This document shows, in pieces, positions 1 through 39,122 of a stretch of DNA of 39,122 nucleotides; the first letter of the stretch is position 1, and each line of letters starts with the position of its first letter. The notes under the pieces are model-generated. The model had not been told where the DNA came from. It ran no database searches and saw only the letters and a program-made list of their open reading frames with translations. The DNA lies in assembly GCA_949743265.1 (NCBI GenBank), contig CATJSX010000063.1, positions 1 through 39,122 of the forward strand. Reading direction: 5' to 3'. This stretch comes from an uncultured Peptococcaceae bacterium. Its GTDB lineage: Bacteria; Bacillota; Peptococcia; Peptococcales; Peptococcaceae. The position numbers were made by a program, and so were the translations under genes.

Positions 1-96
1 GTTGCTTTTTCTGCAGTGGTAGGGATATTTTTTGGAATTTATCCTGCTAGAAAAGCGGCGAAATCCGATCCTATTGAAGCCTTGCGATATGAATAA
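1..96 (+). CDS. C-terminal end of MacB/FtsX-type ABC transporter permease (partial)
   Basis: Frame 1 is open from the first base to a TAA at 94-96 and gives 31 residues. They end in the motif [18 protein letters not shown], the characteristic C-terminus of MacB/FtsX-family permeases, in which the last membrane helix (here [10 protein letters not shown]) is followed by a short basic tail. The family works with an ATPase of the LolD/MacA-partner type to export peptides or lipoproteins, or acts mechanically across the membrane. The rest of the gene lies upstream of the window, so neither the partner nor the substrate can be named. A terminator follows the stop at once, so this is the last gene of its operon. 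Confidence 0.85.
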
Positions 97-139
97 AAAA
101 TACTGTCAAATCCTCGCATGGATTTGGCAGTATTTTTTT
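97..139 (+). terminator. Rho-independent terminator after the permease
   Basis: AATACTGtCAAATCC pairs with GGATTTGgCAGTATT around a 6-base loop and is followed by a run of T. The A-rich left flank would also give a U tract on the minus strand, so it can serve the convergent gene that ends at 144. Confidence 0.85.
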
Positions 140-143
140 GGTA

Positions 144-887
144 TCAATCATGAGCTTCGTCAATATGCTGCCAATATCGTTTGGGCATCCAAAATTTTTG
201 CAGCCGCAGATTGCGCCTTTGTGTAATTGTTGTCGCATCAAAAAAAACGGCGAACAGCTGCTGATAAGGATCAGTTGTTTTTGAAGTTAACAAGTGCTCG
301 CCTTCTTCGATAGTAAGCGGTGTAAAATACGGCGTGTGCAAATCATAGACTAGTGCATACTGTCGTTTCAAATCGTGAATCATAAATTTCTGATCAGAAA
401 ATCGTCGTACAAAATGACCTTGCAATAGTGGCAGAATATTGTGATCCGGTTCGATTTTGCTGTAAAAAATCATTGGTGCTAATTCGATAAAACGGACAAA
501 GCCGGTAAAACGATGGGCTTCCAGAGTGACTTTGCGGCAATAGGTTTCGACGCGGTGAATCAATGGATTATTTTTGGCTAAATAAATACTGGCGCCGTAG
601 CGATAACACATTTTTAAATAACATAGCGCCGTATAATCGCATTGCGGCAGTTCGGATAGATAAAGATAGTATAGCCGTTGATACGTATCAAAAGATAATT
701 TTGCTAAAATACTGTCGGCAACACGTTGCGCTTTGTCATTTTCTGTTGTAACGGAAATGATTTCATCAAAGAGTTGTGGCTGATAGTGTTCTTGACGGAA
801 AATATCTAACGGTCGTTTATCAGTGAAACTATCAAAAATTGCTGTTAACAGACCGTCAAAACTGCCATCATAAAGGTAAATAATCAT
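144..887 (-). CDS. TIGR03915-type putative DNA repair/metabolism protein
   Basis: The 247-residue protein begins MIIYLYDGSFDGLLTAIFD, the hallmark start of the TIGR03915/DUF4130 family (SAM-linked, 'probable DNA metabolism protein'). Near the C-terminus it has FWMPKRYWQHIDE, also typical. The family almost always sits beside the TIGR03916 radical SAM protein, as here, and is thought to act with it in repair or modification of DNA. The reaction is not established. I chose the ATG at 887 rather than the in-frame ATG at 911 because a GAGGTG ribosome-binding site lies six bases before it, while 911 lies inside the end of the upstream gene. The start is 10 bases past the upstream stop, so the pair is one transcription unit. 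Confidence 0.8.
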   Translation of the reverse strand: MIIYLYDGSFDGLLTAIFDSFTDKRPLDIFRQEHYQPQLFDEIISVTTENDKAQRVADSILAKLSFDTYQRLYYLYLSELPQCDYTALCYLKMCYRYGASIYLAKNNPLIHRVETYCRKVTLEAHRFTGFVRFIELAPMIFYSKIEPDHNILPLLQGHFVRRFSDQKFMIHDLKRQYALVYDLHTPYFTPLTIEEGEHLLTSKTTDPYQQLFAVFFDATTITQRRNLRLQKFWMPKRYWQHIDEAHD

Positions 888-897
888 TGTTTTCACC

Positions 898-2169
898 TCA
901 AATTTCTCCATTTAAGGCGGCTAATTGATCAAAAATAGTCAACTGCTCATAACCAGTATGAGGGCTGGCTGTTTTTTGAGGCTTTAGCGCTCGGCGAATT
1001 TTTAACGGTTCACAGCTAACTGTACCATAGTAACGACCTTTGCAGGTGATAAAGTATTGGGCACGCTTTACGGAGAGTCCCATTTTTTTTAGATCGTTAA
1101 AGTCAAGAGGGCTGATTTTGCGGGCTGAAACAATTTTTTGTGCGCCTCGAATACCAATGCCGGGAATGCGGATCAGAATTTTGAACGGTGCTTGATTGAT
1201 TTCTACGGGAAACTGTTCCATATGATTGAGTGCCCAAACGGTTTTGGGATCGTAATCCATATCCAAATTAGGTGTTTTTTCATCCAGAAGTTCATGTGCC
1301 TGAAAGCCGTAAACGCGAATGAGCCAGTCGCTTTGGTAGAGACGATTTTCTCTTGCCATAGGCGGTGCAACGACGGGTAGATTTTTATCCTGATTGATCG
1401 GCACGTAAGCGGAATAGTAAACACGCTTCATGGAAAATTTATCATACAAAGCAGCGCTTAGCCGCAAAATATCCAAATCGCTTTCACCAGAAGCGCCAAT
1501 AATCATCTGTGTGCTTTGTCCCGCAGGCACATAGTGCGGTGATTTCTTTAACGTTTTGCGTTCAGCTCGATTTTGTACAATTTGCTGGCTGATATTTTGC
1601 ATAGGCAACAAAATATCATTCTTACTTTTATCCGGCGCTAAAAGCTGTAGCGAGCGTTGTGAGGGCAATTCGATATTGACGCTCATACGGTCAGCATAAC
1701 TGCCGGCTTTATCAATCAATTCTAAAGAAGCGCCGGGAATGGCTTTGACATGAATATAGCCGTTAAAGTGCTGTGTTTCTCGAAGATTTTGCAGAACCAA
1801 TACCATACGCTCCATCGTATATGTAGGATTTTTTATGACAGCTGAGCTTAGAAAAAGTCCCTCAATATAATTGCGTCGGTAAAAGTTCATTGTCAAATCA
1901 ACGACTTCCTCTACAGTAAACGCTGCACGAGGAATATCGTTAGAAGCGCGATTGACACAGTAAGCGCAATCATAAATACAATAATTGTTCATCAATATTT
2001 TTAAAAGCGAAATGCAGCGACCGTCGGGGGTAAAAGAGTGACAAATGCCGGCAGGAGCTGCTGAGCCGAGATTTCCTTTTCGGGCTACTCGTTTAGACGA
2101 AGAAGATGAACAGGAAACGTCATATTTAGCGGCATCTGCCAAAATCGCTAATTTTTCGGTAATGGTCAT
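898..2169 (-). CDS. Putative DNA modification/repair radical SAM protein (TIGR03916 type)
   Basis: A 423-residue radical SAM enzyme. The cluster-binding CX3CX2C motif is C64-IYD-C68-AY-C71, and the N-terminal phrase GICHSFTPDGRCISLLKILM is diagnostic of the family once called 'biotin synthase-like' or 'putative DNA modification/repair'. A helix-hairpin-helix stretch near the C-terminus (IRIPGIGIRGAQKIVSAR) supports nucleic-acid binding. The enzyme would bind [4Fe-4S] and SAM in the cytoplasm; its substrate is unknown. ATG 2169 has an AGG nine bases upstream. The in-frame TTG at 2178 abuts that site and is less likely. It is transcribed from a sigma-A-like promoter at 2220-2248 together with the TIGR03915 partner. 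Confidence 0.85.
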   Translation of the reverse strand: MTITEKLAILADAAKYDVSCSSSSSKRVARKGNLGSAAPAGICHSFTPDGRCISLLKILMNNYCIYDCAYCVNRASNDIPRAAFTVEEVVDLTMNFYRRNYIEGLFLSSAVIKNPTYTMERMVLVLQNLRETQHFNGYIHVKAIPGASLELIDKAGSYADRMSVNIELPSQRSLQLLAPDKSKNDILLPMQNISQQIVQNRAERKTLKKSPHYVPAGQSTQMIIGASGESDLDILRLSAALYDKFSMKRVYYSAYVPINQDKNLPVVAPPMARENRLYQSDWLIRVYGFQAHELLDEKTPNLDMDYDPKTVWALNHMEQFPVEINQAPFKILIRIPGIGIRGAQKIVSARKISPLDFNDLKKMGLSVKRAQYFITCKGRYYGTVSCEPLKIRRALKPQKTASPHTGYEQLTIFDQLAALNGEI

Positions 2170-2219
2170 AGAGATCAACCTTTCTAAAAACGTTTATTCC
2201 TAGAAAATTTGTTTTGTTT

Positions 2220-2248
2220 ATTATACGTCATTTTGGAAAATATCGCAA
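2220..2248 (-). promoter_or_regulatory. Sigma-A-type promoter for the radical SAM operon
   Basis: Read on the minus strand: TTGCGA (2248-2243), 17-base spacer, TATAAT (2225-2220), about 50 bases ahead of the start codon. Confidence 0.6.
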
Positions 2249-2274
2249 CGGTTATTTTTATTTCACCAGAAACA

Positions 2275-2299
2275 TGATAAAATAGTCTTGATTTTATCA
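2275..2299. repeat. Perfect 8-bp inverted repeat upstream of comF
   Basis: TGATAAAA, a 9-base spacer, then TTTTATCA. It lies 35-60 bases ahead of the comF start. The left arm contains TAAAAT, a possible -10 element. It could be an operator dyad or a hairpin in the comF leader; there is no U tract. It does not match the Gram-positive LexA box. Confidence 0.4.
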
Positions 2300-2333
2300 A
2301 AAATTTATTTTCCTATGAAATCAAGGTGGTCAA

Positions 2334-3032
2334 ATGAAAAATTTGTGGAAGCAGTTTTTGGAATTTTTATTGCCAACGCCAAGAATCTGTCCTATTTGTC
2401 ATAAGCAGCAATCGCAACTGATGATTTGTGAAAATTGTCTGCGTTTGCTTGAAACGAAACGCCAAAATCACGGTCAATGTCAACGCTGTGGTACTTTTGG
2501 TTATTGTGCCGGCGTTTGTGATAATTGCCGTGTCTGGCCTAATTATTTGCAGCGTAATATCAGCGCTATGCCTTACGATGGTTTATTTCGTGAAGTAATT
2601 TTGGATTTTAAGCATCGCCATCGACCATGGCTAGCCAATATATTAGCCGAACTTTTGGCGCCGCTTTTACCACAAGCCGATATAATTATTCCCGTGCCGC
2701 TGCACCCTATCCGCTTGAGTGAAAGAGGCTATAATCAAAGCGCACTTTTAGGCGCAGCTTTGTCAAAACAATTATCTATTCCTATGCATGAGGATATTCT
2801 TTTGCGGACGAGAAATACGCCGCATCAAACCAATTTAAGTCGAACGGCAAGAATTGATAATCTGCATGATGCTTTCATCGTCAGGCATCAAGAAAACATC
2901 AAAGGCAAACAGTTGCTTTTATTAGACGATGTGTTGACCACCGGCACGACGATTATGACTTGTGCCAAAACACTTCATCAAGCTGGCGCTGCCTCAATCA
3001 TATCGGCTACACTCGCCAGTGGTTTGCGCTAA
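2334..3032 (+). CDS. comF: ComF family phosphoribosyltransferase-like protein
   Basis: A 232-residue protein with the double-zinc-ribbon N-terminus of ComF/GntX proteins: C19PIC22 with C32ENC35, then C49QRC52, C58 and C62DNC65. A type-I phosphoribosyltransferase domain follows, with the PRPP motif LLLLDDVLTTGTT near residues 200-212. ComF is needed in the cytoplasm for uptake of transforming DNA, where it couples to the ComFA helicase and DprA; in non-competent species its role is unclear. ComFA is not in the window. The start has an AAGGTGG ribosome-binding site. A small ORF follows after 67 bases, then a terminator, so comF and the small ORF probably share a transcript. Confidence 0.9.
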   Translation: MKNLWKQFLEFLLPTPRICPICHKQQSQLMICENCLRLLETKRQNHGQCQRCGTFGYCAGVCDNCRVWPNYLQRNISAMPYDGLFREVILDFKHRHRPWLANILAELLAPLLPQADIIIPVPLHPIRLSERGYNQSALLGAALSKQLSIPMHEDILLRTRNTPHQTNLSRTARIDNLHDAFIVRHQENIKGKQLLLLDDVLTTGTTIMTCAKTLHQAGAASIISATLASGLR

Positions 3033-3099
3033 AATGTCTAAAGGAATATTTTTTAGGCAACACTCATAAAGATGATAAAGAGAAAAGGGAGGTTGTCCT

Positions 3100-3222
3100 A
3101 TGGAAAAAAATTGGACGAAGGAATTTGCTGAGCGCTTAGATCTCTATCAAAAAGTTCATCAAGTTGCTAATTTGCTGCGAGCAGAAAATAATCAACAAAA
3201 TGATAAAAACAAAGGTAACTAA
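3100..3222 (+). CDS. Small hypothetical protein, 40 residues
   Basis: An ORF from ATG 3100 to TAA 3220-3222 with a strong GGGAGG ribosome-binding site eight bases ahead. The product starts MEKNWTKEFAERLDLYQKV and is predicted helical: an amphipathic stretch to about residue 28, then a polar Asn/Gln/Lys-rich tail. In size and charge it resembles small flagellar or Spo0E-like regulators, but no diagnostic motif is present (no SQELD), so I assign no function. It lies between comF and a terminator and probably belongs to that transcript. Confidence 0.5.
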   Translation: MEKNWTKEFAERLDLYQKVHQVANLLRAENNQQNDKNKGN

Positions 3223-3273
3223 CAAAAGCATAAACGAGAGGTATCAATAACTGTTGTGGTTTCAGATTGCATG

Positions 3274-3308
3274 AAAAGGCACTTCATTTGAAGTGCCTTT
3301 TATAATTT
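3274..3308 (+). terminator. Rho-independent terminator after comF and the small ORF
   Basis: AAAAGGCACTTCA pairs with TGAAGTGCCTTTT around two bases and is followed by TATAATTTTT. Confidence 0.85.
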
Positions 3309-3534
3309 TTCAGCGACGATTCAATCATGAGATTTTAATTCTTTATTGAGGGGCATCATTAAACTGTTGATTTTCTTCTGTATTTGTGTAAAAATAGCTT
3401 TTGCTTTCGGCAAATTTTATACGTCTTTTAGCATCTTCTATTATCAAGAGATTTTTTATTTCAGCGAAAAAAATTTTCAGCGATGTAATATTTCTGACGC
3501 TGTAGAAATAGGTATTTTACAGAAAGTCGAACGC
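3309..3534. other. Intergenic region, no supported gene
   Basis: AT-rich DNA between the comF terminator and the threonine operon promoter. Open frames exist on both strands, but none has a ribosome-binding site or a recognisable product. The phrase TTTTCAGCGA occurs three times (with one-base changes) and is unexplained. I see no T-box, lysine riboswitch or threonine leader peptide. Confidence 0.5.
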
Positions 3535-3562
3535 TTGACAATGAAAAGATTCATGATATAAT
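3535..3562 (+). promoter_or_regulatory. Sigma-A promoter of the threonine/aspartate operon
   Basis: TTGACA (3535-3540), 16-base spacer, TATAAT (3557-3562). Both hexamers are perfect. The short leader to the first ATG (3616) contains CCGC-TCTAT-GCGG, a small hairpin at 3588-3600. Confidence 0.85.
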
Positions 3563-3615
3563 GTCTACTATATGTAGAAAAATATCCGCTCTATGCGGAC
3601 TAAGGCGGCGCAAAT

Positions 3616-4065
3616 ATGCAAAAAAAAACAAAAACAAAGTTCTATATTGTTGATGAAAAAATTTTGCCGGAAGCCATCCTGAAAACCGCAGAGACTAAGG
3701 AATTGTTGTCAAAATCACAGAATTTGACCGTCAACGAAGCGGTAGAGCAAGTAGGATTGAGCCGCAGTGCGTTTTATAAATATCGTGACGGTGTTTTTCC
3801 TTTTTACGAAGCTACTCAGGAAAAGATAATCACTTTGCAGATCACGTTGGAGCATAAGTCTGGCGTTTTGAGTCATTGTTTGGATTTAATCGCCAAAGCT
3901 AACGGTAACGTTTTGACGATCAATCAAGGACTGCCGTTTCAAGGATTGGCAAGAGCGACGATTGCTTTTGAAACGGCAGGTATGACAGAAAATATGGAAG
4001 TATTGTTGGATCAATTATACGATATCAAAGGCGTGATCAAAATAGAGGTCGTAGGACAAAATTAA
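3616..4065 (+). CDS. pheB: ACT domain-containing protein, PheB/UPF0735 family
   Basis: 149 residues. The N-terminal half has a helix-turn-helix-like segment (LTVNEAVEQVGLSRSAFYKYRDGVFPF, about 37-63), and the C-terminal half is an ACT domain (ITLQITLEHKSGVLSHCLDLIAKANGNVLTINQG onward). This is the UPF0735/PheB family, which is repeatedly found ahead of homoserine dehydrogenase in Firmicutes. ACT domains bind amino acids, so it probably senses an end product of the pathway, but its target is not established. Despite the name it is not a chorismate mutase. It is the first gene of the operon, 15 bases before hom. A GGCGGCG stretch sits ahead of the ATG, which is only a modest ribosome-binding site. 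Confidence 0.8.
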   Translation: MQKKTKTKFYIVDEKILPEAILKTAETKELLSKSQNLTVNEAVEQVGLSRSAFYKYRDGVFPFYEATQEKIITLQITLEHKSGVLSHCLDLIAKANGNVLTINQGLPFQGLARATIAFETAGMTENMEVLLDQLYDIKGVIKIEVVGQN

Positions 4066-4080
4066 GGAGTAGAATAAATA

Positions 4081-5379
4081 ATGAATCGTTTAAAAACCAT
4101 TAACGTAGCGCTTTTAGGATTGGGAACCGTAGGCAGCGGCGTTGCAAAATTGATCGAACGTCAAAAAGAGGAACTGCCTTACAAAATTGGCGCCAATATC
4201 AATATTAAACGCATTTTAGTGCGTAATAAAGAAAAGTATCTTGGAGCGGTTGCTGATCCAATGATTTTGACGACTGATTGGCAGGATATTATCAACGATG
4301 CAGAAATCAGTATCGTGATTGAAGTAATCGGCGGTATTGAGCCGACAAAAATGTATCTTTTGGAAGCTTTGAACGCAGGCAAAAATGTTGTGACAGCCAA
4401 TAAAGATTTATTAGCCGAATATGGTCGTGAATTGTTGGAGACTGCTGCACAAAATCACTGTGATTTACTTTTTGAAGCATCAGTAGCCGGTGGAATTCCC
4501 ATTATCCGGCCATTAAAACAATGTTTAGCAGGCAATCATTTAACTGAAGTCATGGGTATAGTTAATGGGACAACCAATTATATTCTGACCAAAATGAGCA
4601 GCGACGGTATGGATTTTAACGAAGCGCTGCAAAAAGCCACGGAATTGGGCTATGCTGAAGCGGATCCTACCGCTGATATTGAAGGATTGGACGCTGCCCG
4701 CAAAGTGGCTATCATGGCGTCTATCGCTTTTAATTCTCGCGTAACGCTAAACGATGTCTATATTGAAGGCATTACCAAAATCACTGCTAAAGATATTCAA
4801 TATGCCCATGAATTAGGCTGCGACATCAAATTGTTGGGTGTTGCTAAAAATACGCCAACCGGTATAGAAGTTCGCGTGCATCCTATGTTGATTCCCAGCA
4901 CGCATCCTTTGGCGACGGTTAACGATGCGTTTAACGCTGTTTTTGTCCATGGCGACGCTGTAGACGACGCTATGTTTTTTGGGCGCGGCGCTGGAGAAAT
5001 GCCCACTGCTAGCGCTGTGATGGGCGATTTGATTGATATTGCTCGCAATATCAAATTTGGTTGCACAGGACGGATTAACTGTTCGTGCTATAAGTCGTTG
5101 CCAATTAAGCATATTGAAGATATCGAAAGCTGCTATTTTTTGCGTATGCAAGTTGATGATCGACCGGGTGTATTAGCCAGTATTGCTAATGTTTTTGGCA
5201 ATAACAGCGTTAGTATTGCCCAAATTATTCAAAAGACTAGCAGTGAAGGAGTAGCTGAATTAGTGGTTATTACGGATAAAGTTATTGAACGCTATTTTAA
5301 CGATTCCTTGACGATTTTTGCCAGTATGTCCATTGTCAAAGAAATTTCTGCGGTTATTCGCGTTTATTCTGGTGAATAA
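4081..5379 (+). CDS. hom: Homoserine dehydrogenase
   Basis: 432 residues, the usual length for the ACT-bearing form. It reduces aspartate semialdehyde to homoserine with NAD(P)H, the branch point to threonine and methionine. The Rossmann motif is GLGTVGSG (about 13-20). The family signature around VTANKDLLAEYG, GGIPIIRPLK and GTTNYILTKMSSDGMDFNEAL is intact, and a C-terminal ACT domain starts near residue 355 (LRMQVDDRPGVLASIANVFG) and probably gives threonine feedback. An AAGGAG ribosome-binding site precedes the ATG. It is 12 bases before thrB in the same operon; with lysC and thrB this covers most of the aspartate-to-threonine route. Confidence 0.96.
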   Translation: MNRLKTINVALLGLGTVGSGVAKLIERQKEELPYKIGANINIKRILVRNKEKYLGAVADPMILTTDWQDIINDAEISIVIEVIGGIEPTKMYLLEALNAGKNVVTANKDLLAEYGRELLETAAQNHCDLLFEASVAGGIPIIRPLKQCLAGNHLTEVMGIVNGTTNYILTKMSSDGMDFNEALQKATELGYAEADPTADIEGLDAARKVAIMASIAFNSRVTLNDVYIEGITKITAKDIQYAHELGCDIKLLGVAKNTPTGIEVRVHPMLIPSTHPLATVNDAFNAVFVHGDAVDDAMFFGRGAGEMPTASAVMGDLIDIARNIKFGCTGRINCSCYKSLPIKHIEDIESCYFLRMQVDDRPGVLASIANVFGNNSVSIAQIIQKTSSEGVAELVVITDKVIERYFNDSLTIFASMSIVKEISAVIRVYSGE

Positions 5380-5391
5380 GGAGGGCAGCAT

Positions 5392-6285
5392 ATGCGTGTT
5401 AAAATTCCAGCGACAACTGCCAATATCGGTCCGGGATTTGATTGTTTAGGTATGGCGTTATCCTTATATAATACGATTGAATTTGAACAGTTACCTGAAA
5501 ATGGAATTTATCAGCTATCAGCGCAAGGTGAAAGCGCTGATAAGGTTAGTTTAAACGAAGACAATTTAGTTTATCAAGTGTACAAGCAGACGCTGCTTGC
5601 AGCTCATGCGCCTGTTTATGGGGTAAAGATGCATTTTGATAATCAAATTCCTTTTGCGCGTGGTTTGGGCAGCAGTTCAGCAGCGATTATTGGCGGTGCA
5701 ATGGTTGCCAATACTTTTTTAAATGGTCGCTTAAGCAATGAGGAAATTCTGAGTATCGCAATGACTTTTGAAGGACACCCCGATAACATTGCACCAGCAT
5801 TATTGGGCGGCGCGGTTCTTAGCGGAATCCGTGATGATAATACTATATTTTATCAAAAAATTACGCCGCCAAAATCGTTACATTGTACTTTGATCGTACC
5901 TGATTATCCGTTGGAAACTGCTAAGGCGCGAGAAGTATTACCCAAAACAGTTTCTATGAGCGATGCGGTTTATAATATCAGCCGTACAGCTTTACTTATT
6001 GACGGATTGCATCGTGGTGACGTTGCTCAAATTGCACAAGCCATGACCGACAAGCTGCATCAGCCTTATCGGGAGCCATTGATTAAGGGAATGAAAACAA
6101 TTAGTCAAAAGGCGGCAGAAGCAGGTGCTCTGGCAACTGTTATCAGCGGTGCTGGACCAACGCTCTTGCTTGTTAGTGATTATGAATTGCCAGCGGAAAA
6201 AATTGCCCCTGTTTTGCAGCAGTTAGCGATAAATGGTCGTATTTTATCGTTGAAACCATCTCTTGTGGGTGCAGAAGTTAATTAA
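5392..6285 (+). CDS. thrB: Homoserine kinase
   Basis: A 297-residue GHMP-family kinase that phosphorylates homoserine with ATP to O-phosphohomoserine. The start VKIPATTANIGPGFDCLGMAL is the classic ThrB N-terminus. The ATP-binding GHMP loop is PFARGLGSSSAAIIGG near residues 84-99, and the third GHMP motif, VISGAGPTLLL, lies near the C-terminus. The ribosome-binding site is GGAGGG, eight bases ahead. It lies between hom and lysC. Threonine synthase (thrC), the next enzyme, is not in this window. Confidence 0.96.
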   Translation: MRVKIPATTANIGPGFDCLGMALSLYNTIEFEQLPENGIYQLSAQGESADKVSLNEDNLVYQVYKQTLLAAHAPVYGVKMHFDNQIPFARGLGSSSAAIIGGAMVANTFLNGRLSNEEILSIAMTFEGHPDNIAPALLGGAVLSGIRDDNTIFYQKITPPKSLHCTLIVPDYPLETAKAREVLPKTVSMSDAVYNISRTALLIDGLHRGDVAQIAQAMTDKLHQPYREPLIKGMKTISQKAAEAGALATVISGAGPTLLLVSDYELPAEKIAPVLQQLAINGRILSLKPSLVGAEVN

Positions 6286-6306
6286 GAAGAATTGGAGGAG
6301 TCAAAG

Positions 6307-7536
6307 TTGGCTTTAATTGTACAAAAATACGGCGGCACATCGGTCGGTAATGTGGAAAGAATTAAGCGTGTAGCGCAAAATATCGCTTCGTTTAAAGAAG
6401 CTGGTCATGATGTGATTGTGACTGTCTCGGCGCCGGGAGATACAACTGATGAATTGATTGAAGTTGCTATGCAGCTTAATGAAAATCCTTCTCATCGCGA
6501 AATGGATATGTTGCTTTCTACTGGTGAACAAATTTCTATTGCCCTTTTGGCCATGGCTTTAGAAGCTATTGATGTTCCCGTTATTTCCCTAACGGGAGCG
6601 CAGTTAGGGATTATTACTGACAGTGAACACATGAAAGCACGTATCAAAGAAATTAAACAAGAACGGATCAATCGCGAAATTGCTGACAATAAAGTTATTA
6701 TTGTTGCCGGTTTTCAAGGTATGACCGATAAGCGGGAAATCACCACTTTAGGCCGTGGCGGTTCTGATACTACGGCGGTTGCTATTGCTGCTGCTATAAA
6801 AGCTGATTTATGTGAAATTTACACTGATGTTGATGGCGTATACACGGCTGATCCGCGAATCGTGGATCATACTAGCAAATTGAATCAGATTACTTATGAT
6901 GAAATGTTAGAATTGGCCAGTTTAGGTGCCAAAGTGCTCCATCCTCGTTCGGTGGAATTGGCAAAAATCAATCAGGTAAAATTGTGCGTTCGTTCGAGTT
7001 TCGATACGAGCAAGGAGGGAACTTTTGTGGTGGATCAAAATCAAATTGAAAAAGAATTTGTCGTTACTGGCGTTGCCAGCGATCTTAATGTTGCTAAAAT
7101 TGGTATTTTTGAAGTACCCGATCAACCGGGCATTGCCAATCAGATTTTTACCGCTTTAGCCGATGCTAAAATCAACGTTGACATGATTGTACAAAGTGCT
7201 ATGCGTAATAATATCAACGATATCGCATTTACTATTCCTAAAGATGATTTAAACAAAGCCTTAGCCATTGTCAACGATTTAAAAACCTCTATCGGTTTTT
7301 CAGAAGTCGTTTACGCCGATGATATTGCTAAAGTTTCTGTTGTTGGTGCTGGTATGGTTAGCGCTACTGGCGTTGCTGCTAAGATTTTTTCCACTTTGGC
7401 CGATGCTAAAATCAATTTAGAAATGATCAGCACTTCTGAAATTAAAGTATCTTGCATCATTAAGAATCACGATGATAATATCAAAAAAGCTATGCAGCGT
7501 TTACATGACGCTTTTGAATTGGATAAATTAAATTAA
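6307..7536 (+). CDS. lysC: Aspartokinase (monofunctional, two ACT domains)
   Basis: 409 residues from a TTG start at 6307, chosen because GGAGGAG lies six bases before it and the protein then begins LALIVQKYGGTSVG, the aspartokinase signature. The in-frame TTG at 6292 lies upstream of the ribosome-binding site and is rejected. Catalytic-domain motifs are KYGGTSVG, ISLTGAQLGI, TLGRGGSDTTAVA and YTDVDGVYTADPR. Two ACT repeats follow (from about residue 265 and about 340), which give lysine and/or threonine control. It phosphorylates aspartate, the first step of the lysine, threonine and methionine pathway. An internal start for a separate regulatory subunit is listed separately. Confidence 0.95.
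   Translation: MALIVQKYGGTSVGNVERIKRVAQNIASFKEAGHDVIVTVSAPGDTTDELIEVAMQLNENPSHREMDMLLSTGEQISIALLAMALEAIDVPVISLTGAQLGIITDSEHMKARIKEIKQERINREIADNKVIIVAGFQGMTDKREITTLGRGGSDTTAVAIAAAIKADLCEIYTDVDGVYTADPRIVDHTSKLNQITYDEMLELASLGAKVLHPRSVELAKINQVKLCVRSSFDTSKEGTFVVDQNQIEKEFVVTGVASDLNVAKIGIFEVPDQPGIANQIFTALADAKINVDMIVQSAMRNNINDIAFTIPKDDLNKALAIVNDLKTSIGFSEVVYADDIAKVSVVGAGMVSATGVAAKIFSTLADAKINLEMISTSEIKVSCIIKNHDDNIKKAMQRLHDAFELDKLN
7012..7029 (+). promoter_or_regulatory. Internal ribosome-binding site and GTG start for a lysC beta subunit
   Basis: AAGGAGGG at 7012-7019 lies seven bases before an in-frame GTG at 7027, codon 241 of lysC. Starting there gives a 169-residue protein (7027-7536) made of the two ACT domains. 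Bacillus subtilis aspartokinase II is known to make an alpha subunit and an in-phase beta subunit of about 160 residues from an internal start near codon 246; the position here corresponds. The Shine-Dalgarno match is seen directly; actual use is inferred. Confidence 0.65.
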
Positions 7537-7550
7537 AAAGTTTGTTGCTC

Positions 7551-7583
7551 ATAAAGGCTGAGATTTTTTCTCAGCCTTTATGA
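7551..7583. terminator. Terminator hairpin after lysC
   Basis: CATAAAGGCTGAG pairs perfectly with CTCAGCCTTTATG around a T-rich loop. The U tract after it is poor, so it may work together with the next hairpin. Confidence 0.6.
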
Positions 7584-7594
7584 TTTATTAAGTG

Positions 7595-7636
7595 AAAAAA
7601 GCTGATTTCTGCTTTACGCAGAAATCAGCTTTTTTA
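7595..7636. terminator. Bidirectional terminator between lysC and secF
   Basis: AAAAAGCTGATTTCTGC pairs with GCAGAAATCAGCTTTTTT around a short loop. The A and T runs on both flanks suit termination from both sides, as expected between convergent operons. Confidence 0.9.
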
Positions 7637-7700
7637 TGTTTATCGTTTGATAAGACGCTTGATTTATTTATAAAGGCTTAAACCAACCTTTAAGCAATTT

Positions 7701-8564
7701 TTACATAGAAAATTGTTTATCTTTGCCGTGAAATGCCATATCAAACCACAAAGGACTGGCAACAAAGATTGAAGAATAAGCTCCAGCGGTAATTCCTATA
7801 ATTAAAGCTAAGACAAAAACTTTTGTCGTTTCACCACCGAAGAAAAACAGCGCTAACAGCAAAATTAACGTACTAACTGATGTATTGATAGAGCGCGTTA
7901 AACTTTGTTTGATACTATGGTTGATAACGCCTTGCAGTTCGTCCTTTTTTACTTTATGTAGATTTTCTCTGATACGGTCGAAAATAACGATGGTATCGTT
8001 AATAGAATATCCGAAAATCGTCAACACAGCGGCGATAAAAGAACTGTCTACTTCCAACTGAAAAATAGAAAATAAACTGATAACCACCATAACGTCATGA
8101 ACTAAAGCGATAATCCCAGCAATAGCAAATTTCAGCTCAAAACGAAAAGCAATATAAACAACCATTAGTAAAATAGCAATCACTAAAGCAATTAAGCCGC
8201 TGCGCAAGAGTTCTGCGCCAATCGTCGGTCCTACAGCATCGTTGCGAATCAATTCAAAAGATCCTAAAGCAGTTTCTAACGCATTTAAAAGGTTATCTTG
8301 TGTCGTTTGATCCATATAGGTTGTTTTGAGTTGATAGGAGTTGCCTTCCATTGTTTGAATTTTGCTAGAACCCATATCCATGCTGATTAACTGCGCTCTC
8401 AAATCTTCAATAGCCACTTCTTGTTCAAATTTTATTTGCAGCGCGTTACCGCCAGCGAAATCAACGCCCAAATTTAATCCCTGCAAAAACAAAGAAATAA
8501 TCCCCGGGATGATGATTAAGAGCGAGATTGCATACCAAATTTTTCTTTTGCCGATAAAATCCAT
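7701..8564 (-). CDS. secF: Protein translocase subunit SecF
   Basis: 287 residues, typical for SecF. The first membrane segment (IWYAISLLIIIPGIISLFL) is followed by the conserved LGVDFAGGNALQIKF, then a short periplasmic/extracellular P4-like domain. After it come five membrane helices containing GYSINDTIVIFDRIREN (about 185-201), the signature shared with RND proteins. With SecD it uses the proton or sodium gradient to pull proteins through SecYEG. A GGAGG ribosome-binding site sits ahead of the ATG. It is 12 bases downstream of secD and cotranscribed with it. yajC is not adjacent. Confidence 0.96.
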   Translation of the reverse strand: MDFIGKRKIWYAISLLIIIPGIISLFLQGLNLGVDFAGGNALQIKFEQEVAIEDLRAQLISMDMGSSKIQTMEGNSYQLKTTYMDQTTQDNLLNALETALGSFELIRNDAVGPTIGAELLRSGLIALVIAILLMVVYIAFRFELKFAIAGIIALVHDVMVVISLFSIFQLEVDSSFIAAVLTIFGYSINDTIVIFDRIRENLHKVKKDELQGVINHSIKQSLTRSINTSVSTLILLLALFFFGGETTKVFVLALIIGITAGAYSSIFVASPLWFDMAFHGKDKQFSM

Positions 8565-8576
8565 TTTTCTCGCCTC

Positions 8577-9818
8577 CTAAGCCCCATAGAATTTTGTATT
8601 GGTAATCAAATTTGAGGATACTAATGTATTTAAGATAAACCGTGTAAAGGTAATAGCGGTAAACATACTAGCTAAAATACCAATGGATAACGTAATAGCA
8701 AATCCACGAATAGAACCTGTCCCAAAGATAATCAAAACGATACCAGCTATCAATGTCGTGACATTAGAGTCAAAAATAGTTGCAAAAGCTTTTTTGAATC
8801 CTGCTTCTGCTGCTACGCGCAAAGATTTATCTGCTCGTAATTCTTCTTTAATACGTTCATAAATAATAATATTAGCATCTACGCCCATACCGATTGATAA
8901 CAAAAATGCCGCAATAACCGGCAGTGTAATGGTTGTTTTAATCAAAATTAACGCACCTGCTAAAATAATCGCGTATAATGTCAACGCTACTAAAGCTAAA
9001 AAGCCGGGAACACGATATAAAATCAGCATAAATACTGCTAGTATGATTACGCCGATAATGGCAGCGTTAATGCTTTTAGCGATAGAATCTGGACCTAATT
9101 GCGGTCCTACTGAACGTTTTTCTAACATTGTCAATTCCACTGGCAACGCTCCCGAATTTAACAATAATGCCAGCTGACTGACTTCTTCTCTGGAAGTAAA
9201 ACTGCCGCTGATTTGACATTTACCGTCAGTAATCGGTGTGCTGACAAAAGGCGCTGATAAGACATTGCCGTCCAACACAATAGCGATAATGCGATTGGGA
9301 TCCCGTCCATCAGGATATTTAGCGACCATTTCACTGGTTGCTTGAGCAAATTTTTCTGTACCAGAACTGTTGAAACGGAGAGAAACGCCAAATTGTTGAG
9401 TAGGGTCAATGGTTTCTTGATCCATATAACCTTCAGCTTTTTCCAACTCATTGCCGCTCAAAATAATTTCGTTAGTATCCATTCGTACGAAATCTAGTCT
9501 TGCCGTAGTGCCAATAGCCCTTACTGCTTCTTCTGGATCATCAACACCCGGCAGTTCAACGCTGATGCGGTTACTGCCTTCTCGTCTGACTTCTGGTTCA
9601 GTTACGCCTAAACTGTTGACACGATTGTTAATCACTTCAATGGCTCCACGCATATCTTCATCACTGGTTCCCTCCGGCGCCTCCAAGCGAACCATAACGC
9701 CGCCCTGTAGATCCAACCCTAAACGAGCATGATCGGCATAAACGGGCAGCAAGGCTACTGCTGCTACAGCGACTAATACTACCGTCGCCAAAAATGTTAC
9801 TACTTTTTGCCAGCGCAT
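8577..9818 (-). CDS. secD: Protein translocase subunit SecD
   Basis: 413 residues, normal for Gram-positive-type SecD. An N-terminal membrane helix is followed by the D1 motif RLGLDLQGGVMVRLEAPEG, the extracellular P1 domain, then six helices. These include LLNSGALPVELTMLEKRSVGPQLG and SIGMGVDANIIIYERIKEELR, the family signature. It acts in the membrane with SecF as the translocation motor accessory. The upstream region has a GGGGAGGAC ribosome-binding site and a good sigma-A promoter. It is a separate secD gene, not the SecDF fusion found in Bacillus. Confidence 0.97.
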   Translation of the reverse strand: MRWQKVVTFLATVVLVAVAAVALLPVYADHARLGLDLQGGVMVRLEAPEGTSDEDMRGAIEVINNRVNSLGVTEPEVRREGSNRISVELPGVDDPEEAVRAIGTTARLDFVRMDTNEIILSGNELEKAEGYMDQETIDPTQQFGVSLRFNSSGTEKFAQATSEMVAKYPDGRDPNRIIAIVLDGNVLSAPFVSTPITDGKCQISGSFTSREEVSQLALLLNSGALPVELTMLEKRSVGPQLGPDSIAKSINAAIIGVIILAVFMLILYRVPGFLALVALTLYAIILAGALILIKTTITLPVIAAFLLSIGMGVDANIIIYERIKEELRADKSLRVAAEAGFKKAFATIFDSNVTTLIAGIVLIIFGTGSIRGFAITLSIGILASMFTAITFTRFILNTLVSSNLITNTKFYGA

Positions 9819-9878
9819 AATCTGTCCTCCCCAAATTTATAATGCCTTACAGCCTACAGGCTGAAAAATATTTCTTCT

Positions 9879-9907
9879 ATTATAATCCTCTTTGAGTACT
9901 AACGCAA
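9879..9907 (-). promoter_or_regulatory. Sigma-A-type promoter for secDF
   Basis: Minus strand: TTGCGT (9907-9902), 17-base spacer, TATAAT (9884-9879), about 60 bases ahead of secD. Downstream, CAGCCT/AGGCTG forms a small dyad in the leader. Confidence 0.65.
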
Positions 9908-9948
9908 ATAATAATTTGCTATACTAAAAGAAATTCAGCCAAATTTCT

Positions 9949-10012
9949 CCAAAAAACTCCTCTTCAAAAAAGATGGTTATCTTGTCGTTTGATTTCTTTT
10001 TTGAGAGGAGTT
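9949..10012 (-). terminator. Terminator at the end of the mre-min block
   Basis: On the minus strand AACTCCTCtCAAAAAAG (10012-9996) pairs with CTTTTTTGaAGAGGAGTT and runs into TTTTTT. The loop is long, 23 bases. It follows the minE stop by nine bases. Confidence 0.75.
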
Positions 10013-10021
10013 CAATTGAGT

Positions 10022-10285
10022 TTAATAGCTTCTTTTTAATTGTGAGATTGGGATATTAACTTCTAAAATAGCCATATCTTCTTTATCTTCTACCTGAACT
10101 TCTAAATTCTTTTCGTCAAATTCCATATATTTGGAAATCACCGCGATCAAATCTTTTTTTAAATCGTCAACGATACCTTTGGATAAACTTGCGCGATCAT
10201 GGATTAACACCAGCTGCAAGCGTTCTTTAGCCGTTTCTTTGCTGTTTTTTTTATCGCCAAATAATCTTTGAAAAGCACTGGCCAT
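10022..10285 (-). CDS. minE: Cell division topological specificity factor MinE
   Basis: 87 residues. The N-terminal amphipathic anchor (FQRLFGDKKNSKETAKERLQLVLIHDR) contains the MinD-contact region, which releases MinD from the membrane by stimulating its ATPase. A dimerisation domain follows (MEFDEKNLEVQVEDKEDMAILEVNIPI). This gives pole-to-pole Min oscillation instead of the DivIVA/MinJ system of Bacillus. The start codon has an AGGAGG-type site ahead. It lies 14 bases after minD and is last in the block. Confidence 0.93.
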   Translation of the reverse strand: MASAFQRLFGDKKNSKETAKERLQLVLIHDRASLSKGIVDDLKKDLIAVISKYMEFDEKNLEVQVEDKEDMAILEVNIPISQLKRSY

Positions 10286-10299
10286 CGCTCAAGTCCTCC

Positions 10300-11094
10300 T
10301 TAATTTTTTTTGAACAGCTTCGTTAATTTAGAAAAGAATCCTTCTTCAACATCAAAATTCATCAGAGCCACATCTTCACCCATAATACGTCGGGTAATAT
10401 TGCGATAAGCCTGTCCCGCTTGAGAGCTGTCATCTAATACGGCTGGTTCGCCACGATTAGTAGAAATAACAATACTGTCATCTTCCGGTACGACACCCAG
10501 AAGTTTTATTGCCAATATTTCTAACATGTCATCAATATTTAACATATCACCTTGTTTAACCATATTTGGGCGCATGCGGTTAATCAAAAGTTTGGGTTCA
10601 TTTAGACCGCTAGCTTCCAAAAGACCGATAATGCGATCGGCATCACGTACGGAAGAAACTTCTGGATTCGTCACAACGAGCGCCCAATCTGCACCGGCAA
10701 CAGCATTTTTAAAACCTTGTTCAATGCCGGCAGGACAATCAATCACTACATAGTCAAATTCTTCTTTAAGTGAGTCGCACATTTCTTTTATCTGTTCTTC
10801 TGTGACGGCTGTTTTATCTTTGGTTTGAGCCGCTGGCAGTAAATACAAATTATCAAAACGTTTATCTTTGATCAGCGCTTTTTTTAACTTACATTGTCCG
10901 CTAGCAACATCAACAATATCATAAACTATGCGGTTTTCTAGTCCCATAACAACATCTAAATTTCTCAATCCAATGTCGGTATCCATCAATACTACTCTTT
11001 TGCCCATTTTAGCTAACCCTGTTCCAATATTGGCTGTTGTTGTTGTTTTGCCAACGCCGCCTTTACCAGAAGTTACTACAAATACTTCACCCAT
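10300..11094 (-). CDS. minD: Septum site-determining ATPase MinD
   Basis: A 264-residue ParA/MinD-type ATPase. The deviant Walker A is SGKGGVGKTTTTANIG (9-24), switch I includes LMDTDIGLRNLDVVMGLENR, Walker B-like is YVVIDCPAGIE, and the C-terminal membrane-targeting helix is GFFSKLTKLFKKN. It binds the membrane as an ATP dimer, recruits MinC, and is released by MinE. It is 15 bases downstream of minC and 14 before minE, and is cotranscribed with both. Confidence 0.97.
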   Translation of the reverse strand: MGEVFVVTSGKGGVGKTTTTANIGTGLAKMGKRVVLMDTDIGLRNLDVVMGLENRIVYDIVDVASGQCKLKKALIKDKRFDNLYLLPAAQTKDKTAVTEEQIKEMCDSLKEEFDYVVIDCPAGIEQGFKNAVAGADWALVVTNPEVSSVRDADRIIGLLEASGLNEPKLLINRMRPNMVKQGDMLNIDDMLEILAIKLLGVVPEDDSIVISTNRGEPAVLDDSSQAGQAYRNITRRIMGEDVALMNFDVEEGFFSKLTKLFKKN

Positions 11095-11109
11095 TCTCCG
11101 TCCTCCTAA

Positions 11110-11790
11110 TTATTCAAATGCGCTTTCAATAACCAAACGATCATCAACGATCTGTGCAATTTCAGCTTCCGTAGTATCCATTTCTTCATCATCTGGCGCT
11201 CTGGCAATTAAATCAGCAATACGTAATTGAATTGGCAACAGTTTTGTTGCATATACAATGGCTTGCCGATCGCCTTTGCAGCCAGCATGAGCCACGCCGC
11301 GCATAGTTCCTAAAATTAAAATATGACCGCTAGCTTTTAACTCAGCGCCAGCATTCACATCGCCTATAATGATTAATGTACCGTCAAATTCCAAAAATTG
11401 ACCAGAACGAATATTTTTGCGAACTAGCATGGTCCGTCCTTCAGATAAATAAGATTCCATATGTTCAAACATTGACAAATCAACACATTCTTTTTCATCA
11501 GCTATTTCTGAAAAAGAATTTTGTTCTTGAGGCAGATTTCTTTCGGCGGTTGAAGTAAAGCGTAAAATATCGTGCCCTAAAGACTGAAGCAGAACTTTCA
11601 AGGCCAATTTTTCACCGTCGCTCAATAAATGATCTCGACTATTGATGATCAGCGTCATGTGTTCACCCAAAAAATCTCTGGATTGCCAAAGTTTCTGCAC
11701 AATAATTTGGCAGAGTTCTTCAAAATTGACATGACAGTCCAAAACCATCGAAATGCCGTCTTTGCTGCCTTTAAAAGTAACTGTTTCCAT
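11110..11790 (-). CDS. minC: Septum site-determining protein MinC
   Basis: 226 residues. The N-terminal domain (1-100) is the FtsZ antagonist. The C-terminal beta-helix (from about 112, RTMLVRKNIRSGQFLEFDGTLIIIGDVNAGAELKASG) binds MinD; the repeated glycine turns are conserved. It inhibits FtsZ ring assembly away from midcell. A possible sigma-A promoter lies just upstream (11835-11863), behind a hairpin, so minCDE may be transcribed independently of the mre genes. Confidence 0.93.
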   Translation of the reverse strand: METVTFKGSKDGISMVLDCHVNFEELCQIIVQKLWQSRDFLGEHMTLIINSRDHLLSDGEKLALKVLLQSLGHDILRFTSTAERNLPQEQNSFSEIADEKECVDLSMFEHMESYLSEGRTMLVRKNIRSGQFLEFDGTLIIIGDVNAGAELKASGHILILGTMRGVAHAGCKGDRQAIVYATKLLPIQLRIADLIARAPDDEEMDTTEAEIAQIVDDRLVIESAFE

Positions 11791-11834
11791 GACGTTGGAC
11801 TCCTATCTTTCACCACAAAACGTAATTTTAATAC

Positions 11835-11863
11835 ATTCTACATATTTTTCTCAAAACCTGCAA
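11835..11863 (-). promoter_or_regulatory. Sigma-A-type promoter for minCDE
   Basis: Minus strand: TTGCAG (11863-11858), 17-base spacer, TAGAAT (11840-11835), about 45 bases ahead of minC. Confidence 0.5.
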
Positions 11864-11870
11864 ATGAGAT

Positions 11871-11906
11871 AAAAATACAGTTAATTTTTCCATTAATTGT
11901 ATTTTT
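11871..11906. terminator. Terminator hairpin between mrdA and minC
   Basis: AAAAATACAgTTAAT pairs with ATTAAtTGTATTTTT; on the minus strand it ends in a T run. It lies directly after the mrdA stop and before the minC promoter, so it separates the mre and min transcripts, at least partly. Confidence 0.65.
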
Positions 11907-11911
11907 CACTA

Positions 11912-13921
11912 TCAATTAAGTCCAAAATAAGCGGAAAATACATCTCGACAAACCAAACCACCAGAGCCTGAACCACTGAAACCATATTCCATTACACAAG
12001 CAAAAGCTACTTGTGGATCATCTGCTGGCGCAAATGCAACAAAAACACCGTCAAAATACTCTTTGGCACCGACATGATAATCTGCAATCCCCGGTTGAGA
12101 GGTTCCGGTTTTGGCGCCAACTTTAATGCTGTTGGGAAAATGAGCAAACAAACTATAAGCAGTTCCGCCTGGAGCTGTTACTCTACACATAGCATCGCGA
12201 ACGATTTGCAAAGTTTCAGCGCTAATATCAGCGACATGTTTTATTGTTGGAGCAGTTTTTTTGATTGTATTACCTTCGCTATCTTGAATTTCCTCCACGA
12301 TATAAGGCGTATAAACTGTTCCGCCATTGGCAATGGTAGAAACATATACAGCTAGTTGTAAAGGCGTGTATGCTTGTCGCCCTTGTCCCATGGCAATATT
12401 AAAAGTATCAGCCGGTCGCCAACGCGTACCATTAGTCAATGTATTTTCTTTTTCTTTCAGCAGTTGTTTTTCGGCTTTTGTTTTTTGCGTTTGTAACTTT
12501 TGTTTTTCTTCTTCGCTTTGTGCTTGTGCAATAAGTTCATCATACTCGGCATTGGATTCGTCAATACGTTTGTCGTAAATACTGCCCCATTGTTCGCGAT
12601 AACGATCATTATATTGTTCTCGTTTTTCTATAGTCGGTAAAGCGCCTTGATAAGGATTTTCACCGGTGGATTCATACGGCAGATCAATACCAGTCGCTCC
12701 TTCCAAACCTAATTCAGCGCCGTATTTTGCAATATTATCGACACCAGTACGGCGACCAATTTCTTGAAAAAATGTATTATCTGAACGCGCCATAGCCGTA
12801 TAAATATTATATCGTCCCGGAGCTGCTGTTGATTTGATATACGGCTTTTCCCAATAGCGACCGGAATTATAAATGGTTTCTGTTGTATTGATATTGCCTG
12901 TTTCCAAAGCGGCAGTAGCCGTTACAGGTTTAAATGTTGAACCGGGAATATAACGTCCTTGAATAGCTTTGTTTTGCTGAGTAACCTTATCGTCAGGTCG
13001 ACTAGTCATTGCCAATACTTTGCCAGTTTTGACGTCTAACAAGACAGCAGCGCCAGCGCCAGCTTTATCGGATTTGGGATTGCTCCTCAAAGAAGCCGCC
13101 ACACGATCAAAAGAATTCTCCAATACTTTCTGCAAGTCATAATCAATGGTTAAAATTAAATTGTTGCCGACTTTAGGCATAACAGATACAGTTTCGCTGA
13201 TAGGATGTCCGTTAGCGTCTACCTCGACTAATACTGTACCGGGCTTACCTCTGAGTTCGCTATCATATGATTTCTCCAAACCATTTTTGCCAATAAAATC
13301 TCCCATATTATAATGATTTTCATCAGGCACGCCGGTTTCAGCTTCTTTTTTGGCTTGCGCATCTAATTCAGCCTGACTAACTTCGCCCAAATAGCCTAAT
13401 ATATGACCAGCAAAATTGCCTTCCAAGTAGACGCGTTCCGGCGTTGTCGTAATAGTCACTCCCGGCAATTGGTCACGTCTAGCTTCAATAGCGCTGACTA
13501 AACTAATGTCCAATCCTTTTTTTATGACAACGGGTTGGTACATACGATAACGATTATCATTGACTTTTTCGGTAATAATTTCTATTGTAATTTCTGGATC
13601 GTTTAACAAATTTGCCAGATCGGCAATGACTTGCGCTTTGCCCTCATCACCTAAATCAGCTAATGTCTGCGGATGAACCGATACTTGAAAGGTTGGTTGA
13701 TCAGTGACCAAGACAATACCGTCAGCAGTGATAATATTGCCGCGACCAGCATCTAATGCTAATTGTCTTGTTTTATTGCGTTGAGCTTGCAGCTGATAAG
13801 ATTCGGTATCAATTAACTGCATCCAAGCCAGTTTTCCAATCAATATGGCTGTTATCGCAAAAATTAGCAGCGTGTAAATTGAAAGGCTTTTTTCTATATA
13901 TTTACGCTCTTTTGTTTGCAT
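11912..13921 (-). CDS. mrdA: Penicillin-binding protein 2 (elongasome transpeptidase)
   Basis: A 669-residue class B PBP. A single membrane anchor lies near residues 13-32, then the dimerisation domain (about 60-220). The transpeptidase domain has S328TFK, SDN (ARSDNTFFQEIG) and K604TGT. It cross-links peptidoglycan during side-wall growth with RodA and MreBCD. ATG 13921 is chosen because AAAGGAG sits just before it; the longer in-frame extension reaches back into mreD. About residues 428-498, between SDN and KTG, form a highly charged, probably coiled-coil insert (EEEKQKLQTQKTKAEKQ). The protein is the last gene of the mreBCD-mrdA run. Confidence 0.94.
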   Translation of the reverse strand: MQTKERKYIEKSLSIYTLLIFAITAILIGKLAWMQLIDTESYQLQAQRNKTRQLALDAGRGNIITADGIVLVTDQPTFQVSVHPQTLADLGDEGKAQVIADLANLLNDPEITIEIITEKVNDNRYRMYQPVVIKKGLDISLVSAIEARRDQLPGVTITTTPERVYLEGNFAGHILGYLGEVSQAELDAQAKKEAETGVPDENHYNMGDFIGKNGLEKSYDSELRGKPGTVLVEVDANGHPISETVSVMPKVGNNLILTIDYDLQKVLENSFDRVAASLRSNPKSDKAGAGAAVLLDVKTGKVLAMTSRPDDKVTQQNKAIQGRYIPGSTFKPVTATAALETGNINTTETIYNSGRYWEKPYIKSTAAPGRYNIYTAMARSDNTFFQEIGRRTGVDNIAKYGAELGLEGATGIDLPYESTGENPYQGALPTIEKREQYNDRYREQWGSIYDKRIDESNAEYDELIAQAQSEEEKQKLQTQKTKAEKQLLKEKENTLTNGTRWRPADTFNIAMGQGRQAYTPLQLAVYVSTIANGGTVYTPYIVEEIQDSEGNTIKKTAPTIKHVADISAETLQIVRDAMCRVTAPGGTAYSLFAHFPNSIKVGAKTGTSQPGIADYHVGAKEYFDGVFVAFAPADDPQVAFACVMEYGFSGSGSGGLVCRDVFSAYFGLN

Positions 13922-13944
13922 CGTAGCTCCTTTCTTTGTAAACG

Positions 13945-14430
13945 TTAATCTCGAATATCCTTGGCACTGATCTGATAAAAAGCGGCATAAATCAGCGGAG
14001 CAAAACAACTATTGTAAACAATATCTGGTATAGTCGTGATGACCATGCCGATAAAAACGATGTTGCTGCCAATGAGTTTGCTCAACACGTAATAAATAAA
14101 AGCGTTGGCAATAGTACCAACAATCAAGCAGACAATAGGAACAAAAAAATTATTTTTATATAATCTTCGTTCCGAATGCCCAATGATCCAGCCAATAATG
14201 CCTTTGCAAAGCGCGTTTACGCCGATAAAACGTCCCGCTAATAAATCTTCCAAAAATCCCATTGCCAGCCCTAAACAGCCACCCTTTAACGGTCCATTAA
14301 AAATAGCAAAAAATACTACCATAATCAGCATAAAATCTGGCTTGCCGCCAGCAACTGACAAATCGTTAAAAATGGTATCTCGCAAAATAACACTGAAAAA
14401 TCCAAGAATCAGCAGTAAAATATATTTCAT
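13945..14430 (-). CDS. mreD: Rod shape-determining protein MreD
   Basis: 161 residues, nearly all membrane-embedded. It starts MKYILLLILGFFSVILRDTIF, and about five hydrophobic segments follow, with the typical phrase GCLGLAMGFLEDLLAGRFIGVNAL. It is the integral membrane member of the MreBCD complex that positions the elongasome. ATG 14430 has AAGGAGG nine bases upstream. The alternative start at 14454 overlaps mreC and has no site. It lies one base after the mreC stop, which indicates translational coupling. Confidence 0.9.
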   Translation of the reverse strand: MKYILLLILGFFSVILRDTIFNDLSVAGGKPDFMLIMVVFFAIFNGPLKGGCLGLAMGFLEDLLAGRFIGVNALCKGIIGWIIGHSERRLYKNNFFVPIVCLIVGTIANAFIYYVLSKLIGSNIVFIGMVITTIPDIVYNSCFAPLIYAAFYQISAKDIRD

Positions 14431-14431
14431 T

Positions 14432-15301
14432 TTACTGTCCTCCTTGCTCGCCATTTGCCATATCTGACGAAACTTTTACGTTTGTTAAGATAAAAACTTC
14501 CTCCAATTTGGAAAAATTGACATAAGGCTCAATGGTGGCCTGTTTAGTCAGTCCGCCGGCTTCAATGCTAATATCTACTACTTCACCAATACGAATTCCT
14601 TCCGGATAAATACCATCTAAACCGGAAGTAACAATGATATCACCGAGACAAATATCTGCATCATGGGGCATATGAACCATGCGTAATATATTTTTATCGC
14701 TACCCATTCCTTCTACAACCCCAGGCGTTTCTCTGGTCTCCCATACTCTAGCGCCGACAGCACCTTCGCGATCTAAAACCAGTACCACTTCACAAGAATC
14801 GGATAATACTGAAGTAATGCGACCGACTAAGCCTTGATGATTCAAAACAATCATGTTGCTGGCAATACCATCATTACTGCCTTTATCCAAAATAATCGTA
14901 TGCTCCAGCTTATTGTTATTTTCTGCAATGATAGCCGCTACAGTTAAGTCGTAATGTTCGACTGCTTTTTGTTTATACGCAAGCATTTCTTTTAAACGAA
15001 TATTTTCTAACTCGGCTTCTTTTAATGTATTGATTTGATTATTCAACTCGCCGATTTGTTGTTTTAAGATTATATTTTCATCATGCAATTTCTGAGCTTC
15101 GCCAAAAATAGCAAAAACGCTCTTGATATTGCTGCTCAATGTGCTGAGACCATGTTGAAAAGGACTGGCTGCGTTGCGTAGTCCATTTTCTACAAAGGTC
15201 AAATTATTTCTAGGCTCTATGGTTGCTACTGCCAAAGATAGCAAAATACCGCCAATAATAATCACAGCGCTAATACGTATTAGCCATTTTCTTTTGGGCA
15301 T
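14432..15301 (-). CDS. mreC: Rod shape-determining protein MreC
   Basis: 289 residues. A membrane helix (LIRISAVIIIGGILLSLAVATI) is followed by a coiled coil (about 65-110, with EAQKLHDENIILKQQIGEL) and then the beta-rich extracytoplasmic domain with LDKGSNDGIASNMIVLNHQGLVGRI and VVTSGLDGIYPEGIRIGEV, both conserved. MreC joins MreB inside to PBP2 and RodA outside. It lies 19 bases after mreB. Confidence 0.95.
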   Translation of the reverse strand: MPKRKWLIRISAVIIIGGILLSLAVATIEPRNNLTFVENGLRNAASPFQHGLSTLSSNIKSVFAIFGEAQKLHDENIILKQQIGELNNQINTLKEAELENIRLKEMLAYKQKAVEHYDLTVAAIIAENNNKLEHTIILDKGSNDGIASNMIVLNHQGLVGRITSVLSDSCEVVLVLDREGAVGARVWETRETPGVVEGMGSDKNILRMVHMPHDADICLGDIIVTSGLDGIYPEGIRIGEVVDISIEAGGLTKQATIEPYVNFSKLEEVFILTNVKVSSDMANGEQGGQ

Positions 15302-15320
15302 GCTCTAATCAATCCTTCGT

Positions 15321-16343
15321 CTATATTCTTTTAGCGCCGCTGGCAACTTTTTTCAGCAGCTCGACATTTTCTAAAGTTTGACCAGCGCCCAAAACGATGC
15401 AAGTGAGCGGATCATCTGCAATGTGTACAGGCATGCCTGTTTCTTGAGCAATCAAGGTATCCATTCCACCGATCAAAGCGCCGCCGCCGGCTAACATAAT
15501 GCCTCTGTCCATAATATCTCCCGCCAATTCCGGCGGCGTTTTTTCCAAACAAGATTTAATAGCGTCCATAATGCTGATAATGATCTCTTTAAATGCCAGA
15601 TGAATTTCTGCGTCGCTAATTTCTACTTGTTTTGGCAATCCGGTAACCAAATCACGACCGCTGACCATGATGGTTTTGGGGATATCAAGCGGCGAAATAT
15701 AAACGTTGCCAATATTGATTTTGATCTCCTCCGCTGTCCGCTCGCCAATCAATAAACCATACTGCTTTTTTACAAAGCCCACAATGGCTTCATCCATTTT
15801 GTCGCCGCCAATGCGAATGGATTGACTATTGACAATGCCGCCTAAAGAAATAACTGCCACATCGGTCGTCCCGCCGCCAATATCAACGATCATACTACCA
15901 GTTGGTTCTCCAACTGGTAGACCAGCGCCGATAGCAGCTGCCATTGGCTCCTGCATGATATAAATCTCTTTAGCGCCAGCTTGCAGTGTCGCTTGACGCA
16001 CTGCTCTTTCTTCTACCGAAGTAGTACCCGCTGGCACACAAATAACAACTTTAGGTTTTACAAGAACACTAGTTGTGCTTAAGGCTTTATTAAAAAAATA
16101 TTTTAACATACTTTGCGTAACGTCAAAATCAGCGATAAAACCGTCTTTTAAGGGTCTTACGGCAACGATATTGCCCGGTGTACGTCCGATCATTCGCTTG
16201 GCTTCCTCACCTACAGCTAATACTTGATTGGTTGCACCTTTCTTGATCGCCACAACAGAAGGTTCTCTAATGACAATCCCTTTTCCTTGAACATATACCA
16301 AACTATTGGCGGTTCCTAAATCAATGGCAATTTCTTTTGCCAT
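15321..16343 (-). CDS. mreB: Rod shape-determining actin homologue MreB
   Basis: 340 residues of the actin/Hsp70 fold. Phosphate 1 is IDLGTANSLVYV, phosphate 2 is IVDIGGGTTDVAVISLGG, and the adenosine motif is IMLAGGGALIGGMD. It forms membrane-bound filaments that guide lateral wall synthesis. A GGAAG ribosome-binding site lies before the ATG. It sits 27 bases after the Maf-RadC fusion gene, in the maf/radC/mreB order common in Clostridia. Confidence 0.97.
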   Translation of the reverse strand: MAKEIAIDLGTANSLVYVQGKGIVIREPSVVAIKKGATNQVLAVGEEAKRMIGRTPGNIVAVRPLKDGFIADFDVTQSMLKYFFNKALSTTSVLVKPKVVICVPAGTTSVEERAVRQATLQAGAKEIYIMQEPMAAAIGAGLPVGEPTGSMIVDIGGGTTDVAVISLGGIVNSQSIRIGGDKMDEAIVGFVKKQYGLLIGERTAEEIKINIGNVYISPLDIPKTIMVSGRDLVTGLPKQVEISDAEIHLAFKEIIISIMDAIKSCLEKTPPELAGDIMDRGIMLAGGGALIGGMDTLIAQETGMPVHIADDPLTCIVLGAGQTLENVELLKKVASGAKRI

Positions 16344-16370
16344 ATTGACACTTCCTTTCCTAATGTCCGT

Positions 16371-17621
16371 TTATTCCCAAATGCCTGCTTCTTTGAGGCT
16401 GTGATAGTCATTTCCACCTATAATAATATGGTCCAAAATGGGTATTCCTATGTCATCAAAAATTTTTTTCAATCGTTTGGTCATAATAATATCGTCATTG
16501 CTGGCTTCTAAATAGCCGCTAGGATGATTGTGCGCCAAGATGATTGCGTGAGCACTTTTTTTGAACACAATACGCAAAATTTCTTTGGGATAAATGCTTA
16601 TGATATTAGCAGCACCCATAGCCACCATTTCAATGCCTAATAATTCGTGTTGATTATTCAACAAACAAATTTTAAGTACTTCTTGTTCTAAACGGCCCAT
16701 GTCTTGTATCAATAGGTGAGCGATATCACCTATGCTATTGATAACTGCGTTTTCGCCTTTTGAATTATTGTGGGCACGACGACCCAATTCTAAAGCAGCT
16801 AAAATTCGTACGCTTTTGCGTTGACCAATCCCTTCAAAAGCGGCTAGTTCCTCAAGAGTTAACTTGCTTAGACCACTGAGACCATGACTTTCTGTTAATA
16901 TCAACTGTGAAATTTGCTCAACGCTGTATTTTTTTGTGCCGTTGACCAGCAATAATGATAGTAATTCATGATCGGAAAAATCACGAATATTATCACCAGT
17001 TGCGAGCCGTTTCAATAACAGATTATAGATTTCCTCATTTTTGATCATACGATAAACATTTACCCCCATCAGTTTAAGCCCTTCGGCAACTTTATTTAAA
17101 GGCAAACCAACAATATTGAAATAGCATCCTGTGATACTTTCTACCAATAGCGCGCCTTTGCCTTGGATGCCATAAGCGCCGGCTTTATCTAATGATTCGC
17201 CGGTAGCTAGGTAGCTTTCTATATCTTCTTCAGTCAATGTTCTGAATTGCACCTGACTGACAACAATGTCCTGCCAAATACGTCCGTTGCTGCTGTTTAC
17301 TAATGCTACTGCTGTCATGACTAGATGCGTATGACCAGAAAGTCTGCGCAACATTTGACGCGCTTCTGATAAATCGTGGGGCTTGCCCAAAATTTCTCCT
17401 TTATCAACGACGACGGTATCAGCGCCTAATACGATTCCTTCGTCAAAATGTTGTGCGACATTCTGTGCTTTGGCTAACGCTAAAGATAATAACTGCTCTT
17501 TAATAGGTAGTTGAGGGTTTAGTGTTTCGTTAATAGAACTTGGAAAAACAACAAACGAAACGCCTATCTGCGTTAAAAGTTCTGCTCGTCGCGGAGACGC
17601 TGAAGCTAAAATAATAGTCAT
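16371..17621 (-). CDS. Fused Maf nucleotide pyrophosphatase - RadC (JAMM) protein
   Basis: One uninterrupted 416-residue frame carries two complete proteins. Residues 1-190 are Maf/YhdE, a house-cleaning NTP pyrophosphatase acting on dTTP/UTP and modified nucleotides: SASPRR 7-12, GADTVV 67-72, and AYGIQGKGALLVESITGCYFNIVGLP. Residues 192-416 are RadC: an N-terminal domain, a helix-hairpin-helix (AFEGIGQRKSVRILAALELG), then the JAMM/MPN+ motif H364NHPSG with S374 and D376, the metal-binding set of a hydrolase-like fold. The role of RadC is unsettled. Maf and radC are normally adjacent separate genes in this position; here there is no stop, overlap or restart between them. An AGGAG site precedes the ATG. 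The M192 codon lies 14 bases after a GGGGG and could be a weak internal start. Confidence 0.93.
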   Translation of the reverse strand: MTIILASASPRRAELLTQIGVSFVVFPSSINETLNPQLPIKEQLLSLALAKAQNVAQHFDEGIVLGADTVVVDKGEILGKPHDLSEARQMLRRLSGHTHLVMTAVALVNSSNGRIWQDIVVSQVQFRTLTEEDIESYLATGESLDKAGAYGIQGKGALLVESITGCYFNIVGLPLNKVAEGLKLMGVNVYRMIKNEEIYNLLLKRLATGDNIRDFSDHELLSLLLVNGTKKYSVEQISQLILTESHGLSGLSKLTLEELAAFEGIGQRKSVRILAALELGRRAHNNSKGENAVINSIGDIAHLLIQDMGRLEQEVLKICLLNNQHELLGIEMVAMGAANIISIYPKEILRIVFKKSAHAIILAHNHPSGYLEASNDDIIMTKRLKKIFDDIGIPILDHIIIGGNDYHSLKEAGIWE

Positions 17622-17674
17622 GATTTTCTCCTAGTGTTTCCATTTTTCTCGGCGTTTTTTAACTATCTCATGTT

Positions 17675-17703
17675 AGTTTATCATTACCTATCGCCCTAGA
17701 CAA
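17675..17703 (-). promoter_or_regulatory. Sigma-A-type promoter for the maf/radC-mre operon
   Basis: Minus strand: TTGTCT (17703-17698), 17-base spacer, TAAACT (17680-17675), about 55 bases ahead of the Maf-RadC start. Confidence 0.5.
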
Positions 17704-17792
17704 GCCATATTCTTAGAATTTCGCCATTTTGTAGCAAAATTTTAACCTAAAACGCACAATTTGCCGTAAGGATTTAAGTAAAACACTCAAAA

Positions 17793-17832
17793 TAAAACCG
17801 CGCCGAAATATTGCTTGCTATTTCAGCGCGGC
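17793..17832 (-). terminator. Terminator after dacF
   Basis: On the minus strand CCGCGCTGAAATA pairs with TATTTCGGCGCGG (one mismatch) and is followed by TTTTATTTT; it lies 24 bases past the dacF stop. Confidence 0.88.
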
Positions 17833-17856
17833 TCGTTAGACAAGAAAATTGCTTTT

Positions 17857-18870
17857 TTATTTTAAATATTGCTCATAAATCAAAAGCGCATCTTCAAGAT
17901 GATAAGACTGTGAACTATAATCGCCTTGTGCTTTGGCAGTAATCAAAATATACTGTCTGCCGTTTTTTTCCGCTAAAGAAGCTAAACAAAGACCGGCTTC
18001 TTTGGTATAGCCACTTTTACTGCCTAAGATACAGCCGCCGTCAAAATTGATTTCCGTTTTATTCAACACGCTACTATGCAGCGTAATTCCTTGGCTATGG
18101 CGATTGCTTGGCGTTGTCGTATAGTCTTTAGCGGTAAATATTTGACGAAACAAATCGTTTTTTAGCGCATATATCATCAACTTAGCTAAATCTTCTGCCG
18201 TTGTATAGTGATTATCATTATGAAGACCAACAACATTAGTAAAATGCGTGTTTGTCATTCCTAATCTTTCAGCTTTTTGGTTCATCAGCGCCACAAAAAT
18301 TTCTTGCGAACCAGCAGTAGCTTCGGCTAATGCCATCGCTGCGTCGCCGCCAGAGGGTAACATGACACCATAGAGCAAATCTTTGACGGAAACTTTTTCA
18401 CCAGCCGAAAAACCAGCCATTGAAGCGCTTGCTTTTTGCATTTCATCAATAATTTCGGCGGAAACTGTCACAGATGTATCCCAATCGTTAATGGATTCAA
18501 TAGCGACAATAGTGGTCATCATTTTTGTCATAGAGGCGGGGTAAATTCTATTTTTGCTGTTAATTGTCAATAGAGAGGCAGAGTTTTCCAGATCCATTAG
18601 CAGTACGTACTGACTATGTAATTGAGTTTGATCAAAATTTTCGTTAACGATTTGTTCGGCAACTTTTGGCAAAATTTCTTCTGATGGTTTATCACGCCAA
18701 TGATCGACAGCTATTTCTATCTGATTAAAAATGCTTTCTGCCTGAACAAAAAGTTTTTCCGCTAGAAAGAGTCCTGATTTAAAACCGCCTGTGCAAGCGA
18801 CGATTACAATTGCTAAAGTTGCTATGATTCGACCATAATGTATTCGTTTGACTTTTCTCGGCAAAATCAT
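17857..18870 (-). CDS. dacF: D-alanyl-D-alanine carboxypeptidase (DacF/PBP5 family)
   Basis: 337 residues. An N-terminal membrane or signal segment (IIATLAIVIVACTGG) precedes a class A/low-molecular-weight PBP domain: YPASMTKMMTT holds the catalytic SxxK, LPSGGDAAMALAEA stands where SxN is expected, and GSKSGYTKEAG is a KSG variant of KTG. It trims the terminal D-Ala from peptidoglycan stems outside the membrane. In Bacillus dacF precedes spoIIAA-spoIIAB-sigF; here it lies on the same strand just downstream of the sigma gene, but with its own promoter and terminator. AGGAGG is only two bases from the ATG at 18870, so the TTG two codons later may be the true start. The membrane serine-peptidase fold is clear; its exact physiological role is not. 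Confidence 0.88.
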   Translation of the reverse strand: MILPRKVKRIHYGRIIATLAIVIVACTGGFKSGLFLAEKLFVQAESIFNQIEIAVDHWRDKPSEEILPKVAEQIVNENFDQTQLHSQYVLLMDLENSASLLTINSKNRIYPASMTKMMTTIVAIESINDWDTSVTVSAEIIDEMQKASASMAGFSAGEKVSVKDLLYGVMLPSGGDAAMALAEATAGSQEIFVALMNQKAERLGMTNTHFTNVVGLHNDNHYTTAEDLAKLMIYALKNDLFRQIFTAKDYTTTPSNRHSQGITLHSSVLNKTEINFDGGCILGSKSGYTKEAGLCLASLAEKNGRQYILITAKAQGDYSSQSYHLEDALLIYEQYLK

Positions 18871-18898
18871 TTCCTCCTCGTTTCATATTGCTGTTTTC

Positions 18899-18927
18899 AT
18901 TTTATAAGTGCTCGCCATAAATGTCAA
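18899..18927 (-). promoter_or_regulatory. Sigma-A promoter of dacF
   Basis: Minus strand: TTGACA (18927-18922), 17-base spacer, TAAAAT (18904-18899), about 28 bases ahead of the start. Confidence 0.7.
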
Positions 18928-19030
18928 TTAACCTTTTCTTAATCTTTTATTAATGCGTCTTAAGATATTTTTTTGGCTTATGAATCTTTAGTGATATTTT
19001 TTATGTGTCTGCAACAAAATCAAAATGAAC

Positions 19031-19070
19031 AATAAAAAGTCTTTGGAAATTTTTCCAAAGACTTTTTATT
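19031..19070 (-). terminator. Terminator after the sigma-factor operon
   Basis: AATAAAAAGTCTTTGGAAA pairs with TTTCCAAAGACTTTTTATT; a T run flanks it on the minus strand. It lies 43 bases past the sigma-factor stop and separates that operon from dacF. Confidence 0.85.
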
Positions 19071-19113
19071 GTTATATTTAGTTGATTTTATTGCGATAAT
19101 AGACTTGTAACGT

Positions 19114-19845
19114 TTATTTGATAATCATCTTGCGACGGATTTTTTCTAAAGCATTTTTTTCTAAACGAGACACTTGCATTTGTGAAACGCCTAAAATATC
19201 AGCAATTTTGCTTTGCGTTAAATCTTCAAAATAGCGATAGTAAATGATTTTACGCTGATTATCGTCTAAAAGACGCATAGCCTCTTTTAGGTCGCGACGC
19301 ATTTCGATATTTTCTAGGTTGCTGTCTTCAGCACCCATTAGATTCAATAAAGAGGCAGTATTTTCACTTTCATTTTGTTCAGATAGGGAGGCGGTCTGTG
19401 TCGCTCTTTTAGCTTCTAGCGCTTCTTCTACTTGCTTTTGGTCAATGCCCAAAATATCAGCGATTTGTTCAGTAGTAGGATTCTCACCATGTTTTTGATA
19501 ATATTCGCTTTCTGCTTTATTGATATAAGTACTCAATTCTCGAAACTTGCGGGGAATAGTGACTCGCCAAGTACTGTCGCGATAATAATTCATGATTTTG
19601 CCCGAAACTGTGCGATAAGCAAAGGTTTTGAAACGAATGCCTTTCGTAGGATCGAATCGCTCCAATGCGCCAATAATGGCAATACGAGCGACTTGAAGCA
19701 AATCTTCTTTTTCCCATGCCAAATAACATTGGGATTGGCACCAATATTTGATCATCGGTTCCATGGCGATGATAATTTGATTAAATTTTTCTTCTGTTGG
19801 ATTTTCTTTATAAGCCTTGACCATTTCTTCCAAGTCTTGTTTCAT
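19114..19845 (-). CDS. RNA polymerase sigma factor of the SigB/SigF/SigG family
   Basis: 243 residues from ATG 19845 (GAGGG eight bases ahead); a TTG at 19884 would add 13 residues but has no good site. Region 2 contains EKEDLLQVARIAIIGALERFDPTKGIRFKTFAYRTV. A segment like SigB (RDSTWRVTIPRKFREL) follows, then region 3 (PTTEQIADILGIDQKQVEEAL) and region 4 with the helix-turn-helix LTQSKIADILGVSQMQVSRLEKNALEKIRR. There is no region 1.1, so it is an alternative group 3 sigma. The gene directly upstream encodes an RsbW/SpoIIAB-type kinase that would hold it inactive. By sequence alone I cannot say whether it is a stress (SigB) or forespore (SigF/G) factor. Confidence 0.9.
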   Translation of the reverse strand: MKQDLEEMVKAYKENPTEEKFNQIIIAMEPMIKYWCQSQCYLAWEKEDLLQVARIAIIGALERFDPTKGIRFKTFAYRTVSGKIMNYYRDSTWRVTIPRKFRELSTYINKAESEYYQKHGENPTTEQIADILGIDQKQVEEALEAKRATQTASLSEQNESENTASLLNLMGAEDSNLENIEMRRDLKEAMRLLDDNQRKIIYYRYFEDLTQSKIADILGVSQMQVSRLEKNALEKIRRKMIIK

Positions 19846-19907
19846 TCTCACGCCCTCACTTTCGGGCAAATTTGAATCGCTCAAATGGCGCCCTGCAAGA
19901 TCTTTCT

Positions 19908-20315
19908 TTACCAGCGAATTTTTACATGGATTTTGTTTCCTTTTTTATTATACCAGATTTCATCAGAAATTTGTCCAATTAAATATAATCCTTTGCCGTT
20001 TTCGTCTAAAAGTTTTTCTTCAGTAAGCTCATCTGTCGCTGTGCACAATTTTTTTATGCCGCCGCCTTCGTCTTCCACACAAAAACAAAAAGTTTTTTCT
20101 TCTAAGCGCCACTTGATGCAGACTGTTTTAGCTACGTCGTTGTAATTGCCGTGGATAAACCCATTATGCACAGCTTCCATTAAACACAGTCGAATATCCA
20201 TTGCTTTAGCTTGCGGCACATTTTTTGCCTTAAGCGCAGATTGCAGGCATACCACTACGGCATCAGCTTCATCTAATTGATGAAGTTTAAACATGGTTTC
20301 CATCATTTTCGGCAT
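19908..20315 (-). CDS. Anti-sigma factor serine kinase, RsbW/SpoIIAB type
   Basis: A 135-residue HATPase-fold protein. The N box is CLMEAVHNGFIHGN (E47, N51), the G1 box is VEDEGGGI, and the G2 box is ENGKGLYLIG. There is no H box, as expected for the stand-alone GHKL anti-sigma kinases that bind a sigma factor and phosphorylate an anti-anti-sigma (RsbV/SpoIIAA). It lies 62 bases upstream of the sigma gene on the same strand, so the sigma factor is its obvious partner. No RsbV/SpoIIAA homologue is in the window. The start is uncertain: GGG touches the ATG at 20315, and an ATG at 20306 has better spacing. Confidence 0.85.
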   Translation of the reverse strand: MPKMMETMFKLHQLDEADAVVVCLQSALKAKNVPQAKAMDIRLCLMEAVHNGFIHGNYNDVAKTVCIKWRLEEKTFCFCVEDEGGGIKKLCTATDELTEEKLLDENGKGLYLIGQISDEIWYNKKGNKIHVKIRW

Positions 20316-20347
20316 ACCCTTTCTTATTATTTCTTCTCCAAAAACAA

Positions 20348-20734
20348 TTATACGTCAGTTATTTCACTGATGCGTTTTTCTAAAAGCTGCACAATTAACA
20401 CATCAGCACCTAAATGTTTGGTCTCTTTAAAGTGAATTTGAGGATAAAGAGCGGAAAGTTGATCTACGCGATTTGGTATATCTCGATGCAAATGGTTGCC
20501 CACCGTTAAAAACAGCGGAACGATAATGATTTCTTTCACTTGCTGTTGAACCAAAATATTCGCAGCTTTTTCCAAGTTTGGTTCGGCAAATTCGGCAAAA
20601 GCCGCTTGTACCAGACAATTTTTTTGGCGTTGCGCAAGCATTTGGGCAATAGTTTCTACTTCTTTATTAGCTTCCAAGCGTCTACTGCCGTGACCTAAAA
20701 CGATAATGCCTATTGGGCGTTTGCGTTCAGACAT
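20348..20734 (-). CDS. cbiX: Short CbiX-family (sirohydrochlorin cobaltochelatase-like) protein
   Basis: A 128-residue protein of the small CbiX/SirB class. It begins RPIGIIVLGHGSRRLEANKEV with the metal-binding His of GHGS (H15), contains AFAEFAEPNLEKAANILVQQ, and has a second conserved His in VGNHLHRDIP. Small CbiX proteins form dimers that insert Co2+ (or Ni2+/Fe2+) into sirohydrochlorin. No other corrin or siroheme gene is nearby, so the metal and pathway are not fixed. ATG 20734 has AGGA eight bases before and overlaps the end of the PspC gene by eight bases; translational coupling is likely. Confidence 0.8.
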   Translation of the reverse strand: MSERKRPIGIIVLGHGSRRLEANKEVETIAQMLAQRQKNCLVQAAFAEFAEPNLEKAANILVQQQVKEIIIVPLFLTVGNHLHRDIPNRVDQLSALYPQIHFKETKHLGADVLIVQLLEKRISEITDV

Positions 20735-20936
20735 CAATATAATCCTTATCTTCGGGAATAATATAACCTAACAACATGTAAATAATGATTGCTGGCAGCG
20801 TGCTGATTGGTGGGAATAAACATAACAGTACCCAAAATATACGCACAAAAGTTGGATCAATGCCAAAAAAATCACCTAATCCAGCGCATACGCCCATCAG
20901 TTTTCGACCGTTTTTTGGTCTTCTTAATTTTTTCAT
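20727..20936 (-). CDS. Small PspC-domain membrane protein
   Basis: 69 residues made of a single PspC domain: RPKNGRKLMGVCAGLGDFFGIDPTFVRIFWVLL, then a hydrophobic helix (PAIIIYMLLGYIIP). Such proteins sit in the cytoplasmic membrane and in E. coli sense envelope stress with PspB. Many Firmicutes carry stand-alone copies, as here. An AAAGGGG site lies before the ATG. It is the first gene of a run continuing with cbiX, the anti-sigma kinase and the sigma factor. Confidence 0.88.
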   Translation of the reverse strand: MKKLRRPKNGRKLMGVCAGLGDFFGIDPTFVRIFWVLLCLFPPISTLPAIIIYMLLGYIIPEDKDYIDV

Positions 20937-20997
20937 TGATTTTGCCCCTTTCTATTTTTCATACAATACAAACCTCAAAATTCCGCAATCAATTGCT

Positions 20998-21044
20998 GCT
21001 ATGGCTCTTGTTGGTGGTAAACAGCATAATAAAACAGCCATAGC
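20998..21044. repeat. 9-bp inverted repeat in the 215-base gap upstream of pspC
   Basis: GCTATGGCT (20998-21006) and AGCCATAGC (21036-21044) are perfectly complementary with 29 bases between. They could form a stem in the pspC leader on the minus strand. No coding region is supported in 20937-21151; short open frames there have no ribosome-binding site. Confidence 0.4.
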
Positions 21045-21151
21045 GTCCTAATGGTATCAGCACTAACCGCAAGCATTGGCACAAACACCCATCAACCTTT
21101 TAATGGTTTGGGAACGTTTCCGATTTTGGGTCTATTACTTTTTTAAGACAA

Positions 21152-21754
21152 CTATAATTGCTGGTATTTGAGAAAGCCTTTATCCAGTAAATATAGATCC
21201 TGTTTCATATCCCGCCAAAATTGGCGAACACTTCGCCAATTTTGGCGCAAATAAATTTCTTGATCATTATTAAGTCGCTTGCCTTTATCCAGTGTTTCTT
21301 TCATTGATAACAATTCTTCGCTTTCGCTGATAACAGTATCCATAAATTGATATGTTTCTGCCACTTCATCAGATTGCAGCACTTCTTGCCATTCCATTTC
21401 AATTAGTTTAAAAAAAAGCCAATAGGTTGTAAAGCAACGGCATAGTCCCAATGCTTCTGCAGCTTTAAAAAAAGTCTGCTGATCGTTATAGCGATCAATA
21501 ATGGCAATATTATCCAGTGCTGTTTGTTTAGCTGTTGCTAATGCTGAGGCTGAAACAGCATTATGACGAATACATTGGTTAAACAACGCCAAAATTTGTT
21601 GGCTTTGCAGTTTATCTGTCTGCGCATCGGACAGTTCTTCTGCGGCAAAACTGACAGCGACTGCTGTTGTCAGCCAAAAATAGCCTTCTGAATGAAATAA
21701 ACTTTGTGCTTTGCTGCCTTCAGAAAAGGCTAATAAACCGCCGCGTTTCTGCAT
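21152..21754 (-). CDS. Hypothetical protein, 200 residues, probable sigma-factor target
   Basis: Not recognised. From ATG 21754 (AAGGTGGG seven bases ahead; a longer in-frame start at 21805 lacks a site) the protein is soluble and largely helical, with MQKRGGLLAFSEGSKAQSLFHSEG at the N-terminus and a basic/aromatic C-terminus (RQFWRDMKQDLYLL). Two cysteines (GLCRC) sit near residue 105. No membrane segment is convincing. It is transcribed alone from a SigB-like promoter at 21832-21857 and lies just upstream of the pspC-to-sigma run on the same strand. Function unknown; the promoter suggests a stress or developmental role. Confidence 0.65.
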   Translation of the reverse strand: MQKRGGLLAFSEGSKAQSLFHSEGYFWLTTAVAVSFAAEELSDAQTDKLQSQQILALFNQCIRHNAVSASALATAKQTALDNIAIIDRYNDQQTFFKAAEALGLCRCFTTYWLFFKLIEMEWQEVLQSDEVAETYQFMDTVISESEELLSMKETLDKGKRLNNDQEIYLRQNWRSVRQFWRDMKQDLYLLDKGFLKYQQL

Positions 21755-21831
21755 AGAAATCCCACCTTGCATGATTAACTGGCTGATGAAAAAATTCATC
21801 ATCACGGAAAATCTGTTATTATTTTTTATAT

Positions 21832-21857
21832 TTACCCCGAAAATAAAAATTTTAATC
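21832..21857 (-). promoter_or_regulatory. SigB-like promoter for the 200-residue hypothetical
   Basis: Minus strand: GATTAA (21857-21852), 14-base spacer, GGGTAA (21837-21832) extended as GGGTAAATATAAA. The SigB consensus is GTTTAA-N12-15-GGGTAT. No comparable sigma-A promoter is visible here. It shares 11 of 13 bases from the GGGTA onward with the promoter at 22760-22785. Confidence 0.55.
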
Positions 21858-21959
21858 AGTCGGCCAATAGCTGTGTCTTAAATTTATCCCGTTATTTTTT
21901 GCCAATGAAATTCGGTGCAAGGTGATAGTTTGGTGATGACGATTTGGAGATTAACTGCA

Positions 21960-22003
21960 AATAACCCAACGCGCTTAAAGTATTCAAAGCGTGTTGGGTT
22001 ATT
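21960..22003 (-). terminator. Terminator after the 222-residue hypothetical gene
   Basis: AATAACCCAACgCGCTT pairs with AAGCGtGTTGGGTTATT around a 10-base loop. It is rather symmetric, with A and T flanks. Confidence 0.8.
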
Positions 22004-22044
22004 TATGTTCTTTTGTTATTCAAGAAGACCAAATAAAAAATTTA

Positions 22045-22713
22045 TTATTTGCAACTGATCATGTTGCCTTTTTTTATAATTGTTAAATTTTTGCCGCCGA
22101 CAGTATTGACAGCGATCAGTTGAAGATCTGATCGTTTGGTCATGAGCGGCGTTAAATCCACTGGTGCTTGTAATAAGCGACCATCTAAAAGAACAGCGAA
22201 CCCGTGTGGTAGTGTGAGAATTTCCGACAGCCTTTGGGACAATTCATCTGTTTTGAGTTGATAATAATGAATATGGCGAAAAGAATCTGCGACAATAGTA
22301 GCATCAGGTAGTGACGTGCGGCAAAAATGAAGCATGCTAAAGGCAGTATCAATAGGTTGCGTCGTTTCTTCATCACCAATAGTCAATTCGCCAAAGCTGC
22401 GGCGCATTACCATTTGGTTATTACTATTGTACAATTCTTCTTCATCTGTAATGGTTGCACCGTGTTCATCGGCTGTGTTTTTGGCATACCATAAATAGTC
22501 GTGATGAGCTGCATGAAAACCGATGCGACAAATAACGTCTAAAAAATAAGGTTCTGTATGTCCTGCGGCAAAAGCACTGGCGCCGAGAAGACCGCGGAAT
22601 AGAAAATCAAGAGCGTCATTTTCGCCGGATAAAGAGCAAACTTTATCTAGAACCGTTTTGCGCAACGTTAAGCCGCTTTTTTTGTGTCGTAATTCTATCC
22701 AATCAATTTGCAT
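22045..22713 (-). CDS. Hypothetical protein, 222 residues, probable sigma-factor target
   Basis: Not recognised. The protein is soluble and mixed alpha/beta, starting MQIDWIELRHKKSGLTLRKT, with His-rich segments in the middle (FHAAHHDYLW, FRHIHYY) and a beta-rich end (GFAVLLDGRLLQAPVDL ... IAVNTVGGKNLTIIKKG). The histidines do not form a metal motif I can name. The ribosome-binding site GGAAGGA is eight bases before the ATG. It has its own SigB-like promoter (22760-22785) and terminator, so it is monocistronic. It shares no visible similarity with the neighbouring 200-residue protein. Confidence 0.65.
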   Translation of the reverse strand: MQIDWIELRHKKSGLTLRKTVLDKVCSLSGENDALDFLFRGLLGASAFAAGHTEPYFLDVICRIGFHAAHHDYLWYAKNTADEHGATITDEEELYNSNNQMVMRRSFGELTIGDEETTQPIDTAFSMLHFCRTSLPDATIVADSFRHIHYYQLKTDELSQRLSEILTLPHGFAVLLDGRLLQAPVDLTPLMTKRSDLQLIAVNTVGGKNLTIIKKGNMISCK

Positions 22714-22759
22714 AATAATCCTTCCTATTCTTTATTAAAGTAGAGTTATCATGTTATAT

Positions 22760-22785
22760 ATACCCTGCGTTAGAAATGGCTAATC
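22760..22785 (-). promoter_or_regulatory. SigB-like promoter for the 222-residue hypothetical
   Basis: Minus strand: GATTAG (22785-22780), 14-base spacer, GGGTAT (22765-22760) extended as GGGTATATATAAC, about 47 bases ahead of the ATG. Spacer length and both boxes match the promoter at 21832-21857. Confidence 0.6.
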
Positions 22786-22932
22786 ATCAAAGTTTTTATG
22801 CGCAATGCAACTGAGCATTTACTTGGAACATGAAAAATTTTTTTGCGAACCGTATTTTTCTATTGGAAAAAATCATGCCTAAAAATATTATTTCCTGATT
22901 TTGTACTTTTCTTATGTCTGTACGATGAATTC

Positions 22933-22960
22933 ACCAATAAACCTCAAGCAACATAAACTA
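22933..22960 (+). promoter_or_regulatory. Mother-cell sigma (SigE/SigK-like) promoter of cotJ
   Basis: ACC (22933-22935), 16-base spacer, CATAAACTA (22952-22960). This fits the Bacillus SigK pattern mACm-N16-CATAnnnTA and 7 of 8 positions of the SigE -10 element CATAcAnT. No good sigma-A promoter is seen. It lies 35 bases ahead of cotJA. Confidence 0.5.
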
Positions 22961-22994
22961 TACTATCTTAGGCAGAAAGGAGGTTTATTTAACG

Positions 22995-23144
22995 ATGAAT
23001 CAAACCATTGAGCAAAATCTTCCACTGGCTGCTATTTTTATTGAGCGTCAGCCCTATGGAACTTTATATAATTTACCGGAAGCTTTGAGAAACGGCACCG
23101 TTTTTGCTAATCTCAATAAACCATATATTAAGAAAATCAGATAA
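22995..23144 (+). CDS. cotJA: Spore coat-associated protein CotJA
   Basis: 49 residues; short even for CotJA, but the conserved core is complete: PLAAIFIERQPYGTLYNLPE, then ALRNGTVFANLNKPY, matching the family pattern PLAxxYVPxQxxxxxYxPxEALxxGTxFPxLxxPY. AAAGGAGG lies 10 bases before ATG 22995. CotJA is a spore-coat component placed by mother-cell gene expression in Bacillus. It is first of three genes in the standard order, 12 bases before cotJB. Confidence 0.88.
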   Translation: MNQTIEQNLPLAAIFIERQPYGTLYNLPEALRNGTVFANLNKPYIKKIR

Positions 23145-23156
23145 GGAGTATGCATT

Positions 23157-23426
23157 ATGAAAAAAACTAATCTCTGTACTACTAGAGAGGCTATGCTTTT
23201 AGAATTGCAACAACTTAGCTTTGTGTTGGTCGATCTTAATCTTTATTTAGACAATAATCCTAATGATCAGCAGGCCATCAATGATTTTAACTGCTTCTTC
23301 CAAAATTATTGGGAAAAGAAAAGCGCCTACGAAATGCAGTTTGGTCCACTAGCCAATTTTGGTTATACCCCTGCTGCCTATCCGTGGAATTGGATCAATG
23401 ACCCATGGCCTTGGGAAAAACAATGA
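23157..23426 (+). CDS. cotJB: Spore coat protein CotJB
   Basis: 89 residues. The conserved CotJB core is LQQLSFVLVDLNLYLDNNPNDQQAINDFNCFFQNY, ending in the usual aromatic/proline tail FGYTPAAYPWNWINDPWPWE. It is a small coat component of unknown fold, always encoded between cotJA and cotJC. AAGGAG sits nine bases ahead of the ATG. Confidence 0.93.
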   Translation: MKKTNLCTTREAMLLELQQLSFVLVDLNLYLDNNPNDQQAINDFNCFFQNYWEKKSAYEMQFGPLANFGYTPAAYPWNWINDPWPWEKQ

Positions 23427-23440
23427 GGAGGAATTAACTA

Positions 23441-24013
23441 ATGTGGATCTATGAAAAAAAATTAGAATTTCCAGTTAATATAAGATCAAAAGATTTGAAA
23501 ATGGCACAATGTCTTATGGCTCAATATGGAGGTCCAAGCGGTGAATTATCTGCTGGTTTGCAATATTTAACTCAACGCTATACTATGCCTACTGGAGCAA
23601 CTAAAGCGTTATTAACAGATATAGGCACAGAAGAACTAGCGCATGTGGAAATATTAGCTACTATGGTTTATCAGATTATGTCCAATGCCACTATTGAAGA
23701 AATTAAAGCTGCCGGAATGGATAAATATTATGTTTTACATGGCAGAGGCGTTTATTATACCGATCCGAACGGTTACAACTGGACTGCAGACTATATTTCA
23801 TCAAAAGACGACCCTATCGTTAATTTGACGCGCAACCTTGCTGCTGAAGAAGAAGCGCGTATTACCTACGAATGGCTAATCAATTTAACTAACGAACCAG
23901 ATATTATTGCACCATTGACTTTTCTGCGTCAGCGAGAGATTGTTCACTATCAACGTTTTGGTGAAGCGCTAATGGATGTACGTGATTATTACAACTGCAA
24001 ACATTATTTCTAA
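23441..24013 (+). CDS. cotJC: Spore coat protein CotJC (manganese catalase-like)
   Basis: 190 residues of the ferritin-like Mn-catalase family. It starts MWIYEKKLEFPVNIRSKDLK. The carboxylate/histidine metal-ligand helices are TDIGTEELAHVEILATMVYQI, AEEEARITYEWLINL and LRQREIVHYQRFGEALMDV. It would disproportionate hydrogen peroxide or protect the coat; catalytic activity of CotJC itself is supported only in a few species. It is last in the operon, followed by a terminator. Confidence 0.95.
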   Translation: MWIYEKKLEFPVNIRSKDLKMAQCLMAQYGGPSGELSAGLQYLTQRYTMPTGATKALLTDIGTEELAHVEILATMVYQIMSNATIEEIKAAGMDKYYVLHGRGVYYTDPNGYNWTADYISSKDDPIVNLTRNLAAEEEARITYEWLINLTNEPDIIAPLTFLRQREIVHYQRFGEALMDVRDYYNCKHYF

Positions 24014-24042
24014 AAAAGTTAAACCTTAATACAGTATAATAA

Positions 24043-24098
24043 AAAGGAGTTGTTGCCAAAAGATGAAAATTCTTACTAGCAATAACTCCTTTCTTTAT
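24043..24098 (+). terminator. Terminator after cotJC
   Basis: AAAGGAGTTgTTGC pairs with GCAAtAACTCCTTT and is followed by CTTTATT. The loop is long, about 25 bases. Confidence 0.65.
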
Positions 24099-24309
24099 TG
24101 AATCAAAAAAGATGTCAAAGCAGAAGGAAATGATAAAAATAATTTCTATCAACTGATAGATGGGCAGTATTAGCCAATGGCCCTAAATCTCGAATCATTA
24201 AAACATTTCATTGCCATATTTTTAACATCAACAGATTATTTTAGGCGGTATTTTAAAAAATTATCACGGTAAACTGTTTTTGGTAAAGTAAAAAGTAAGT
24301 TCCTCACTA
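24099..24309. other. Intergenic region, nothing recognised
   Basis: AT-rich, with no open frame that has a ribosome-binding site, no clear hairpin and no similarity to an element I know. Confidence 0.5.
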
Positions 24310-24338
24310 TTGACGGCAGAAAAATTTATTTGTATACT
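24310..24338 (+). promoter_or_regulatory. Sigma-A promoter for the small gene at 24374
   Basis: TTGACG (24310-24315), 17-base spacer, TATACT (24333-24338). Confidence 0.75.
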
Positions 24339-24373
24339 TAAAAATAAATGAAAAAATTAGGGGAGCGATCCAG

Positions 24374-24640
24374 ATGAGTTATATTAGAGCTAATGAATTT
24401 GTTTTACAAAGTGATACGGTAAAATTTATCTATGAACAAGCTGTCAAAATGGGTTACGATGAGGAACAGATTGAGGAACTTTTGGCAGCGTTTGATCGGG
24501 ATTTTTTGCGCAAAATGAAAGACGAAATAGAAATTATTGATAAAAATTCGGCAGTTTACAAGGATTTAGAATCCTTTATCAACGGTGAAGCCTATGGCTA
24601 TAATATTCATTTTTGTATGCTGCGTTATGGCGGGCGTTAA
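24374..24640 (+). CDS. Hypothetical protein, 88 residues
   Basis: Not recognised. A small acidic, mainly helical protein (MGYDEEQIEELLAAFDRDFLRKMKDEIEIIDKN) with an aromatic C-terminus ending in YGYNIHFCMLRYGGR. The gene has its own sigma-A promoter, a GGGGAG ribosome-binding site eight bases before the ATG, and a terminator right at its stop, so it is a real single-gene unit. Its length and acidity would suit a protein-binding regulator, but there is no motif to support any name. Confidence 0.75.
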   Translation: MSYIRANEFVLQSDTVKFIYEQAVKMGYDEEQIEELLAAFDRDFLRKMKDEIEIIDKNSAVYKDLESFINGEAYGYNIHFCMLRYGGR

Positions 24641-24667
24641 GCACAAGCGTTTTGCTTGTGCTTTTTT
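24640..24667 (+). terminator. Terminator after the 88-residue gene
   Basis: AGCACAAGC-GTTTT-GCTTGTGCT followed by TTTTT; it begins at the last base of the stop codon. Confidence 0.92.
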
Positions 24668-24733
24668 ACTGTAGTATTCCGGAAAAGGAACTGGAACAAA
24701 ATAAGAAAGCGCTTTTAGCGTATGGAGGTTGAA

Positions 24734-25858
24734 ATGGATTTTTATCGCAAAATTATTACCAAACTAGATTTTACTTTGTTGCTGACCATTGCCGCTATTT
24801 TATTAATGGGGGTGTTTGTTTTAGACAGCGCTACCTCTCATTTACGTAGTTCTTATGTATTTCGTCAGTTGATTTGGATCGGTATTGGAACTGTAGCGAT
24901 TTTGGTAACGTTACGATTTGATTATGTCATTCTGAAAAAATATTACAAACATTTATACGTCTTGAATATCATTTTGCTTGTTGCCGTTTATTTGTTGAAT
25001 GACCCTCAAAAAGGTGCTCGTTCATGGTTTCCGTTGGGTCCTTTAGGCAATTTTCAGCCAGCAGAAGTAGGAAAAATTATTTTGATTATTACACTAGCGC
25101 AATTTTTGCTGGAACGCAAAGGGCGACTGAATACTTTTAAAGAATTATTGCCGGTTTTTGTATTTGTCGGCGTACCAACGTTACTGGTATTTATTCAGCC
25201 GGATTTGGGCACCGCATTGGTTTATGTAGCAATTATGGTAGGTATGCTTTACATTTCCGGCGCAAATTGGAAGCTGCTGACCTCATTATTTGGCGGTGGT
25301 GTGGCGGTGGCTTTGGGCTATGTGTTTGGTGTCTACAAATTCGGCTGGCCATCAGTATTGGCAGAACATCAATTAAATCGTTTTTTGGTGATGTTTGACC
25401 CAGCCATTGATCCGCAAGGTATTGGTTGGAATGTGCGGCAAGCGAAAATTGCTATTGGTAACGGCGGATTATTTGGACAGGGATTGGGTGCTGGTAGCCA
25501 AAGCAGTGGTCAATTTTTACCTGAACAATGGACAGACTTTATATTTGCTGTTTTCGCTGAGGAATTAGGCTTTTTGGGTGCTGGTGTATTATGTGTACTT
25601 TTTGCTGTGTTGTTATATAGAGGATTACGTATTGGTATGCTTGCCAAAGACAGTTACGGTAGCTTGGTGGCAAGCGGTATTGTCAGCATGTATTTCTTCC
25701 ATATTTTGGAAAATATTGGAATGAATTTGGGGATAATGCCGATTACTGGTATTCCACTTCCTTTCGTTAGCTATGGTGGCAGTGCTATGCTGACTAATTT
25801 TATCGGCGTAGCCTTATTGATGAATATTTATGTCCGACGGCAACGTTTAATTTTTTAG
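24734..25858 (+). CDS. rodA: Rod shape-determining protein RodA (SEDS glycosyltransferase)
   Basis: A 374-residue polytopic SEDS protein with about ten membrane segments. It polymerises lipid II into glycan chains with PBP2. Conserved stretches are LGPLGNFQPAEVGKIILIITLAQFL, FIQPDLGTALVYVAI (the D of QPDLGT is the essential Asp), GWNVRQAKIAIGNGGLFGQGLGAGSQS, LPEQWTDFIFAVFAEELGFLGA and ITGIPLPFVSYGGSAML. ATG 24734 is chosen because GGAGG precedes it; the ATG at 24722 lies ahead of that site. It is encoded away from mreBCD-mrdA, but its product would join them. Confidence 0.95.
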   Translation: MDFYRKIITKLDFTLLLTIAAILLMGVFVLDSATSHLRSSYVFRQLIWIGIGTVAILVTLRFDYVILKKYYKHLYVLNIILLVAVYLLNDPQKGARSWFPLGPLGNFQPAEVGKIILIITLAQFLLERKGRLNTFKELLPVFVFVGVPTLLVFIQPDLGTALVYVAIMVGMLYISGANWKLLTSLFGGGVAVALGYVFGVYKFGWPSVLAEHQLNRFLVMFDPAIDPQGIGWNVRQAKIAIGNGGLFGQGLGAGSQSSGQFLPEQWTDFIFAVFAEELGFLGAGVLCVLFAVLLYRGLRIGMLAKDSYGSLVASGIVSMYFFHILENIGMNLGIMPITGIPLPFVSYGGSAMLTNFIGVALLMNIYVRRQRLIF

Positions 25859-25920
25859 TGTGTGCAAGCGATTGTTTGACGACTGGATAAAAAACGGCCA
25901 ATCGGGAGGAGAAAAGTATT

Positions 25921-26586
25921 TTGGAAAAAATTTTGGTCATAGAAGATGAAGAACCCATTCGGGAATTGATTAAATTGAATTTAATACTGGCTGGTTATGA
26001 GGTATTGGAAGCCAAAGACGGCATCGAAGGGTTGAATATGATGAAACAACAACCGGTCAATTTGGTGCTTTTGGACGTTATGCTGCCAAAAATGGATGGT
26101 TTTGAATTATTGCCGCACATTACTGCATTGGAAATTCCTGTTATTTTATTGACAGCAATGGATGCTCTAACAGACAAAGTAAAAGGCTTTAACTTAGGAG
26201 CCGATGATTATATTACTAAGCCTTTTGAATCAATGGAATTGTTGGCGAGAGTTAAAGCGCTTTTGCGCCGCAGTGAAGTCAAAAATAAACCGCAAACCGA
26301 AAAAATGTTATCATTTCACGAAATTACACTGCTTCTTGATCAGCACAAGGTTTTAAAAAACGACGTGGAAATTGAATTGACCTTTAAAGAATTTGAATTG
26401 CTGCGTCTTTTGGTTGAAAATAAAAATATTGTACTTTCTCGAGAAAAATTGCTGGAGTTGGTTTGGGATTATGAATATGAAGGGAATACCCGCACAGTGG
26501 ACATTCATATTCAGCGCTTACGCAACAAATTAGAAACGGATCGCATCAAAACTGTTTACAAAGTAGGTTATCGTTTGGAGGATTAG
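25921..26586 (+). CDS. OmpR/PhoB-family response regulator
   Basis: 221 residues starting at TTG 25921 (GGGAGGAG nine bases ahead). The receiver domain has the acidic pair EDEE at the N-terminus, phosphoacceptor D52 in LLDVMLP, T in ILLTAMDA and K in DDYITKPF. The C-terminal winged helix (from about 125) has LTFKEFELLRLLVENKNIVLSREKLLELVWDYEYEGNTRTVDIHIQRLRNKL. It is a transcription factor acting as a dimer on direct repeats. It is two bases from the kinase gene; a matching direct repeat lies after that gene, ahead of the lipoprotein gene. Confidence 0.93.
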   Translation: MEKILVIEDEEPIRELIKLNLILAGYEVLEAKDGIEGLNMMKQQPVNLVLLDVMLPKMDGFELLPHITALEIPVILLTAMDALTDKVKGFNLGADDYITKPFESMELLARVKALLRRSEVKNKPQTEKMLSFHEITLLLDQHKVLKNDVEIELTFKEFELLRLLVENKNIVLSREKLLELVWDYEYEGNTRTVDIHIQRLRNKLETDRIKTVYKVGYRLED

Positions 26587-26587
26587 C

Positions 26588-27997
26588 ATGAATTTCAGCG
26601 TCAAAATATCGTTGACCTACCTTTGTATCTATTTGATGGTTATTACCGCTGTAGGCATTACCGTAACAGAAAATAGTTGCGAGCGTATGAAAGAACAAGA
26701 AGTTCATCGCAGTGTGGCAGAAGCAGAAAATATTCGCTCCAATATTGTATTGTATTTAATGAACAGCCATAACAATGAAGCGCCTATAACGGATTTCGCT
26801 GAAAGTATCGTTGATTTGTTTAGTAATACCAGCAACTATCTGGAAGTTTTTGACGAGCAATTGACGCTTTTAGCTACCAATTTACCCGCTCTTTATAGTG
26901 GCAGTCGCGAAGAACTTTTGGCAGCTAATACGAATCAGCGCAGTGTTATTTTACGCCATGATGATTTGGGCAAGTATTATTTATTTGTCAGTTTTGTGGT
27001 AGAAATAGATAATCAGCGTTTAGTCATCAGTATGGTCAAAGAGATTTCGCATCTTGATGAACAAAAGCAAAATGATTATATTTTCTTTTTGGAAGTGGGA
27101 TTGATTGGATTATTTATTGTGGCAATAGTCGTTATGGTGACGACACGAATTTTGATGAAGCCTATTAAAGAATTAGATCAAGCGGCGCAAAGTATTGCTG
27201 CAGGTAATTTTGCTGAACGAGTGGCTCTCTCAACCAATGACGAAGTGGGGAGTTTGGCGCTGCAATTTAATCTCATGGCGGCAGAAGTTGAGAATAAAAT
27301 TTCTGAATTACAAGAAGAAACGCATCGGCAACAACGTTTCGTTGATAATTTGACACATGAATTGCGTACGCCGCTGACGTCAATTATTGGTTATGCCGAT
27401 TTGCTGCAAAAAATGGCATATGACGAAAAATTATTCGCCAAAAGTTTAGGCTATATTTATAATGAAGGTAAAAGAATGCTCAATCTCAACAAAATGCTCT
27501 TGGATTTGACCTACTATCGAGAGGGCGAGCTGGAATTTGAACTGTGCAGCATGAAGCATATTTGTCAAGAAGCCATGGTACTATTAAACAATCGCGCCGA
27601 AGAAAAAGGCGTTACACTACGACTTGAAGGAGACGATTTTGTAATGCCCATGGCGGTTGATTTAATGAAAAGTGTTCTCGTTAATTTGCTTGACAATAGT
27701 TTAAAAGCCAGCACTGCTGGTAGCAATATTACCATCACTTTAGCATATAACCATCGCAATTATATTGTAGCTGTTGCTGATCAAGGAAAAGGAATGCGTC
27801 CAGAAGAAGTCAAGCGAATTAAAGAACCTTTCTATCGCGTAGATAAAGCCCGTGCTCGTCAAGATGGTGGATTGGGTTTAGGAACGGCATTGTGCAACCA
27901 AATTGTGACTCGTCATCATGGAGAATTGATTTATGAAAGTCAATTAGATGTCGGTACAACTGCTTATCTTCATTTTCCTATTGATGAAAATCGCTAA
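26588..27997 (+). CDS. Membrane sensor histidine kinase
   Basis: 469 residues. Membrane segment 1 is about 7-27 and an extracytoplasmic sensor loop of about 130 residues follows; segment 2 is about 163-187 (FLEVGLIGLFIVAIVVMVT). Then come HAMP (MKPIKELDQAAQSIAAGNFAERV), HisKA with H257 in NLTHELRTPLTSIIGY, and HATPase with N box LVNLLDNSLKAS, G1 ADQGKGM and G2 GGLGLGTALCNQIV. It phosphorylates the adjacent regulator. The sensor loop has no recognised domain, so the signal is unknown. GAGGATTAGC precedes the ATG. Confidence 0.93.
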   Translation: MNFSVKISLTYLCIYLMVITAVGITVTENSCERMKEQEVHRSVAEAENIRSNIVLYLMNSHNNEAPITDFAESIVDLFSNTSNYLEVFDEQLTLLATNLPALYSGSREELLAANTNQRSVILRHDDLGKYYLFVSFVVEIDNQRLVISMVKEISHLDEQKQNDYIFFLEVGLIGLFIVAIVVMVTTRILMKPIKELDQAAQSIAAGNFAERVALSTNDEVGSLALQFNLMAAEVENKISELQEETHRQQRFVDNLTHELRTPLTSIIGYADLLQKMAYDEKLFAKSLGYIYNEGKRMLNLNKMLLDLTYYREGELEFELCSMKHICQEAMVLLNNRAEEKGVTLRLEGDDFVMPMAVDLMKSVLVNLLDNSLKASTAGSNITITLAYNHRNYIVAVADQGKGMRPEEVKRIKEPFYRVDKARARQDGGLGLGTALCNQIVTRHHGELIYESQLDVGTTAYLHFPIDENR

Positions 27998-28013
27998 AAA
28001 ACGGAACGATTTG

Positions 28014-28031
28014 TTTACAACTATTTTACAA
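28014..28031 (+). promoter_or_regulatory. PhoP/WalR-type direct repeat ahead of the lipoprotein gene
   Basis: TTTACAA at 28014-28020 and again at 28025-28031, an 11-base period. PhoP of Bacillus binds TT(A/T/C)ACA repeats with about five bases between; WalR uses TGTWAH-N5-TGTWAH. OmpR-class regulators bind such half-sites one helical turn apart. The core promoter after it is unclear: TATGAT at 28062-28067 has no good -35, which suits an activated promoter. Confidence 0.5.
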
Positions 28032-28120
28032 AATAGAAGCAGATTTGATAAAGGATACTGATATGATAAAGACATAGCCAAGAAATTAATGACCGTTTAT
28101 TTGGGAAAGGATGATTAAAA

Positions 28121-28450
28121 ATGAAAAGAGTATTAGCTACTGTATTATGTTTGTCTTTATCTATGTTTGCTTTGGTAGGTTGTGGTAATAAAGATAGTCA
28201 ACAACAACAGCAACAAACACCGCAACAGCAGCAACAACAACAGCAAGGTGATGATGCCAACAAAGGTCAAGACGCTGATAAACAAGGCGAAGATCAAGAT
28301 GCTAACGCACCAGCAGGCGCTACTCAAGATGGTGACAAAAAAGGTGAAGAAGGTCAAGACGCTAATACGCCGACAGAAGATGGAGATGATCCAACTTTAA
28401 CAGAAGGCGATGACACTCCAAATGATGATGGTGACAAAAAAGCTGAATAA
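28121..28450 (+). CDS. Low-complexity lipoprotein with polyglutamine tract
   Basis: 109 residues. A lipoprotein signal peptide (MKRVLATVLCLSLSMFALVGC) ends in the lipobox LVGC, with the lipidated Cys at 21. The mature part begins GNKDS, then Q6-TP-Q8, then an extremely acidic Asp/Glu/Gly/Asn-rich tail to the end. There are no folded-domain motifs. It is anchored on the outer face of the membrane and is probably disordered. AAAGG sits ahead of the ATG. It lies directly after the two-component pair and has a direct repeat in its promoter region, so it is a likely target of that regulator. Role unknown; charge buffering or a surface spacer are guesses. Confidence 0.8.
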   Translation: MKRVLATVLCLSLSMFALVGCGNKDSQQQQQQTPQQQQQQQQGDDANKGQDADKQGEDQDANAPAGATQDGDKKGEEGQDANTPTEDGDDPTLTEGDDTPNDDGDKKAE

Positions 28451-28462
28451 TTGCTGAGAATT

Positions 28463-28498
28463 AACCCCGTAATTTCCATAAAGGAAAACGGGGTTTTT
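28463..28498 (+). terminator. Terminator after the lipoprotein gene
   Basis: AACCCCGTaatTTCC pairs with GGAAaACGGGGTT and is followed by TTTGTTTT. Confidence 0.85.
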
Positions 28499-28524
28499 GT
28501 TTTATTTTAAAGTAAATTGAACAA

Positions 28525-28734
28525 TTAAAAACGAAAATGCAGTTCTTCCCAAAGCATTGCTGCCATAAAAATGGCCATATAACTGCTCAAAACTGCCAAT
28601 AACAATAAAATGATAGCGATAAATTTCCACCATGTTGTTTTATAAAAACAATATGTAGCGGCGTTATAAAACATAATGGCGGCAATCGTTGTACCACATA
28701 GGGCAAAAAAAGTCATAACGATGGCAAGAGCCAT
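28525..28734 (-). CDS. Small membrane protein, 69 residues
   Basis: Not recognised. Two hydrophobic helices (about 2-26 and 37-60) are separated by a short polar turn (YKTTWWKF), with a charged end WEELHFRF. GGGAT lies ahead of the ATG. It has no homologous neighbour. It may be a small envelope protein of the kind common in Firmicutes. The ORF is plausible by start site and hydrophobicity only. Confidence 0.55.
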   Translation of the reverse strand: MALAIVMTFFALCGTTIAAIMFYNAATYCFYKTTWWKFIAIILLLLAVLSSYMAIFMAAMLWEELHFRF

Positions 28735-29033
28735 GCTTATCCCTGCTTTCCTAGCAACATGTTAAACTAAATCATAACCAAACAATGTAATTAGTTAAAA
28801 TCTGAAGCCAGAGAACAAAAAATTGTCGATAAGGTGTTGTCAAGCGATTAGCTCCCTATGCTAATAATAAACCTGAGCAAGTACTTTTTAACAAAAATAT
28901 CTTTTTCTCATTGGTACTTTCCCTTGCGATCTGTTGTAATACTTACAACATACTATTATCATAATGCAAAATTTTCCTATTGGAAAATATGTACGTATTG
29001 TCACATTTTTGACCAATGATTTGTTTGAGCAAA
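28735..29033. other. Intergenic region, nothing recognised
   Basis: About 300 AT-rich bases between a small membrane protein gene and the end of the iron-sulfur protein gene. Short overlapping minus-strand frames exist, but none has a good start. A short hairpin at 29013-29042 overlaps the stop of the iron-sulfur gene. Confidence 0.4.
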
Positions 29034-30086
29034 TTATTGGGAGGCTTGGCAAAAATGGCAAATTGGCTGATCTTGGGGATAGTGCCAAAATGGTTGGTCA
29101 CATTGCGTGCAAGTTTGTTCAGAGGCTTTAGCAAGTGTTTGCGGCGTTTTATTAAGCAATTGACCAATAGTAAGACGGTCTGACCAATATAAACCTTTTG
29201 ACAGGCAGACATTAGTGCAAATATTACATTGGTTGCATAAAACAGGCTGAAAAAGCAAAGATTTCTCACCATTTTCGTCAGTATGGAGCGATAGAGCTTC
29301 TGTTGGACAAAGTTTGCTGCAAGCTTCGCAAAAAGTACACGCATCGTTTGCTAATAAGCGATAGGGCAATTCTTTCGTCAAATCGAGTGATTTCTGTTGG
29401 CGATATAACATAGCCAAAGGCACTCGTTTAGCAATAATTTCTGGTGTAAATGATGGATCCAGTTGATTAACGAGCATTTCTGCAGAAGCGGCGACTGCTT
29501 TTTTTGACGTCGTTTTAGCTTGGGAAAAAATATTTTGTAAAAAGAAACGACGGTTGGGTAAAAAATGATCATCACTTTGTTGGCTGACGTCAATCAATTG
29601 AAGCTTGTCTAAAGGAAGATGAAACTGTTCCAAAAACAAGGTTAGATTTTGTGCTTGCCACCGATTAGGACATTGTGCACAGGTTTGGCTATTATAATAA
29701 AGTGTTAATTGAGAAACTTGTTGTAAAAGACGAAAAATCAATTCGGGATACAGTTGCCCAAAACAGCTGATTTGAAGCTGACCTTGTGGCGTGTTGACAT
29801 CATGACGACAGCTAAGGGTTAGCGAATCATTTTTATCAACAGCAGAAAGTAAGGCGTCTTCCTCTAAAGAAAATACTTGCATAGGACAGGCGGCAACGCA
29901 AAGACCGCAATTTTGGCAGCCGTCAGCTTGCCATTGTCCATCAATAAAAGCGAGCGCATGAGTAGGACAAATATCCTGACAGATTTGACAATCATTTAAC
30001 GACGAATACTGGCGACTGCAACGATGATTATCAATACTCAGAGGTCTCAATTCTTTTAAAACATGCGTTAAAGAAAATAGTTTCAT
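29034..30086 (-). CDS. Multi-cluster ferredoxin-like protein with C-terminal zinc ribbon
   Basis: 350 residues. Two ferredoxin pairs give four potential [4Fe-4S] motifs: CQICQDICPTHAL and CQNCGLCVAACPM near the N-terminus, CTFCEACSKLCPTEAL and CNQCNICTNVCLSKGL near 250-300. Between them lies about 170 residues with CSxC/CPN patterns (SQTCAQCPNRWQ) and a hydrophilic domain. At the C-terminus CTQCDQPF ... CHFCQASQ looks like a zinc ribbon. The fourth motif lacks the proline that follows the last cysteine in the other three. It probably carries electrons or acts as maturation scaffold in anaerobic metabolism; no partner is nearby. AAGGAGG precedes the ATG. Confidence 0.8.
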   Translation of the reverse strand: MKLFSLTHVLKELRPLSIDNHRCSRQYSSLNDCQICQDICPTHALAFIDGQWQADGCQNCGLCVAACPMQVFSLEEDALLSAVDKNDSLTLSCRHDVNTPQGQLQISCFGQLYPELIFRLLQQVSQLTLYYNSQTCAQCPNRWQAQNLTLFLEQFHLPLDKLQLIDVSQQSDDHFLPNRRFFLQNIFSQAKTTSKKAVAASAEMLVNQLDPSFTPEIIAKRVPLAMLYRQQKSLDLTKELPYRLLANDACTFCEACSKLCPTEALSLHTDENGEKSLLFQPVLCNQCNICTNVCLSKGLYWSDRLTIGQLLNKTPQTLAKASEQTCTQCDQPFWHYPQDQPICHFCQASQ

Positions 30087-30124
30087 CGTTTTTCCTCCTT
30101 CTTAAATGTTATCTTACTACGAAT

Positions 30125-30153
30125 ATCATAAAAATAAAAGCCCACAATATCAA
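30125..30153 (-). promoter_or_regulatory. Sigma-A-type promoter of the iron-sulfur protein gene
   Basis: Minus strand: TTGATA (30153-30148), 17-base spacer, TATGAT (30130-30125), 40 bases ahead of the start. Confidence 0.55.
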
Positions 30154-30668
30154 CCAAAACAGAGAGTGTTGCAAATTCAGAATATAGTATTTCTGTTGCA
30201 AACAACGTTTGAAGATACTAGCTTTGAAGTTGTCATTTTTGTAATGATGTTATGTGTTGGTTGTTTCGTATTTTTTAGCGTGCGTCAGAATAAATGATTT
30301 TTTCACCAGTGGTTTTTGTAGACAAAGCAGTCCAAATTTAACCAATTATCGTTTTGTTGGCATTTCTACGAAAGCAATGATGCTTAAACGATGGTTTTGT
30401 ATCATTCGCTAATCAAGCAAAGTCTTTGTTTGTATAGTGATACATAAAGTTTTGATAAAACGCTCAGCTACATGAGCAATATTTTCTAGCCAGCTCAGGT
30501 AATTAGTAAAACTGCTGTCAAATATGGCGGTATCTTTCTTGTTGTTAATCAAACGACGAGGAGAAGGATTTTTTACTTCATTTATAATTTTGTGTATCAT
30601 ACCTTTGTTTGGTAGCCGTTGATTATTTAACGCCGCGAAAATCACTTTGGGCACCATTATGGAGGCAA
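30154..30668. other. 500-base region without a supported gene
   Basis: A plus-strand frame (30106-30297, 63 codons) and a minus-strand frame (30409-30687, 92 codons) are open, but neither has a usable ribosome-binding site. The latter starts inside a terminator stem. No motif is recognisable. It may be gene remains or non-coding DNA. Confidence 0.45.
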
Positions 30669-30669
30669 T

Positions 30670-30716
30670 AAAAAATGCCTTGCTCAATCAGTATCAGACT
30701 GAGCAAGGCATTTTTT
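30670..30716 (-). terminator. Terminator overlapping the end of the orphan membrane gene
   Basis: AAAAAATGCCTTGCTCA pairs perfectly with TGAGCAAGGCATTTTTT. On the minus strand the left arm encodes KCLAQ and the TGA stop is in the right arm. Confidence 0.9.
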
Positions 30717-31307
30717 GCTTTTTTTGGTATCCATTTTAACGAATAATAACGCGTTTAACGGTATCATTGCCATCAATAAATATAGTCCCCACTGTTCGGT
30801 TAAAACAAAACTGCTGCCCATAATAGTTAGTGCATTTTTGGCAAACACCATAAAACCAATTTCAGCGAGACATAATACGATGCCGATCATAAATCGTTGC
30901 ATGGTAGAAAGGGTATATACCAATGGTACCACTACACTGATAAAAACCAAATTGCAGATATAAGTCAGCAGAAATGTTTCTCGCAATAACGGATTTTCCA
31001 CATAACTAGCGTAAAAGGTAGCGCCCAGCATGGTCACGATTTTTAAATAAAACATGCCTAGTGTCATAATAAGATAACTCATCAAATAGCGGCTAAAAAT
31101 TTCTTTATCAGCATCAACATCTTCTTCTAAACAAGTCAAATTTTGCGTTTGGGAAAAAAACGGCAAAAACGCTACGCAGAGACCAGTTAGCATGATGGCA
31201 TTGCCAGAAAGAAAAGTGCGCACTGTAATCAATATCGTCATGATACAAAGCATGGGGTTTAGTCGTAACGTTTGAAATTGTTTTCCTACCAACTGCACCA
31301 TGTTCAT
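30684..31307 (-). CDS. Polytopic membrane protein resembling an ABC-2 permease
   Basis: 207 residues with about six hydrophobic segments; ABC-2-type topology (FLSGNAIMLTGLCVAFLPFF, YLMSYLIMTLGMFYL, TYICNLVFISVVVPLV, GLYLLMAMIPLNALLF). The loop after segment 2 (EEDVDADKEIFSRY) is acidic. No ATPase gene is adjacent, so it is an orphan or uses a partner elsewhere; I am not sure of the family. ATG 31307 has AAGGG about nine bases before; the ATG at 31316 is too close to it. It has a perfect sigma-A promoter and its terminator overlaps the stop. Confidence 0.65.
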   Translation of the reverse strand: MNMVQLVGKQFQTLRLNPMLCIMTILITVRTFLSGNAIMLTGLCVAFLPFFSQTQNLTCLEEDVDADKEIFSRYLMSYLIMTLGMFYLKIVTMLGATFYASYVENPLLRETFLLTYICNLVFISVVVPLVYTLSTMQRFMIGIVLCLAEIGFMVFAKNALTIMGSSFVLTEQWGLYLLMAMIPLNALLFVKMDTKKSKKCLAQSDTD

Positions 31308-31349
31308 GATTATCATATCCCTTCTTTAACAAGAATTGTCATTGCTGTT

Positions 31350-31378
31350 ATTATAAATGATATATACAGATGTGTCAA
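31350..31378 (-). promoter_or_regulatory. Consensus sigma-A promoter of the orphan membrane gene
   Basis: Minus strand: TTGACA (31378-31373), 17-base spacer, TATAAT (31355-31350). Both hexamers and the spacing are perfect. A rough dyad (TTGnCA...CTGT / ACAG...TGnCAA) spans the promoter, as an operator might. Confidence 0.88.
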
Positions 31379-31436
31379 GAAAAACATGAAAAAATTTTTA
31401 TGGCGCAAATTTCCAGTAAAATTTTTGGCTCGCAAA

Positions 31437-31484
31437 CAGAAGGTTTATTTTATGATACGATTCGGCGATAAAATAAACCTTCTG
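31437..31484 (-). terminator. Hairpin overlapping the end of the 158-residue gene
   Basis: CAGAAGGTTTATTTTA pairs perfectly with TAAAATAAACCTTCTG around 16 bases. The stop codon is at the start of the second arm on the minus strand. There is only a short T run (TTT) after it. Confidence 0.6.
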
Positions 31485-31926
31485 CTTGCACTAGCGGCAA
31501 TAAATATTGCTCAAGTTGTTCGTTGGGCTGATAAACGCTTACCGTAAATCCGCCGTCAAGACTGATTAAACAGTTGGCGTCGATCAGAAGAATTTGCGCT
31601 GAACTGACGTCTTTAGTAACGATATGTTTAAAAACGGCAGCAAGTATTTCTATAGGCTCACCGCTGAGCCATTTGTTGCTATAAGGCGTCAGCCAATGAT
31701 TTTCTGGCGCTTCGGTGATAAAAATCTCTGCTCGCTCATAACAAAGCAGCCGCAGGATAATGGTAACGATACTTTCTGCAAAACGAGGTAACAGCGACGT
31801 TCGCAAAAAATACTGTTCAACTGCCTGATAAATGGGCTGGTTTTCTGCACTAATAGTTTCGGGAAAAATATCGATAACCCCATAAGGTTTATTTTGCAAC
31901 GCTTCAATTTGTTCCAATAAAGTCAT
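31450..31926 (-). CDS. Hypothetical protein, 158 residues
   Basis: Not recognised. A soluble alpha/beta protein that starts MTLLEQIEALQNKPYGVIDIFPETI. It continues with a helical segment (AVEQYFLRTSLLPRFAESIVTIILRLL) and a beta-rich C-terminus (ILLIDANCLISLDGGFTVSVY). ATG 31926 is preferred because GAGGAGG lies nine bases ahead; the in-frame start at 31944 is itself upstream of that site. A weaker SigB-like sequence (GTTTAC-N14-TGGTAA, 31979-31954) lies upstream. It is in a single-gene unit. Confidence 0.6.
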   Translation of the reverse strand: MTLLEQIEALQNKPYGVIDIFPETISAENQPIYQAVEQYFLRTSLLPRFAESIVTIILRLLCYERAEIFITEAPENHWLTPYSNKWLSGEPIEILAAVFKHIVTKDVSSAQILLIDANCLISLDGGFTVSVYQPNEQLEQYLLPLVQAEGLFYRRIVS

Positions 31927-31953
31927 TTTCTTGCCTCCTCTCATGTCTAATAA

Positions 31954-31979
31954 TTACCACAAATTTTTGCTTTGTAAAC
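31954..31979 (-). promoter_or_regulatory. Weak SigB-like promoter candidate for the 158-residue gene
   Basis: Minus strand: GTTTAC (31979-31974), 14-base spacer, TGGTAA (31959-31954). The spacing equals that of the two promoters at 21832 and 22760, but the -10 box has a mismatch. Confidence 0.25.
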
Positions 31980-31997
31980 ATTCACAAGGCGATAAAA

Positions 31998-32044
31998 AAA
32001 CTCTCAAATATCAACTAGATCCGATAGTTGATATTTGAGAGTTT
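31998..32044 (-). terminator. Strong terminator at the end of the ABC/two-component cassette
   Basis: AAACTCTCAAATATCAACTA pairs perfectly with its complement around a 7-base loop, and on the minus strand runs into TTTTTTT (the last T's overlap the stem). Confidence 0.92.
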
Positions 32045-32047
32045 ATG

Positions 32048-32248
32048 TTATGAACTACACTGAAAAAAGTCATAAAAATAGTGTTTTATAGTATGTCTAT
32101 CATTAAGTTCTTCATGTATTTGTAGCTGTTCTTTGGCGGTTCGAACGAAATCGCCGAATCCACTACTGAAAAATATGAATTGAGCATAGATAAGTACTCT
32201 GCCAATAACTGGTTTTTCTTTTTTGCCACTGACCAGATATTTTTTCAA
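32048..32248 (-). CDS. Doubtful small ORF downstream of the ABC permease
   Basis: A 66-codon frame that begins with TTG three bases after the permease stop. The deduced product (KKYLVSGKKEKPVIGRVLIY..., with an aromatic C-terminus) is not recognised. There is no ribosome-binding site and no ATG. It lies between the permease and the terminator, so it would be cotranscribed. It may be real through coupling or may be non-coding. Confidence 0.25.
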   Translation of the reverse strand: MKKYLVSGKKEKPVIGRVLIYAQFIFFSSGFGDFVRTAKEQLQIHEELNDRHTIKHYFYDFFQCSS

Positions 32249-32251
32249 TGG

Positions 32252-33262
32252 TTAAATTGCCTGCTTTTTGCGCCGTGTAGAAATCAAAACGTACAATATA
32301 AACCATGTGATACAGTGAATAGCGAGAACACCAATATCTTTCATTGCCGTTTTTGTATTTTCGCTGGAAAGAGCCATAATACCTTCAAAAGATGGCTGGG
32401 ATGGAACAAGATAACAAATCATGGTCAACAGTTCATTCATATCGATCAAAGCATGTAAAATCGGTGCAACGATAAATACCAGCATAACGATCTTGATGTA
32501 GACTACACCTATCATCAGGTTTTCAGAGAGTTGACCAATAAACAGACCAATCAATGCAGCTACAAAGGACGACAAAACGATCAATGCCAGCATTATCCCA
32601 AAATTTTGCCAAGATAGTTGAAAACAGATGCACGCCGTTACAATAGCTGATAAACTTCCGAAAAGGAAGCCGATTGCTATTTTCTGCAAAATATATTGGC
32701 TTGGTGTCATGGGCAGAACTTCATTGACAAAAGCAACACCATCCTCTTTTTCAGAGATAATATTCATAGCGTTGAACGTACAGCTCATAAATATAGCGAC
32801 AATTAGCATAGTGGGAATGAAAATACCTTGCACGTTTTTCAAAATATCAGGACGTTTCAAGATCAAAACTTCTGCTTGTGCTACATCTGTCCGTTGTTGA
32901 TAGAGAGTTGGAAGTGTGGCTGCTGCCTGCTGAAAAATATCCAGTTCATCTCCAGCAATAATCGTTTCAATCGTTGCCCCGTTTGCTTTTACGCCAATGA
33001 TATTAGTTGATGGTTCATTGATGGCAGTGGTTAGTTCCATTGAAGTTTCGCAGAATGTTACTGAACCATATCGCTCCAGCCATGTGACAGTCTGTGGAGA
33101 CAGATCATGTTTCAACACGCCAAAGTGCAATTTTCCTAAACTTGACATATCAATGGAACCCATAAAATTCAGCATTGCAGCAATCAGAATAGGTAATAAA
33201 AACGTCATCAAACAAAATTTATCCCGTAGAACGTTTTTCAGCTGATATTTTAAACCTCTCAT
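32252..33262 (-). CDS. ABC-2 type transporter permease (intact)
   Basis: 336 residues in the ABC-2/DrrB-like pattern. A first helix (MTFLLPILIAAMLNFMG) is followed by an extracytoplasmic segment of about 130 residues, then five helices including IFIPTMLIVAIFMSCTFNAM and IALIVLSSFVAALIGLFIG. The phrase NIISEKEDGVAFVNEVLPMTPSQYILQKI is the EExGT-like cytoplasmic loop typical of this family. AAGGAGGG precedes the ATG. It lies three bases after the first permease gene. This is the only full-length gene among the transporter and two-component genes of this cassette; its partners are broken, so it may no longer work. Confidence 0.8.
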   Translation of the reverse strand: MRGLKYQLKNVLRDKFCLMTFLLPILIAAMLNFMGSIDMSSLGKLHFGVLKHDLSPQTVTWLERYGSVTFCETSMELTTAINEPSTNIIGVKANGATIETIIAGDELDIFQQAAATLPTLYQQRTDVAQAEVLILKRPDILKNVQGIFIPTMLIVAIFMSCTFNAMNIISEKEDGVAFVNEVLPMTPSQYILQKIAIGFLFGSLSAIVTACICFQLSWQNFGIMLALIVLSSFVAALIGLFIGQLSENLMIGVVYIKIVMLVFIVAPILHALIDMNELLTMICYLVPSQPSFEGIMALSSENTKTAMKDIGVLAIHCITWFILYVLISTRRKKQAI

Positions 33263-33264
33263 GC

Positions 33265-34256
33265 TTATCCCTCCTTCTCAATTTCTCTATGAAATGCAAA
33301 CTGTCCAATCAGAAACAGTGACAAGATTGCAACCGCAGAGCCAACATAATAGAATAGCGGAATAGTTTCTCCGAAATAGGCGTTTTTTAATTTCATATAA
33401 ATTTGATAGAATGGGTGATAGCCAATTCTATCAAATTTGACTGATGTGTTGGCAGACAAGAATACGGGCGTTGCAGCAAAAATGGCCATGACCAAATAAG
33501 CTAATGTGAATTGTCGGAAGTCTTTTAGTAGCAAAGCGCAAAGCAGACCCACCAGCGTCATCATCAGCGACAGGATTGCCGTCTGGAGCAAGACAGCAGG
33601 CAATACCGCCGCCCCGTCGGAAAATCCCACATTCAGTAAGGTGAGCAGCACCGCAAAGATCAAATCGGAGAGCACGAATACCATCAGCTTGGACAGAAGA
33701 AACAGATTTCTTTGTAGCGGGAGAATGGCATGGACGCGAATGACTCCCATACTTTTTTCTTTAAACAATACAGCGGCAATGCCTAAAAATCCAACGGCGG
33801 TCAGTTCAAAAAATAGCAGTTCGCAAGTAATTTCTTTCCTTGCTTTCTGTTCTGGCGTGTTTGTGCCGATCACAGTTGGAGTGTAGCTATCAGAGGGGTG
33901 CAATAGGGACAGGGCATAGTCTGTTCTGTGGCGGTCGATGTGTTCTGCTCCCATATAAAGTATCACCCGCACATCTTTGGTGCTGGCATCTAGCCCCACG
34001 CCGTTAGCATCAGTCAACAGAGCGTTATTCATAACTTCCATAAAGGGAACGATCTGTACCAAAGACGATTTTTTTATCTGCGTTCCTTCAGGATCATATA
34101 GATACACATTGTACGGCGGCATTTGCATAAAGCGGATATAGCCCATGTTCACATAGACTGTATAAAGAACCAGAAAGCCTAGTGCCATGAAGAAAAATTT
34201 TCCTGATACCAATATTTGGAAGCTTTTTTTAACAGGGCACAAAAGCTTTTTTTCAT
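33265..34256 (-). pseudogene. ABC-2 type permease, frameshifted near its start
   Basis: The main frame (34242 to 33265) gives a permease-like protein: GKFFFMALGFLVLYTVYVNMGYIRF, an extracytoplasmic domain, then helices such as LICALLL, FLGIAAVLFKEKSMGVIRVHAIL and YLVMAIFAATPVF. It has only a TTG start with no ribosome-binding site. Just upstream, ATG 34256 overlaps the ATPase stop (TAATG) and reads MKKSFCALLKK before running out of frame. The two frames join if one A is added to the A7 tract at 34224-34230. I therefore call a one-base loss near codon 11. Slippage during translation could still give some product, so the call is moderate. Confidence 0.6.
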
Positions 34257-35103
34257 TAGGACAGCTCTCTTCCTGTATACTGAATGAATATATCTTCTAA
34301 AGTGGGCTCCTTAGAATGGATGCTGATGATCTCATCATAGATAAAAGGGATACCTGTTTTCAGCTCATGGATCTCGATGGTGGTTGAATGACGTTGTTCT
34401 TGAATCATATAGTCGATGGTAACTTGATGATTGCTGTTTTTCTCTTTCAGACGCTTGGGTGTGTCCAAAGCAACAAGGTTTCCATCAGAGATAAAGGCTA
34501 CTCTATCGCACAGCAAATCAGCGTCCATCATGTTGTGAGTAGTGACAAAAACTGTCGTCCCCTTTTTTGCTCCTGTTCAATGATTTTTCGGAACAATACT
34601 GCGCCGGAGGGATCCAGCCCGCTGGTAGGCTCATCCAGAAACAACAGGCGGGGATTGCTAATCAGAGCTCGAGCCATACTTACTCGCTGGCGCATACCCT
34701 TGGAGTAAGAAGATACTGGCTTTTTTAGAAAGTCTGGCTTGAATTCCAATGTTTCCAGCAGTTCTTCTACATTCCGCCGTTGCTTTTTAGGATAAAACGA
34801 AGAAAAATAGTTTAGATTGTCAATAGCGCTTAAATTGCTATACAGATAGGGAAACTCAAATAAGACCCCAACCTTTTGAAAAAATTCTTGTTCATTAGTG
34901 GTAGAAATATCCTGCCCAAACAGAGAGACTTTTCCTTTGTAGCCTTTCAAAATTCCGATGAGTATCTTTTGAGTTGTGGACTTTCCAGAACTATTCGGAT
35001 CCCAAAAGCCAAAAATTTCCCCATCTTCCACGGAAAAATTCAGACCATGGAGAGTCTGACTATCCTTGCCATAAAAGAACGTCAAGTTTGCAACCTCAAT
35101 CAT
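34256..35103 (-). pseudogene. ABC transporter ATP-binding protein, frameshifted
   Basis: The first frame (35103 to 34528) has a Walker A region GFWDPNSSGKSTTQK, the signature SYSKGMRQRVSMARAL and Walker B LLFLDEPTSGLDP; it ends RQFLSLLTT*. The H-loop, TTHNMMDADLLCDRVAF, lies in another frame (34531 to 34256). Adding one base in the A6G4 stretch at 34559-34568 joins them: the sequence then reads KRGTTVFVTTHNMMDAD as usual for this family. The Walker A also lacks the first glycine (D in place of G) and has N-S-S where N-G-A is normal. Two independent defects support loss of function. The ATG overlaps the small ORF before it as ATGA. Confidence 0.85.
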
Positions 35104-35246
35104 TCATTGTCACCCCATTTTTCACACTGATTTTTTTCTTGTCGGCACTTGTTCCACCATTTTATAAATTTGATCTTGAAAGGAACGGCGATAATCAGCA
35201 CCACCATAATTACTAGCCACCAGTACCATTGTAAGCCTAAGAACAT
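35100..35246 (-). CDS. Small membrane protein, 48 residues, upstream of the ABC genes
   Basis: An intact ORF: MFLGLQWYWWLVIMVVLIIA, one hydrophobic helix (about 2-22) with tryptophans at its start, then a charged tail with two cysteines (KCRQEKNQCEKWGDNE). Stop and ATPase ATG overlap by four bases (ATGA), so the small ORF was translationally coupled to the ATPase. AAGGAGG is eight bases before its ATG but is part of a hairpin (35247-35275). It resembles the small single-helix proteins encoded beside peptide-type ABC exporters; I do not recognise the family. Unlike most of its neighbours it is not frameshifted. Confidence 0.7.
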   Translation of the reverse strand: MFLGLQWYWWLVIMVVLIIAVPFKIKFIKWWNKCRQEKNQCEKWGDNE

Positions 35247-35275
35247 AAAAAAACCTCCTTATTTTTGATAAGGAG
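35247..35275 (-). promoter_or_regulatory. Hairpin covering the ribosome-binding site, with U7 tail, ahead of the small membrane protein
   Basis: Minus strand: CTCCTTAT (35275-35268), loop CAAAA, ATAAGGAG (35262-35255), G, then seven T, then the ATG at 35246. The AAGGAGG ribosome-binding site is the right arm of the stem. It has the form of both an intrinsic terminator and a ribosome-binding-site lock. Confidence 0.7.
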
Positions 35276-35308
35276 AGTTTAGATGACTACTGTGAAATCC
35301 ACGTGAAA

Positions 35309-36322
35309 TTATTCTGCAGTAGGGATGGAGAACCAGAATTGTACGCCATCTGTCAAATTTTTCACACCATAAAGCATATTTTGCATAGAGAGGATTTGTG
35401 CCACGATGGATAGTCCTAAACCAGATCCGCTGTATGTTCCATCGTTAGCGCGATAGAATTTTGTCCAGATCCTTATCTGGAATAAGCTTGCCTTGATTAA
35501 AAATGGCAAAATGCAGCGCTTTATCCGTCTTAATTAATTCTAGTCGCAAGAGGCCATTGGGCTGCACATTCTTTTTGGCATTGATAATCAGATTGCTCAA
35601 AACCTGTTCCATACGCCACCGATCTGTTCGCACAAAAATCTTTTGTTCTGGCAGATCATATTGCAATTCAAAATTTGTGTCGGGAGCATCGAGCAAAAGC
35701 CGACCAGCCACGGTTTCCACTAACTCCACAAAGTCAAATTGGGTAATGTTTAACGGTACAGCCCTGCTCTCCAGAGCCGACAAGTCCAGAAGCGTTACGA
35801 TCAAGTGATTCATATGCTCTACTTCAGTAACAATGACATGAGCATATTTCTGTTTTTTTGCTTCATCTGTTTCTTCCTGCAAGCTCTCAGCATAAGCTCG
35901 AATGATGCCTAGTGGAGTTTTCATTTCATGGGATAAGTTATCCACCAGTTCCTTACGTTCATTCAACGAATTTTCCAAGCAAGTAAGAGCTTGTTGAAGA
36001 TTATGCGCCATTGTGTTCAGACTGATAGATAGCTCTCCAAATTCGTCTGTTGAAGTAAGATTACAGGGAGCCGAAAAATCCAAATTTGCCATGCGCTTCG
36101 CAGAATCATTTAACTTTGAAATCGGCTTTGTGATAAAACGAGCCATAAAAAAATCAATCCCCCAAATTAGCAGTAAAAGAAGCCCCAACCAAATCAGGAA
36201 AGAAACATCTTTGCTGATGGGCAGGCGAGTAGACAGGCTGTAAGAAAAAATCAGTATAATTCCTGCCAGTTTAGATAGCATCAAAATCTTTTTCCGAACG
36301 GTGCGAAAAAAATTTCTTTCAT
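35309..36322 (-). pseudogene. Sensor histidine kinase, two frame-breaking lesions
   Basis: The main frame gives one membrane helix (FLIWLGLLLLLIWGIDFF), HAMP (FITKPISKLNDSAKRMA), a HisKA domain with NLSHEMKTPLGI, and the HATPase N box SNLIINAKKNV. The ATG at 36322 overlaps the regulator stop (ATGA) but runs out of frame at once; an extra base in the T7 tract opposite 36306-36312 restores MKEIFFRTVRKKILMLSKL, the expected start. At the end the frame stops at DKDLDKILSR, while another frame continues WTKFYRANDGTYSGSGLGLSIV. The family reads DKIWTKFYR here, so an 11-base segment between two copies of TCTGGACAAAAT seems to have been lost (near 35453-35472). The kinase is therefore inactive, or at best truncated. 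Confidence 0.85.
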
Positions 36323-36986
36323 ACTGATACCTCGAATTTATAGCCAGAGCGAATCAATGTGACGATGTGCCTACCCTCGTACCCTAGCTTTTGTCGCAAA
36401 GTTTTGATGTGGGTGTCTACAGTACGGGTCGTGCCTTCAAAGTCATAGCCCCAAACACGGTTTAAGAGTTGCTCTCGGCTGAAAACTTGTCCCGGATTTG
36501 CCATCAAAAAAGAGAGTAATTCATATTCTTTGTGGGTTAATGTGATCTCCTGCCCATCAAGATAAACTTTGTGCATGCTAGATTGGAGCATGATTTTTCC
36601 TGCATAGATCATTCCAGCAGACACAGCGGAAGAACGACGCAGGAGAGCATTCACTTTTGCCAATAGGATCTTGAGGCTGAATGGCTTTGTCATATAATCG
36701 TCTGCGCCATAGTCATAGCCTTTCAATTTATCTTCCTCTGTACTTTTGGCGGTCAGCATAATAATTGGCATGTACTTATCTCGCGTGTTATCTTACAGAC
36801 AGAAAAACCGTCCAAATGAGGCATCATCACGTCCACAATCATCAAATCCATGGGATTGTTTTTTAACATGATAAGGGCTTCTAGACTATCGTCAGCAGTG
36901 AAACAGATGTGTCCGTCTTTTCGTATATAGTCTGCAATGATGTCCTGCATAGCCTTTTCGTCTTCAACAATCAGAATGTTTGCCAT
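36319..36986 (-). pseudogene. OmpR/PhoB-family response regulator, frameshifted
   Basis: From ATG 36986 (AGGAGG five bases ahead) the receiver domain begins MANILIVEDEKAMQDIIADY and includes the phosphoacceptor D52 in MIVDVMMP. It continues to CKITREISTCQLLC and then stops. The rest, MPIIMLTAKSTEEDKLKGYDYGADDYMTKPF and the complete winged-helix domain, is in another frame from 36771 on. One missing base near 36766-36774 accounts for it. The output domain keeps the DNA-recognition helix (TRTVDTHIKTLRQKLGYEG). It starts the cassette, 29 bases after a sigma-A promoter. Confidence 0.88.
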
Positions 36987-37014
36987 AGTACCTCCTATTT
37001 CTGCCATTACCCTG

Positions 37015-37043
37015 ATTATATTCTGTACATGGCAAAAAGACAA
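37015..37043 (-). promoter_or_regulatory. Sigma-A promoter of the broken cassette
   Basis: Minus strand: TTGTCT (37043-37038), 17-base spacer, TATAAT (37020-37015), 29 bases ahead of the regulator start. Confidence 0.7.
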
Positions 37044-37161
37044 GAGATTGCATAGGCAAATTGGCATAATACATATGAAATATTGCTGTCAGTAGTTCTA
37101 TTGCGTCATGCTGCTGTTTTATTCTAATCAATGAACAAACGATAGTAAAAAGTTTCTAAGC

Positions 37162-38358
37162 TTATTTTGTTGCCTGCACTAATTTTTCAGTTTCTTTAGC
37201 AATGGCGGCTTCTTCGTCAGTCGGAATAATCAAAGTCTTAACGGTTGCTTTTGAGGCAGAAATGTCGGCTAGTTGAGCGCGGCAGTTATTTTTATCCAGA
37301 TCAATAGCAATGCCCAGATAATCCATTTCGGCACAAATTTCTGCTCGCACAGTAATGCCGTTTTCACCTAATCCAGCGGTAAAAATCAATACGTCAAGAC
37401 CGTTTAAGACAGCAGCGTAACTGCCAATAGTTTTGCGCACAATATGAACGTACATATCTTTGGCCAAAATAGCGCGTTGATCGCCGGTTTTAATTGCCTC
37501 TTCAATATCGCGAAAATCATTGCTGATCCCAGAAACGCCCAACAATCCCGATTTTTTATTCAAAATATAGTCCATTTCTGGCGCTGTCAAATGTTCGTGT
37601 TTCATCAAATAGAGGACTACTGCCGGATCAAAACTGCCTGAACGAGTGCCCATCATCAAGCCTTCTAGCGGCGTGAAACCCATACTGGTATCGACAACGC
37701 GCCCGCTGTTTATGGCAGCGATGCTGGCGCCATTACCTAAATGGCAGGAAATAATTTTCAGTGTTTCTAGTGGTTGCTGCAAAAATTCTGCAGCTTTCTG
37801 GCTGACATATTGATGACTAGTGCCATGGAAACCATAACGACGGATTTTATATTTCTCATAATAGTCATAGGGTAAGCCGTATAAATACGCTTTAGGCGGT
37901 AAACTTTGGTGAAAAGCCGTATCAAAAACAGCTACTTGCGGCACATTAGGCATGACTTTGGCACACGCTCTGATGCCAGCGACATTAGCAGGATTATGCA
38001 GCGGTGCCAGTAAACTATATTCATCAATTTTGGCCAAAACTAAATCGTCAATGAGTACCGCTCGCCGAAAACTTTCGCCGCCGTGGACAACGCGATGACC
38101 AATGGCCTCAATCTCATTTAAACAAGTGATAATTCCATAGCTTTGATCTAATAAAAAAGTTAGAGCGATTTCTACTGCACGGTTATGATTGCCAATAGGC
38201 ATGACTTCCCGAAAATGCTTTTTGCCCACTTCTAAAGTAAAAACGGCATCCTCACTGCCAATCTTTTCGATGATGCCTTTGGCAAGTGGACCTTCTGTGG
38301 TATCAATCAGCTGATATTTTAGTGATGAACTGCCGCTGTTGATGACTAAAATTTTCAT
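37162..38358 (-). CDS. ackA: Acetate kinase
   Basis: 398 residues, the usual length. It makes acetate and ATP from acetyl phosphate, the last step of fermentative substrate-level phosphorylation. Signatures: ILVINSGSSSLKYQLID at the start, EAIGHRVVHGGESF (about 85-98), AVFDTAFHQSLPPKAYLYGLPYDYY, RRYGFHGTSHQYVS (His of GFHGTSH), SCHLGNGASIAAI and DTSMGFTPLEGLMMGTRSGSFDPAV. GGAGC lies eight bases ahead of the ATG. The phosphotransacetylase gene (pta) is not adjacent. It is 86 bases downstream of an ECF S-component gene on the same strand; whether they share a transcript is not clear. Confidence 0.97.
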   Translation of the reverse strand: MKILVINSGSSSLKYQLIDTTEGPLAKGIIEKIGSEDAVFTLEVGKKHFREVMPIGNHNRAVEIALTFLLDQSYGIITCLNEIEAIGHRVVHGGESFRRAVLIDDLVLAKIDEYSLLAPLHNPANVAGIRACAKVMPNVPQVAVFDTAFHQSLPPKAYLYGLPYDYYEKYKIRRYGFHGTSHQYVSQKAAEFLQQPLETLKIISCHLGNGASIAAINSGRVVDTSMGFTPLEGLMMGTRSGSFDPAVVLYLMKHEHLTAPEMDYILNKKSGLLGVSGISNDFRDIEEAIKTGDQRAILAKDMYVHIVRKTIGSYAAVLNGLDVLIFTAGLGENGITVRAEICAEMDYLGIAIDLDKNNCRAQLADISASKATVKTLIIPTDEEAAIAKETEKLVQATK

Positions 38359-38444
38359 AAGTCCTGCTCCTTTTAAGACCTGTTTTGTTATCTTTAGTTT
38401 GCGGCAAAGTCATTAAAATAGAGCAGGAAAATTTTACTAAAAAT

Positions 38445-38999
38445 TTAACAGTCGCCGCCGCTGCATTGAATTCGCCGAATAATTACGGTGATGACCTTGA
38501 CTAATACAGGAACCAATACTAACTGGATAATGATGCCCGGAAAAGCCACGACAAAAGAAACTGTGATGAAAGTTTCAAAACCATATTGTAAGCCGGCAAA
38601 ACCATACAAAAACGTTGACAATAAGCCGGAAACGATTCGTCCAGCAACCATAGCTGCTATCAGAGCTATCAGCAGCCGCTGACCTTTTTGATACAAGATT
38701 CCCCCTAGAAAGCCATAAGTCAATAATTCAAACGCCATAATCACACCATTGGGAAACATTACTGGCATTCCGGTCAACGACGCTGAAAGAATAGGCACAA
38801 TAAAACCACACAGCGCGCCGTATGACGGTCCACAAACAAATCCGCAAAGCAATACCGGAATATGCATTGGCAACAACATTTTACCCAGACCACCGAAAAA
38901 GTGAAAAATCATCGGCAAAAGCACACCAATAGCTACAAAAAAAGCTGCCCAAATTAGCAATAAAGTTTTGTTCGTTGTCAAAATTTTTTTCTGTTTCAT
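38445..38999 (-). CDS. ECF-type transporter substrate-binding (S) component, specificity unknown
   Basis: 184 residues with six hydrophobic segments. The stretch GLGKMLLPMHIPVLLCGFVCGPSYGALCGFIVPILS is typical of the ECF S-component family (compare PanT, RibU, HmpT-like), where the LGKMLLPMHIP motif forms loop 1. These proteins bind a vitamin or cofactor precursor outside and, with EcfA, EcfA' and EcfT, import it. No EcfAAT genes or recognisable riboswitch are in the window, so the substrate cannot be named. The tail IQCSGGDC has two cysteines. GGAG precedes the ATG. An inverted repeat lies upstream. Confidence 0.82.
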   Translation of the reverse strand: MKQKKILTTNKTLLLIWAAFFVAIGVLLPMIFHFFGGLGKMLLPMHIPVLLCGFVCGPSYGALCGFIVPILSASLTGMPVMFPNGVIMAFELLTYGFLGGILYQKGQRLLIALIAAMVAGRIVSGLLSTFLYGFAGLQYGFETFITVSFVVAFPGIIIQLVLVPVLVKVITVIIRRIQCSGGDC

Positions 39000-39046
39000 T
39001 TCTTATCTCCTTTTGTTAGTTTAGGTTCTGTTAAGTTAATATTAAA

Positions 39047-39122
39047 TGACAAACGCTCCCCCATGGTTTATACTGGAATTGAAATATAACCCTTATACTC
39101 CCAACGAAAGGAGCGTCTGTCA
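39047..39122. repeat. 13-bp inverted repeat at the right edge of the window
   Basis: TGACAAACGCTCC (39047-39059) and GGAGCGTCTGTCA (39110-39122) match in 12 of 13 positions as an inverted pair, separated by 50 bases. AAAGGAG at 39107-39113, just before the window ends, looks like a ribosome-binding site. The pair could be the end of a mobile element with a gene starting past the edge, or a leader structure. The window is cut here and I cannot decide. Confidence 0.45.

Follow-up and report, generated by a model that had tools for sequence, protein, structure and literature searches.

The window, a 39,122-nucleotide stretch of DNA from an uncultured Peptococcaceae bacterium, carries two adjacent genes without annotation that are each preceded by a promoter-like sequence of the same design, which raises the question of which sigma factor reads these sequences and which physiological programme the two genes serve. 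Gene A (21152–21754 on the minus strand including the stop codon, 21155–21754 coding) encodes a protein of 200 amino acids when counted from its ATG, and gene B (22045–22713, minus strand) one of 222 amino acids. Neither protein had a significant match in PDB, Pfam or NCBIfam, and hhalign returned a probability of 0.3% for a relationship between them, in agreement with the original prediction that they are unrelated in sequence. A pattern search of the window located both sites exactly on the minus strand, GATTAA-N14-GGGTAAATATAAA at 21825–21857 before gene A and GATTAG-N14-GGGTATATATAAC at 22753–22785 before gene B, at distances of 77 and 46 nt from the respective start codons. The predicted promoters proper span 21832–21857 (−35 GATTAA, N14, −10 GGGTAA, with an AT-rich extension to 21825) and 22760–22785 (−35 GATTAG, N14, −10 GGGTAT, with an extension to 22753). 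Recomputation reproduced the claimed near-identity, with equal N14 spacing and 11 of 13 bases around the −10 box in common, and neither site pattern occurred in 100 dinucleotide shuffles of the window. As definition of a SigB-type promoter we used the consensus of B. subtilis, GTTTAA-N15(+/-2)-GGGTAT (PMC9847131), with few deviations; the gene A site departs from it by one base in each box and the gene B site by two bases in the −35 box and none in the −10 box, both at N14. Among all positions of the window, a position weight matrix (PWM) built from the sites of related genomes ranked the gene B site first and the gene A site second, with scores of 22.7 and 21.0 compared to 10.3 for the next position and 20.1 for the best of 30 Markov windows, although these scores are partly circular and not fully independent because the training sites were partly picked with the pattern of the original prediction. 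Genes A and B thus carry matching switches, which very probably respond to a stress sigma factor encoded close by.

A sigma factor gene and an anti-sigma factor gene are indeed present on the same strand as the sites and about 2–3 kb away. The sigma gene (19114–19884, minus strand, probable start at the ATG at 19845) encodes a factor of the SigB/F/G type, for which TIGR02980 (SigB/SigF/SigG subfamily) was the best family with 201 bits, under the curated cut-off of 234. The scores for the SigB equivalog TIGR02941 (151 bits, cut-off 315), SigF (TIGR02885, 133 bits, cut-off 321) and SigG (TIGR02850, 93–111 bits, cut-off 457) were likewise below the curated thresholds, and the factor, which probably works like SigB, is not classed here as a SigB ortholog. 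Its best match in PDB was chain 8x6g_H (E 9.7e-35), which we take to be SigB of S. aureus, followed by 1l0o_C, presumably SigF of the SpoIIAB complex. Orthologs with 54–70% identity were found in 14 other genomes of the order (15 including the query genome), the best matches in the other orders searched were 27–35% identical, and the titles of matching public records name Peptococcaceae and Clostridia MAGs, several of them from animal gut.

The adjoining gene (19908–20315, minus strand; PF13581, HATPase_c_2) has orthologs beside the sigma gene in relatives, and alignment of its product with SpoIIAB showed that the Glu and Asn of the N-box and the glycine boxes are kept (conserved E47, N51, D82, G84 and G86). 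A GHKL ATPase domain, conserved boxes and a gene that adjoins the sigma gene characterize it as an anti-sigma kinase of the RsbW/SpoIIAB type. In G005, the match to the anti-sigma ortholog (L101, C3:14755-15132) contains an in-frame TGA, which is either a sequencing error or a real defect. Genes for a CbiX-type chelatase (20348–20737, minus strand; PF01903) and a PspC-domain membrane protein (20727–20936, minus strand; PF04024, 3.7e-20) are also conserved in the locus, and the order gene A-PspC-CbiX-anti-sigma-sigma is kept in many of the sigma-bearing genomes. No GGGTAW promoter of the SigB type was found before the PspC, CbiX or sigma genes in the relatives checked, and autoregulation of the sigma operon was rejected on this ground. 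Elsewhere in the window, Maf and RadC (UPF0758) domains are fused in a single protein of 416 amino acids (16371–17621, minus strand), and the region 34528–37067 (minus strand) contains a short ABC transporter ATPase, a short histidine kinase and a response regulator whose coding sequence is divided between two overlapping frames, representing broken genes or assembly errors.

The genome scan that had been proposed to check the motif upheld its expected position upstream of genes and failed to show an excess by count. GATTAR-N14-GGGTAW has three exact matches in the 3.04-Mb query genome compared to five for the reversed pattern, and 53 compared to 79 when one mismatch is allowed. The exact copies, all three of them intergenic, lie 42, 46 and 77 nt upstream of an SD-preceded start; the third, a GATTAG site, precedes a gene for an LPG_synthase_C-domain protein with a GNAT gene behind it. 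By comparison, the 50 one-mismatch sites are mostly located inside open reading frames. The rate of promoter-like placement at random positions was 3.65%, but this control is unmatched for base composition, so that binomial values derived from it overstate significance; a fairer control is provided by the one-mismatch sites, which lead to the same conclusion. With the positional classes (intergenic, promoter-like) defined by simple ORF rules and not by curated gene models, 26 of 70 exact sites were promoter-like in sigma-positive genomes versus none of six in the pooled sigma-negative genomes G015 and G018. Since the motif is not enriched by count, we draw the evidence for its function from position and conservation.

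Fifteen other genomes of the order encode a homolog of gene A, which is present in 14 of the 15 sigma-bearing genomes. Its upstream regions were gathered by gene homology, independently of the motif search, and 13 of 15 genomes have a GGGTAW box 26–77 nt upstream of the start, the exceptions being AGGTAT in G004 and GGAGTATAAT in G007. At N14 (or N13), the corresponding −35 element reads GATTAA in the query genome, GGTTAG or GCTTAA in family f2 and TTTTAA or TTTTTA in family f3. Homologs of gene B were found in seven other genomes, all of the same family, at loci apart from the sigma locus. In G011, GATTAG-N14-GGGTAT stands before each of the two copies of gene B, and in G006 and G008 gene B is preceded by GTTTAA-N14-GGTTAT; the motif is weak in G002 and absent upstream of gene B in G005, G009 and G012. 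The two copies in G011 (L120 and L121, on C190 and C215) are similar, have the same promoter and lie on short contigs, which may reflect a duplication or mixed strains. Divergent from gene B, the window contains a cotJABC spore-coat operon (22995–24013, plus strand) that has no high-scoring SigB-type site.

Beyond genes A and B, the motif recurs at genes for oxygen detoxification. Most sigma-positive members of the family have it upstream of reverse rubrerythrin. The reverse rubrerythrin gene of the query genome is preceded at 65 nt by the exact SigB consensus of B. subtilis, GTTTAA-N14-GGGTAT, and GTTTA(A/G)-N14-GGGTAT precedes this gene in G004, G007, G008, G010 and G011, with near-variants at N15 in G009 and N13 in G005. 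A matching site in G006 lies 114 nt before the contig end, and in G002 the motif stands before a triple-rubredoxin gene just upstream of reverse rubrerythrin; the protein encoded in between (L230) has three rubredoxin-like repeats. The motif further precedes rubrerythrin in G002, G007 and G011, flavodiiron protein genes in G002 and G009, a peroxiredoxin (AhpC/TSA) gene in G014 and a desulfoferrodoxin gene in G019, as well as PRC-barrel and ferredoxin genes in relatives and, in G003, a gene identified by eye as uvrB. In the sigma-negative genomes G001, G015 and G018, reverse rubrerythrin is present without the motif. In the query genome, GTTTAG-N14-GGGTAA also precedes an ORF of 46 amino acids (L161:1572-1715 in G000 C55) that by eye resembles the start of an aldo/keto reductase and for which Pfam finds nothing; it is possibly a decayed regulon gene. 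The shared motif before oxygen-detoxifying enzymes points to an oxygen-defence programme, and SigB of C. difficile controls reverse rubrerythrin and flavodiiron genes (PMC11481553). Membership of genes A and B in the regulon of the neighbouring sigma factor, as originally predicted, is thus supported by the GGGTAW box of gene A and its location beside the sigma gene, by the gene B promoter that is kept in four genomes, and by the motif at oxygen-detoxification genes, which is present in sigma-positive relatives and absent in three sigma-negative ones. We consider it highly likely that the two window sites serve as promoters for the SigB-type factor encoded at 19114–19884, which would then transcribe from both directly.

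The gene A promoter of genus g3 bears on the alternative that both sites are housekeeping sigma-A promoters with an extended −10 element similar to GGGTATAAT and that their likeness to SigB promoters is superficial. The −35 element of gene A is TTGCCC in this genus and forms, together with TATAAT, also a good sigma-A promoter (TTGCCC-N17-TATAAT) that is in register with GGGTATAAT both in g3 and in G004; in g3, the promoter may have a dual use by sigma-A besides a SigB-type factor. Extended −10 and SigB promoters are moreover reported to be difficult to distinguish in C. difficile (PMC7438776). Outside g3, however, the match to TATAAT decays while GGGTAW persists, and in the window no sigma-70-like pair with at least 9/12 matches overlaps either site on the minus strand, the best readings near both sites having 3–4 mismatches. 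The −35 elements of gene B and reverse rubrerythrin are, in addition, of the GTTTAA/GATTAG form, and in the sigma-negative genomes reverse rubrerythrin stands without the motif. We regard housekeeping promoters as an improbable explanation.

Reading of both sites by the forespore factors SigF or SigG, with genes A and B as sporulation genes, is still less probable. SigF, SigG and SigB recognise related promoters, the query genome encodes canonical forms of both forespore factors, SigF on contig C193 after SpoIIAA and SpoIIAB and SigG on contig C91, and cotJABC is located nearby. However, cotJABC is divergent and without a high-scoring site, and the motif stands before oxygen-defence genes and not before spore genes. 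In addition, G003 (98% complete) lacks SigF and SigG and yet keeps the ortholog of the window sigma factor, gene A and its GGGTAT box, and since the sigma gene is kept there in the absence of both factors, it is not a sporulation factor in G003. We rejected the sporulation reading on account of the gene content of G003 and of the kind of genes that carry the motif. A chance likeness of two sites in AT-rich DNA, compatible with a genome-wide count not above the reversed control, is scarcely credible in view of the promoter position of every exact copy, the conservation upstream of orthologs across the order and the rank of the two sites as the top two PWM positions.

Against the assignment to the window sigma factor, the motif is kept before gene A in G013 and G016 of family f2 (L112, L113, L173 and L174; 93% and 86% complete), and in G016 also before a ferredoxin gene, while no sigma or anti-sigma ortholog was detectable in these two genomes. 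A second SigB-like sigma factor was considered for the f2 genomes and rejected, the sole full-length candidates being RpoD and FliA in a chemotaxis operon. Two explanations are conceivable, a sigma gene that both assemblies lack or recognition of the motif by a different factor in these genomes. Similarly, G010 (79% complete) keeps the motif before reverse rubrerythrin and has no sigma match, and the sigma-positive G014 has no motif before reverse rubrerythrin. Also against the assignment stand the genome-wide count, the three genomes without the motif at gene B, the sigma-A reading of the gene A promoter in g3 and the lack of a matching promoter upstream of the sigma operon. Tests for co-occurrence yielded p values of 0.011 and 0.052, which is weak, with few sigma-negative genomes.

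Regulation by the window sigma factor is compatible with the further gene content of the genomes. In all four sigma-positive genomes examined (G000, which is the query genome, G002, G003 and G006), a free-standing STAS protein beyond any SpoIIAA is encoded next to a SpoIIE-type phosphatase, unlinked to the sigma gene. STAS-phosphatase pairs with the PP2C/SpoIIE-type enzyme were found in G000, G003 and G006, and in G002 an ORF for a receiver-phosphatase lies beside a STAS match. In G002, G003 and G006, the phosphatase includes a receiver domain, the domains in G002 being read from similarity to G006, and in G000 its gene is cut by the contig end. For the pair in G003, there is no SigF to serve. 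A complete partner-switching cascade with genes A and B as targets is therefore plausible, in which sigma factor, anti-sigma factor, STAS protein and phosphatase would act together in analogy to SigB systems. In unstressed cells, the RsbW-like anti-sigma factor (19908–20315) would hold the sigma factor and phosphorylate the STAS anti-anti-sigma factor. Stress, most likely by oxygen or a changed redox state, would activate the receiver-SpoIIE-type phosphatase that is encoded elsewhere together with the STAS protein (C165 in the query genome), and the dephosphorylated STAS protein would capture the anti-sigma factor and thereby free the sigma factor. Free sigma factor would direct RNA polymerase to G(A/T)TTA(A/G)-N14-GGGTA(A/T), with reverse rubrerythrin, genes A and B and the operon of the LPG_synthase_C-domain and GNAT genes as predicted targets in the query genome, and rubrerythrin, flavodiiron protein, desulfoferrodoxin and peroxiredoxin genes in relatives. 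What we observed are the motif, its position and conservation, the synteny and the presence of the components; that the window sigma factor binds the sites, the oxygen or redox signal, the working of the switch and the roles of genes A and B are what we infer.

The proposed system resembles that of C. difficile (RsbV-RsbW-SigB with the phosphatase RsbZ) in the promoter type, which is WGWTT-N13-17-(G/T)GGTWA in C. difficile (PMC7494833), in its oxygen-defence targets, in the RsbW-like anti-sigma factor and in the combination of a STAS protein with a PP2C-type phosphatase. In contrast to C. difficile, the locus that the sigma and anti-sigma genes share with gene A, PspC and CbiX contains no STAS gene, the phosphatase has a receiver domain and is paired with the STAS gene elsewhere, and no counterpart of genes A and B was found. 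With the general stress response of B. subtilis, it has in common the GTTTAA-N14-GGGTAT promoter and parts of the RsbV, RsbW and phosphatase type, whereas the score of the sigma factor against the SigB model (151 bits versus a cut-off of 315), the split gene arrangement and the lack of a detectable SigB-type promoter before the sigma operon differ. RsbY of B. cereus is a receiver-PP2C phosphatase activated by the hybrid kinase RsbK, and the fusion of a receiver domain to a SpoIIE/PP2C phosphatase beside a STAS protein is similar here, but the genes for both proteins are unlinked to that for the sigma factor. The anti-sigma factor also resembles SpoIIAB of the sporulation SigF set (44.7 bits), whereas the canonical SpoIIAA/SpoIIAB/SigF set is separate in the query genome and the window sigma factor reaches 133 bits against the SigF cut-off of 321. 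The system is set apart from the known SigB responses by its divergent sigma factor, by genes that are split over separate loci, by the neighbours conserved in the sigma locus and by genes A and B.

Structure models gave little indication of what genes A and B do. The AlphaFold model of gene A (pLDDT 84.8) is confident and shows an all-alpha protein with seven helices; the best Foldseek hit had a non-significant E of 0.38, and the best VIA-align result, to ferritins (Z 6.0, rmsd 9.7 over 133 residues), is no better than a common helical arrangement. The single-sequence model of gene B reached a pLDDT of 37.7 and is useless for deducing function from the fold. Because gene A is retained next to the sigma gene throughout the order and has a promoter of the regulon type, it could be more than a target and belong to the switch as a dedicated component, acting for example as a helical sensor or as a modulator with feedback on the anti-sigma or sigma factor; the sigma factor would then define a separate oxygen-stress subfamily of the order that is distinct from SigB. 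We put this forward tentatively and consider it rather unlikely as a whole.

A sigma factor that curated models leave unnamed and two protein families without annotation gain from the analysis a probable regulator and a probable physiological context, namely the defence against oxygen of an anaerobic lineage found in animal guts and sediments. The promoter model is testable and finds regulon members in uncultured genomes. The oxygen response governed by SigB, known from C. difficile, would thereby extend to a distantly related clostridial order in which the genes are arranged differently.
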